Below are positions 1 to 51,222 of a stretch of 51,222 nucleotides of DNA, piece by piece (the stretch's first letter is position 1; each line of letters starts with the position of its first letter). The stretch covers positions 1-51,222 of the forward strand of contig CAJXEJ010000012.1 of the NCBI GenBank assembly GCA_913052475.1, in the 5' to 3' direction. Origin of the DNA: an uncultured Dehalococcoidia bacterium (GTDB taxonomy: Bacteria; Chloroflexota; Dehalococcoidia; Lucifugimonadales; Lucifugimonadaceae). A model generated the notes under the pieces. It did not search any database. It saw only the letters and a list, made by a program, of their open reading frames with translations, and was not told the DNA's origin. The position numbers and the translations under genes were made by a program.

Positions 1-561
<561 letters not shown>

Positions 562-638
562 GGGCCTGTAGCTCAGCTGGTTAGAGTGCTACTCTGATAA
601 AGTAGAGGTCGGATGTTCGAGTCATCCCAGGCCCACCA
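562..638 (+). tRNA. tRNA-Ile (anticodon GAT)
   Basis: A complete cloverleaf can be drawn. The acceptor GGGCCTG pairs with CAGGCCC, the D arm is GCTC/GAGT, the anticodon stem is CTACT/AGTAG around CTGATAA with GAT at 596-598, and the T arm is GGATG/CATCC around TTCGAGT. CCA is encoded at 636-638. tRNA-Ile(GAT) is the usual tRNA of a 16S-23S spacer, but here no tRNA-Ala or 23S follows. Confidence 0.97.
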
Positions 639-648
639 TTTGAACTGA

Positions 649-680
649 AAACACCGCCGAATCGGCGGTGTTATTGTTTA
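649..680 (+). terminator. Intrinsic terminator after tRNA-Ile
   Basis: The self-complementary AACACCGCC/GGCGGTGTT hairpin with a five-base loop begins about 12 bases after the tRNA and is followed by a T-rich ATTGTTT. It is a strong Rho-independent terminator and closes the 16S/tRNA-Ile unit before any 23S gene. Confidence 0.85.
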
Positions 681-867
681 ACGCAATACCGGATCGGCGC
701 TTGTCCTGTAATTGCCTGAGCGGATACCAGAATCGGATCTAGAAAATGTTATTCTCATGATCGTTAATCGTTCGTTGATTCGATAGAATGCGGTCGATTT
801 ATCCAACTATCGCGGTTGTAACTGATTGGGTTAAATCTCCACGGTAGAACTGCGGGCTTTCCCGAAC

Positions 868-3800
868 TTGAACTTTCCTCGATTTGTACAACGACGGGCA
901 CGTGGCGACTGCTTTCTGACGCTCGGTGTTTTGATCGCCGTATTTTTGGCAACCACCGTGATGGCGGGTGGCCCGATATATCTACGCTCTCTTGAGAAAG
1001 TAGGGATGGCCGATGTTGTAAATCGGATTGGCATTTACAACAAGAACGTCGGAGCTATTTCTGATTGGATCCCGCTTGAGGCGAACGAAATTGCCAGTGC
1101 AAATGGCATCGTTGATTCTGCTGTAAACAATGAACTCCAACCACTGATCACGCACGGTTCGACTCGAATAAAGTCTCGGGCACACTATTGGGCAGTCGAA
1201 GACGACGACCCCGAAACCGATACCGAAATATGGCGTGACGGATACGGCGTAGGCGCACATTTCTACGAAATGGAAGGTTTGTTCGACGCTGTCACGTACA
1301 TCGAGGGTCGATCTCCCAGCCCGTTGATTCGGCAAGATGAAAACGGCGACCAGATCGTCGAAGTAGTGATCTACGAGAAACGGTCGAGGGATCTCTGGCA
1401 TGGAGAAGAGATGACCGACCTGAAGGTGGGTGACATCATCCACGCAAGCTCAGTTTCTCGAAACGCTGGACTTGTAAAGGGCGAGATTGTCGGCATCTTT
1501 GTCGCAAACAATCTCGTTGATGAATTCTGGGGTGGCAGTCCACGTTCAATTCTCGAACCGCAGCCGCCTAATGCGTATCCCGGACGAGAAGTTCCTCTGA
1601 TCCTGTTCACCGATCAGGACACAATAGCTGCTGGTGTCGGACCATCCAACGCCGGGTTACCGATGAACTACATACGAATTCTGTTCACCGATCCCGATTT
1701 GATCGCAGATGCTAAAGCCGCCGTATTTGTCGATGCTTTCGAAGAATTTGACCAGATGATCAGGGCTGAACTCCCGCGGGGAACGGCACTTCTGGGTGCT
1801 CAAGCCGAGACACGGCGCATGGATCAAAAGATGCTGTTCCTGCGTCTCCCAGCGCTGCTGTTGGCTGCGCTCGCTTTAGCCGTTGTCGGGTACTATCTAT
1901 TTCTGGTGGCAGGGCTTACCGCTCGAAGGCGCGAGCTCGAAACAGTCATGCTGAGATCCCGCGGTCTTTCTACGTTCCAGATGTTGCGGATCCAGATAAT
2001 TGAATCGGCGACGGCGGTTAGTTTACCAGCACTTGTTGCTCCGCTGATCGCATATTTTGCGATCGGATATTCCGGTCGCCTGCCAGTTTTTGAATCGATC
2101 ACTCACGGTCAGAACCTCCCGGTGGAAATGTTGCCGATGGCGTGGGTGTGGGCAGCAGCAGCAGCGATTGTGGCGTTTCTGGTCGTTCTGCTGCCGACAT
2201 TGCTCATCGCTCGCTCGAGCATCTCGAACGCCGATCGTTCGCGCGCCAGACCCGACAGACCTCCGGTGTTCCAGCGCCTGTACTTCGATCTGCTAATCGT
2301 AATTCTTGGCGGGTTTTTCCTCTGGGAGATGACCAATCGAGGAGTGGCCTCGGCCAATCGTGAAGGCGAAATTGTCACCGATCCGATGCTCCTCTTTTTT
2401 GCACCAGCGATGTTGCTGATTTCCGCCGCGTTGGTCATGCTCCGTGCGTTCCCAATTATTACCCGGGCAACCTCCTGGGCTGCGGTCAAATTCACGGCCG
2501 CTCCCTTGGCACTCGGGTTCTGGCGGTTGGGACGAAACCCCTACTGGTACGCCTGGCCTGTTCTTCTGATCATTCTGGGCACGGGACTCGGTGTGATGGT
2601 CGGCACTCTGGGATCGACACTCGAGCGTAGCAACCGTGAGCAGATTTTCTATGACAACGGAACTAATCTGAGACTTCGTCCTGCGGGTACTCGTAACGAC
2701 GTCAGGCAGATTGAGATTGATGAACTTTCAGCGATCGATGGCGTGAATGTCGCGACGATGGCGTATCGACAGAAGGCGAAAGTTGGAACCACCGCGCAAG
2801 GCATGGAATTCACTGTCCTAGGTGTCGAGGCAGACAAATTCCCTGATATGACCTGGTTCAGGGAAGATTTTGCTGACGAATCGTTAGATGAAATATTCGA
2901 TCGCGTCAACGTTCCTTCGAAACCGGAACCGGTGATTCTGCCTGTGGGCACCAGGACACTTTCTGCCTGGACGATGCAAGATCCTTACGTCCAAGATCAC
3001 TTCTTCTGGATCGTCCTGAAGGACTCCGAAGAACGTCAGATAACGGTCACTCTCGGTCAAATCGGCGACAGCTGGGCAAAGCACTCAAACGATATTCCTG
3101 AGCACCTCGTCCCTCCGATCGAAGTCACTTCTCTGCAGACGTTCATGCAGGCGGGGGGCGATGGTGGGGAGCGGACTACATGGTTCATGGACGATCTGAA
3201 AGCATCTGGTCCAGGATTCGAAACGACACTCCTCGACTTCGATGGCAATAGCCTTTGGACCGCACTGCCGACCTCGAATGGACTCGACGATTCCTACACA
3301 GACGTAGCAGAGCCTGCTGGAGTGGGTGATCCCGGAACCGGTGTGGGGCAGATGACTCTAAACCGCGGAACGGTAGCTGGAGTAAGAGGTGCGTACCGCA
3401 GCTCAACAGGAGATCCTGTTCCAGTTATTGTTTCTGAAAACTTCGTTGCTCTGACTGGTATCGGTCCGGGACAACCTCTTGTAGTTCAGATTGCAGGAGG
3501 ATTTGTTCCGGTTCTACCGGTCGCCGTAGCCGGGTTATTTCCTACGCTTGATCCTGACCGCAGTCCGTTCATGGTTCTCGACGTCAAAACCTTGCTAGCG
3601 TTTGTTGAGTTGCGTGGCATGGTGTACATCGATGCGAACGAGGTATTCCTTGATATTGATGCAAGTCGTCACGAACAGATAGCCGCTTCGGTTCGGCAGA
3701 TCTTCCGCTCTGGTTCACTGCTGGATCGGGAAGCCCGAATTGCGGATTCGGTGATCGATCCACTGGCAGTCGCCGGATGGCGCGGAATGGGAGGTGTGTC

Positions 3801-4197
3801 CTTAATCATCGGGGGTATCGCACTCGTCCTCGGCTATGTCACTTATCTTGTGGCGCACTCAAACCGGAATATTCACGATTCGGCTTACCTACGAGCAATG
3901 GGATTTTCGAAACCCGGCTTCATGCGTAGCGCGGCCATCGAGCATGGAATCGTTGCGGTACTCGGGGTGGTAGTTGGAGTTGTAGCGGGTCTGGTTACCA
4001 GTCGCCTTGCGGTTGGAGCAATTGCTTATTCAGAGACAGGCAGGGCGTTGCTGCCTCCGTTTATTCTGCAGACAAGCTGGTGGCCTGTGCTGGCGATTCT
4101 GGTTATCGCCGGTGTTGCCGGGTTTATCGGTATCGCCTCATCGTTCATCGGTTTCCTGCGAAAGCCACTACACGAGCTCACGCGCACTACCGAATAG
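868..4197 (+). CDS. FtsX/MacB-type ABC transporter permease, large two-module protein
   Basis: The product is 1109 residues and starts at TTG. The N-terminus carries a membrane segment (about residues 15-35), then a roughly 290-residue extracytoplasmic domain. A block of several membrane segments follows (about 325-600), then a second large extracytoplasmic domain (about 610-960) and three C-terminal membrane segments. This is the double-module architecture of FtsX-domain permeases of the LolCDE/MacB superfamily, which export or extract lipids, peptides or drugs with an ABC ATPase. No ATPase gene lies beside it, so the partner must be encoded elsewhere. The substrate cannot be read from the sequence. 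The start is chosen because the N-terminal membrane segment follows soon after; no good ribosome site was seen. Confidence 0.8.
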   Translation: MNFPRFVQRRARGDCFLTLGVLIAVFLATTVMAGGPIYLRSLEKVGMADVVNRIGIYNKNVGAISDWIPLEANEIASANGIVDSAVNNELQPLITHGSTRIKSRAHYWAVEDDDPETDTEIWRDGYGVGAHFYEMEGLFDAVTYIEGRSPSPLIRQDENGDQIVEVVIYEKRSRDLWHGEEMTDLKVGDIIHASSVSRNAGLVKGEIVGIFVANNLVDEFWGGSPRSILEPQPPNAYPGREVPLILFTDQDTIAAGVGPSNAGLPMNYIRILFTDPDLIADAKAAVFVDAFEEFDQMIRAELPRGTALLGAQAETRRMDQKMLFLRLPALLLAALALAVVGYYLFLVAGLTARRRELETVMLRSRGLSTFQMLRIQIIESATAVSLPALVAPLIAYFAIGYSGRLPVFESITHGQNLPVEMLPMAWVWAAAAAIVAFLVVLLPTLLIARSSISNADRSRARPDRPPVFQRLYFDLLIVILGGFFLWEMTNRGVASANREGEIVTDPMLLFFAPAMLLISAALVMLRAFPIITRATSWAAVKFTAAPLALGFWRLGRNPYWYAWPVLLIILGTGLGVMVGTLGSTLERSNREQIFYDNGTNLRLRPAGTRNDVRQIEIDELSAIDGVNVATMAYRQKAKVGTTAQGMEFTVLGVEADKFPDMTWFREDFADESLDEIFDRVNVPSKPEPVILPVGTRTLSAWTMQDPYVQDHFFWIVLKDSEERQITVTLGQIGDSWAKHSNDIPEHLVPPIEVTSLQTFMQAGGDGGERTTWFMDDLKASGPGFETTLLDFDGNSLWTALPTSNGLDDSYTDVAEPAGVGDPGTGVGQMTLNRGTVAGVRGAYRSSTGDPVPVIVSENFVALTGIGPGQPLVVQIAGGFVPVLPVAVAGLFPTLDPDRSPFMVLDVKTLLAFVELRGMVYIDANEVFLDIDASRHEQIAASVRQIFRSGSLLDREARIADSVIDPLAVAGWRGMGGVSLIIGGIALVLGYVTYLVAHSNRNIHDSAYLRAMGFSKPGFMRSAAIEHGIVAVLGVVVGVVAGLVTSRLAVGAIAYSETGRALLPPFILQTSWWPVLAILVIAGVAGFIGIASSFIGFLRKPLHELTRTTE

Positions 4198-4351
4198 GTG
4201 CGGCTCGATCACGTTTTCTACGGCAAGCTTTTTGGTGGTCTGAATCGATTGAGTTCAGCCGTAGTGAGTCGTTGCACGCCGGATGCAATGTCAGAGGCAC
4301 TCGAAAGATGGCACGTCTACCAACAATCCGGGCTCTGGCAAATAGCTTTTA

Positions 4352-5530
4352 CTACCGCACTCGGTCGATGAAGTCCGCTAACGTGGATTCGTACTCGGAT
4401 CGGTATAGATTCCAACTTTGTCCATGACCGGCACCCTTGAACGTGTGCATCTCCACTGTTCCGGGTAGAACGATGGCAAATTCGTTACTCGTCTCGATCG
4501 GAACCGTATTGTCTTCGTCGCCGTGGAATAGCAATATCGGAATATCGAGTTCGTCCGCTTGAGCCAGAAAATCGACCGCACCCCAATCGATCCCAAACCG
4601 AGCAGCTGCAATCAATTTGGCTGCGAATGTGATTGGCGCCGGAACGCTCCGCTCTTCGGCACCTTTGTCGATCGTCCTTCCGAAATTGAGCATCGGCGCA
4701 TCTAGAACGATGCCGACCGTGTGACCAAATAGCTCGGATTTCAGTTGGTAGTTCACTACGATTCCGCCACCCATAGAGTAGCCAATCAGGACGATATCTT
4801 CCGCACCATTGTCGAGTGCGAGCCGTACAGCGGATTCGACATCTTCCCATTCGGTCGCACCGTACTCGTAGTATCCCGATTCACTTGCCGGAGCATCTTC
4901 GTCGTTCCGGTAATCTATAGTCAGTGAATGGACATTTAGCCGTTCTAAATCATCGATGATCTTGAGTGAAGAGTTGCGATTGCTGGTACGCCCGTGGACG
5001 AGAATCGCCCACGTGTTCGAATCAGCTTCGAGGTACCACGCACCGAGCTCACCAAGAGGCGCTGAAAAGAATTCTTCCTGGTAGTCGAGTCCATAGGCTG
5101 AGTATGGATCGTGTGGAAAGGAACCTCGATCGAATCGAACGTCACTGCCGACCTGGAGTTCACCCTCAAGCAACGTGAATTCACGTGTCACTAGCCCGTC
5201 GATTTCTGAGATAACGTCGCCTAGTTGGCCATAATTATCGTCGTCGGTGATGCCCCATATCGCCGAAAGAGACAGATTTTTCTCTTCCTCGGCACCACGG
5301 ATTTGACGGAGAGTGATCGTATCGGGACCGATGTCGGTGATTTTCACTCGAAACTCACCAGGTTCGTGGTCTACTCGCAATCCATCTTTTTCAAGAACTC
5401 CCGAGAAATACCACCCCCCACCGACGATAGCGATCAGTACAAAGACGACCAGAACTATCACCGTATATCGAACAATTTTGTTGTTGAGAACTGATCGCAT
5501 ATCAATCGTTACGGTCGTTCGCGGGGTCAC
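4352..5530 (-). CDS. Membrane-anchored alpha/beta hydrolase
   Basis: The product is 392 residues from a GTG start; an ATG 11 codons in (5497) is an equally good start. One N-terminal membrane segment (about residues 20-43) is followed by a beta-rich linker and an alpha/beta hydrolase domain. The nucleophile elbow is GYSMGG, the acid is probably the Asp in HGDEDNTVP, and the His is in GAGHGQSW, so the Ser-Asp-His triad is complete. The fold resembles BAAT/dienelactone-hydrolase-like serine esterases and S9-like peptidases. The substrate is unknown. The single anchor suggests the catalytic domain lies outside the membrane. It converges with the FtsX-type permease. Confidence 0.8.
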   Translation of the reverse strand: MTPRTTVTIDMRSVLNNKIVRYTVIVLVVFVLIAIVGGGWYFSGVLEKDGLRVDHEPGEFRVKITDIGPDTITLRQIRGAEEEKNLSLSAIWGITDDDNYGQLGDVISEIDGLVTREFTLLEGELQVGSDVRFDRGSFPHDPYSAYGLDYQEEFFSAPLGELGAWYLEADSNTWAILVHGRTSNRNSSLKIIDDLERLNVHSLTIDYRNDEDAPASESGYYEYGATEWEDVESAVRLALDNGAEDIVLIGYSMGGGIVVNYQLKSELFGHTVGIVLDAPMLNFGRTIDKGAEERSVPAPITFAAKLIAAARFGIDWGAVDFLAQADELDIPILLFHGDEDNTVPIETSNEFAIVLPGTVEMHTFKGAGHGQSWNLYRSEYESTLADFIDRVR

Positions 5531-5685
5531 CGTCGACGTTCCAAATCACTGGCCGTGAAGGTATTTTAGCTATTCTGCCTTGTCGGTGGAAAATTACTGA
5601 AGGGCGTTGGCTCTGTTAGAGTCGCCACACTCGTACAATCCAGACGGGATATCAGTTTTATAAGCGAGCAAGGGCTCATCGTTAC

Positions 5686-6171
5686 TTGATTGATGTACAC
5701 GAACCCGATCTTCCCGATCTAAAGCGGGGACCGCACGGACACCCAGCCTGTTCCGATTGTGGTCGAACGATCTGGAACGATCCGAAGGTAGTCGGCGCCG
5801 CGATCGTGCCGATGGATGGCGGTATCGTCATGGTTCAACGTGCCATCGAGCCTGCCATCGGTAAGTGGAGCTTCCCATCCGGTTACGTAAATCGTGGCGA
5901 GAAGCTGGAAAACGCTGTTGAGAGAGAAGTTCTCGAAGAATGTGGACTTGAAGTGGATGTCGAACGTTTGGTTGGATTGTACTCAGAGGAAGGTAATTCG
6001 ATCATCCTAGTGGTCTACGAAGCGAGAGTGACCGGCGGGAAGCTCGAATCTGCCGATCATGAAAACCTTGATGTCCGAGTATTTAGTATCGATGATCTAC
6101 CCGAACTGGCCTTCGAGCACGATCGGGGAATTCTCGCCGACTGGATGAAATCGCAGGAGACGGTGTTATGA
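5686..6171 (+). CDS. Nudix hydrolase
   Basis: The product is 161 residues. A perfect Nudix box G-X5-E-X7-REUXEEXGU lies at about residues 66-88 (REVLEECGL), so a Mg-dependent hydrolase of a nucleoside diphosphate linked to another group is expected. The N-terminus has one CxxC pair (C22, C25, in CSDCGRTIWNDPK). This matches the second half of the zinc ribbon found in NADH-pyrophosphatase-like Nudix proteins; the first CxxC pair is missing. The frame is open upstream only to a stop at 5617 and holds no ATG or GTG, so the TTG is the likely start, with AGCAAGG about 12 bases ahead. Its stop overlaps the start of the next gene (ATGA). Confidence 0.88.
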   Translation: MIDVHEPDLPDLKRGPHGHPACSDCGRTIWNDPKVVGAAIVPMDGGIVMVQRAIEPAIGKWSFPSGYVNRGEKLENAVEREVLEECGLEVDVERLVGLYSEEGNSIILVVYEARVTGGKLESADHENLDVRVFSIDDLPELAFEHDRGILADWMKSQETVL

Positions 6172-7292
6172 GATCCCATAGCGACGTAGTGATTGTTGGT
6201 GGAGGAATAGTTGGCTCCTCGATCGCATATCGGCTGGCGAGTGAAGGTTCTAGTGTCACGATCATCGAGCGTGACTCGATCGGCAATCATGCATCTGGTT
6301 TCGCTCTTGGTCTACTAAATCCCACGAACGAAACGGGGAATATCGAATCACTCAATCACCAATCATTTTCGATGTATAAAGAGCTGTTGGGCCCCGTTCA
6401 GGAAGAATCGGGCGTAGACGCACAAGTCCTAACTGTCCCGCATGTGGAGCTTGCCCTCGAGGAGTCGGAAATTCCCGAACTCAAGGCTGAGGTTAATCGA
6501 ATCAAAGCGTTCTCGGAATTCCACTCGACCTGGCTGGAGCCGGCCGATGTTCGGAAGATGGAACCTCGTATTTCCGAGGATATCTACGGCGGGGTGCTAG
6601 TCGAAAAAGTCATCATGCTCGATAGCTACAACCTGACCCTTGCCACTGCTCAGGCAGCTGAATCACGTGGCGTTGAGATCGTCCTTGGCGAAGCAACCGG
6701 AATCATTTATGAGAAAGATCGCGCCGTTGGCGTGAACCTTGGCGGTGACAGGATCGATTGCGACGCGGTCGTGCTAGCACTGGGCCCCTGGTCAGGTACG
6801 GCAGGATTGTGGGCGGAAACCGACATTCCGATTGTCCCTCAGAAAGGCGAGATCGTTCGAGTTGAGGGATTGGATCCTCCGCTCGGGATCCACATCCATG
6901 GTTTCACGCTCGGTAGCTCTTGTTCAGTGGTTCAAAAAGGCGATGGTGCAACGTGGTTGGCAGCGACCTCTCAGGACGGTACCGGCTTCGATGTAACACC
7001 CTCTGGCGAAGCGTTGGAATCGCTTTCGCAGCGCGGGATGAGGATGTTGCCGGAACTGGAGTCGCATCAGCTTGTTTTGCACACGGCGTGCATGCGTCCT
7101 GTCGCTCCCGATGGTGATCCGATTCTCGGCAAGATTCCTGGCAAAGATGGAGTGTTTGTCGCGACTGGTACGGAAGGTAAGGGTATCTTGCTTGCACCGG
7201 TGATCGGACGCGCTATTGCTGATCTGGTTACGACGGGAGAGACCGATATCGCAATTGCCGAGTTCGGAATCGAACGTTTCGCGACTGGCTAA
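6168..7292 (+). CDS. FAD-dependent oxidoreductase (DAO / glycine oxidase-like)
   Basis: The product is 374 residues. It opens with the dinucleotide-binding GGGIVGSS Rossmann motif (about 10-17) and ends with a second FAD-contacting region (VATGTEGKGILLAPVIG), as in the D-amino acid oxidase/glycine oxidase/sarcosine oxidase superfamily. These enzymes oxidise amines or amino acids with FAD and release H2O2. The exact substrate cannot be assigned. Its ATG overlaps the Nudix stop by four bases, so the two are translationally coupled; the pairing suggests joint turnover of a nucleotide-linked or amine metabolite, which is inference. The stop overlaps that of the convergent next gene. Confidence 0.85.
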   Translation: MRSHSDVVIVGGGIVGSSIAYRLASEGSSVTIIERDSIGNHASGFALGLLNPTNETGNIESLNHQSFSMYKELLGPVQEESGVDAQVLTVPHVELALEESEIPELKAEVNRIKAFSEFHSTWLEPADVRKMEPRISEDIYGGVLVEKVIMLDSYNLTLATAQAAESRGVEIVLGEATGIIYEKDRAVGVNLGGDRIDCDAVVLALGPWSGTAGLWAETDIPIVPQKGEIVRVEGLDPPLGIHIHGFTLGSSCSVVQKGDGATWLAATSQDGTGFDVTPSGEALESLSQRGMRMLPELESHQLVLHTACMRPVAPDGDPILGKIPGKDGVFVATGTEGKGILLAPVIGRAIADLVTTGETDIAIAEFGIERFATG

Positions 7293-8296
7293 ACGCCCGC
7301 TTCCAGACGAGCCATTTCCACCGCAAACCACAGGGCCATGGCACCACCTCTGTCATCGAGTCCGTCGGTGTACGATCGATTCACATATTCGTCGATTGTC
7401 GCAAGCGGGCCAGTGCCGACACATACGTGTTCGAGTTCACCGTTCTCGGTGGTTCTCTGGGCGATACCACGCCACGCTCTGCCGGCAAATTCTTGCCACT
7501 CGTCCGAAAGCCATCCTTCGCGTAGTCCTCTGGCTATCGAGTATCCGATCATTGCAGTCGCACTGAATTCGAGATAGGTGTTTGGCATGTTGATGACCTG
7601 ATGCCACATGCCTGACTCGTGCTGATGGCGCACCAGTCCTTCTAGGTGCAGGATATGGGTGTGGAGCAGTTCGGGTCGAGAGGGGTGATCCTCGGGTAGA
7701 TAGGTGAGCGCTTCCGCGAAACCGAGGGCGGCGAATGCGTTTCCTCTACCCCAGTAAAACGGGGATGCCTTGCAGTGCCACCAGAGGCCATTCGGCTGGA
7801 GAGTATCTGCCGAAAGAAGAAACTCGCTGAGCAGATCGATGTATTTGTAATTAAGTGTGCTGTGGAACGCCCGCCCAAGTATTGTCGACGCGAAGAAAAA
7901 ATCCTCAACCCTGATGTCGGGATCGAGCGGTCCGTCTTCGATGGTTGGTCCGAACCGATCGGCAACAGTGCCTAGCAATTCGAGATATCGATCGTCATCG
8001 GTCGACATTGCCAGCTCGTCTGCCCAGCAGAAACCCGCGTAGTTCGCTGTGCCATCAGTTTCACTGAAAAGTTTCGCTGGAGTTGTTACGTATTCGGCGA
8101 CAGTTGAAGCAATGTCAATGGACGGGTCATCCGAATCTGGGCGGAGTTCGTGAAGACGAAGCCTTCCGCTCAACGCAACACCCTGTGTGTACACGACCGG
8201 CCGTTCAAGTAACTGACCGTAGTGTGTCGAAAGGGATGTCCCGAGTTCGATCGGACTCTGCAAGTTGTCTTTCACTCCCTGCTCGATATTGTGCAC
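7289..8296 (-). CDS. Glycoside hydrolase family 88/105-like protein
   Basis: The product is 335 residues from GTG. The sequence has the alpha-helical (alpha/alpha)6-barrel feel of unsaturated glucuronyl/rhamnogalacturonyl hydrolases. Typical pieces are the WGRGNAFAALGFAEAL block (about 180-195), an FCWADELAM block carrying an Asp, and a C-terminal YTDGLDDRGGAMALW block. Family enzymes hydrate 4,5-unsaturated uronic acids released by polysaccharide lyases. No signal peptide is seen, so it probably acts on imported disaccharides in the cytoplasm. No lyase or transporter lies nearby. The stop codons of this gene and the convergent oxidase share bases. Confidence 0.72.
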   Translation of the reverse strand: MHNIEQGVKDNLQSPIELGTSLSTHYGQLLERPVVYTQGVALSGRLRLHELRPDSDDPSIDIASTVAEYVTTPAKLFSETDGTANYAGFCWADELAMSTDDDRYLELLGTVADRFGPTIEDGPLDPDIRVEDFFFASTILGRAFHSTLNYKYIDLLSEFLLSADTLQPNGLWWHCKASPFYWGRGNAFAALGFAEALTYLPEDHPSRPELLHTHILHLEGLVRHQHESGMWHQVINMPNTYLEFSATAMIGYSIARGLREGWLSDEWQEFAGRAWRGIAQRTTENGELEHVCVGTGPLATIDEYVNRSYTDGLDDRGGAMALWFAVEMARLEAGV

Positions 8297-8436
8297 TCTA
8301 CCAGCTTCGGAAGACCTGGAATTTTTTCCATGATGGGGAGGATAGCAACGAATATCGCCTTAAATGCTCAAACAGCACGGAAATGCGATAAAGTGCGACC
8401 ACACTGTGGATTAGCCGCGAAAATCCGAGGATCGAC

Positions 8437-9852
8437 ATGACAACAGCCGCTTCGACCGACCTTTCATTGATGGCCCACTTACTTCGACGTGCCGGATTTG
8501 GATCCGACCGCGCTGAGCTTGAGCGATACACTGCTCGAAGTTATGAAGATGTGGTGGACGATCTACTGAATCCCGAACGATTCGCAGAGCCAGAGGATGA
8601 AGTGCTCACCCGGTTCTACCCGCACCTGCACGCTGCGATCGATAATCCAGCGGTTTGGAATGGCCGTTGGTTCTACAGGATGATCAACACTGATCGACCG
8701 CTCGAAGAGAAGATGACACTGTTCTGGCACGGTGTGTTTGCTACTGGTTGGACAAAGAGCGAGCACACCCCGACTATCGTCGATCATATCCAGATGCTTC
8801 GAGAGAACTGCATGGAAAACTTCCGGACTCTGCTCCTAGGTATCTCGCAGGATCCGGCAATGATTTTCTGGCTCGACAATAACGAAAATCACGGCGATGC
8901 GATCAATGAGAACTACGGTCGTGAAATCCTTGAACTGTTTTCGATGGGTATCGGCAGCTACACGGAAGACGACATCAAGAGCGCAGCACGAGCGTTCACC
9001 GGTTGGACGTATAAGCAACCGGTTCCGCTGTATCCGTACGGTCAGCGATCAGTCGACTACCTCTTCAGAGAGGATGACCACGATTTCGGAGAGAAAACGT
9101 TCCTAGGTCACACTGGCAACCTTGATGGTGGGGACATTGTCGACATCATTGCCAGGCAGGAGGCAACCGCTCGCTTCATCGGTCGCCACCTCTACAACTT
9201 CTTCGTCGCCGACGAGGCGCAGGTGCCGGCATGGAGCATCGAACCACCAGCCGATCCCGGTGCCATCGACGATCTGGTGAAGGCGTGGATGGATTCAAAT
9301 GCTGACATTAAGTCAGTTTTGCGGGTGATGTTCAATTCCGACTGGTTCAAGGCAGCTCGCTTCAAGCACGTGAAGTCACCGACCGAGTTTGTGGCGGGCG
9401 TGCTGAAACTTTCTGGAGAGTATGCCGCGCCAGCGCCGAATCTGCACAGCCTCGAAGGCACGATCGTAGCCATGGGGCAGAAATTAATGGATCCGCCCAG
9501 CGTTGAAGGTTGGCACACCGGTAAAGAGTGGATCGATGGCGGTACGCTCACCGAGCGAGTCAACTACGCCATCGACACACTGAATGATCCGACCAAACCC
9601 GGAGTGAAGGCGATCATTGAACGCATCAAAGCTGGAGTTGGCCAGACGACTCCCGAGCAACTCGTCGATTGCGTGCTCGAACTCGTTGGCCCACTCGAAG
9701 TTGCATCAGAAACCCGTGATGCATTGGTTGCACATGCGGAATCTGAAGGCGTGCTGGACTGGGGCTCTGAGACCGCAGATGAGACCAGTTCTGCCCGGGT
9801 TGTTCAGATGCTCACGCTTGTTGTTTCGGCTCGAGAATTTCAGTTCGCTTGA
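8437..9852 (+). CDS. DUF1800 family protein
   Basis: The product is 471 residues with ATG after GAGGATCGAC. It matches DUF1800 from start to end: the N-terminal LLRRAGFG motif, EKMTLFWHGVFATG, ENYGREILELFSMG, ARAFTGWTY, and a C-terminal PPSVEGWHTGKEWI. The family is widespread in Planctomycetes, Chloroflexota and Proteobacteria, nearly always beside DUF1501, and its function is not established. Here it lies 60 bases upstream of DUF1501 in the same direction. Unlike many relatives it shows no signal peptide. Confidence 0.93.
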   Translation: MTTAASTDLSLMAHLLRRAGFGSDRAELERYTARSYEDVVDDLLNPERFAEPEDEVLTRFYPHLHAAIDNPAVWNGRWFYRMINTDRPLEEKMTLFWHGVFATGWTKSEHTPTIVDHIQMLRENCMENFRTLLLGISQDPAMIFWLDNNENHGDAINENYGREILELFSMGIGSYTEDDIKSAARAFTGWTYKQPVPLYPYGQRSVDYLFREDDHDFGEKTFLGHTGNLDGGDIVDIIARQEATARFIGRHLYNFFVADEAQVPAWSIEPPADPGAIDDLVKAWMDSNADIKSVLRVMFNSDWFKAARFKHVKSPTEFVAGVLKLSGEYAAPAPNLHSLEGTIVAMGQKLMDPPSVEGWHTGKEWIDGGTLTERVNYAIDTLNDPTKPGVKAIIERIKAGVGQTTPEQLVDCVLELVGPLEVASETRDALVAHAESEGVLDWGSETADETSSARVVQMLTLVVSAREFQFA

Positions 9853-9912
9853 TTCTCAGTACTAAGTGACACACCACCCGTTTCGAACGATTTCAACGAT
9901 GGAGAACCAATT

Positions 9913-11073
9913 ATGACCACCGCAGAGAAGAACGGAAAGACGAAAGATCCCGTGCTGGTAGTCGTTCAACTTTCAGGTGGGAACGACTTCATGAACACGG
10001 TAATACCGTTCACAGAGGGTATTTACTACGACAACCGTCCCCTCGTTGGTGTTCCTGACGATCGATCGTTGCCGTTCACCGACACGCTTGCATGGCACCC
10101 CTCGGCAGCGGCCTTCAAGCGAATCTACGAGCAGGGCAAGATGGCAATTGTTCAGGGTGTTGGAACCGAACACGCGAGCAGGTCGCACTTCCGGGCGATG
10201 GACATCTGGCACACATGCGAGCCGGAAATTGTTGCCACTGAAGGTTGGCTCGCGAAGGTTATTCGCGAGATCGACCCTGCAAGCGAAAATCCGGTAACCG
10301 CAGTAAATTTCGGTCGGGGACTTCCTCGAGCGTTGGCTGCACCTGGTGTTGTTGCCACGTCGGTAGGTGACCTCGACAACTACGGCCTTATGTCGGGCAT
10401 CGAGCTGCAGGAAGAGCGCGATCGCGACTTACAGATATTCCAACGCATGTACACACCGGCAATAGGCTCCGGTCAGGTGATGAACTACCTGAGCCAGACA
10501 GGAAACAACGTTCTAACCGGTGCGGACATGCTTGCCGAAGCTCCCAGGCAGTACAAGTCGAAAGTCGAATACAGCGACAATCCTATAGCCAAGTCACTAA
10601 GGGATGTCGCACGGGTCCACACGACCGGTCTTGGCACCCGAATCTTCTACACGAACCATGCCGGTTACGATCACCATGCCCAGGAAGTGCCGACGCACGC
10701 TCGTTTGCTTCAGGAACTAACGGATGCGATTGAAGATTTCATGCAGGACCTTCGTGATAACAACGCCGCGGAAGAAGTGAGCATCCTCGTGTTTACCGAG
10801 TTCGGTCGACGTATCAAGGACAACGGATCAGGCACCGATCATGGCACAGGCGGCGGTGCATTCCTGATCGGTGAAAACGTGAAAGGCGGACTCTACTCCG
10901 AGTACCCATCGCTGGCCGTTGCCGATTGGAAATTTGGCGAGGACATGGACTTCACGATCGACTTCCGAAGCGTTTATTCGACGATCTTGAAACAGTGGAT
11001 GGGCCTTGATCCGATCGACATCGTCGGTGGGCAGTTTGAACAGTTCAATCCCTACACGAAGACGATGGTCTAG
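9913..11073 (+). CDS. DUF1501 family protein
   Basis: The product is 386 residues, starting after a GGAG site. DUF1501 proteins have an alkaline-phosphatase/sulfatase-like fold. Visible motifs are LSGGNDFMNTVIP near the start, GTEHASRSHFRAMDIW (about 75-90), and FTEFGRRIKDNGSGTDHGTGG (about 298-318), whose Asp/His residues resemble a metal site. Many family members carry a Tat signal peptide; this one starts directly at the fold, so export is not evident. It pairs with the preceding DUF1800 gene; the biochemical function is unknown. Confidence 0.93.
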   Translation: MTTAEKNGKTKDPVLVVVQLSGGNDFMNTVIPFTEGIYYDNRPLVGVPDDRSLPFTDTLAWHPSAAAFKRIYEQGKMAIVQGVGTEHASRSHFRAMDIWHTCEPEIVATEGWLAKVIREIDPASENPVTAVNFGRGLPRALAAPGVVATSVGDLDNYGLMSGIELQEERDRDLQIFQRMYTPAIGSGQVMNYLSQTGNNVLTGADMLAEAPRQYKSKVEYSDNPIAKSLRDVARVHTTGLGTRIFYTNHAGYDHHAQEVPTHARLLQELTDAIEDFMQDLRDNNAAEEVSILVFTEFGRRIKDNGSGTDHGTGGGAFLIGENVKGGLYSEYPSLAVADWKFGEDMDFTIDFRSVYSTILKQWMGLDPIDIVGGQFEQFNPYTKTMV

Positions 11074-11108
11074 CTCGATCAGCTAATCAAACGAATTAGG
11101 AACACGTA

Positions 11109-12107
11109 ATGACTAAACCACACGCACTGCTCCGAGCTGCATTCCCTTACTACGGCACTCTCGGAATGCGCCGGGTAACAACTTCGCCGGCTGACGTTCT
11201 GGCGCTCGACAGCGGCGAAATATTCGTTTTGACAAGGACCGACGGCTCGGGCGGAGAAATTCGTCGAACCAACTGGGATGATGAAGACAACGATGTGATC
11301 GGTAAGGATTTTGTTTGGCCGGTTCAGATTATTGAGGGCTCTGATGGTTATCTGGTCGTTTCCGACGAGGGAAACCACACGATCAGTTTCTGGAACCACG
11401 ACGGAGCAAAGATCAACTCATGGGGTGAACACGGATCAGGAGAAGGTCAGCTTGATCGCCCTTCTGGAATTGTTTTAAACGCCGACGGTAACTTGATCGT
11501 CGCCGACACGATGAACCATCGCATTCAGATATTCACGGTGGATGGCGCGTTTGTATCGTCTTTCGGTGAGTTTGGCGGTGGTGACGGCCAGTTCAATATG
11601 CCGTGGGGTGTAGGCGTTGATCCCGACGACGGCTCGATTGTTGTCTCCGATTGGCGCAACGACCGTGTGCAGAAGTTTTCCGCGGACGGTGTATATGTGC
11701 TGCAGTTCGGAACTTCAGGCGACGGCCGCGGTGAACTCTGTCGGCCAGCCGGGATTTCGGTCGATATGCACGGCGATATCTATGTTGCCGATCGCGGGAA
11801 TCATCGTGTTCAATTATTCGGTGAGAATGGTAATTTCGTCGACGTATTCACCGGCAACGCAGGACTTTCGAAGAGTGGTCGAACGTACATTACTGCCAAC
11901 CCGAAGGTACTGCGTTCGCGAGAGCTAATTGATCTCGTCGACGAGCGGCTTCTACGGGGACCGGCGTCGGTTCGGTTGTTTGGCGATCTTATGTACATTC
12001 CCGATGCCGGTTCGCACCGGATCCAGGTGTACCAGAAAGAGGCGTACGAGCTGACTGAAGATCAGATTTACGAAGCTCCGAGTGCGCCTTCGCTGTACAC
12101 AGTTTGA
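11109..12107 (+). CDS. NHL-repeat beta-propeller protein
   Basis: The product is 332 residues with a TTAGGA ribosome site. It is built of roughly five to six NHL-type repeats, visible as recurring units with DG(N/D)L/IxVAD, NHRIQ/V and F(G) elements at about 45-residue spacing (for example VADTMNHRIQIF, VSDWRNDRVQKF, VADRGNHRVQLF). Such propellers serve as binding scaffolds or, in some families, lyases. No signal peptide is seen. It follows DUF1501 by 35 bases in the same direction, so the three genes are probably one operon. A scaffolding role is inference. Confidence 0.85.
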   Translation: MTKPHALLRAAFPYYGTLGMRRVTTSPADVLALDSGEIFVLTRTDGSGGEIRRTNWDDEDNDVIGKDFVWPVQIIEGSDGYLVVSDEGNHTISFWNHDGAKINSWGEHGSGEGQLDRPSGIVLNADGNLIVADTMNHRIQIFTVDGAFVSSFGEFGGGDGQFNMPWGVGVDPDDGSIVVSDWRNDRVQKFSADGVYVLQFGTSGDGRGELCRPAGISVDMHGDIYVADRGNHRVQLFGENGNFVDVFTGNAGLSKSGRTYITANPKVLRSRELIDLVDERLLRGPASVRLFGDLMYIPDAGSHRIQVYQKEAYELTEDQIYEAPSAPSLYTV

Positions 12108-12180
12108 TGTGGCTCACCACTTGTTGGAATGCAGATGAACCGATTGTTGGTTATGTTGTTGGACTGACGAGGGTGTCCAC

Positions 12181-12519
12181 ATGCCAATGATGTACGGCTT
12201 TGGTACACAGCGTCGGCAGATGCTCGATACTGAGCTACAGCGACTGGTCGACGAAATGCCGCAGCTCGGCATGACATCGATGTTCCTAGTCGGGTCGTTC
12301 GCACGTGGTGAGATCGGTCCGGCTACGGTTCTCGATCTCCTCGTCGTTCAAGAAACCGACGAACCAGTCCACCGGCGCGCCGATTTCTGGACGACGCATT
12401 TACGACCACGAATCGGAATCAATTTCTTCGTATACACGCCGGACGAATTCGAGAATCCGAGCGGTGTTGATCCACTGCTTCGGGATGCTGCCAACAACGG
12501 CGAAAAGGTTTATGGATAG
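12181..12519 (+). CDS. MNT-type nucleotidyltransferase-like protein with degenerate active site
   Basis: The product is 112 residues. It has the minimal nucleotidyltransferase signature GSFARGE (GS at residues 38-39) followed ten residues later by VLDLLVV. The consensus is GSx10DxD; here the first Asp is Val50 and only Asp52 remains, so classical metal-dependent nucleotidyl transfer is doubtful. It is followed after five bases by a HEPN gene, the usual MNT-HEPN arrangement seen in toxin-antitoxin-like modules (MntA/HepT type) and in many thermophile and archaeal genomes. It starts at ATG after GAGGGTG. Confidence 0.78.
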   Translation: MPMMYGFGTQRRQMLDTELQRLVDEMPQLGMTSMFLVGSFARGEIGPATVLDLLVVQETDEPVHRRADFWTTHLRPRIGINFFVYTPDEFENPSGVDPLLRDAANNGEKVYG

Positions 12520-12524
12520 GCGTT

Positions 12525-12929
12525 ATGGCTAGTCGAGACTCCTCCGCGAACTGGCTTGCCCAGGCTGATGCCGATCTGGAGGCTGCCCGAGCGAACGCCG
12601 ATCAGGAACGACATGCGCTTGCGTGTTTCCTCGCTCACGAAACTGCAGTGAAAGCTGTGAAAGGGTTTCTCTACTCGAAGGGTGCCGAGATGGTATGGGG
12701 CGATCATCTTTCTGATCTCTGTGAAGACGCCATGGCACTTGATCCCTCGTTCGATTTCGTGAAATCGGTTGGGGCACTGCTTGATAAACACGCACTCGGC
12801 GCGCGTAATCCTGATGCCGTCGGTGGGGCAATTCCGGCACATCTTTACGACGCGACCGATTCTGCTCACGCAATCGAAATTGCCGCCGAAGTACTCGAAT
12901 CAGTGCGTCAAAAGATCCTGGGTGGGTAA
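12525..12929 (+). CDS. HEPN domain protein, partner of the MNT-like protein
   Basis: The product is 134 residues and all-helical. The N-terminal WLAQADADLEAAR helix and the HALACFLAHETAVKAVKGFL helix are typical of HEPN (PF05168-type), as is the RNPDAVGGAIPAHLYD turn followed by the last helix. HEPN partners of MNT proteins include RNases with an Rx4HxY motif. Here HLY is present but no Arg lies five residues before the His, so RNase activity is not supported by the motif. It probably forms a complex with the upstream product. Whether the pair is a toxin-antitoxin system cannot be decided from sequence. Confidence 0.8.
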   Translation: MASRDSSANWLAQADADLEAARANADQERHALACFLAHETAVKAVKGFLYSKGAEMVWGDHLSDLCEDAMALDPSFDFVKSVGALLDKHALGARNPDAVGGAIPAHLYDATDSAHAIEIAAEVLESVRQKILGG

Positions 12930-12964
12930 GTCTGCGAGTTCAGATAAGCCGACACATACATTGG

Positions 12965-13066
12965 CATTCTGAACTTGATTCAAAATCGCGTGGGCTGGAG
13001 GGTGCGAAAATTGGCGGTTGAAACGCCCGAACCCACACCTTAGCCCCCTCCCTGTAAGGGAGAGGG
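12965..13066. repeat. Composite intergenic repeat, copy 1
   Basis: Two modules are seen: ATTCTGAACTTGATTCAAAAT at 12966-12986, and the hairpin CCCCTCCCT/GGGAGAGGGG at about 13044-13066. Related TGAACT(T/C)GA-type and CCTCTCC/GGAGAGG-type modules occur together near 19175-19270 and 31150-31395. No transposase is linked. The hairpin lies inside the 3' end of the nucleoside phosphorylase frame. Confidence 0.5.
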
Positions 13067-13825
13067 GATTGGAGTACGCGCCCATTCCAACGCTGCGGCT
13101 TGCATCGTACCGACTCCGGTTTTGAACTCGGAGAAGTCGATGCCGTAGTTCCATTCGGTCCATAGTTCATCGCTAACTACGAGCATGTTGCAAGCCGAAA
13201 CGCCACGATGTTCGGCGACACGATACATCGCCGATGATTCCATATCGACACCGAGAATACCGGCGTCGGCGTGTCGTGCGATATCATCGGTCATTTCACG
13301 ATAGAAGCCGTCGGTCGTCCACCAATCGCCGTTCGTCGTGCGGCCACCGTGTTTTTCGATAAGCCCAGAAAGGACGGCGACCAGCGATTGATTTGCGGTT
13401 GGGTCGTTGTTGGGCGGGTAGTGCTGCGACGTGCCTTCGTCGATTATCTTCACCGTGTTCGGGATGAGCACGTCGCCAACTGGATGATCGGGATCGAGCC
13501 CGCCTGATGCACCAACGCCTACGAACGATTCAGCACCACAGGCGATCAGGTCCTCCATGAGCATGATCGTTCCAGGTGCGCCAATCGGTGCGAACGCTAC
13601 TGTGATGCCATCCTCAGCGGTATCGACCGTGCGAAGCCAGAACGTGTCGATAAACATTGTTCGAGGGGCCGGAATGGCTCCCAATGCATCGGAAAGTTCC
13701 TCAGCCCATTTCTCGGTCCAGGTGAGCAATACCTTCTTGCCAACCCGCATGTCGTCGAATGACTCACCACGCGCCTTCAGGCGATTGCCTACTGCCTGGT
13801 GCGGGGTGAAGCGTGGATTTGACAT
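13040..13825 (-). CDS. Nucleoside phosphorylase (uridine/purine phosphorylase family)
   Basis: The product is 261 residues from the ATG at 13825. An upstream in-frame start at 13915 would run into the preceding gene and is rejected. Family features are VGVGASGGL (phosphate-binding glycine loop, about residues 97-105) and GVDMESSAMYRVA (about 191-203), whose Glu binds the ribose in uridine and purine nucleoside phosphorylases. These enzymes split nucleosides with phosphate into base and ribose-1-phosphate. The last dozen residues (TPIPSPLQGGG) are encoded by the intergenic repeat hairpin, so the C-terminus looks extended by the element. It follows the aldolase gene by five bases. Confidence 0.82.
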   Translation of the reverse strand: MSNPRFTPHQAVGNRLKARGESFDDMRVGKKVLLTWTEKWAEELSDALGAIPAPRTMFIDTFWLRTVDTAEDGITVAFAPIGAPGTIMLMEDLIACGAESFVGVGASGGLDPDHPVGDVLIPNTVKIIDEGTSQHYPPNNDPTANQSLVAVLSGLIEKHGGRTTNGDWWTTDGFYREMTDDIARHADAGILGVDMESSAMYRVAEHRGVSACNMLVVSDELWTEWNYGIDFSEFKTGVGTMQAAALEWARTPIPSPLQGGG

Positions 13826-13830
13826 TGATC

Positions 13831-14601
13831 CTACAGCCCCAACGGATCTTTGACACCTGCGAGGTAGTTGGCGGCTCCGGCCTGCATGAATTTCGGTGCA
13901 GAACTGACGATCCACTTGATGCCACGCTCATGCCAGAAAACGGTCTGATCGACGGTCACACCCAGTGTTCCAGTGTGCTTACCAGCAGCGGTGATTCGTA
14001 CATGCAAATCCTGGATCGTGTCGACAACTTTGTCGCTCATCATTTGGCCAGGAATTTCAAAATTCACTGAGAGGTCGCCGGGGCCGAGGAAGATGGCGTC
14101 GGCATTTTCGGTAGCAATGATCTCGTCGGCGTTTTCGATCCCTTCAAGGGTTTCAATCTGAAGTGAAACAAAGGTTTCTTCGTTCGATTCCTTGATGTAT
14201 TCGGCCATGTCTTGCAGACCAAATCGGGCGTTTCGACCTGCGAACGCGCCTCGCTTGCCCATCGGAGGGTACTTCACAGCATCGACGACCTTTTTGCCAT
14301 CGGTACCATTATTGATGAGCGGAATCATTACGCCTGCTGCGCCGGCGTCCATATAACGCTGAATATGCTGCTGCTCGTTGAGTCCGATACGAAGAATTGC
14401 CGTGGTACCGGAAAGTTCAGCAGCACGAATCATATGTTCAGCGGTTTCGAAATCCATAGGTCCGTGCTCGCAGTCGATAACTACGAAATCGAAACCCATC
14501 CAGCCCATAGTTTCGGTCATACCGGGAGAGGGAAGTCCAACGAACGGACCGATGGTTGTTTTGCCATCGTTTAGCTTCTGCTTCAGTGTGTTCTTATTCA
14601 C
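13831..14601 (-). CDS. HpcH/HpaI-family aldolase
   Basis: The product is 256 residues from GTG. It is a TIM-barrel class II aldolase of the HpcH/HpaI family (4-hydroxy-2-oxoheptanedioate and 2-keto-3-deoxy-L-rhamnonate aldolases, which cleave to pyruvate plus an aldehyde). Supporting motifs are FVVIDCEHGPMDFE (about 38-51), IQRYMDAGAAGVMIPLI, QIETLEGIENADEI with the metal-binding Glu (about 147-160), and FLGPGDLSVN with the metal Asp. The substrate aldehyde cannot be told. It is cotranscribed with the nucleoside phosphorylase by position; a metabolic link between the two is not obvious. Confidence 0.88.
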   Translation of the reverse strand: MNKNTLKQKLNDGKTTIGPFVGLPSPGMTETMGWMGFDFVVIDCEHGPMDFETAEHMIRAAELSGTTAILRIGLNEQQHIQRYMDAGAAGVMIPLINNGTDGKKVVDAVKYPPMGKRGAFAGRNARFGLQDMAEYIKESNEETFVSLQIETLEGIENADEIIATENADAIFLGPGDLSVNFEIPGQMMSDKVVDTIQDLHVRITAAGKHTGTLGVTVDQTVFWHERGIKWIVSSAPKFMQAGAANYLAGVKDPLGL

Positions 14602-14758
14602 CCGTATTTGCTCCGGTCTATTTGCTGTTTCTCTGGCGGCCCGATTGTTGGCTTCACGAGAATACTCGCAAGCCGTGCGGTGTGAAAGCCATGCTACGTA
14701 TCGATGGATCGAGTAATTCAGGTGGACTACAGGGACGCTCCGTCAATACCATGAAGAC

Positions 14759-15892
14759 GTGAGCACGCACGACACAGAGACCGAACCAATAATTCCGCCG
14801 GCCTTCGAGCCGGTAAAAAACCTTCTTGAGCAGCAGATTCAAGAGGGACTGCATCCCGGTGCACAATTGTGCGTCGCGCTTCATGGCGAAGTGGTCGCTG
14901 ATTTCGCCGTTGGTGAGACGGTTGCTGGTTCGGGAATCCCACTGACGAGTGCCTCTGTGATGCCGCTGTTTTCATCGGCAAAGCCTATTACGGCGGTCGC
15001 GATTGGAATTCTCGCCGACTCGGGTCGATTGAGCGTTGCCGACCGCGTTGCCGTTCACATTCCAGAGTTTGCTGCGGACGGTAAATCATCGGTTCAAATT
15101 CGGCATCTGATGAATCACACGGCGGGTCTGGCGGACGATGCATTGGCTGATGGTGGGGCAAACTGTGCTGAGGTTATCGTTAGCCTTGGTGATTCACGCA
15201 TGCACGAAGGTTGGGTTCCCGGGGAGCGTTCCGCTTACATACCAACCTCTGGATGGCACATTCTTGGCGAACTGATCGAGCGTGCAAGTGGAATTTCGTT
15301 CGAAGATTTCGTTCAGGATTTTGTTCTGAGTCCACTGAACATGGACTCCACGTTTCCGAATGTCGATCCTTTAATGGCCACTGATCTCGGTGACCGACTC
15401 GGGATGATGCATGATTCCCGTCGACAACCCATGTCGCTGAATCCTGCGTATGTACCTGAACGACTGGGTCGGTTCGTTCGACCCGGCAGTAGCTTTCACG
15501 GACCTGCACACGACATGGTGAATTTCTACTCGATGTTGCTCAACAGTGGAATTGCACCAGATGGGGAGCGGGTAATTTCTGAATCGATTCTTGCTTCATT
15601 AACTACCCGGCAGCATGACGGAATTCTGGACGAGACCTTCGGTGTTGTGATGGATCGTGGACTCGGATTTTTTATCGATAGCCAGCGACATAGCCCTGCA
15701 GTTCCATACGGTTACGGAACTGCAGCGTCGCAAACAACGTTCGGGCATGGCGGTAAGGAATCATCTACGGGGTTCGCCGACCCCGAAAAAGGATTAACCG
15801 TTTCGCTTGTGTTCAACGGCATGCCCGGTGAGCCAAAACACGATCGGCGACTTAAGCGTGTGCTCGCTGCAGTCCACGAAGCCGTCGCCTAG
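14759..15892 (+). CDS. Serine hydrolase, beta-lactamase class C family
   Basis: The product is 377 residues from GTG; a nearby ATG at 14751 meets a stop after three codons. The active-site SxxK is SSAK (about residues 73-76), the second motif is in YIPTSGWHILGELIE (about 160-174), and the third is FGHGGKESSTGFAD (HGG in place of KTG, about 330-343). This is the EstB/LovD/penicillin-binding-like group, which act as esterases, transesterases or D-aminopeptidases; true beta-lactamase activity is not implied. No signal peptide is evident. It is transcribed alone. Confidence 0.85.
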   Translation: MSTHDTETEPIIPPAFEPVKNLLEQQIQEGLHPGAQLCVALHGEVVADFAVGETVAGSGIPLTSASVMPLFSSAKPITAVAIGILADSGRLSVADRVAVHIPEFAADGKSSVQIRHLMNHTAGLADDALADGGANCAEVIVSLGDSRMHEGWVPGERSAYIPTSGWHILGELIERASGISFEDFVQDFVLSPLNMDSTFPNVDPLMATDLGDRLGMMHDSRRQPMSLNPAYVPERLGRFVRPGSSFHGPAHDMVNFYSMLLNSGIAPDGERVISESILASLTTRQHDGILDETFGVVMDRGLGFFIDSQRHSPAVPYGYGTAASQTTFGHGGKESSTGFADPEKGLTVSLVFNGMPGEPKHDRRLKRVLAAVHEAVA

Positions 15893-16111
15893 GCAGTTCC
15901 TACTCTCTCTCCGAGCGGTCCTTCCGATATTCCTGTTTCGCAATCATGACCGAATTCACACACTGGCGCAGAAAAATGTCGCCGTGATCGAACTGAGAAC
16001 AGAATTCGTGCAAATTGGTGCCATTTGACCAAAAATGGACGCATGCAACATGCTCTCGCTCACATGTTGACTAAAGGGGCTGAGTCTTACCGGATAAATC
16101 AAAAGTGTCTT

Positions 16112-16572
16112 ATGCGCGCATCAAAAAATCTATTGTTGTTGATGGCTTTCTTTGTGATTGGGCTTGTGGCGGTCGCAACGCTCAAGAGTGTTCAGGATCG
16201 CGAAAAGATCATAGAAAGATCATAGGTGGTGCGAAAGACAGCAAACCGGGATTCGGCAATCTCGAACCAGACGGCAGCTTCTCAGGTCAGGACGTTAAGT
16301 ACGCTCGAGCGCTGGCTGCTGTATTGTTCGACGAGCCGACATCTGCGCTCGATCCCGAAATGATCAAAGAAGTTTTGGACGTGATGGTCAAACTGGCTAA
16401 ATCGGGAATGACGATGCTGGTGGTGACTCATGAAATGGAATTCGCCCGAGCAGTTGCCGATCGGTTCCTTTTCATGGACGGCGGAGAAATGGTTGAAGAA
16501 GGAACACCCTAGCACTTCTTCACTAACCCTCATGAAGATCGAACCAAGCTGCTCCTCTCGCAGATTCTGTAG
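16112..16572 (+). pseudogene. Remnant of a polar amino acid ABC transporter operon (binding protein N-term fused to GlnQ-type ATPase C-term)
   Basis: From the ATG at 16112 a signal-peptide-like segment ([18 protein letters not shown]) is read, then VQDREKII, then a stop. An 11-base tandem duplication at 16204-16225 causes this. With one copy removed the frame continues as [28 protein letters not shown], the N-terminus of a glutamate-type binding protein. It then passes in frame into [30 protein letters not shown] and EEGTP, the C-terminal half of a GlnQ/AapP ATPase. A TAG at 16510 follows, and the same frame goes on HFFTNPHEDRTKLLLSQIL to a final TAG, the normal end of such ATPases. The permeases, the rest of the binding protein and the ATPase P-loop are gone. 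It is not functional. Confidence 0.9.
16204..16225 (+). repeat. 11-bp perfect tandem duplication (frameshifting)
   Basis: AAAGATCATAG occurs twice head to tail (16204-16214 and 16215-16225). Removing one copy restores the reading frame of the decayed binding-protein gene, so this is a visible mutational scar. Confidence 0.95.
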
Positions 16573-16837
16573 GGTACGTGGTTCGTGGGCGGGCTGCGTT
16601 CTTAGAACTGTCTGAATCACCACGTGATTCGCAACTGGCGGCTCGTAGGAGGTAATTGTCAGTTATTATTCATTGGCGCCGGAATTATCGACGCTGATGG
16701 TCGCAACTGCCCATCACAAGATCAATGCCATTTTCGACTTGCTGTTCTGGTGATGATTTAGCGATCGGGTGCACGGGAAAAAGTTTTCGATTCGTGAGGC
16801 CCTTGGCAGATTCAATATAAAGACATACCCGTTTTAA

Positions 16838-18181
<1,344 letters not shown>

Positions 18182-18198
18182 ATCGACCGTAAACAAAC

Positions 18199-18240
18199 TG
18201 CCGATCACGAGCGACCACTATCGTTCGTGGTCGGCAATTC
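18199..18240 (+). terminator. Strong hairpin between metY and metA (terminator or attenuator)
   Basis: TGCCGATCACGAGCGA pairs with TCGTTCGTGGTCGGCA, about 16 pairs with wobbles, around a CCACTA loop, followed by ATTCTCTTT. It ends nine bases before the metA ATG and leaves no room for a Shine-Dalgarno, so it may attenuate transcription into metA or control its translation. Confidence 0.65.
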
Positions 18241-18245
18241 TCTTT

Positions 18246-19154
18246 ATGACACTTATTCTTCCAACGAACTATCACGCACTTCCGCAAATTGAGCAGAGCC
18301 GCGTGAAATGGGTTCCCGTCCCGCAGGCTGAGAAACAGGACATTCGACCGCTGCGGATCGGCATCATGAACATTATGCCGCTTGGTGAACAGTATGAATT
18401 TAACTTGCTGTTGCCGCTGGGGCTTTCGGTGCTACAAATCGAGCCTATTTGGATTCGTCTGGAGTCGCACCAGTACAAGACCTGGGAACCGGGTCACCTC
18501 GATAGCCACTACGTGAGTTACGAAGAGGCGACTAAAGATTCGAATTTGGACGGGCTGATCATTACAGGAGCTCCGGTCGAGCATCTCAAGTTTGAAGATG
18601 TTGCTTACTGGAACGAATTCACAGATATAGTGAAGGATTCCCGTGAGAACACGCCCAATACACTCGGAATATGCTGGGGAGCGTTCGCTCTCGCCTACCT
18701 CGAAGGCGTTAGCAAGGTAGATTTTGAACAAAAATTGTTCGGTGTGTACGAACTGAACAATCTTGATCAGGAGCACTACATCATGGGCGCAATGGACGAT
18801 GCGTTCCTTGCGCCACAGAGTCGAATGGCAGGGATGTCGGACTCGGATCTATTGCGAGCCAGGGATCTCGGAAAAATCAACCTGCTGGCACACGGTCCAG
18901 AATCGGGTTATTCGATCTTCGAGACTTGCGACCACAAAGTGCTAATGCACCAGGGACATCCTGAATACAGTTCGAGCAGGTTGGCGTATGAAGTTATTCG
19001 GGATGCCGACGATGACACGGTTCTACCGGTTCACAATTTCGACCCGGCAAATCCGGTTAACCGTTGGCGGATGCATCGAAACACTTTCTTCCACCAGTGG
19101 CTGCGCTACTGCTACACTCAGATCAGCCTGGGAACCGGTGATAAGACCCTGTAA
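18246..19154 (+). CDS. metA: Homoserine O-acetyltransferase (MetA family)
   Basis: The product is 302 residues from the ATG at 18246; the frame is open further upstream but overlaps metY and a hairpin. MetA-family features are IMNIMPLGEQYEFNLL, the catalytic Cys in GICWGAFALAY (Cys143), and the conserved Glu/His further on (HGPESGYS; LMHQGHPEYS). The acyl-CoA selectivity residue after TGAPV is Glu112. In characterised MetA proteins Glu at this site goes with acetyl-CoA and Gly with succinyl-CoA, so an acetyltransferase is predicted, matching MetY upstream. No clear Shine-Dalgarno precedes the start; a stem-loop does. Confidence 0.93.
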   Translation: MTLILPTNYHALPQIEQSRVKWVPVPQAEKQDIRPLRIGIMNIMPLGEQYEFNLLLPLGLSVLQIEPIWIRLESHQYKTWEPGHLDSHYVSYEEATKDSNLDGLIITGAPVEHLKFEDVAYWNEFTDIVKDSRENTPNTLGICWGAFALAYLEGVSKVDFEQKLFGVYELNNLDQEHYIMGAMDDAFLAPQSRMAGMSDSDLLRARDLGKINLLAHGPESGYSIFETCDHKVLMHQGHPEYSSSRLAYEVIRDADDDTVLPVHNFDPANPVNRWRMHRNTFFHQWLRYCYTQISLGTGDKTL

Positions 19155-19174
19155 AGCCTCAGGTGCGCAGTAAT

Positions 19175-19285
19175 TGTTGAACTTGATTCCGGATCTTCCG
19201 GATCTCTATTAAGCAGGGTTGTGCGTCGCCTCCCACCTATTCCAACCTTTCCTCTCGGGGAGAAGGAACAAGTAGGAGCCGGTAT
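19175..19285. repeat. Composite intergenic repeat, copy 2
   Basis: TTGAACTTGATTCCGGATCT at 19177-19196 is followed by TTTCCTCTCGGGGAGAAGGA at about 19248-19268, an imperfect palindrome. The two modules resemble copy 1 near 12965-13066 in order and spacing (about 70-80 bases). The region lies between the convergent metA and tmk. Confidence 0.45.
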
Positions 19286-20050
19286 TCAGCTCTTGAAAAT
19301 GCTTTCGGGAATTTCGCGTTCGATCAGCAGACGGCGAACTCGCTTGAGGATGGCGTCGGCAATTCGATGCCCCGCCTGATCGGCCTTGATGACACACCAG
19401 CGCGGATCGCGCTTCGACAACTCCAGATAACCATTGCGGATGTTCTGGTGGAACTTGAGTGGCTGTTCCTCGAACCGTCGTTGGCTTTCATCGTCCACCC
19501 GGGTGTTGCCAGGACCGGTGTCCCCACCAAACAGATCGGGTTTGTTTGAAACCCGCGCAAGACTAACTTTGGGATCAAGGTCGAGCAAAACTGTCAGGTG
19601 CGGTGTTAATCCAGCTGTCGCAATATTGTTCAGTTGGCCGATCGTTTGAAGGTCACCGCCACGAGCGTAACCCTGATATGCCAGAGTGGAGTCGGTATAT
19701 CGATCGAGCACCACAACCTTGCCTGCGTCGAGTGCAGGACGAATGGTCTCGAACATCAGTTGGGCACGAGCAGCTTCGAAAAGCAAGGTTTCGGCTAGTG
19801 GTGACGATGAGTTCGCACGTTTGATCCAACGTCGAACATTGTTCCCAAGATCGGAACTACCCGGCTCCTGTGCATGAATAGCGTCGATGCCAAATGTTTG
19901 GAGCTTGTTGAACAGACGCTCGGCCTGAGTCGATTTACCGACTCCTTCGCCCCCCTCAAACGTGATCAGCAGCCCACCCCCGACAGTGCGCTTTTGCATG
20001 CGCTCGCCTTCTGCTCCAAAGTCCATTTCTTCCTGCGATTGAGCAGTCAC
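19286..20050 (-). CDS. tmk: Thymidylate kinase
   Basis: The product is 254 residues from ATG; a second ATG 17 codons in (before QKRTVGGG) would remove an unmatched N-terminal tail and is an alternative. The P-loop is FEGGEGVGKST (about 30-40), followed by the DR(Y) motif VLDRYTDSTLAYQGYARG (about 113-130) with the TYQG-like dTMP-binding segment. It phosphorylates dTMP to dTDP with ATP. It lies 64 bases downstream of the R3H/AAA gene in the same direction. Confidence 0.93.
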   Translation of the reverse strand: MTAQSQEEMDFGAEGERMQKRTVGGGLLITFEGGEGVGKSTQAERLFNKLQTFGIDAIHAQEPGSSDLGNNVRRWIKRANSSSPLAETLLFEAARAQLMFETIRPALDAGKVVVLDRYTDSTLAYQGYARGGDLQTIGQLNNIATAGLTPHLTVLLDLDPKVSLARVSNKPDLFGGDTGPGNTRVDDESQRRFEEQPLKFHQNIRNGYLELSKRDPRWCVIKADQAGHRIADAILKRVRRLLIEREIPESIFKS

Positions 20051-20114
20051 TGACCATTCCTCGTTCTTTGTTGTACCTGAGGCTGTGCGGCGCCTCGAAT
20101 TTCTGGCTTGAACC

Positions 20115-21803
20115 CTATCGCTTGCGCAGCCGGATTACAACGCGTCGTGACGGCTCTCTGCCCATACTCGCAGAGCCAAGATTATTGCGGGCGGCCAGTC
20201 CGTGTTGGAGTCGGCGAACATACGGTGGTTGCGCCATCAACTCGACGCGCTGCTCACCCGAAACGACACGACTTATCGCAACCTCGGCTTCCTTCAGCGC
20301 TTCGCGTGAACGACCGCTCTCGTTGAGATCGTCAAAATCGACATCCTCGACGTGCGAGGCGCGTGTCTTTTCCTGACCGAATCGCTTCAAGAACTGCCTG
20401 ATTTGTTCCTTGGTACCGCGGCGCAGTACATGAACCATTACGCCATCTCGTTCGGCTCGGCGAACTGCAGTTGGGCGCCGGCTGTAATGCGATTTAGTCG
20501 TGACAAAGATCTCGCCAGTATCAGCGAAATCGACCACCTCAACCGGGGCGTTGGTTTCCTTGATTACTTCGGTAATTGCAGTCTTCGGTATTCCGAACGG
20601 GAAGACCTTGGTTACGATCTGTTTTGGCGGTTCGGACGAATCACCGAGATAATCGAGCTCGAGCTCAGAACGGGCTGTACCGTTGGGTGTAGCACGCCCC
20701 CGAGGTCGATCATGGCTTCGACGTGATCGACCTCGGCCTACTTCGTTGACATCGAACGGTGCGGGTACGAATTCCGACTCCGTGCCAGGCATCTCCTCGA
20801 CTTCAGTTTCGACTCGCCCATCGGCCTGAAGACGTCGTGCTTCCTGTGGAATCGAGATGCCACGGAGCATGCGGTCGACAGCGGTACCTACTTCGGGATG
20901 AATCGCTACAGCGTTACGTTCACGTATTTCAACGACAATGTCGAAGGTCGGATCATGTTTACGTTCAAGAACCGTCTTTTGAGTGCGGCGTCGGCGTGCT
21001 TCGATGTCACCGAGCGTTACGGTTTGTTGACCGCCGACGAGGTCAGCGAGAGTCGGGTTTGAGATTACGTTGGCAAGTGAGTTGCCGTGGGCTGTTGCCA
21101 CCAACTGAACGCCACGTTCAGCGATCGTTCGAGCTGCCAGAGCTTCAAGCTCGGTGCTCATCTCGTCGATAACGATGACTTCGGGCATGTGATTCTCGAC
21201 ACCTTCGATCATCACGTTGTGCTGAAGGCTGGTGTTTGCCACTTGCATTCGGCGAGCTCGTCCGATTGCCGGATGCGGAACGTCACCATCACCAGCAATT
21301 TCGTTCGAGGTGTCAACGACAACAACACGTTTACCAGCTTCATCGGCGAGAACTCGCGCGGTTTCACGAAGAATGGTCGTCTTGCCGACGCCTGGTCGTC
21401 CCAGAATAAGTACGCTCTTGCCGGAGCGAATGAGATCTTCGATAAGTCGAACTGATCCGTATACGGCACGACCAACACGGCAGGTAAGCCCAACTGGTTC
21501 ACCGGCGCGATTTCGCATTACGGAAATTCGGTGTAGAGTCCGTTCGATTCCTGCACGATTGTCATCACCGAAGTGGCCGACCTGCTCGACGACGTGCGTG
21601 ATCTGCTCCCGCGTAACTTCGAACTCGCTGAGTGTTGCCTGATCGACGGAGAAACGCGCTTCCGGGTTCCTTCCGAGATCGAGAATAACTTCGACTAGAT
21701 CATTGATAGCTTCACACTCTCTGAGCGAGTTAGCGATTTCGTCGGGGAATATGCCGACGAATGCTTCGAGGTCGTCGGCAACCTGTGCGTTGGGATCTAC
21801 CAG
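20115..21803 (-). CDS. R3H / SpoIIIAA-like AAA ATPase (probable CTG start)
   Basis: The product is about 562 residues if it starts at CTG 21803. Homology-like sequence (DNRAGIERTLHRIS, LDLGRNPEARFS, VTREQITHVVEQVGHFG) runs well upstream of the first ATG at 21518, and that upstream frame, open to 21914, contains no ATG, GTG or TTG. The CTG is preceded at nine bases by AAGGAG. The ATPase core has a P-loop LGRPGVGKTT (about 135-144), Walker B VIVIDEMSTELE and TAHGNSL, as in SpoIIIAA/Ycf45-type P-loop proteins. A C-terminal R3H-like region (about 455-520) suggests single-stranded nucleic acid binding. The cellular role is not established. It belongs to the pdxS-pdxT-GNAT-R3H-tmk minus-strand run. 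Confidence 0.82.
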   Translation of the reverse strand: MVDPNAQVADDLEAFVGIFPDEIANSLRECEAINDLVEVILDLGRNPEARFSVDQATLSEFEVTREQITHVVEQVGHFGDDNRAGIERTLHRISVMRNRAGEPVGLTCRVGRAVYGSVRLIEDLIRSGKSVLILGRPGVGKTTILRETARVLADEAGKRVVVVDTSNEIAGDGDVPHPAIGRARRMQVANTSLQHNVMIEGVENHMPEVIVIDEMSTELEALAARTIAERGVQLVATAHGNSLANVISNPTLADLVGGQQTVTLGDIEARRRRTQKTVLERKHDPTFDIVVEIRERNAVAIHPEVGTAVDRMLRGISIPQEARRLQADGRVETEVEEMPGTESEFVPAPFDVNEVGRGRSRRSHDRPRGRATPNGTARSELELDYLGDSSEPPKQIVTKVFPFGIPKTAITEVIKETNAPVEVVDFADTGEIFVTTKSHYSRRPTAVRRAERDGVMVHVLRRGTKEQIRQFLKRFGQEKTRASHVEDVDFDDLNESGRSREALKEAEVAISRVVSGEQRVELMAQPPYVRRLQHGLAARNNLGSASMGREPSRRVVIRLRKR

Positions 21804-21812
21804 TTCGAACTT

Positions 21813-21818
21813 CTCCTT
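21813..21818 (-). promoter_or_regulatory. Shine-Dalgarno AAGGAG deciding a CTG start
   Basis: On the minus strand AAGGAG stands nine bases before the CTG at 21801-21803. It is one of the best ribosome sites in the window and lies 26 bases after the stop of the upstream GNAT-like gene, at the expected place for the next start. Confidence 0.6.
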
Positions 21819-21847
21819 GGTTTTAGGATTCTGGGCATTTGGGCTAG

Positions 21848-22786
21848 CTAACTGATTGCGGCAAACACTCGGTGCGCTTCCGACACGGTTTGTGCGAGTG
21901 GCTTTACCATTACTTCATATTGCGCCCGTTCCGTGAAACCGAGTGTCACAAGTAAGTGTGATAGCGCCGGTCGGTATTCAGGTACTGCGGTCGATACAGG
22001 GACGTCTTTGCTTTCTGCCAACGCAGCAGCTACCAGTCTAGGCAGTTCCGGTCCGGCCTCGGTCACCCAATTGAGGCTGAACATGTGACCGGTACGGGTG
22101 GAATTCCGTTGGACCACCGCACCAAGTTCACCGGTGGACAATTCAAATATCCACTCTGATGCTTTTCGACCGAGTCGTTCCGATCCGGCAAGCCAGTCCT
22201 GCGATGTTTGACCCGATTTCATTCGTACCTCGACAGGCGTCGTTGCATTGTGCAATCGGAACAACGAAGGATCGTCGGTTTCTACTCGTGGTCGGAGTTG
22301 GAGCGGATGATCGGGGATGCCAAGTCTGCTCATGGCCGTTGTCGCAGATTCTGAGCGATAAACAGTTTCACGATAAATCGTGGCATAACCCGCTTTGCGA
22401 GCGTCTTCCCTGACAGCGCTGTTCGTGGGAACACGTGTGAATATTCGATGAGCACCAGCACCACCGGCAGGAATAGCGATCTGCTCAAAAAGGTCGAGTG
22501 CGAGTTCGGATTTTGAATTGCGAAGATAGAGTTCGCCGACTTCCCACGCCTGCGGTCCTGATCGAGGACCTGCTCGAAGCACGCCATCGATTCGACCCCG
22601 CCGTGCCTCAACCCAGCAGCTTTGCCAGGCGCGTGGCGATAGGGCGATGCTTGCGTACTTGACCGTCGGAAATCCACCTGGTCCGCCTCGGAGCGCACCT
22701 ACTAAAGTGCACGTCTCACCCCGACCCGAAGACTGGCTGAACTGTAGCAGTCCGGGTGAATCTGTTGGGTGAAGGTGGCGGATCAT
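21848..22786 (-). CDS. GNAT-like acetyltransferase-type protein
   Basis: The product is 312 residues. It shows weak GNAT-like character in two halves: ALDLFEQIAI...GAHRIFTRVPTNSAVREDARKAGYATIYRETVYR in the first resembles the motif-A/B region with a conserved late Tyr/Arg block, and LSHLLVTLGFTERAQYEVMVKPLA at the end resembles a second GNAT tail. No acetyl-CoA pyrophosphate loop is clearly readable, so activity is uncertain. Its ATG overlaps the pdxT stop by four bases (ATGA), indicating translational coupling. It may be a conserved unknown of this lineage's pdx-tmk cluster. Confidence 0.6.
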   Translation of the reverse strand: MIRHLHPTDSPGLLQFSQSSGRGETCTLVGALRGGPGGFPTVKYASIALSPRAWQSCWVEARRGRIDGVLRAGPRSGPQAWEVGELYLRNSKSELALDLFEQIAIPAGGAGAHRIFTRVPTNSAVREDARKAGYATIYRETVYRSESATTAMSRLGIPDHPLQLRPRVETDDPSLFRLHNATTPVEVRMKSGQTSQDWLAGSERLGRKASEWIFELSTGELGAVVQRNSTRTGHMFSLNWVTEAGPELPRLVAAALAESKDVPVSTAVPEYRPALSHLLVTLGFTERAQYEVMVKPLAQTVSEAHRVFAAIS

Positions 22787-23469
22787 GCTGTGCTTGGGGT
22801 TTCCTCCGGTTTACGGCGGGCGGCGTCTATTCGTGACTCGTCAGCTAATTTTACAAACAACGAGTGCAGGCGTGTGTCCTGCGTGAGTTCTGGATGGAAC
22901 GATGTGGCAAGCACACGGCCCTTTTTCACGGCTACCGCCTGCTCGGGTCGACCGTCATCAGTCGCCGGTACGGTTGCGAGGGTTTCAATGTCAGTACCGG
23001 TGTCCTGAACGATCGGTGCCCGGATGAACACCGCTCGCATAGGGTCACCTTCAATGCCGTGGATCTCAAGTTCCGCCTCGAAACTATCGACCTGCCGCCC
23101 AAAGTAGTTGCGCGCTACTCCAATGTCGATCAAGTTCAGCGGAGTCGGGTAGGGGTCAGCAAGTTCGCGAGCGATCACGATCATGCCGGCGCACGTGCCC
23201 CACAACGCCATTCCTGAATCGACACTGGAACGTAGTTCGTCGATAAATCCGAACATCCCGAGTAGCTTCACAATGGTCGTGCTTTCACCGCCGGGGATGA
23301 TCAAGCCATCGATTTCAGAAAGTTGTTGTACCTTCCGAACTTCGACAGCGTTGATCCCGATCAGGCTGAGCATCTGAATGTGTTCAGCGAAATCGCCCTG
23401 AAGTGCAAGTACACCGATGCTAGGCAGCGGTGTGTTTCCGTTTGCGTTCGTGATTTGGACGCCTACCAA
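22783..23469 (-). CDS. pdxT: Pyridoxal 5'-phosphate synthase, glutaminase subunit
   Basis: The product is 228 residues. It is a class I glutamine amidotransferase: [14 protein letters not shown] at the start, [10 protein letters not shown] (about 55-64), the catalytic Cys in [12 protein letters not shown] (about 89-100), and the His-x-Glu in [11 protein letters not shown]. It supplies ammonia from glutamine to PdxS for PLP synthesis. The start overlaps the pdxS stop by seven bases. A start a few codons in (near [10 protein letters not shown]) is less likely because the spacing to pdxS favours the first. Confidence 0.95.
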
Positions 23470-24404
23470 CCGCGAGTCTGAAGTTGCTGCTCTTCAGGAA
23501 TCTTGTTCGCCTCGATTCCTGGCATCGCGTCACCGAGTCCACGAGAAATTTCGGCAAGCATTTCAGGATCGTTGTAGTGAGTCGTAGCCCGGACGATGGC
23601 ATCGGCCATCTTTGCAGGGTTGTCACTTTTGAAGATTCCTGAACCAACAAACACACCCTCAACACCGATCTGCATCAGCAGCGCGGCATCGGCAGGAGTG
23701 GCAATTCCACCAGCAGCGAAATTCACTACCGGGAGCTTGCCCGTGCGGTGTACTTCGACAACCAGCTCGTAAGGAGCCTGGTAATCACGTGCTAACGACA
23801 TCAGTTCCTCAGTAGGTGAGTTCTGAATCGTTCGCATATCGGCCTGGATCTGGCGTGCGTGTGTGACAGCGTGAACGATGTCACCAGTACCGGCTTCGCC
23901 CTTCGTTCGGATCATCGCTGCACCTTCGCCGATTCGACGGAGGGCTTCACCGATGTTTCGTGCGCCACAAACGTAAGGCATTTTGTACCGCCATTTGTCG
24001 ATGTGGTACTCATTGTCGGCTGGGGTTAGAACTTCAGATTCGTCACAGTAATCGACACCGAGAGATTCGAGAATCTGGGCCTCAACAAAGTGACCGATTC
24101 GAGCCTTTGCCATTACAGGAATGGATACGGCGTCGATGATGCCTGAGATCAGGTCGGGGTCGGACATTCGTGCGACTCCACCGTCACGGCGAATGTCTGA
24201 GGGGACGCGCTCGAGCGCCATTACCGACACTGCCCCGGCGTCTTCAGCTACTTTTGCCTGATCGGGGGTTACGACGTCCATGATGACGCCGCCCTTGAGC
24301 ATCTGGGCAAGTCCGCCCTTTACTCGCCAGTCACCGACTTCGGGCTTCGACATTTCTTTCCAACGTTGCGCGCCAGCAGAGGTGCCGTTAGTGGTTGTTG
24401 CCAT
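23463..24404 (-). CDS. pdxS: Pyridoxal 5'-phosphate synthase, lyase subunit
   Basis: The product is 313 residues, ATG after a GGAAGGA site. PdxS signatures are [22 protein letters not shown] with the substrate-binding Asp, [21 protein letters not shown] with the catalytic Lys-region neighbours, [16 protein letters not shown], the RTKGEAGTG loop and [19 protein letters not shown]. The TIM-barrel enzyme makes PLP from ribose-5-phosphate, glyceraldehyde-3-phosphate and ammonia. It is the first gene of the minus-strand run pdxS-pdxT-GNAT-R3H/AAA-tmk. Confidence 0.97.
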
Positions 24405-24944
24405 TTCATATGGTCCTTCCGGCTTTTAGAGATCTTCCCTTTGGGTCTAATGGCCGTTTTGGGTTGGGAGACCTGTGTGAATTGTGATCGCGACACCGAA
24501 CCCGCGTCACACCTTTGCGTCATCCTGACGCATTAAACGAAATTATACGCCCGCGTACGCGGGATAGCTGGTTTTTGAGATTGAAATGACCAGTTCGATA
24601 ACGTGTGTGCCCCCCCCGGAGACAGCCGTCGGCAGGTCCACTCTGTGCAATTCGTGCTTTCGTACGACTGCCAATCACTGTACTTATCAGGTTGCCTAAG
24701 GCCGAGTCGCCATCCGTCACCGCCCGCGTAGTTCAGCAGGCCGAACAGGTTCTGGTCATACAATTTGTACGTCACGACGGCTAATCGCCAGAATCCGCAT
24801 GGATCGTTGGATACGTTCCAGTCGAATTTGGCACCGCTAACGAATGACCATTTGTTGGTGCAAATGTATGCATCTTGCGCAACGGAAAGATCCGTGGCGA
24901 ATAATCACCCCGGGTTTAAATCTGATATTCGATTGCGAGTCGGT
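24405..24944. other. 540-base gap between gap and pdxS, no gene supported
   Basis: The stretch must hold the pdxS promoter and leader and the end of the gap transcript. A run of eight C lies near 24611-24618 and a GCGTCATCCTGACGC palindrome at about 24519-24533. Short minus-strand frames (for example 24533-24775) have no recognisable family, and no obvious riboswitch or tRNA was seen. Confidence 0.5.
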
Positions 24945-25964
24945 CTAGAGGCCTTTTTCGACCATGAAGTAGGCGAGGTCGGCAGTTCGTGAGGAGTAGC
25001 CCCACTCGTTGTCATACCAGCCGACTACTTTGATGAATCCATCACCTACTGCGGAAGTAGCGAGCGAGTCGATCGTGCATGAGTTCGGGTTGCCGATGAA
25101 ATCGACAGATACCAGAGGTTCGTCGGAGTAGCCGAGGATGCCTTGTAGAGGGTCGTTCATCGATGCCTGTCGGTATGCCTCGTTCACGTCGGCTAACGAC
25201 GCCTTGCTCTCAAGTTTCATTGTGAGATCAGTTACCGATCCAGTGATGACTGGAACTCGGTAGGCCATGCCGTCGATCTTGCCGGTAAGTTCCGGAATAA
25301 CCAGAGTTACGGCTTTCGCGGCACCGGTAGTTGTCGGAATGATGCTGTTGGCGGCGGCTCGTGCTCGGCGTAGATCGCTGTGCAATTGGTCCAGAATATT
25401 CTGGTCGTTGGTGTAAGCGTGGATGGTCGACATGAGAGCACTCTCGATGCCGAAGCTTTCGTGGAGCACTTTCGCCATCGGAGCAACACAGTTCGTCGTA
25501 CACGATGCGTTTGAGACAACGTGGTGCGCTGCAGGATCGTACTGGCCGTCGTTGACACCAAGCACGACGGTAAGATCTTCATTCTTAGCCGGAGCCGAGA
25601 TGATGACTTTTTTCACGCCATTACCAAGATGACTGGACGCTTGCGAACCGTCTGTGAAAAATCCGGTCGATTCGATAACGATCTCGGCACCGACATCGCC
25701 CCATGCGATCTTCGAAGGATCACGCTCTGAGAACGAAGTTGTGTTCCGGCCATCGATTACCAGCGCGCCGTCGGCAGCTTCGACAGTTCCGTTGTAACGA
25801 CCGTATGTCGAGTCGAACTTGAACAAATGGGCGTTGGTTGCTGCATCTCCAAGATCATTGATGGCAACCACTTCGAGAGTTTCGCCGTGTCGCTCCGAAA
25901 TGGTGCGGAACACCTGCCTACCAATTCGCCCGAATCCGTTAATTCCAACTTTGGTTTTTGCCAT
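24945..25964 (-). CDS. gap: Glyceraldehyde-3-phosphate dehydrogenase, type I
   Basis: The product is 339 residues. The NAD-binding start [14 protein letters not shown] and the active-site [12 protein letters not shown] (catalytic Cys about 154) are intact, as are the [10 protein letters not shown] and [21 protein letters not shown] segments and the C-terminal WYDNEWGYS. It converts glyceraldehyde-3-phosphate to 1,3-bisphosphoglycerate with NAD. It follows enolase by 60 bases on the minus strand, grouping two steps of lower glycolysis. Confidence 0.97.
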
Positions 25965-26024
25965 TTTCTTGTTCGTTCCTCTACTGATCCGTTTTACCTG
26001 ATCTTGATGAAATATTTCTAGCTT

Positions 26025-27314
26025 CTAATTCGGCAGAACCCGCTTACCTGCGTATTGTGCCCTATCGCCCAGAAGTTCTTCGATTCGGAGTAGCCGGTTG
26101 TACTTTGCAACGCGCTCACTACGTGCTGGAGCACCGGTTTTAATCTGGCCTGCTGAAGTACCAACCGCCAGATCCGCGATTGACGTATCTTCAGTTTCGC
26201 CCGACCGGTGACTAATCACAACGCCGAAGTCTGAGTTTTGCGCGAGGGCTACGGTGTCTAGTGTTTCGGAAACACTACCGACCTGGTTCAGTTTTACGAG
26301 AACCGCGTTACCAGCCTTCATGTCGATACCCTGTTGCACGTATCGGGCCTGCGTTACGTAAAGATCGTCGCCCACGAGTTGGATGTGGTCGCCGGTCTTC
26401 GCGGTTTGGACTTCCCATCCAGACCAGTCGTCTTCGGCCAGACCGTCCTCGACTGAATAAATTGGGAAGTCACTGGCGAGGGTGGCGTACTCTTCGACCA
26501 TCTCTTCACTGGAGAGCTTGCGGCTCTCTCTTGAAAGATCGTAGACGCCATCGATGTAGAACTCCGATGACGCGGGATCGAGGGCAATGAAGACGTCTTC
26601 GCCGGGTTTGTAGCCAGCACCTTCGATAGCCGCCGTCGCGTACTCAAGAGCCTGACGATTGGTGAATCCCTGCGGTGCAAATCCGCCTTCGTCGCCTACG
26701 GTCGTTGCGTGACCGTCAGCGTGGAGTCTCTTTTGCAACCACTGGTACATCTCGGCGCCGCAGCGGATTGCTTCGGAGAACGAGTCGAAACCGGCGGGGA
26801 CGACCATGAATTCCTGGAAGTCGGTCGAACCCATCGCGTGAGCGCCACCGTTAAGCACATTGAACATCGGCACCGGAAGTTCCGTTGGCGAGTTGTTGCC
26901 TGCCAGATCGGCAATATGCAAGAACACGTCTTTGCCTGAACTGACTGCGCCTGCTCGGAGGGCAGCGAGTGAGATTGCGAGAATAGCGTTCGCACCAACT
27001 CGCCCTTTGTTGGGAGTTCCGTCGAGGTCGATCATGACCTGATCGATGGCCCGTTGGTCGCCTGCCTGCAGTCCAATCACAGCCTTTGCAAGCTCGCCGT
27101 TCACCGCACCGACGGCTTTGAGAACACCCTTGCCACCGAATCGGTTGGGATCGGCATCTCTAAGTTCGACGGCTTCTCGACTTCCCGTGCTGGCTCCCGA
27201 CGGAACCGTCGCAGAAGCTGTAGTGCCATCGTCGAGCACGACGGTCGCACCCACAGTCGGGTTACCGCGTGAATCGAGAATTTCGTGTCCGATGACCGAT
27301 GTAATTTTCGCCAT
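26025..27314 (-). CDS. eno: Enolase (phosphopyruvate hydratase)
   Basis: The product is 429 residues, full length. Motifs are ILDSRGNPTVGATV, PSGASTGSREAVELRD, the metal and catalytic residues in SVEDGLAEDDW and LVGDDLYVTQ, VKLNQVGSVSETLD with the catalytic Lys, and SHRSGETEDTSIADLAVG. It interconverts 2-phosphoglycerate and phosphoenolpyruvate. It lies 88 bases after rph and before gap, all on the minus strand. Confidence 0.98.
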   Translation of the reverse strand: MAKITSVIGHEILDSRGNPTVGATVVLDDGTTASATVPSGASTGSREAVELRDADPNRFGGKGVLKAVGAVNGELAKAVIGLQAGDQRAIDQVMIDLDGTPNKGRVGANAILAISLAALRAGAVSSGKDVFLHIADLAGNNSPTELPVPMFNVLNGGAHAMGSTDFQEFMVVPAGFDSFSEAIRCGAEMYQWLQKRLHADGHATTVGDEGGFAPQGFTNRQALEYATAAIEGAGYKPGEDVFIALDPASSEFYIDGVYDLSRESRKLSSEEMVEEYATLASDFPIYSVEDGLAEDDWSGWEVQTAKTGDHIQLVGDDLYVTQARYVQQGIDMKAGNAVLVKLNQVGSVSETLDTVALAQNSDFGVVISHRSGETEDTSIADLAVGTSAGQIKTGAPARSERVAKYNRLLRIEELLGDRAQYAGKRVLPN

Positions 27315-27402
27315 GAGTGTTGTGTTTCTTCTTCTTGTTCGTGCTTGTCGTGCTGCCGAATCAGACAGCGGGTTTCAATATCTGGGAGTAAATCCATTGA
27401 GT

Positions 27403-28131
27403 CTAGAGGCCAAGTGCCGTTTGCTGGGCACCAAGCAGATTTTCGATTCCGATTTCGGCGAGGCCGAGCATTTCGTCGAGCTGTGAACGACTGAACGTCG
27501 TCGCTTCGCCTGTTCCTTGAAGCTCAACGAATTCACCGGCACCGGTCATGACGACGTTCATGTCGACATCGGCGGCGGAGTCTTCGTTGTAGTCGAGATC
27601 GAGGACGACAGCACCGTCGACCATGCCGACACTGATTGCTGCTATCTGATCGCTCAAAGGAATCGAATCGATCGTGCCGGCTTCGAGCAATCCGCTCAGT
27701 GCCTGATGAAGTGCGACATAGGCGCCTGTGATCGAAGCAGTTCGAGTGCCGCCATCGGCGCGTAATACATCGCAGTCGAGCAAGATAGAAATCTCACCAA
27801 GTTCAGAAAGATCTGTCACCGATCGAAGTGCTCGTCCAATAAGACGCTGTATCTCCTGTGTTCGACCGCCTACCTTGATGCGTTCGCGGGGTACCCGTTC
27901 TTTGGTCGATCGCGGCAGCATCGAGTATTCAGCGGTGACCCACCCGGTTCCTTTACCTCGCATCCACGGTGGAACCCTGGTTTCCACAGTCGCTGCACAC
28001 ATGACCACTGTGTTTCCGGTTTCGATAAGTGCCGAGCCTTCGGCGTTGGGGACGTAACCGGGAGTGATGTTGATCGGTCGTTGCTCCGATAAGGAGCGAT
28101 TGTCCGACCGGGCAAGAGTGGTTTCTGTCAA
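27403..28131 (-). CDS. rph: Ribonuclease PH
   Basis: The product is 242 residues starting at TTG 28131, with AAAGGA nine bases ahead. The longer open frame to 28257 adds 42 residues without family resemblance and is rejected; the family is about 240 long. Motifs are [61 protein letters not shown] and [23 protein letters not shown]. It is a phosphorolytic 3'-exoribonuclease that trims tRNA precursors. The enzyme family's usual DGR near the start is replaced by SDNR. Confidence 0.93.
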
Positions 28132-28359
28132 ATTGCTGATTCCTTTAGTGAATCGACCAGCGATGTTACCAGTGCAACGGAATTTCAATTGGAAGAATCG
28201 TTGGAATTTCGGAGCACTCTTTAGTGTAAATGGGAGGGTTCGCAAAAAAAGGTTCATCGACTAATGTATTCCCGTGAACATCAATGCCGAACATTCCGAT
28301 AATGTTGTCGGCGAAAATCTTTTGGTGATGTTGAATTTGAAACGGAACAGGTAGTGGCA

Positions 28360-29274
28360 ATGCGTATAGTGGTAATGGGTGCAGGAGCAGTCGGCGGCTA
28401 CTTCGGCGGTTTGCTTGCCAATCAGGGTGAAAACGTTGTTTTGATCGCCCGCGGTGCACATGGCGACGCCATCGCCGAAAATGGGCTGCAAATCGATAGC
28501 CACTGGGGCGATTTCAATGTGAAAGCCGACGTGACAGACGATCCATCGACGGTCGGCGAAGTTGATCTAATTCTCCACTGCATCAAGCTCTATTCGAACG
28601 CTGAAGCCTTTCCGACAATGAAGCCAATGGTTGGCGAGAACACGACCATTCTGACAATTCAAAATGGTGCGACTGCTGGAGAGATTCTCGGTGAGGCATT
28701 CGGTGCGGAGCATGTATTACAGGGTGCGACCTACATAGAAACCGGAATCGCAGGTCCCGGGCACATCCACCAAAGCGGCTCGACCGCGATGATCGAGTTT
28801 GGCGAGACGGACGGTTCAACCACCGAGCGCACGGAAACGATTCGAAAACTATTTGATCGGCAAGGCATGCAGATCAAGGTTTCCGAGGATATCGTCAGCA
28901 CTCTCTGGACCAAGATGGTCGCGGTAGGTGCAATCGGATCCGCCATGGCGGCATCACGTGCTTCTTTCGTTGAAATTCTTGCGAGTCCACATGGCGAACA
29001 CACTGTTCGAACCACAATGGAAGAAATCGTTGCAGTTGGTCGATCCCAGGGAATTACTTTCCCGCCGCGCTGCGTCGAATCGAAGATGGCAGATGCTATT
29101 GCCGAGGCAGAAGAAACCCAGGCATCGCTTCAGTACGATCTCGACAACGGCAGCCCGCTCGAGCTCGATGACATACTTGGCGCCGTGGTGAACATTGGCC
29201 GTGAAGCCGGTGTTCCTGTTCCGGCGAGTGCCGCACTGGTCAGCGTTCTAGACAAGTTCAAACAGGGCTCGTAA
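28360..29274 (+). CDS. 2-dehydropantoate 2-reductase family protein (PanE/ApbA)
   Basis: The product is 304 residues from ATG 28360, better spaced from GGAACAGG than a GTG six bases earlier. The N-terminal MRIVVMGAGAVGGYFGG binds NADP, ILTIQNGA follows at about 100, and the C-terminal helical domain contains LWTKMVAVGAIGSAMAA and SLQYDLDNGSPLELDDILGAVVNIGREAGVPVP, typical of KPR/PanE. The reaction would be NADPH reduction of ketopantoate for pantothenate and CoA. Several paralogous families act on other 2-keto acids, so the substrate is not certain. The next gene (RraA-like) follows 33 bases later. Confidence 0.82.
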   Translation: MRIVVMGAGAVGGYFGGLLANQGENVVLIARGAHGDAIAENGLQIDSHWGDFNVKADVTDDPSTVGEVDLILHCIKLYSNAEAFPTMKPMVGENTTILTIQNGATAGEILGEAFGAEHVLQGATYIETGIAGPGHIHQSGSTAMIEFGETDGSTTERTETIRKLFDRQGMQIKVSEDIVSTLWTKMVAVGAIGSAMAASRASFVEILASPHGEHTVRTTMEEIVAVGRSQGITFPPRCVESKMADAIAEAEETQASLQYDLDNGSPLELDDILGAVVNIGREAGVPVPASAALVSVLDKFKQGS

Positions 29275-29307
29275 CCAACACATATTGATGGTTTTTATTC
29301 GAACTGG

Positions 29308-30039
29308 ATGGAGATAACGGTGATTACCGAACCCGAAATTTCAGATGAAATTCTTGCAAAGTTAGGTGAGCTTCCAACCCAGACATTGATCGACGGTTTG
29401 TGGGTCGATGACTGGCCACAAGCGATGATCCACGGTGCTCGGCCGGTTTTTCCGGGCCAGAAGATGGTTGGTCGAGCAGTCACATTGCGGTTTGTCCCAC
29501 ATCGCCCTGATATTTTCAAAGACAAGCCAAAGGCTGAAGATTCACCCGAGTACGTTGCCTTCGAACTTTGCGGACCCAACGAAGTTTTAGTGGCTTCATC
29601 GGTAGGGCCGTGGGAGTCGGTTGGTGGCGATATCAAGTTCTATCGCCTGGCACAACTGAAAGTTGGCGGTTTGGTAACCGACGGTTCAGTGCGGGATACC
29701 GCCGAGCTAAAGGGCTACGGCTTTCCGGTTTTTGCGCATTCGTCGACTGCCAAACAGGGTCCGGCGGTCATGCAGCCGTGGGGCGTGAACGATGTGATCA
29801 ATTGTGGCGGTGTGGTTGTTCGACCCGGCGATGCGATCATCGGTGATGATGATGGAGTGGTAGTGGTACCCGCTGCCATGGCGGAACGCGTTCTCGAGAT
29901 CGCAGCCGAACGAGAAGAGGTGGAAGTTGTGATCAAGAAGGAACTTCGCAAGAACCCCGGATCACCCGGGAAGTACTACCCCTTTAACGACAACACCTGG
30001 AAACTCTTTGAGGAATACAAATCCCGCGGCGAAGCATAG
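29308..30039 (+). CDS. RraA family protein (possible HMG/CHA-type aldolase)
   Basis: The product is 243 residues. The RraA/demethylmenaquinone-methyltransferase-like fold is shown by GGLVTDGSVRDTAELKGYGFPVFAHS (about 115-140, with the conserved Arg-Asp) and by GDAIIGDDDGVVVVPAAMAE. Catalytic family members are divalent-metal aldolases cleaving 4-hydroxy-4-methyl-2-oxoglutarate or 4-carboxy-4-hydroxy-2-oxoadipate; others (RraA) inhibit RNase E. The Arg-Asp pair and catabolic neighbours favour an aldolase here, but this is inference. Confidence 0.82.
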   Translation: MEITVITEPEISDEILAKLGELPTQTLIDGLWVDDWPQAMIHGARPVFPGQKMVGRAVTLRFVPHRPDIFKDKPKAEDSPEYVAFELCGPNEVLVASSVGPWESVGGDIKFYRLAQLKVGGLVTDGSVRDTAELKGYGFPVFAHSSTAKQGPAVMQPWGVNDVINCGGVVVRPGDAIIGDDDGVVVVPAAMAERVLEIAAEREEVEVVIKKELRKNPGSPGKYYPFNDNTWKLFEEYKSRGEA

Positions 30040-30042
30040 TGG

Positions 30043-30597
30043 CTACTCGACCAGCGGTGTGCCGTCGGGGCGGAGTCCACGGGCGGCCATGCGTTTGGCT
30101 CGCTGTTCGAAATTGGCGCAGTCTTCACAGACGTTTTCGGGAATGATGCCCCAGGTGATCAGAAATCCGAATATCTGGCAGCCTAGGCAGTAGCCGATCA
30201 CACTTTCGAGCGTGGCGGCGAAAATTAATCCCCCGAGAACAATATAGGCGGCACCGTTTAGGCCGAATCCGAGAGATAAGATCGCGGCGGTAACGCTGAA
30301 TACGACACCGATTGAAGCAGCAAATCGCTTCGGCGGTCCGGCTACGGGTCGGTAAGGGAGTCCGAACTTCGGGACGATCACCCTGGTGACCAATAATGCG
30401 AGTGGGCTGAGTCGAGGACCTGCCGCGACGCGGGCAATAAACCCGTACGAAAGCAATAGTGTGATCCACGGTTGATCGAACACAATGGTCGCGACTGCCA
30501 TTAGTACGACGCCCGCGGCTACCGAGCGTGCGACGCTGGCGTTAATGGGGTGCGGAAAACTGAAGAATCCGGGTTTACCTTGAGTGGCTGATGACAT
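30043..30597 (-). CDS. DUF4395 membrane protein
   Basis: The product is 184 residues with about four membrane segments. It follows the DUF4395 pattern: an N-terminal HPINASVARSVAA, GPRLSPLALLVTRVIVPKFG, and GPPKRFAASIGVVFS, then a late segment with the Cys-rich VIGYCLGCQIF. Its function is unknown; the family often accompanies thiol/redox genes, and the CxxC-like CLGC agrees with this. It ends 3 bases after the stop of the convergent RraA-like gene. Confidence 0.78.
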   Translation of the reverse strand: MSSATQGKPGFFSFPHPINASVARSVAAGVVLMAVATIVFDQPWITLLLSYGFIARVAAGPRLSPLALLVTRVIVPKFGLPYRPVAGPPKRFAASIGVVFSVTAAILSLGFGLNGAAYIVLGGLIFAATLESVIGYCLGCQIFGFLITWGIIPENVCEDCANFEQRAKRMAARGLRPDGTPLVE

Positions 30598-31052
30598 TTA
30601 TCTGTCGATATTTCGTTAGGAACTAACTTCTGTCAAATACCCCCCTGCAAATCGAAGCGAAGGGCAGCGTTAACGCTGGTTATTTACACGTACCTAGGCA
30701 GCCATCTTCTCGGAGGAAATGCGGCAACAAAAGCAGCTGGTATTTGTCGAGCGAAGAAAAATCTCTTCACGCTTAACGTAACTCCGATTGACGGCAGTGC
30801 GCAATTTTCCAACTCCTCACAATCTTGAAAAACAGGCATTTTGGTGTTCTTGAAGTATGGAACTCGAAATCTCACACAGTTCCTACAAACGTCTTGTTTG
30901 AGATTTACACGGGGATGTACTTATAGATGTTAGGAGGGAACGAGGCGGTTCAACTACTCGGCGTTTGCGCCGATGTTGTGAAGCGGATGGACCAGCGTCG
31001 GGTTGACGATATGTAGGCTCCGGACCGAACGGTCTCCTCGTCCGTCTAACGG

Positions 31053-31100
31053 GGTCAGTCGTGACATGTTTATCTCTCTGTCACGACCGACCCTGTTTTT
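31053..31100 (+). terminator. Strong orphan terminator hairpin
   Basis: GGTCAGTCGTGACA (31053-31066) pairs with TGTCACGACCGACC (31079-31092), 13 of 14 positions, followed by CTGTTTTTATTT. It has the form of an intrinsic terminator reading rightward, yet no rightward gene lies between 30598 and here. It could end an unannotated small RNA. Confidence 0.75.
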
Positions 31101-31149
31101 ATTTGCGTTAGTCGCGCTCGTGACTCTGTTACTCGGCTCAGCGTCGCAT

Positions 31150-31395
31150 TTCACCTTTCCCTCTAGCTCCTTTCCGTCAAGGAAAGGAAGACCGTTGGTT
31201 CTGGGTGTGGCGTTCGCTCCGGGCGTCGTGGGATGGCTTGGTCGCTAGCTGTCTCGTTATTGCTCCAGGTGTCGCTGACGACTTGGTCGTAAGCTGTAAT
31301 CTAGCTTCACTCGAGCTCCCACCCCGAAGAAGGGAAGACCGCCTGATTCAACAATGAGTTGGACCGTCATCCTGAACTCGAGTCACGATCTCGCC
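31150..31395. repeat. Composite intergenic repeat, copy 3 (modules in altered order)
   Basis: CTCCTTTCCGTCAAGGAAAGGA near 31166-31187 is a palindrome like those at 13044-13066 and 19248-19268. CACCCCGAAGAAGGGAAGAC near 31319-31338 is a half copy, and CGTCATCCTGAACTCGAGTC near 31365-31384 resembles the TGAACTTGATTC module of copies 1 and 2. Confidence 0.4.
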
Positions 31396-31609
31396 AAGTC
31401 GGATTCTGTGAAGACATTTGGAGTGATCTGAATCAGAACGGCCTATCGTGCTAGGACGGCTCGAATACCTCCGCTATTTCATGCCCCGCTAAGTTCAGAT
31501 TCAGCCAAATTTGCAAATCTCCTGCTAACATCCCTGCCATAGCGAACTCGATCCTATTAAACCGGGGCAGAAATCGTCCATATCACCTCGGATTACGGAG
31601 ACGCGCGGT

Positions 31610-33565
31610 ATGGCTAATTTGCAAACAAGACAGATACGAAACGTTGCGCTCGTGGGGCACAACGGTGCAGGCAAGACCTCACTCGTTGATGCCCTTTTCT
31701 TTACAGCTGGTGGAACAACCCGGCAGGGCAACGTCGATGACAAAACCAGCCTCTCTGACTACGAGCCTGAAGAGCAGCGTCGCGGATCAAGCATTCAGCT
31801 TTCCGTACTTCCATGTCCCTGGAAAGAACACCGGGTAAATCTTCTTGACACTCCCGGGTATCCAGATTTTCGTGGCGATATGCTTTCGGCTGTTCGAGTA
31901 GCCGATTCGATTCTTCTGGTCATTTCAGCAGCATCGGGAATCGAAGTTGGCGCCCAACAGGCATGGAATGTAGCTCAGGATCAGGGAATTCCAACTGCGA
32001 TCGTTGTAAACAAACTTGATCGCGAAAACACATCGTTCGAACAGACCTGCGCTGAGATCTCCGAATCGTGGGGTAGACAATGTGTGCCAGTTCAAGATGT
32101 TGATGCCGACGCCGAAGCTTTCAGTGCGGTTACAACCGGCGAACTTGCTGAACCCGTTATTGAGGCAATCGCCGAGGCCGATGACGACCTGATGATGAAG
32201 TATCTCGACGGGGAAGAGCTATCGACCGGCGAAATCAATAGCGGCTTGAAGGCCGGTGTGATGAGCCGGGACATTATTCCGATTTTCGCAACATCCGCAT
32301 CAGCGAATCTTGGTTCCTCAGAGCTGCTCGATGCAATTATGGACCTTCTTCCATCTCCCGAAGATGTCGAGGCTCCGGACATACCAGGCGGTGCACAGGC
32401 GAACCTAGTATTCAAGACATCGGCTGATCCATTTGTCGGCAAGCTTTCTTACTTCCGGGTTTACGGCGAGACACTGAATTCAAACGCTCAACTCTGGAAC
32501 GCCAATAAAGGCGAGTCGGAAAGAGTTGGTCAGGTCTACCAGCCAGTTGGAAAAGAAACCGAGGGTGTCGACTCAGTGGTTCGTGGTGACATCGGTGTTA
32601 TCTCACGCTTGAACCACACAGAGACCTTCGACACGCTCTGTGACAAGGCGAATGGAATCAAACTCGGTGGAGTCGACCTACCCATCCCAGTATTCGCACT
32701 TGCAGTCACACCGGCGGCACAGTCCGACCTCGACAAGATGGCGGAATCACTAACGAGAATGACCGAAGAAGATCCGACACTCGAAATCGAGCGGAACGCC
32801 GATACTTCTGAGACTGTTCTTCACGGGCTCGGCGACATTCACGTCGATCTGGCAATCGAGCGCATCGCACGCAAGTTCGATGTGAATCTGGAAACCGCTT
32901 TGCCCAGCATTCCTTACCGGGAGACCATCGGTGGACAAACATCCGTCTCCTACAAGCACCGAAAGCAGTCCGGCGGACGCGGTCAATACGGTCACGTTGT
33001 TCTCGAAGTTTCGCCTGGTAAGACCGGCAATGGAATTACTTTTGGATCGAAGGTCGTTGGCGGGAATGTGCCTAAGGACTATATCCCGGCAGTCGAAAAG
33101 GGCATTCGGAACGCAGCAGTTGATGGAGTCGTCGCCGGATACCCAGTTGTCGATGTCGCCGTGATGCTTACCGATGGCTCGTCTCACTCGGTCGACTCGT
33201 CAGGTATGGCGTTCGAAATCGCAGGAAGTATGGGATTCAGGCAGGCGGTTCGAGATGCACAGCCAACGCTTCTTGAGCCGGTAATGAAGCTGAAGATTCT
33301 TGCGCCCGATTCCAGTGCTGGTGATGTGATGGGTGATCTTAACACCCGCCGTGCACGTATCGAGGGCATGGAACCTAAAGGCAATGGTCTTACTGAAATT
33401 GCAGCAGAGGCTCCGGCATCAATGATGCAGAGGTACGCCGCCGATCTTCGGTCGTTGACTCATGCTCAAGGTGACTTTACCGCCGTGATGGATCACTACG
33501 AGCCGGTTCCGGCTCACGAGGCAAAACGGGTAATCGCATCCCGCCAGTCAGGTGAAGAAGAGTAA
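31610..33565 (+). CDS. Elongation factor G-like GTPase (EF-G2 type)
   Basis: The product is 651 residues, ATG after GGAG. The G domain has G1 GHNGAGKTSL (about 16-25), G3 DTPGYPDF (80-87) and G4 NKLD (134-137); domains II-V follow to GDFTAVMDHYEPVP. It is shorter than canonical EF-G (about 690-700). In EF-G the G3 motif is DTPGHVDF and its His is catalytic; here it is Tyr84, as in the EF-G-like/EF-G2 group, in which a mycobacterial member lacks ribosome-stimulated GTPase activity. A role as the main translocase is therefore unlikely. No ribosomal operon is adjacent. Confidence 0.92.
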   Translation: MANLQTRQIRNVALVGHNGAGKTSLVDALFFTAGGTTRQGNVDDKTSLSDYEPEEQRRGSSIQLSVLPCPWKEHRVNLLDTPGYPDFRGDMLSAVRVADSILLVISAASGIEVGAQQAWNVAQDQGIPTAIVVNKLDRENTSFEQTCAEISESWGRQCVPVQDVDADAEAFSAVTTGELAEPVIEAIAEADDDLMMKYLDGEELSTGEINSGLKAGVMSRDIIPIFATSASANLGSSELLDAIMDLLPSPEDVEAPDIPGGAQANLVFKTSADPFVGKLSYFRVYGETLNSNAQLWNANKGESERVGQVYQPVGKETEGVDSVVRGDIGVISRLNHTETFDTLCDKANGIKLGGVDLPIPVFALAVTPAAQSDLDKMAESLTRMTEEDPTLEIERNADTSETVLHGLGDIHVDLAIERIARKFDVNLETALPSIPYRETIGGQTSVSYKHRKQSGGRGQYGHVVLEVSPGKTGNGITFGSKVVGGNVPKDYIPAVEKGIRNAAVDGVVAGYPVVDVAVMLTDGSSHSVDSSGMAFEIAGSMGFRQAVRDAQPTLLEPVMKLKILAPDSSAGDVMGDLNTRRARIEGMEPKGNGLTEIAAEAPASMMQRYAADLRSLTHAQGDFTAVMDHYEPVPAHEAKRVIASRQSGEEE

Positions 33566-34147
33566 CGGTGCTATTGGCACATTTTTTGCTGCAAGAGAAT
33601 CAAATGCTGATTCGAGTGAAAAGGCCATGGGGTAAGTAAATATCTCTGGGTGAGAATAGCCGTCAGGCAGAGATTTCATGCAGGCGATTGAAGCAATTCA
33701 GTCGCCTGTTCGCGTGGCGGATTATTTACGGCAAGTGCCGTAATTCTTCTGTTACCAAAACGAGTTATTCTCTACAACTAGAGATAACGTATGATGCTGC
33801 GCTGTTGGACAGCGATTAGGTGCGAAATCACGTCGTCGTTCGGCGAAATGTCTCGAAAAATATCTCGAAATAGATATACCTGACCACCTGTTTTCGAGAG
33901 GTCTACCGCGCGTTTAATATTTTTTTGGATGCTGCAGATCTGGCGAATCGGTGTGTGGCATTACCGTTCGACGGCTCGACGGAGAGTCAGTGGGCGTCGC
34001 TTCCTTCTCTCAGGAGAGAAGGCCAGATATGTGCTGAGTTCATCGAAGGACTGAGGATTGACTCGGTTGCTGCCTGAAATGTTCAATGCCGCCGCTCTCG
34101 CGTCCCCGTCCTCGGCACCTGCGTCGCTCGGAAAATGAGATGGGCCG
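33566..34147. other. 582-base gene-free stretch with several stable hairpins
   Basis: After a weak GTGC/GCAC hairpin with T6 just past the EF-G-like gene come three tight stem-loops. 33681-33708 is a 12-pair stem with one G-T and a GCAA tetraloop. 33726-33743 is TTACGGCA/TGCCGTAA, followed by a T-rich run. 33800-33814 is CGCTGT/ACAGCG. A palindrome CCTTCTCTC/GAGAGAAGG lies at about 33991-34011. No protein gene is supported. The order of hairpins suggests a structured RNA or terminators, not proven. Confidence 0.55.
33991..34011. repeat. Palindromic repeat element CCTTCTCTC/GAGAGAAGG
   Basis: A nine-base arm palindrome around a CAG-like centre. It resembles the CCTCTCC/GGAGAGG palindromes at 13044-13066, 19248-19268 and 31168-31186, all in intergenic DNA. 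Confidence 0.45.
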
Positions 34148-36109
34148 CTATTCCGCCGTTGGAATAATCGGCAGAACAATCCTCGATGCGTGGTTCGCTC
34201 CGGTGTGGATTGTGTTGTCAGCTTTGATCATCTTCGCGTGACGCCCGACCGGTTCGCCCGTGTTCGGATTCACGTCGAAGCGCGGAAAATTCGAACTCGA
34301 GACGTCGAGTCGAATTCGATGGCCCTTCTTGAATACGTTCGAAATCGGCCAGAGCTGTATCGAAATCTCGACAGGTTCACCCGGGCTCATCATTTTCGGT
34401 TTCGTCCATGAATCCCGATACCTGGCACGCAAAATCGTGTCCGTCAGGTTGAGATGGTAACCCTCGGGGTAGTCATCACTTGCCGGGTATACGTCGATCA
34501 ACTTCACCGTGAAATCGGTGTCGAATGCAGTCGACGAAACCCACAGCTTGATCATCACGTCACCCGTTACCTCGGTATCGTCTTCGAGCCGATCGGTTTC
34601 GAACGTAAGAACATCGTCACGATCTTTCAGCAGCTGGTACGGCTTCTCTGCACCGACCCATTCGGGACCCTCTTTCTGGTGAAAGCCACCAGCGGCGATG
34701 ACTTCGCTCAGATTGATTCGGGCTAGCGTCCATTGATCGAGAAATTCGGGCACATCGTCAAGCGCCGGTCCGCCGTCTTCGGGGGCAGTGATTTTGAACA
34801 TTCCAACTAGCTGACCACCGATGGTGGGAACCGGGTTTTCAGGATCGTACGTATAGGTAATGGAGCTCTCGTCTTCCATAGTCTCGAACGAATCAAGTGA
34901 TCCATCATCGTGGAGGTAGAGCGTCTGGAGCTGCGCCCGTTCGAGGGGCCATTCCGACTCGTTACGCCAGTACCCACCGTGATCCAGATGCCCCTCGGGT
35001 GTCTTCGTACCATCGCCTGTTCCCAGAATATAAATGCGCACCGGCGAGTCGTTGTCGGGCGCGGCGTAACCCTTCAGGTGCTGATCGAAAAAAGCAACGC
35101 GTTCGAGGTTGTATATTTCGCTGCCCCAGACACTGTCTCGTCCGGTGTCGACATCTCCATGCCACTGACCAGTGGCTCTTGTTCCGCCGTGTCACCAGGC
35201 TCCAAGAACAAGTCGACTCGGCGATTTATTTAGGCGATTCATTTCGACGAAGTAGTTTGCAGTCGCGCCGACGAAATTGTCGTACCAACCACAGGAAACA
35301 GTGATCGGTACATCTGCGTGCTGACCGTCCGCAATGAACGGCTCCTGGTTTGCCGCTTCCTGCGCCCACCACTCGTCATACTCGCCACGATAGTAGTAGT
35401 CGAACACTGTCTTCTCAAGATCTGGTGCCACTCGCAGCGCAGTCTCGCCGGGTTTTAAGGGGAATCTCTGGATCCAGTCCCCCATATCTCGCATTGCATC
35501 GAGGATGATTTTCGCTTTTTCGAGATCGTCGCCGATTTCGTGGCTGTCAAGGGCGTGGAGATGTGCCGCTCCGAACATCTGGAGGGACATCGCACCGCCT
35601 TCACGTGCCTCGTGTCGGTAGATGTCGGTGGGGCCAGCTTCTACCCACATGGCTGCCAAGTGTGGCGGCTTTCGTAGTGCTAGCTGTGTTTGTGTGATGG
35701 CGCGATGAGATGATCCGAGCGTTCCGACCTTGCCCGAGCACCAGTCTTGCTCAGCAAGCCACTCAACGGTGTCGTATCCGTCATCCCCTTCCCACGGATT
35801 AATCGTGTGGTAGTAGTGTCCGTCGCCTTCGGATCGGAAGCGTGATCGCAAATCTTGCACGACGAAAGCGTAGCCACGGCGGACGTAGTAGGGGATGACA
35901 TCGTCCCACTCAGGAGCGGTCTTGTCGTAAGACGTTCGCACGAGAAGTGCTGGAACTTTTTCGCTTGCGTCGACCACACGACCATCGCCGTGACATGGTA
36001 AAAAAATATCGGTGGCGAGTCGTATGCCGTCGCGCATCGGCATCATCACGTCACGAATGGCATGGACGCCGTAAAGAGGTTGGGAGGAAGTTTGTGCAGG
36101 AGATGTCAT
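34148..36109 (-). pseudogene. CocE/NonD-type hydrolase interrupted by one in-frame TGA (nonsense or recoded)
   Basis: The frame spans 653 sense codons with one TGA at codon 306 (35192-35194). The upstream part has MPMRDGIRLATDIFLP, GTLGSSHRA with the expected nucleophile Ser134, and CGWYDNF with the expected acid Asp277. The TGA stands in LGAW-stop-HGG, where family members read P/A-W-(T/S/C-like)-H-G and the His is the catalytic base. Downstream, in the same frame and without further damage, come the beta-rich C-terminal domain pieces (FFDQHLKGY, VMIKLWVSS, GHRIRLDVSSSNFPRF). Family enzymes are X-Pro dipeptidases, cocaine-esterase-like or acyl hydrolases. If the TGA stops translation the product lacks its catalytic His. 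A perfect hairpin follows the TGA. Confidence 0.85.
35161..35176 (-). promoter_or_regulatory. Hairpin 15 nt after the in-frame TGA (SECIS-like candidate)
   Basis: On the minus strand GCCACTGGTCAGTGGC forms a perfect six-pair stem with a GGTC loop. It starts 15 bases after the TGA, so the loop lies 21 bases downstream. Bacterial SECIS elements are hairpins at about this distance with a G early in the loop; the E. coli fdhF element has a GGUC loop. Chance is possible because the sequence also encodes protein. Confidence 0.4.
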
Positions 36110-36156
36110 TGTGAGCGAGTTTATTCGCTTGGCGAGGGTACGTCACGTCGTGGTGG

Positions 36157-36435
36157 TCAGATGAGTTGGTCAATCTGCATATCAGCGATTGGCTGGTAAT
36201 GGAAGTTACTTTTACCTTTTTTCCGTTCAGCTCGATTGAAGAAATCAAGGATGATGAACAGCACGATCATGGCGATCACAAACCCGATACCAAATATCTT
36301 CAATCGGGAGCTGGGAGACTCACCCATTCTGTGACCCACGCCTTCAGCTGAGAAGCCGACTTTAGCGTTGCGGATTCTTTCGCGACGGGATGCATACGGG
36401 TGGTAGTGATCCGGTCGGCGCTTCGGAGTTGTCAT
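36157..36435 (-). CDS. Small single-pass membrane protein, unknown family
   Basis: The product is 92 residues. A basic N-terminal half (RRPDHYHPYASRRERIRNAK) is followed by a membrane segment IFGIGFVIAMIVLFIILDFF (about 47-66) and a short charged tail. A GAGGTGA ribosome site stands before the ATG, which supports expression. It was not recognised as any named family. The gene lies 47 bases upstream of the broken CocE-type gene on the same strand. Confidence 0.6.
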   Translation of the reverse strand: MTTPKRRPDHYHPYASRRERIRNAKVGFSAEGVGHRMGESPSSRLKIFGIGFVIAMIVLFIILDFFNRAERKKGKSNFHYQPIADMQIDQLI

Positions 36436-36680
36436 TTCTCATCACCTCAGCGGAGGTCATAAAGGTGGTGACGATCGTCACTAGAACAATGACTGTGAAA
36501 AAAGAAAATACCGTCGACAGTGATCTTGTAGCGACGCGATTCTGGTGCATCTCCGATGGAGCCGTGAGCTCCGCCTACGATTGATGATTTCGCTGTCGTA
36601 TCGCGCAAGTTGTCATGCGCTTGTGTCTGGCTCGACGCATCTGGCCGGTTCGGCTCTGGGCGATTATTTTGAGTTGACAT
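36362..36680 (-). pseudogene. Possible small membrane protein frameshifted in a T6 run
   Basis: From ATG 36680 a hydrophilic Pro/Gln-rich stretch leads to RRYKITVDGIFFF. At a six-T run (A6 at 36498-36503 on the plus strand) the frame then reads HSHCSSDDRHH and stops. With one T fewer the frame becomes FFFTVIVLVTIVTTFM, a clean membrane helix, and continues to 36362. This suggests a one-base insertion, a sequencing error in a homopolymer, or slippage. No good ribosome site precedes it, so the gene itself is uncertain. Confidence 0.3.
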
Positions 36681-36822
36681 GCCCAGAGGTTACTACTACA
36701 ACGCAGAACGTTTGCAGGAACTCTTTGCCGTCGATTCCAAGTCAGCACCCGACTCGCAATAGGAGTAAGCTGCTGCCCGAGATTTCATGTGCGCAAACTC
36801 AGTGCTAGTCAGGAGAATAAGA

Positions 36823-37890
36823 ATGACCTTCAAAGTCGTCATCACTATGTACAACCGCGAACCAAGCGAACTCACGACGAATGTGATTCGTGAGGCGGGA
36901 ATCGATGTTGAGTACATTCCAGCTCGAACTGAGAACGAAGTGATTACGGCTGCAAATGACGCCGATGTACTGCTGGTTGGTACCGTGCCGCATACCACGC
37001 GCAAAGTGCTTGAAGCTCTGCCTAAGTTGAAGATGATTGGACGATCGGGAGTCGGTGTTGATTCTATCAATCTCGACGCAGCAACCGAGCTCGGAATTTG
37101 CGCAACGAATACTCCGGGGATCAATACTTCTGAGGTCGCAGATCACGCAATGGCAATGCTGCTTTCGATCACTCGCCAGATAGTCGAACAGAATGCTGCG
37201 CTAAAAGCTGGTGCGTGGTCTGATCGACCAGCGGAAGTAGATGCGTTGCGAGGTAAGTTGCGACGAATCGCAGGCAACACCGTCGGGATCTTTGGGCTCG
37301 GCAGCATTGGTAAAGGATTTGCGAATCGTGTCCGTGGTTTTGGACCAGGAAAAATCATTGCGTACGATCCCTATGTGCCGCAGACCGTTGCCGATCTGGT
37401 GGGAGTGCATATGGTCGATTTCGACACGCTACTTGACGAGTCGGACTATCTCACCGTTCATTCACCAGCTACTGCTGAGACGAACGAGATATTCAACATC
37501 AACGCTTTCAAGAAAATGAAACCGACTGCGGTTTTCATTAACTGTGCACGTGGTCCGATAGTAGACGAGGCTGGTCTTCAGGAAGCACTTGAAACCAATT
37601 TAATCTACGCGGCAGGAATTGACGTCACTAAGATCGAGCCGCTCGACGCAGAAAGTCCGCTGCTCAAGCTCGACAATCTGACGATTAGCCCACACGTCGC
37701 TGGAACGTCTGAAATCAGCGGAATCGTTGGCGCAACCCGATGGGGTGAGAACGCCGTTAACATCCTCACTGGCAAGCCACTGCACGGACTCGGTAACCCT
37801 GAGGTCGTAAAGCGAATCGCCGTGATGCGGGCACAAGGCCCAAGCCGCTGGGATGGTATCCCTGATCCGGTGACTGAGGCATGGAGTTAG
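36823..37890 (+). CDS. D-isomer 2-hydroxyacid dehydrogenase (SerA-like, no ACT domain)
   Basis: The product is 355 residues from ATG 36823, preceded at seven bases by AGGAG. The NAD-binding domain has VGIFGLGSIGKGFANRVRGFG (about 150-170). The substrate Arg region is NCARGPIVDEAGLQEAL (about 234-250), followed by the Glu and His of the catalytic set (HVAGTSE region). The fold matches phosphoglycerate dehydrogenase/glyoxylate reductase relatives. The usual serine-biosynthetic C-terminal ACT domain is absent, so a catabolic 2-hydroxyacid or glyoxylate role is as likely as SerA. Confidence 0.86.
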   Translation: MTFKVVITMYNREPSELTTNVIREAGIDVEYIPARTENEVITAANDADVLLVGTVPHTTRKVLEALPKLKMIGRSGVGVDSINLDAATELGICATNTPGINTSEVADHAMAMLLSITRQIVEQNAALKAGAWSDRPAEVDALRGKLRRIAGNTVGIFGLGSIGKGFANRVRGFGPGKIIAYDPYVPQTVADLVGVHMVDFDTLLDESDYLTVHSPATAETNEIFNINAFKKMKPTAVFINCARGPIVDEAGLQEALETNLIYAAGIDVTKIEPLDAESPLLKLDNLTISPHVAGTSEISGIVGATRWGENAVNILTGKPLHGLGNPEVVKRIAVMRAQGPSRWDGIPDPVTEAWS

Positions 37891-38658
37891 AAAGCTCTAG
37901 TCCTCGCCCAATTTCCCGACTCCGGTGGAGGGATATTCGGCGAGGTAGAGGTGATGTGAGACGCCCCTCTCAGAGCATGTGCAGGGGGGCGATGGCTGGC
38001 GATATCGTTTCTTGGCGTGTGACTGAGCAGCGCGTCCCAATCCCAGACCCCTCGGCTTCGGATGCACTCCGCTCGGGACGCAGGACAAGTAGCCTACCGA
38101 TCAGTCGCCACCCAGACGCGTTTGCCGTCGGTGGGACTGCGATTGTTCCACGGTCGCGTGTGACGAGAATAGTTTTTAATCCCGGTATAGGAATTGCCTG
38201 TTGGAGTGGGATCGCTGCTGACGGTGCGACTGAAACTGGATGCATTGATCGATCATTCACAGGAGTCGGGTGGTCCCGAAATGCACACGTTCTACGAAGC
38301 ATTTATGGCTTCGAACTATGTGCAAGTAATAATCGAACAGCATATGTCATCAATCGCGGACATTGTCGAGGCTGTTCTGGCTATGCGTGTGAATGAAGGC
38401 TTTGTCGTGATTACGTAAACACTTCGAGTCTGGCTCTGTTGGTTATGCAGATATTGATGAACTCATCCCCCGACCACGAGCACGCAGCGAACGAGCGCGG
38501 GCCTTAGATCAACTTGGGAGATGTGGTCAATCGCATCATCGCTCCCTAGCAGGGATGCCGACCTCAGCATAGAATTCCAGCCGAACTCTTTATCACCGAC
38601 GTCAGTACCGAGTCGTCTGAATGACGATACGGCCGGAATCGAAAGCGCATCACGTTCA
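37891..38658. other. 768-base stretch without a supported gene
   Basis: No family is recognised. A CCCCTCTC/GGGGGG-type inverted repeat sits around 37974-37990 in DNA with a skewed composition. A 74-codon frame at 38194-38418 begins TTG after TATAGGAA and has ordinary-looking residue use (EMHTFYEAFMASNYVQVII), so a small gene or a gene remnant is possible. The region also contains the N-terminal extension of the next frame (from 38521), rejected as coding. Confidence 0.45.
38194..38418 (+). CDS. Possible small protein or gene remnant
   Basis: The frame is 74 codons from TTG. The sequence reads like protein in its second half (HTFYEAFMASNYVQVIIEQH, AVLAMRVNEGFVVIT) but matches nothing recognised. 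An AGGA-like site stands three bases ahead, too close for ideal use. It may be the C-terminal remnant of a lost gene. Confidence 0.22.
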   Translation: MPVGVGSLLTVRLKLDALIDHSQESGGPEMHTFYEAFMASNYVQVIIEQHMSSIADIVEAVLAMRVNEGFVVIT

Positions 38659-39813
38659 ATGAAAATCGAGAAAATCGAAGTTACTACGTTTAAGTCGACC
38701 TCAAAGAAGGTCAGCGACACCGATGGCCACACCCATCCGGGACCGGAGCACGACACTACTGAGGCGCTGCTAACGATTACTGACGATAAAGGCAACTCTG
38801 GCTATTCGTTCGGCTCGCCCGAAGGACTTCGCCCCTACATCATTGAGAACTTCATAAAGAAAGTGTTCATGGGCGAAGACCCACGAGACCGTGAAAAGCT
38901 CTGGATCAACCTCGCAAAGTGGCAGCGTGGCTCAGGAGCCAACCTCTCGGATCGCTCGATGTCAGTTGCTGAAATGGCACTTTGGGATCTCGCCGGTCGA
39001 GCATCAAATACTCCGGTCTGGAAGATGCTTGGCGGCTACAGAGACAAAGTGCTGGCTTACGGATCGACTATGTGTGGCGACGAGATGGAGGGCGGTCTCG
39101 CTACCCCGGAGGACTATGCAAACTTCGCCGAGTGGATGGTTAACCGTGGCTATAAAGCGATCAAGCTCCACACGTGGATGCCTCCAGTAACGTGGGCACC
39201 GAGTGTGGAGATGGATATCAAGGCATGTGCCGCCGTTCGCGAAGCTGTTGGCCCCGACTTTCCGCTGATGCTCGATGCCAACCACTGGTACTCGCGTATG
39301 GATGCTTTGCGGCTCGGTAAAGGTATTCAGGATCTCAACTACTACTGGTACGAAGAGCCGATGGATGAGCACTCAACCGAGTCGTACCGCTGGCTCGCCG
39401 ATCAATTGGAAATTCCGGTTATCGGACCCGAATACGCTTACGGCAAGCATCACACCCGAGCGGAGTGGATTGCGAGCAAGGCTTGCGACATCGTTCGAGT
39501 GGGTGTCGCCGACGTTGGCGGCATTGGGCCAAGTATGAAATGTGCTCACCTGGCTGAATCGTTCAACATGGACTGCGAAATCCATGGTGGTGGCGCAGGT
39601 AACCTCGCCGTTATCGGTGGAATTATGAACACCACCTGGTACGAGCGTGGATTGCTTCACCCGTTCATCGATCACGACGAAGTTCCGGGCCATCTGAACC
39701 GCATCGTCGATCCGATGGACGAAGACGGTTATATCCAGATGCCGGACCTACCGGGGCTTGGCGAAGATATCAATTTTGACTGCATCGCCGAGCGCACTGT
39801 TTCGACATACTAA
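38659..39813 (+). CDS. Enolase-superfamily enzyme (mandelate racemase/muconate lactonizing type)
   Basis: The product is 384 residues from ATG 38659; the longer frame from 38521 adds 46 residues of non-family sequence. The N-terminal capping domain (KIEKIEVTTFKST, LWDLAGRASNTPVWKMLGG) precedes a barrel. Metal ligands are the Asp in LMLDANHWY, the Glu in WYEEPMDEH and the Glu in IGPEYAYG. A K-x-H (IKLHTW) stands where many members have KxK, and EIHGGGAG supplies the barrel-end His. These enzymes abstract an alpha proton of a carboxylate, as in sugar-acid dehydratases and racemases. Enolase paralogues are expanded in SAR202-type genomes. The substrate is unknown. Confidence 0.88.
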   Translation: MKIEKIEVTTFKSTSKKVSDTDGHTHPGPEHDTTEALLTITDDKGNSGYSFGSPEGLRPYIIENFIKKVFMGEDPRDREKLWINLAKWQRGSGANLSDRSMSVAEMALWDLAGRASNTPVWKMLGGYRDKVLAYGSTMCGDEMEGGLATPEDYANFAEWMVNRGYKAIKLHTWMPPVTWAPSVEMDIKACAAVREAVGPDFPLMLDANHWYSRMDALRLGKGIQDLNYYWYEEPMDEHSTESYRWLADQLEIPVIGPEYAYGKHHTRAEWIASKACDIVRVGVADVGGIGPSMKCAHLAESFNMDCEIHGGGAGNLAVIGGIMNTTWYERGLLHPFIDHDEVPGHLNRIVDPMDEDGYIQMPDLPGLGEDINFDCIAERTVSTY

Positions 39814-39871
39814 ATCGCTAACAACAGAGCAGGTGATTGGTCAAATATGTGCATTGATGCATAAATGGGTC

Positions 39872-39931
39872 TTGTTGCTTGCCCTGCCACTCGTATAATT
39901 GGCGACTGGTCACTCCTAAGTTAGAGTGATC
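39872..39931 (+). promoter_or_regulatory. Candidate promoter and operator-like dyad before ilvE
   Basis: TTGTTG (39872-39877) and a perfect TATAAT (39894-39899) are spaced 16 bases, so transcription should start near 39906. Immediately downstream is the dyad GGTCACTC/GAGTGATC (39908-39931) around CTAAGTTA, which could be an operator or a leader hairpin. The leader to the ilvE ATG is about 145 bases. Confidence 0.5.
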
Positions 39932-40050
39932 GCGTACTAGAGTGCAGCTACTTATTTGAGCTGACACGCCCGCGCTATCTGCAATTTGCTGGAAAATTAT
40001 TTTTCTTGCGGCAGAGGTTGCGGGCGTTGTTGCATATTAGGAGAAAAGTC

Positions 40051-40986
40051 ATGGCGCAACAGACCTGGGCATTCCTCGGTGGGAAGCAAGTTCCCGATGA
40101 GGACGCGAAGGTAGGCGTCAAGACTCACGCTCTGCACTACGGCACGGCCGTATTCGAAGGCATTCGAGGCAACTGGAACCCGCGGCTCGGCAAGGTCGTG
40201 ATTTTCCGCTTGGAAGAACATTACGAACGACTGCTTCGTGGTTGCCAAATCCTTCGAATCAACCTCCCTTACTCGGTCGATGATCTCTGTAAGATCACAA
40301 CCGATCTACTTGAGAAGAACGGGTTCAGCGAAGATGTCTACATCCGTCCGTTGGCGTTCAAGGGGCAGGAACTGGTCGCCAACCTCAACTTGAACTCTCT
40401 CGATGATGAGTTCATGCTTGTGATACTGCCATTTGGCGAATACATCGACAACAGTCGACCCTTGAGGTGCCAGACGTCATCGTGGCGACGACCTATGGAC
40501 TCATCGATGCCGACAGGTGTTAAGATTTCAGGTCTGTACACCACGAGCATCCTCGCTAAAACCGAGGCACTTGCTGCCGGATATGACGAAGCAATCCTGC
40601 TCAATCAGGACGGCTCGGTTTCTGAAGGGTCAGGCGAAAACCTGTTCATGATCCGAGACGGCGTGATCAGCACGCCGTCTGAGACCGACAATTGCCTGCT
40701 GGGAATCACTCGTGACTCCGTTATTCAACTGGCGAAAGACGAACTTGGCCTTGAAGTCGTTCAACGGCACATCCACCGTTCCGAGCTATATCTCGCCGAT
40801 GAAGTGTTCCTAACAGGCACAGCAGCTCACCTCACTTCGGTTGGGGAGTTGGATAATCGTAATATCGGTAATGGTGAAACCGGTCCAATAACCAAGCAGC
40901 TTCAAGATCTGTATTTCACAACGGTTGTAGGCGATAACGATGAATACGGTGATTGGTGCACCATGGTTACATCCTCGGGCGGATAG
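40051..40986 (+). CDS. ilvE: Branched-chain amino acid aminotransferase
   Basis: The product is 311 residues from ATG 40051 with AGGAGA ahead; the frame is open to 40006 but that start has no site. Class IV aminotransferase features are HALHYGTAVFEGIRGN (about 32-47), the PLP Lys in GVKISGLYTTSILAKTEA, EGSGENLFMIRDG (about 191-203) and LTGTAAHLTSVGELDNR (about 257-273). It transfers the amino group to and from 2-oxo acids of Val, Leu and Ile. It is monocistronic by spacing; the next gene begins 51 bases later and could be cotranscribed. Confidence 0.94.
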   Translation: MAQQTWAFLGGKQVPDEDAKVGVKTHALHYGTAVFEGIRGNWNPRLGKVVIFRLEEHYERLLRGCQILRINLPYSVDDLCKITTDLLEKNGFSEDVYIRPLAFKGQELVANLNLNSLDDEFMLVILPFGEYIDNSRPLRCQTSSWRRPMDSSMPTGVKISGLYTTSILAKTEALAAGYDEAILLNQDGSVSEGSGENLFMIRDGVISTPSETDNCLLGITRDSVIQLAKDELGLEVVQRHIHRSELYLADEVFLTGTAAHLTSVGELDNRNIGNGETGPITKQLQDLYFTTVVGDNDEYGDWCTMVTSSGG

Positions 40987-41037
40987 TCTAGGCCACGCCG
41001 AAGCGATAATTCCGCCGCCTGAAGTAAGGACGAATAA

Positions 41038-41673
41038 GTGAATACCGACCCTGACGTGGTATGGGAATTGTTTGCAGGTCACTACTTTATGTTCGCATTT
41101 CTCGCAAGCCTTGGGGTGCTTCAGGTCGCCGTTTCGAATGTCGGCACTCGCGGTCTCTGGCTAACGCCTCACGCCGGTATGACTCGCTGGCTCGGTATCG
41201 CTTTCGTCTTGACCGGAATCGCAGTCTTCTTCCTGCAACCACTGTGGGTGGATGGGCCGTGGGCTGCCGGGAGCGTCGAAGCCGATTCGCTGACTCGAAG
41301 TTGGGGTAAAGCCAGTTGGAGCGAACTGGCCGGTGCTCGAAACGTTAACGATATTCATGGTGGGCTCGATGGAATCAAGCAGGCGATGTGGTTCTCATTA
41401 GGAGCAATTGCTGCATTCGCAGTATCGGCGGTTGTCGGAACGCTGAGCGTCAACATTTTCGCCAGCGCAGAAAACTCTGGGGACGGTGATCAGACCGATT
41501 CTGAAGCGAATGGTCTTGCCGGACTAGAAAGCCGTTCGTATATCGAAAACCTTCCGGGTTCATTTGCTAACTTTCGGGCAGATATCGGTGGAGTTTGGCG
41601 AAGCGGTCTTGTTAAGGCTGATCGCTGGAGCCTGATGAACGTGCTGCTTGGTCGGGGCGGAGCGTCAGAATGA
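41038..41673 (+). CDS. Membrane protein of unknown function
   Basis: The product is 211 residues from GTG with an AGTAAGGA site. Three membrane segments are visible (about 16-35, 50-68 and 117-138). A cytosolic or external tail rich in Asp/Glu (SAENSGDGDQTDSEAN) precedes a basic C-terminus. No family was recognised. Its stop overlaps the start of the PAP2-like gene (ATGA), so the two products are probably made in step and may act together at the membrane. Confidence 0.68.
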   Translation: MNTDPDVVWELFAGHYFMFAFLASLGVLQVAVSNVGTRGLWLTPHAGMTRWLGIAFVLTGIAVFFLQPLWVDGPWAAGSVEADSLTRSWGKASWSELAGARNVNDIHGGLDGIKQAMWFSLGAIAAFAVSAVVGTLSVNIFASAENSGDGDQTDSEANGLAGLESRSYIENLPGSFANFRADIGGVWRSGLVKADRWSLMNVLLGRGGASE

Positions 41674-42257
41674 ACTCCATCGATGCCAACATCGTTATCT
41701 GGCTGAACGCTCTCTCCGGGAACGTAAAGTTGTTCGATGACCTAATTCGAGTTGTCGCCAGCGACTACCTGATGCCAATGGTCTTTTCACTTGCAATGTT
41801 CGGCCTGTGGTTCTCAGGCAAGAATCCCGCCGAACGAGTCAGGTATCAGCTAACTATGCTGGTCGGCATCAGTGCCTTGTCGATTTCGAACGTTGTCGTG
41901 TGGCTATTCAACATCACCTGGGATCGTCCTCGTCCTTTTGTGGAGCATGGTGACCAGCTAAATCTGCTGTTTTACCCACCGACCGATCCCTCTTTCCCGG
42001 CGAATCCTGTGGCGGTCGGCTTTGCGACAGCGACCGCCGCGTGGACAATCAACCGGAAGTTCGGATGGTGGATGTTTGCAGCGGCTGCCGTTTATGGGTG
42101 TTCCCGGTTGTACGCCGGAGTTTTTTATCCGTCGGACATCATCGGTGGAGCGATCGTTGGTGTGGCGGTCTACGGATTCACAAGCTATCTCAGGCGATTC
42201 CTTGAACCGCTCATCACGGGATTTGTGCGGCTTATCCGCGGCTTATCAGCCGCCTAG
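41670..42257 (+). CDS. PAP2 superfamily-like membrane protein lacking catalytic residues
   Basis: The product is 195 residues with about five membrane segments. It aligns with PAP2/undecaprenyl-diphosphatase proteins through NITWDRPRPF (84-90 core), DPSFPANPVAVGFA (106-119) and SRLYAGVFYPSDIIGG (145-160). The consensus is KX6RP, PSGH and SRX5HX3D. Here the Lys is missing, the PSGH His is Pro113, and the second His is Phe152; the Arg and Asp residues remain. It is thus probably not an active phosphatase. A structural or regulatory role with the overlapping upstream membrane protein is possible. Confidence 0.8.
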   Translation: MNSIDANIVIWLNALSGNVKLFDDLIRVVASDYLMPMVFSLAMFGLWFSGKNPAERVRYQLTMLVGISALSISNVVVWLFNITWDRPRPFVEHGDQLNLLFYPPTDPSFPANPVAVGFATATAAWTINRKFGWWMFAAAAVYGCSRLYAGVFYPSDIIGGAIVGVAVYGFTSYLRRFLEPLITGFVRLIRGLSAA

Positions 42258-42258
42258 C

Positions 42259-43119
42259 TCAGCGAAAAGGGCGCAGCCAGCGTCGGCGTATTCGATCTGA
42301 GACCGGATTGTTGATTTCGATGTTCTGCATCCGCATCCAACTTCGTCGCAGGCGCCTTCTTGTGATCCGCTCCAGCTGCGGTGCACGTCCTCCGAGAAGC
42401 ATGTCAGGATTGGTTTCGAACAGATTTATAGCTTCTCGCTCGCCAACCAGACCAGAAACAGCATCGAATGCAGAGCTGAGATTCGGTGATCTCGGAGATC
42501 GTTCGCTGTGCATTTCTGACGAAACAGCGTGGGTTATTCCACGCTGAATGAATCCTTCCGCTGCTCGACGAGCACTGCTTCCGTTCATGCCGGTCAGGCT
42601 ACCGGCAGCAACTTGAACGATCACGCCATCATCAACCAATCGCTGCAGTCGTTTCGGATCCCTCTGGAACTCGATGTTCCGTTCCGGATGAGCCAAGACA
42701 GGCACAAGGCGCTGAATAAGCAGCCGGCCCAGCACGTCTTCAGCGTTGGTCGGCAACCGGTTGAACGGAGGTTCGACCAACAGGAACCTCGTTTGGTTGA
42801 GCGTTATCGCACTTTCTGAGTTATCCAGATCCTGAAGCGAAGTATCCAGGCGGTATGACATGCCGGTGAATATGCGGACGGATGGAGAGTTTCTGCGCAC
42901 CGCTTCAATTTGTAACGCGGCATTCAGGGTATCGGCGAGTTCTCGAACAATCCGACCTGACTGATGCTCCAACTCCATGTCTCGATAATGAGGTGTGGCA
43001 ACTATTACAGACGTCCCGTCATGTGCCGCCATGCGCGCTATCGCAAGGCTTTCCTCGACAGTGGCGGGACCATCATCCAGTCCTGGCAATATGTGGGCGT
43101 GAATATCGACTCGAGGCAT
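42259..43119 (-). CDS. PHP-family protein, CpsB/YwqE tyrosine-phosphatase-like
   Basis: The product is 286 residues. The PHP fold of manganese-dependent CpsB-type protein tyrosine phosphatases is shown by VDIHAHILPGLDDGPATVEESL (about 4-25), ATPHY, VLAHPERN (about 141-148), QVAAGSLTG, and the late SSEMH (200-204). Two metal-site positions differ from the usual: the conserved Glu of G-x-E-Y/I is Ser88 in TGMSYRLD, and the usual SDxH is SEMH. CpsB enzymes control polysaccharide export by dephosphorylating BY-kinases; none is in the window. The last 30 residues are basic. It converges on the PAP2-like gene two bases away. Confidence 0.82.
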   Translation of the reverse strand: MPRVDIHAHILPGLDDGPATVEESLAIARMAAHDGTSVIVATPHYRDMELEHQSGRIVRELADTLNAALQIEAVRRNSPSVRIFTGMSYRLDTSLQDLDNSESAITLNQTRFLLVEPPFNRLPTNAEDVLGRLLIQRLVPVLAHPERNIEFQRDPKRLQRLVDDGVIVQVAAGSLTGMNGSSARRAAEGFIQRGITHAVSSEMHSERSPRSPNLSSAFDAVSGLVGEREAINLFETNPDMLLGGRAPQLERITRRRLRRSWMRMQNIEINNPVSDRIRRRWLRPFR

Positions 43120-43159
43120 TTCGCTATTTATTCTCCGAACATAGGTTCATGGAAACGCT

Positions 43160-43912
43160 CTACGTACGTGCTGTCAATCGACGGAACTGCTCACCGTATT
43201 TGAAATCGTAACCCTTTGCAGCCTCGGTGTGTCGGTCGCGCATCCGATTATCCATATCTGATCCGAACGACAATCCCGGGAGTTGACTTGCATGCTTCGC
43301 TAATGCCTCGATCTTCATGTCGACAGAATCTGAAACATCGACAAGTACATCTGGATGATCCGTACCCCAGAAGAGCAGATGTTTGACCTTGTATGGCTCG
43401 ATGCCATCAACAAGTTGTTCAGGGAAGTGCAGATGGTCACGAGCGTAGGGATAGATCGCATCTTGAACAGTGATGCCAACGTGTCGGTGGTCCCGGTGCT
43501 GGAATCCGTTCACCCGGTGCTGGTCATGTGTAAACACCACCTCGGGTCGATACTTACGCAAGGCATGCACAATTTCGCCGAGGAATGTTCGATCTGCTTC
43601 TAGTTCGCCATCAGGGTGGTCAAGAACGACGATGTCGCCGACACCGGTGGCATCGGCTGCAGCTCTTTGCTCAGCCGCTCGAATTTCCACGATTCGTTCG
43701 GAAGTCATATCGGTATCGTTGCTACCACTGCTACCTGTGGTGCACTGAACAAAAGTTATCTCGCAACCCTGCGACGCCCAGAGTGCTGCCGTAGCCCCCG
43801 CTCCAATTTCGGCATCGTCAGGATGGGCGAATATCACCATTGCTCGCTCTGGAACTTCGTCGATCACTTCGAATTTTGCCATCTGGTTTGGTGTCGAAAA
43901 TGGATAGGTCAT
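43160..43912 (-). CDS. PIG-L family deacetylase
   Basis: The product is 250 residues, ATG after GGGAGAA. The zinc-binding HPDDAEIGAGATAALWASQG motif (about 31-50) and the later EVVFTHDQHRVNGFQHRDHRHVG block with the third zinc His are intact. PIG-L/LmbE deacetylases remove N-acetyl groups from GlcNAc conjugates, for example in mycothiol, bacillithiol or polysaccharide pathways. The substrate is open. It lies 40 bases upstream of the CpsB-like gene on the same strand, and an envelope-sugar role is plausible. Confidence 0.9.
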   Translation of the reverse strand: MTYPFSTPNQMAKFEVIDEVPERAMVIFAHPDDAEIGAGATAALWASQGCEITFVQCTTGSSGSNDTDMTSERIVEIRAAEQRAAADATGVGDIVVLDHPDGELEADRTFLGEIVHALRKYRPEVVFTHDQHRVNGFQHRDHRHVGITVQDAIYPYARDHLHFPEQLVDGIEPYKVKHLLFWGTDHPDVLVDVSDSVDMKIEALAKHASQLPGLSFGSDMDNRMRDRHTEAAKGYDFKYGEQFRRLTART

Positions 43913-44150
43913 AGATTCTCCCGACAGGGGTAAACAGGCCTGTGAATTACGTCAGCGTGGCATGCGAGACATCCAATCATAACGAGGAACCACGATTTAT
44001 CGATTTTTCTAGAAAATATGCGGCGAATATCCGAGACCAGATATAGACTTAACGCTGGGCCTGAATCTGGCTCTGAATTTCTTAGTTAATCGACCGTTCG
44101 CAAACAGTATTAACGCGCCAGGCGCAGCAAAACGTTGTATCGGAGACTCC

Positions 44151-45395
44151 ATGTCGGCAATCGCCAACTTTGATCCTGAAATCGCGCAGGTAATAGAAAA
44201 CGAACAGCGACGTCAACGAGATCAACTGGTGATGATCGCATCGGAAAACTACACTAGTTCGGCGGTTCTTGAAACAGGTGGTTCGGTACTGACCAATAAG
44301 TATGCAGAGGGCTACCCGGGTCGACGCTACTACGCCGGTTGCGAAAATGTCGATGTAAGCGAACAGCTAGCAATCGACCGTGCGAAAGAGCTGTTCGGTG
44401 CTGAGCACGCGAACGTGCAACCCCATTCAGGTTCACAGGCAAACATGGCTGCCTTTTTCGCACTTGCCAACCCCGGCGATCGGATCATGGCGATGTCGCT
44501 CGATCACGGTGGACATTTGACCCACGGATCACCGGTAAATTTCTCAGGCAAGTTGTACGAATTCGATCATTATGGTGTTGATCCTGACACCGAAGCACTG
44601 GACTACGACGCGGTTTTAAAACAGGCGGAGGAGTTCAGACCAGCGATCATTATTGCCGGCTACACCGCCTATTCGATGACGATAGATTTTAAGCGATTTC
44701 GCGAAATCGCCGACGCAGTCGGTGCCTCGTTGCTTGTCGATATGGCTCACATCGCTGGTTTGATCGCTGGCGGAGCTCATCCTTCACCGATCGAGTACGC
44801 CGATATCGTCACCAGCACCACTCACAAGACACTGCGCGGTCCTCGTGGAGCGATGGCACTAACGAAGAACGAACTACGCCGTAAGTACAACTCGGCCGTA
44901 TTTCCGAACATGCAGGGTGGCCCGATGGAACATGCGATCGCAGGCAAGGCTGTTGCCTACAAAGAGGCGATGCAACCCGAATTCAAGATCTACGCCCATC
45001 AGGTAATACAGAACTCGAAAGCGCTGGCAAGTAGTCTGGCTGCGGGTGGTCTGCGAATTGTCGCAGGAGGTACCGAGAACCACATGATGCTGGTCGACAC
45101 TCGGCCAATCGGCCTTACTGGTCGAGACACCGAAGTGGCACTGATCGCCTCAGGCTTGGTGGTCAACAAGAACACTATTCCGTTCGATCCTGAACCACCG
45201 ATGGTTACTTCTGGGATTCGAATCGGTACTTCCGCTCTGACATCGCGTGAACTGGACGTAACCGACATGGAGAACGTTGCCGGCTACATTTTGGAAGCTT
45301 TGAAAGCGCACGATGACGAATCGGCGCTCTCAAAACTCGGATCTGAAGTGGCAAAATTTGCTTCGAAATTCCCGGTGCCGGGACTCGACTCTTAA
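44151..45395 (+). CDS. glyA: Serine hydroxymethyltransferase
   Basis: The product is 414 residues, ATG after GGAGA. SHMT features are the MIASENYTSSAVLE segment, LTNKYAEGYPGRRYYAGCE, the PLP Lys in TSTTHKTLRGPRGAM (about 220-234), and GLVVNKNTIPFDPEPP near the C-terminus. It interconverts serine and glycine while charging tetrahydrofolate with a one-carbon unit. It heads the run glyA-rpsF-ssb-rpsR and probably shares its 240-base leader region for expression. Confidence 0.98.
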   Translation: MSAIANFDPEIAQVIENEQRRQRDQLVMIASENYTSSAVLETGGSVLTNKYAEGYPGRRYYAGCENVDVSEQLAIDRAKELFGAEHANVQPHSGSQANMAAFFALANPGDRIMAMSLDHGGHLTHGSPVNFSGKLYEFDHYGVDPDTEALDYDAVLKQAEEFRPAIIIAGYTAYSMTIDFKRFREIADAVGASLLVDMAHIAGLIAGGAHPSPIEYADIVTSTTHKTLRGPRGAMALTKNELRRKYNSAVFPNMQGGPMEHAIAGKAVAYKEAMQPEFKIYAHQVIQNSKALASSLAAGGLRIVAGGTENHMMLVDTRPIGLTGRDTEVALIASGLVVNKNTIPFDPEPPMVTSGIRIGTSALTSRELDVTDMENVAGYILEALKAHDDESALSKLGSEVAKFASKFPVPGLDS

Positions 45396-45413
45396 GCCCT
45401 TAACCCCGGAAAT

Positions 45414-45851
45414 GTGACAACTGATTTGGAACCGGCCAGCAGTACTGTGAAAATTGGGACTGACGAGTCGGATTCGCGTGATAGACTGAATCGGTTTCGC
45501 GCAAATTTAGAAGAACACGGTGGATCGTTGAGAAAGTACGAATTAGTTTGGATTCTTGGTAGTGATGCTGGCGAAGAGCAGGCTAACGAGTCCATAGAGA
45601 AAATCAGTTCGCTTGTTGCCAATGCCGGTGGTGAACTTGCAGGCACCGATATTTGGGGCAAGCGCACGCTCGCTTACCCAATTCAGAAGAACACTGAGGG
45701 TTACTACCTTCAGGCGAACTTCGAAATCGATGGTGAAAAGGCTCCTGATCTCGACCGAGAGCTAGGTGCCGATCAATCGATCATTCGGCATCTCCTCGTT
45801 CGTGACTCGATCAAACCGGTTGCTGTCGCTGACGAGCCGAGTAGAGTTTGA
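45414..45851 (+). CDS. rpsF: Ribosomal protein bS6
   Basis: The product is 145 residues from GTG. The bS6 core begins at LRKYELVWILGS (about residue 39), with GKRTLAYPIQKNTEGYYLQANFEID and RHLLVRD following. About 38 residues of hydrophilic N-terminal sequence precede the core, longer than usual. An alternative start is TTG 45528 just before RKYEL, with GGTGGA close ahead, which would give a standard 107-residue protein. Both are kept open. It heads the classic rpsF-ssb-rpsR order. Confidence 0.92.
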   Translation: MTTDLEPASSTVKIGTDESDSRDRLNRFRANLEEHGGSLRKYELVWILGSDAGEEQANESIEKISSLVANAGGELAGTDIWGKRTLAYPIQKNTEGYYLQANFEIDGEKAPDLDRELGADQSIIRHLLVRDSIKPVAVADEPSRV

Positions 45852-45882
45852 CGCAGGTTAGTCAAACACGGATGAATTTCAA

Positions 45883-46341
45883 TTGAGTCTTAACCAGATA
45901 CTCCTCATAGGCCGGGCAGGTAACGATCCAGAAATGCGTTACACGCCAAGCGGCACACCTGTTACAAATTTCAGCCTTGCTGTTAACAACAACAGGCGTG
46001 ACCAAAACGGTGAGTGGACAGAAGAAACTGAGTGGTTCCGAGTAACAGCATGGGAACGTCAGGCGGAATCGGTGAATCAGTATCTGGCTAAAGGGCGCCG
46101 AGTATTCGTTGACGGTCGATTGTCGACACGTCAGTACACGAGTAGCTCGGGTGAAGCCCGCACATCACTGGAAGTGCGAGCATTCAAAATAGTTTTCCTT
46201 GATTCACCTAGCGGTGAATCGTCGGGAGCCGGTGCACCACCGGAAAGCCAATCTTATTCAGCAGGCCCTTCAGCCCCATCGGGCCAGCAGGCACCTGCTG
46301 CAAATAACCCATCTGAAGACGTGGAGGAACTGCCCTGGTAG
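45883..46341 (+). CDS. ssb: Single-stranded DNA-binding protein
   Basis: The product is 152 residues from TTG; an ATG just before meets a stop in another frame. The OB-fold is typical: NQILLIGRAGNDPEMRYTPSG, VTNFSLAVNN, EETEWFRVTAWERQAESVNQYLAKG, and RRVFVDGRLSTRQY. A Gly/Ser/Pro-rich linker follows, ending in the acidic-hydrophobic tip VEELPW, which serves as the partner-docking tail like DDDIPF in E. coli SSB. It lies between the genes for bS6 and bS18, a conserved arrangement. Confidence 0.96.
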   Translation: MSLNQILLIGRAGNDPEMRYTPSGTPVTNFSLAVNNNRRDQNGEWTEETEWFRVTAWERQAESVNQYLAKGRRVFVDGRLSTRQYTSSSGEARTSLEVRAFKIVFLDSPSGESSGAGAPPESQSYSAGPSAPSGQQAPAANNPSEDVEELPW

Positions 46342-46408
46342 CAATTCCCATGTGGAGTGAGTTTGGCGAGTTGCTGAGTGATTCCACTGTCCTTTCCGCG
46401 AGGTAAAA

Positions 46409-46966
46409 ATGACAACCCCCCGAACAACTCAAGGCGGTAGACGTCCACCATTCCGACGCGGAGGGCGTCGTCGTCGCCAGTGCGTCTGCAAAGAAGGCAC
46501 CGTCGATTACAAGAATGTTTCAAGCATCCGCAGGTTTATTACCGATCGCGGACGAATTGAGGCTGGTAAGAAATCTGGCAACTGCGCAAAATGCCAGAGA
46601 GCTCTTACCATCGCTATCAAACGTGCTCGACATCTGGCTCTGCTCCCATACGCCCCAGAACACCTTCGGGTGACCGGTACTGTATCGGCGGACAAGATCT
46701 CCGACGAAGAAGAAGAGACACCTGCTGAAGAGGTAGCGGGGAAAGCCGAAGCAAAGGAATCAACCGATACCGCAGCCGCGACAGAGGAAGCTCCTGCAGC
46801 CGAGGTTGTCGAGGAAGCGACCGGCGAAGTAGCCGAAGAGACTGTTGAAGAAGTGGAAGAATCGGAAAAAGAAGAAACCGAATCAGCTACTGAAAACGTT
46901 TCAACTGATGAAGCTCCTGAAACCGAAGAGACAGACGACGACAGTTCTGACGAAGAAGACAAGTAG
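46409..46966 (+). CDS. rpsR: Ribosomal protein bS18 with long acidic C-terminal extension
   Basis: The product is 185 residues, against about 75-90 for bS18. The core (about 20-85) is clear: a CVC...CAKC zinc-type pair (Cys25, 27, 59, 62), VDYKNVSSIRRFITDRGRIE and AIKRARHLALLPYAPEH. The N-terminus is Arg-rich. From about residue 96 a tail of some 90 residues follows with 39 Asp/Glu and only five Lys, rich in Ala, Thr, Val and Ser and lacking aromatics, so probably disordered. No frame break is needed to explain it; the reading frame runs straight on to a TAG. Confidence 0.93.
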   Translation: MTTPRTTQGGRRPPFRRGGRRRRQCVCKEGTVDYKNVSSIRRFITDRGRIEAGKKSGNCAKCQRALTIAIKRARHLALLPYAPEHLRVTGTVSADKISDEEEETPAEEVAGKAEAKESTDTAAATEEAPAAEVVEEATGEVAEETVEEVEESEKEETESATENVSTDEAPETEETDDDSSDEEDK

Positions 46967-47055
46967 TCTCTTCTAGCTGTCAGTTCAACGTTGGTAAGGC
47001 CGGAAATACGTTCCGAATGTGATTGTTCCGGCCGCAGCACTGGCAAACGCCGAAA

Positions 47056-48258
47056 ATGTCCACCGAAGACACAAGCGAAGACCGTAACGAAATCCAAGAT
47101 CAACCGGTAGTCGAAACACCGATTCCCGACTACGCGGCCGGACAACGCAGCATCACGGTACGGGGCGGTAAAACGCGTCGTCAGATGGTGGTCGACAAGC
47201 AATCGAAGCAACGGAAAGCCCGTCCGTTCATTATCGTTGCAGTGATCGTCCTGATCGGTCTGCTCGCAATTCCTGTATACGCGTATTTCCAGAACTATGT
47301 GTTTCCACCTCGTGAATTGGCGTTGAGGGTTGAGGGCACCAAATACACCCAAGGTGACGTGGTCAACTTCATTCGCTTCAACCAGCGCATGAGCGAGCAA
47401 CTTGGTGTTCCATTCGAAGTCGGAAACTCGTTGTTCGAAGCCCTGCAAACCTTGCAGGAAAACGAACTGGCATTCCAGTTGGCTCCGAAACACGGAATTA
47501 CGGTTACACCGGGAGAAGTAGACGAACGACTGGATTCCATTCTTGGTTTCGTTGCTGTAACGGTCGCTGAGCGTGAATCCAAGGAATACAAAGACAACGT
47601 CGAAGAGGCCAAACGGCAGTTCATTCACCGGATCGGCCTGGACGAAGATGTATTCCGGGATTTCATCCGGAAGAGCATGTTCAAAGAGCGACTTCGAACT
47701 GTAGTCGCCGACACGATTCCGCGTGTTCAGGCGCAGGTCCATTTGTACGAAATTGTTAGCCTCTACAACAATCCAGAAGAACGCCGAGCTATCGAACGCG
47801 ATTTGAAGTCTGGTGCTCCGATCGACAGTATTATCCTTAATCACTCGGTCGATCCGAATGTGCAACGTGATCACGGTGAGCGAGGCTGGTTCCCGTTTGG
47901 AATCAACGCAGAAACTGACGCTCTGTTGTTTGGTCTCGATGGTGATGGCAACCGACTGCTACCAGTTCGAACACCTAGCACCCCTCGGCATGACGAGGAG
48001 AACAATTGGTGGACCTACATTGTGGTTGAGGAGGTTAGCGATGCCAGAGAAGTGGACGAGGCTAACTTCGAAGCACTAACAACCCGTGGATTGACCATGT
48101 TTTTCAACGAGGAACGCAAGAACTTCGATCTGCATATGGTTCTCGATAGCGACATTTATGAATGGGTGAACGCGCAGGTCAGACTCTCGGCGCTAATACC
48201 GACTGCGACCCCGGTACCGTTCGGCGGCCAGGAGTTATTCCAACGGGCTGGGTCATAG
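47056..48258 (+). CDS. SurA/PpiC-type foldase (peptidyl-prolyl isomerase family), membrane-anchored
   Basis: The product is 400 residues from ATG 47056; the frame is open to a TTG at 47023 but the ATG gives a cleaner start. A cytosolic N-terminal tail of about 57 residues leads to a membrane anchor PFIIVAVIVLIGLLAIPVYAYF (about 58-79), then a SurA-like N-terminal chaperone domain (YTQGDVVNFIRFNQRM, ELAFQLAPKHGITVTPGEVDERL) and a parvulin-like domain (about 228-345: HSVDPNVQRDHGERGWFPFG). Such proteins assist folding of exported proteins. The C-terminal VPFGGQELFQ is unlike the family. It lies 89 bases downstream of rpsR. Confidence 0.82.
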   Translation: MSTEDTSEDRNEIQDQPVVETPIPDYAAGQRSITVRGGKTRRQMVVDKQSKQRKARPFIIVAVIVLIGLLAIPVYAYFQNYVFPPRELALRVEGTKYTQGDVVNFIRFNQRMSEQLGVPFEVGNSLFEALQTLQENELAFQLAPKHGITVTPGEVDERLDSILGFVAVTVAERESKEYKDNVEEAKRQFIHRIGLDEDVFRDFIRKSMFKERLRTVVADTIPRVQAQVHLYEIVSLYNNPEERRAIERDLKSGAPIDSIILNHSVDPNVQRDHGERGWFPFGINAETDALLFGLDGDGNRLLPVRTPSTPRHDEENNWWTYIVVEEVSDAREVDEANFEALTTRGLTMFFNEERKNFDLHMVLDSDIYEWVNAQVRLSALIPTATPVPFGGQELFQRAGS

Positions 48259-48261
48259 TTC

Positions 48262-49578
48262 ATGACAACACCAAAACGGATGGATAGCCAAGTAACCGGA
48301 ATCGGGTTGCTCGGGCTTGGAGTAGTCGGCTCTGCGGTTGCGAACACAATTACCGATCGCCATCGTCTCGAGGATCCAAGTGTCCCGCTAGAAGTCGTTG
48401 CAGCGGTCGTACGAGATCCCTCACGTAAGCGAGAAGTTAGCCTCGACCAATCGGCCATTTCGACAGATATCGAAACCGTTATCGCGAATCCCGAAGTTGG
48501 CATCGTTGTCGAGCTGATGGGTGGCGTCGATCCAGCGTTCGATTACATCACAAGCGCGCTCAAAGCGGGGCAGCACGTCGTTACTGCTAACAAAGAAGTA
48601 ATGGCAAAACGCGGTATTGATTTGCTTGCTACCGCAGCTGAAAACAGCGTCCAGTTGTTGTACGAGGCAAGTGTAGCCGGTGGCATTCCGATTATCGGTC
48701 CGTTGATGAACGATCTCGCGGCGAACAAAATTCGAAGCTTGCGCGGCATCATTAATGGCACGACGAATTTCATATTGACGAAGATGGCGCACGAAGGCGC
48801 AGATTTCAACGATGTATTGACCGAGGCGCAATCGCTCGGTTACGCTGAATCCGATCCTACGGCTGATGTTGACGGTTTCGATGCCCAGTACAAGATCGCT
48901 GTACTTGCCCGGCTGGCGTACCACACCGAAGTTCCAGTCGATGAAATCCATCGAGAGGGCATTCAGGAAGTTCACGCAAAGGATTTCCGCTACGCCAAAG
49001 AACTTGGCTACACGATCAAATTACTCGCTGTCGCACAGGCAGATTCAGAATCGGGCTTGCTTGCCCGTGTTCACCCGGCACTGATTCCGTTCGAGGTACC
49101 TATGGCAACAGTAAACGGGGTATTGAACGCTGTCGAGGTAGAAGGCGATCTCGTCGGACCTCTCTGGTTCCAGGGTCCCGGGGCCGGTCCTAACCCAACC
49201 GCGAGTGCTGTCATGGGCGATGTTATCAGGGTAACGAAGAGCGGTTCTGGTGAAGAAACCACGCCCGATGTACCCGACCCGTTTTTGATTGCATCGATGG
49301 ACGACCATGTTTGCCAGTACTACCTGCGACTCACGGCATCGGACCGACCGGGCGTGTTAGCGAGTGTTGCCAAGGTTCTGGGTGACGCCGACATCAGTAT
49401 CAATTCGGTTCTGCAAAAAGATACCGACACTGAGAACGGTCGTGCCGACCTCGTGATAATGACTCACCCGGCGCGAGAGGCTAATATGCAGAGTGCAGTG
49501 AGTTCCATCAAGGAACTCGACACCGTGTTGCAGTTGGACAGCCTACTGCGCGTAGAGACGTACAGCGATCGGTCTTAG
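48262..49578 (+). CDS. hom: Homoserine dehydrogenase
   Basis: The product is 438 residues. The NAD(P) site is GIGLLGLGVVGSAVANTI (about 11-28). Others are VTANKEVMAKRG, YEASVAGGIPIIGPL (about 135-149), GIINGTTNFILTKM (about 163-176) and the catalytic region SLGYAESDPTADVDGFDAQYK. A C-terminal ACT domain (about 350-436) suggests allosteric control by an amino acid, usually threonine. It reduces aspartate semialdehyde to homoserine, feeding both thrC next door and metA. The start is three bases after the foldase stop. Confidence 0.97.
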   Translation: MTTPKRMDSQVTGIGLLGLGVVGSAVANTITDRHRLEDPSVPLEVVAAVVRDPSRKREVSLDQSAISTDIETVIANPEVGIVVELMGGVDPAFDYITSALKAGQHVVTANKEVMAKRGIDLLATAAENSVQLLYEASVAGGIPIIGPLMNDLAANKIRSLRGIINGTTNFILTKMAHEGADFNDVLTEAQSLGYAESDPTADVDGFDAQYKIAVLARLAYHTEVPVDEIHREGIQEVHAKDFRYAKELGYTIKLLAVAQADSESGLLARVHPALIPFEVPMATVNGVLNAVEVEGDLVGPLWFQGPGAGPNPTASAVMGDVIRVTKSGSGEETTPDVPDPFLIASMDDHVCQYYLRLTASDRPGVLASVAKVLGDADISINSVLQKDTDTENGRADLVIMTHPAREANMQSAVSSIKELDTVLQLDSLLRVETYSDRS

Positions 49579-49639
49579 CATCGAGGGTTGTGTTTAGCGG
49601 TTGGGAAGCGTCCCAGCTTGATCAGGAGCGATCTTCTCG

Positions 49640-50704
49640 TTGACGATGATGCCCGGTGTAATAGATAGGTATCGGGGCTTTCTGCCTGTCACCGATGCCA
49701 CCCCGGCGGTTTCGCTTGGAGAAGGAAGCACACCCCTTGTTCGATCACAGAGGATTGGTGATTCGCTCGGCTGCAGAGATCTTTATTTCAAGCTAGAAGG
49801 CTGTAATCCAACCGGATCATTTAAAGATCGCGGCATGGTTATGGCGATCGCCAAGGCCCTTGAAGCCGGTAAGAAGCAGATTATCTGCGCTTCAACCGGC
49901 AATACCAGCGCAGCAGCAGCAGCGTACGGCGCTCGATATCAGTTGGATACGTTCGTTCTCGTACCCGCCGGTGAAATCGCACTCGGTAAACTTGCACAGG
50001 CGATGGCTTATGGAGCACGTATTCTTGCCGTGAACGGTAGTTTCGACGATGCTCTCAACGCAGTTCGAAGCATAGTCGAGATCATGGATATCGAGTTGGT
50101 CAACTCGGTGAATCCGTACCGAATCGAAGGTCAGAAGACCGGTGCATTCGAAATCATCGACGAACTTGGTGATGCACCCGATATGCTCTGCATCCCAGTT
50201 GGTAACGCTGGAAATTTCACGGCGTACTGGAAGGGTTTCAACGAATATCAGGCAATGGGTCGATCCGAAACAACTCCCAAAATGATGGGTTTTCAGGCTG
50301 CTGGAGCGGCGCCGATCGTTCGGGGTGAACCGGTAGCGAAGCCCGAGACGATCGCTACGGCTATTCGAATCGGGAATCCTGCAAGTTGGAAAAAGGCAGA
50401 AGCTGCTCGAGACGAATCCGAAGGCATGATCGACATGGTCGACGATAACGAGATTATCGATGCTTATTTACGATTGGCGCGAGAAGAAGGTATTTTCTGC
50501 GAACCAGCCTCCTCCGCATCGGTAGCTGGGTTGATTAAGCTACCCGAATTAGGTGTAGATCTGACCGCAAAAACGGTAGTCTGCATCTTAACTGGTAATG
50601 GGTTGAAAGATCCTGGCACGGCTGAAAAGCGAGCACTTGTCGAGCTCGAATACGTTGAGCCAGATATCGATTTGGTTATGAATCTTCTGAATAGCGGTAA
50701 GTAA
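49640..50704 (+). CDS. thrC: Threonine synthase
   Basis: The product is 354 residues from TTG 49640 with AGGAG 11 bases ahead; an ATG two codons in is possible. It is a fold-type II PLP enzyme: [12 protein letters not shown], the PLP Lys in [18 protein letters not shown] (about 50-68), the [15 protein letters not shown] serine/threonine loop, the [15 protein letters not shown] phosphate-binding loop and [11 protein letters not shown]. It makes threonine from O-phosphohomoserine. With hom just upstream the Thr pathway is present except for homoserine kinase, not seen here. Confidence 0.95.
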
Positions 50705-50761
50705 TCTCTGCCGACTGGATACAGGCAATTCAGAACTTTATATTAAGGAGCGATCGCAAAA

Positions 50762-51222
50762 TTGACTTGCTGTAGTGCCGGGATCGAGCAGGGTACTTTT
50801 GAAAGTCTCGCAGATCATTGGCAACACTTGACCGAAGACTGCGCTGAACCAACGTTCTTCGATTCTCGAACTTGGCAACAAACATGGTGGTCTGAATTCG
50901 GAGGCGATTCGGAGCTGAAGCTTCTCATCGTCCGTTCCGATTCCGGCGAAGCGGATATGATCGCTCCCCTCATGGTCGATGGTTCAGAGATTAGCTTTCT
51001 TGGTAGTACCGATCTGGTCGACTATCACGATTTTCTGACCCGAGACCGGTTGAGCTCGAACTGCATTGAATCGATCGTTTCGGCTATTACCGAAATGGAC
51101 AACATCGATACTGTATTGCTGCAGTCGCTACCGGGCAATTCACCAACAATAACTCAGTTCCGTGAATCAGCTGAAACGGCTGGTTGGAGCGTTAGTCTTG
51201 AGCAAGAAGATGTTGCTCCTCG
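50762..51222 (+). CDS. GNAT/CelD-type acetyltransferase, partial (runs off the edge)
   Basis: A frame opens at TTG 50762, with AAGGAG 11 bases ahead, and continues to the right edge (about 153 codons). The start, FFDSRTWQQTWWSEFGGD, followed by LIVRSDSGEADMIAPLMVDGSEISFLGSTDLVDYHDFL, resembles the N-terminal half of the CelD/BcsL/FemAB-like GNAT group (Acetyltransf_6). These transfer acyl or aminoacyl groups to cell-surface polysaccharides or peptidoglycan. The acetyl-CoA site would lie beyond the window. Confidence 0.7.
   Translation, partial: MTCCSAGIEQGTFESLADHWQHLTEDCAEPTFFDSRTWQQTWWSEFGGDSELKLLIVRSDSGEADMIAPLMVDGSEISFLGSTDLVDYHDFLTRDRLSSNCIESIVSAITEMDNIDTVLLQSLPGNSPTITQFRESAETAGWSVSLEQEDVAP

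Follow-up and report, generated by a model that had tools for sequence, protein, structure and literature searches.

In E. coli fdhF, selenocysteine (Sec) stands in a Sec-His-Gly sequence and the SECIS hairpin has a GGUC loop. For formate dehydrogenase FdhA, Table 1 of PMC13188914 gives the Sec motif UHxP. The sections of this review considered here describe most selenoproteins as thiol-redox proteins and model the SECIS element as a hairpin with a loop of 3–9 nt, a stem of 4–16 bp and a G in the first two loop positions, located 16–37 nt from the UGA and with a minimum free energy (MFE) of -7.5 or lower. A Sec family of trypsin-like serine proteases (MucD) is reported from the GOS survey in the part of PMC2398784 covered here.

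The gene described here, from an uncultured SAR202 bacterium, very probably encodes a full-length CocE/NonD serine hydrolase with Sec at position 306, inserted under the direction of a hairpin and decoded by SelA, SelB, SelC and SelD. As in FdhA-type selenoproteins, there is an in-frame UGA, a hairpin about 20 nt downstream with an early G in its loop, and a Sec machinery. In contrast to FdhA, the protein is unrelated, the putative Sec would adjoin the catalytic His in a serine hydrolase, and there is no UxxC or CxxU motif. With the MucD family, as far as the same part of the GOS survey portrays it, the protein shares the status of a predicted marine selenoprotein among serine hydrolases, but MucD is trypsin-like whereas the SAR202 protein is an alpha/beta-hydrolase.

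When the locus was read from its sequence only, no precedent for Sec at such a site could be named. Table 1 of PMC13188914 (2026), with 119 prokaryotic selenoprotein families and subfamilies, includes no PF02129, CocE, S15 or alpha/beta-hydrolase entry. The terms hydrolase, CocE, peptidase and esterase are absent from the available portions of PMC13188914 and PMC12013277, and in those of PMC2398784 esterase occurs only once, for a UshA-like protein. Judged by titles and the beginnings of abstracts, no selenoprotein of this kind was found in the open-licence literature searched. Cultivated relatives of the organism exist according to PMC10444878, and the main text of this SAR202 cultivation paper does not contain 'selen'.

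Gene and protein family

The window, i.e. the whole stretch of 51,222 nucleotides that was analysed, is contig C12 of the host assembly (2.13 Mb, 86 contigs, 90.6% complete). Its minus strand carries, from 36109 to 34148, one frame of 305 sense codons, a TGA (35192..35194), 347 sense codons and a TAG. The sequence-only reading was right about one frame with a single TGA, but its count of 653 sense codons has to be lowered to 652, since 653 is the number of residues with the TGA included. The gene (34148..36109, minus strand) thus codes for a CocE/NonD-family (S15) alpha/beta-hydrolase of 653 residues including the putative Sec306. Its earlier classification as a CocE-type hydrolase was confirmed by profile matches: the half before the TGA matched PF02129 (E 9.4e-48), the half after it PF08530 (E 1.3e-49), and the whole read-through protein TIGR00976 CocE_NonD with 368.7 bits against a cut-off of 66.3. 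NCBIfam, which includes selenoprotein models, named the protein only CocE/NonD. Among the named relatives compared, Ca. Lucifugimonas marina JH1073 (CP046147.1) is the nearest, with 84% identity over the C-terminal part; it belongs to SAR202 within the Dehalococcoidia.

In cocaine esterase, we take Ser117 (nucleophile), Asp259 and His287 to be the catalytic residues and Tyr44 to belong to the oxyanion hole. Chains of this enzyme (1JU3) are the closest solved structures; both domains correspond, and the residue equivalences, counted by hand along the alignment rows, place Ser134 (35708..35710) at Ser117, Asp277 (35279..35281) at Asp259, His307 (35189..35191) at His287 and Tyr61 (35927..35929) at Tyr44 (all on the minus strand). 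Hence all three members of the Ser/Asp/His triad of CocE/NonD hydrolases match by alignment, and the Ser134 position holds Ser in all 31 rows among the homologues listed. Retention of these four residues suggests that the SAR202 protein remains a serine hydrolase. Cocaine esterase differs at two positions: Ser286 aligns to codon 306, the TGA read here as Sec, and Ala255 is found in place of Cys273 (35291..35293, minus strand).

Codon 306 in related genomes

Codon 306 was read in 39 homologues, and the 28 that form one clade (support 100/99; 55–100% identity) were regarded as orthologues. Throughout these 28, which come from four genera, the codon is either TGA (17) or TGC/TGT for Cys (11), which is the Sec/Cys pairing characteristic of bacterial selenoproteins; TAA, TAG, Arg and Trp were not found. 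The alignment of homologues proposed in the earlier reading thus showed Sec or Cys in the orthologues and never Thr, Ser or Arg. TGA is present in 14 of the 19 genomes of the host genus (own genome included) and in all three of genus g9. Cys is found in the remaining five of the host genus, in 4/4 of genus g6 and in 2/7 of genus g12, where G448 and G450 are the only genomes with an orthologue. At the same position the 11 outer homologues, among them an Asn paralogue from the host genome itself, have Asn (4), Ala (4), Ser (2) or Thr (1). Since the TGA form also occurs on the closed isolate chromosome CP046147.1, an assembly error is unlikely.

The reading frame is conserved on both sides of the in-frame UGA, as is typical of selenoproteins, and 27 of the 28 orthologues run to the full end; the exception is the Cys orthologue of G016, which is frameshifted after the site. 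Median dN/dS for the 14 TGA genes of the genus was 0.037 before the TGA and 0.048 after it (58 and 66 usable of 91 pairs, respectively; mean dS about 1.8), so that the relaxed selection past the stop that a pseudogene would show is not observed. Purifying selection acts on both sides of the TGA. The roughly 347 codons after it, called undamaged at first reading, are indeed 347 sense codons up to the TAG with low dN/dS. The frame shift in G016 lies some 50–60 codons past the site, beside an apparent short local duplication, and is either an assembly fault or real.

In a sample of 400 genomes of the phylum, the pattern G-[AP]-W-U-H-G gave 15 matches including the own gene. The 14 others were taken as chance because none keeps the frame open for 50 codons both before and after the TGA; Sec forms elsewhere could escape a search of a phylum sample with this exact motif. 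No relatives of the hydrolase were found in viral_contigs, which was scanned by protein and by the pattern of the SECIS stretch.

The hairpin downstream of the UGA codon

A SECIS-like hairpin, GCCACU-GGUC-AGUGGC (35161..35176, minus strand), follows with its loop 21 nt past the UGA. The element GCCACTGGTCAGTGGC had been pointed out in the sequence-only reading, and the description given there is accurate: a perfect 6-bp stem with a GGTC loop, starting 15 bases past the TGA. A hairpin of the allowed geometry is found 20–21 nt past the UGA in 15 of the 16 TGA genes scanned, the exception being G018, and a wider scan (19–23 nt) yields one in 16 of 17. In G018 the stem has one A-G mismatch, and its 50-nt fold keeps the hairpin. 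Three builds can be distinguished. The first two are (G)CCACU-GGUC-AGUGG(C) and GCCAC-CGGGUC-GUGGC, and the third, in genus g9, forms a stem around a GUC loop with other letters.

The strongest signal comes from synonymous sites, which were compared in 6-codon windows with a correction for the amino acid. Over the hairpin (codons 312–317), the 11 TGA species with the first build show 3 differences where 122.9 were expected, and this ratio of 0.024 is the lowest among 647–648 windows; the lowest non-overlapping window in the same species has a ratio of 0.47. The longest invariant run of bases in the gene, 17 nt, begins at codon 313. For the 11 Cys orthologues, with comparisons made inside four groups, the same codons show 31 differences versus 19.9 expected (1.56, rank 613/647). 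In the three species with the second build the count is 0 versus 7.9 expected, tied with other windows at zero, and in g9 it is 1 versus 4.25 (rank 19/591). Pooling the 14 TGA species of the genus without the amino-acid correction leaves the hairpin region among the low windows, although it no longer ranks lowest, since the two builds are not alike in sequence. The constraint acts on the RNA and accompanies the TGA. Conservation of the hairpin in relatives, which had been proposed as a check, is therefore seen as synonymous sites that are constrained in TGA genes and unconstrained in Cys genes.

Folding the bases after the TGA, the companion check, did not recover the element: the 63-nt fold of the own gene (z = -0.16) prefers another structure in which the hairpin is absent. 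Of 16 TGA genes, 10 have the hairpin in their best 50-nt fold, as read from bracket notation. Synonymous shuffles of the own gene yield an equally good hairpin in 16% of cases. On its own the hairpin is thus unremarkable, and it gains significance only through comparison with relatives. Over the full range of 16–37 nt, an isolated hairpin of -7.5 kcal/mol or better is found in 4/17 TGA and 4/22 non-TGA genes, the latter being G440 and G441 (-10.0), G046 (-7.9) and the Asn paralogue of the host (-10.6 kcal/mol). At 19–23 nt, a placement chosen after the TGA genes had been seen, the Asn paralogue (-10.6) is the only one of 22 non-TGA genes with a hairpin of -3.7 kcal/mol or lower; it is solely within this narrower placement that the TGA genes are set apart. 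By energy alone, the hairpin fails to separate TGA from non-TGA genes.

Within the host genus no covariation of stem pairs was detected; the pairs are either unchanged or broken. RNAalifold, applied to 13 of the 14 TGA sequences of the genus (G009 is identical to G014 in this stretch and was omitted), did not choose the hairpin. For each of the three g9 genes, 0/500 synonymous shuffles gave a hairpin as good; one pair of the g9 stem is altered on both sides, and with three sequences the shuffle controls were not exceeded. Neither energy nor covariation decides for or against a SECIS element.

Selenocysteine machinery

The genes selA, selB, selC and selD, whose presence in the own genome had been named as a check, were all found there. 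Profile searches gave 504 bits for selA and 290.1 bits for selB (cut-off 242.25); the selB match covers profile positions 2–300 of 581 and is partial because the contig ends there. The selD gene (L121 751–1806, G000:C70; 365.8 bits) has an in-frame TGA of its own in the segment TCAGUAGK, presumably the usual Sec site of SelD. A tRNA-Sec with anticodon TCA is present, and a second, weaker tRNA-Sec match in the host genome is a tRNA-Ser.

Among relatives, selA is above cut-off in 53 of 60, including all 18 of the genus. In genus g6, where all four orthologues have Cys, selB is above cut-off in none of the four genomes, and neither selA nor tRNA-Sec was found in the two of these four that were examined. 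Some TGA genomes lack individual genes: G001, G008 and G015 (89–96% complete) have selA and selB and no tRNA-Sec was found; in G442 of g9 (74% complete) no selB is above cut-off. The searches for selA and tRNA-Sec left out G442, G440 and G441. G035 (g9, 71% complete) has selA and selB, with tRNA-Sec not found, and G026 (g9, 86% complete) has selB, with selA and tRNA-Sec not found. We infer that the genes missing from TGA genomes correspond to gaps of incomplete assemblies. For the g9 genomes G026, G035 and G442, a Sec system that has diverged would fit as well as gaps in the assemblies.

Second-rate tRNA-Sec matches of 43–54 bits in G001, G003, G008, G015, G023, G026, G033 and G035 were rejected, as they were tRNA-Ser or tRNA-Leu wherever ARAGORN called a gene (14 of the 16 loci were submitted, with 13 called and one without a gene). 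Cys at position 306 also occurs in genomes with Sec genes, namely in the five genus members (selA present) and in G448 and G450 of g12 (selB present); thus, having the machinery does not commit a genome to Sec at position 306.

Genomic surroundings

The neighbours of the gene in the window encode an EF-G-like GTPase, a D-2-hydroxyacid dehydrogenase, an enolase-superfamily protein, a DUF4395 protein and an RraA-like protein. Neighbours in relatives were judged by sequence resemblance. Of nine loci compared, those of G013, G012, G004 and G010 have a downstream protein that shares the EF-G-like start, and the two g9 loci have different neighbours. No selenium-related genes were seen next to the hydrolase in the window or in the nine loci. 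Upstream of the gene and in the same orientation, G013, G012, G004 and G002, in part G010, and also L046 carry another CocE-like frame. By locus, this frame is recorded in L046 (22–1992, with GPWSH), L114, L115, L116 (part), L120 and L122. At the same upstream place the window has a reading frame of 92 amino acids instead (36157–36435), without a Pfam match.

Elsewhere in the host genome, a decayed CocE paralogue fragment (L003, G000:C63:4209–4562, minus strand) with several stops and a lost frame provides a pseudogene of the same family for contrast. Scanning the window for in-frame TGA codons with at least 80 open codons upstream and 60 downstream gave 17 places including codon 306. At position 9850 on the plus strand a TGA lies between long open stretches of one frame (486 codons upstream, 406 downstream).

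Discussion

Taken together, the occurrence of only Sec or Cys codons in the orthologues, the Sec genes and the constraint on the hairpin support the earlier suggestion that the TGA beside the catalytic His encodes Sec. Those findings that had been specified beforehand as speaking against it were sought, and the opposite was found. The comparative evidence is strong and Sec insertion is very likely. UGA codon 306 would be decoded as Sec by the SelA/SelB/SelC/SelD system of the cell, with insertion directed by the short hairpin 15–31 nt past the codon.

That a nonsense mutation or sequencing error splits the gene and leaves a pseudogene is extremely improbable. In its favour, the standard code treats TGA as a stop, the host genome contains a decayed CocE fragment at another place (G000:C63) and the Cys orthologue of G016 is frameshifted in its assembly. 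However, the TGA is common to 17 genomes from two genera, one of these genomes being a closed isolate chromosome, TAA and TAG are never seen at the site in 28 orthologues, and selection downstream of the TGA is strongly purifying. The true decayed paralogue looks different, with hydrolase sequence gone after about 140 codons and several stops. A recent nonsense mutation, the alternative weighed in the sequence-only reading, is contradicted by the presence of TGA in 14/19 genus genomes and 3/3 of a second genus. A real stop at the UGA, with the PF02129 and PF08530 halves made separately and then assembled, would make use of the fact that the two Pfam domains flank the TGA, and possible downstream starts are available (GTG at 35041; in G026 and G035, an ATG as the fourth codon past the TGA). 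This is very improbable, however, because the frame continues through the site in 11 Cys orthologues (ten in full; in G016 for 68 codons and then frameshifted), the stop would have to be TGA in 17/17, the split would separate Trp305 from His307, and the constraint at synonymous sites falls on the hairpin and accompanies the TGA. Readthrough of the UGA by a near-cognate or suppressor tRNA, inserting Trp or another residue instead of Sec, needs no SECIS, and the energy evidence for a SECIS is weak. Against it, Trp never occurs at the site in the 28 orthologues or the 11 others, the orthologues show Cys, and a Sec system is present in a host whose selD has its own in-frame TGA; there is hardly any chance that it applies. 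Nonsense mutation, split gene and Trp readthrough were thus rejected on TGA/Cys conservation, selection and the open frames of the Cys genes.

With Sec306 as the preferred reading, its role has to be considered. Cys273, four residues ahead of Asp277, is the proposed redox partner. It co-occurs with Sec or Cys at 306: it is present in 26 of 28 orthologues, in all 17 putative Sec proteins and in none of the 11 outer homologues. Sec306, beside the catalytic His, could pair with Cys273 as a reversible selenylsulfide, which would switch or protect the hydrolase or confer thiol-redox activity; we consider such a role possible and somewhat less probable than even. An AlphaFold2 model from five sequences (window and L044–L047) was too poor for a 273–306 distance (pLDDT 33.5, pTM 0.29). 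Alternatively, Sec306 may be real and serve otherwise, for instance if it bound a metal, a thiol or a thioester substrate, or tuned His307; the chances of this appear evenly balanced. The two exceptions, G448 and G450, combine Cys306 with Gly273, so residue 306 can matter without Cys273; the presence of Cys273 in nearly all orthologues and in every protein with the TGA argues the other way.

In the protein tree (39 rows, 651 columns; Sec entered as unknown, Cys kept at the site), Sec is found in g9 and in the crown of the host genus, two clades with Cys lineages between them. At least two Sec/Cys changes are required, which fits two Cys-to-Sec conversions; because the two intervening branches are moderately supported (78/69 and 87/94), a single Sec gain with later losses could also account for the pattern. 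Conversions of this kind have precedent, with 33 events in 17 families given in the part of PMC1794560 considered. Since G448 and G450 are the earliest-branching orthologues, we propose the order Cys306, Cys273, Sec306, the last step perhaps taken twice. A redox-gated hydrolase, in which a selenylsulfide acts as an on/off switch or brings a second oxidoreductase activity, built stepwise on a CocE enzyme by two Cys-to-Sec conversions with separate SECIS hairpins, is a tentative and rather doubtful extension of this proposal.

The protein would be a new selenoprotein family, absent from the catalogue of 119 families. A gene caller with the standard code would end it at residue 305; consequently, relatives may be mis-annotated. 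A serine hydrolase with selenocysteine in its active-site loop prompts the question of what selenium contributes where the main chemistry is not redox. The clade contains close forms with Sec or Cys and outer forms with Ser, Ala, Thr or Asn at this position, and therefore this question is directly testable.
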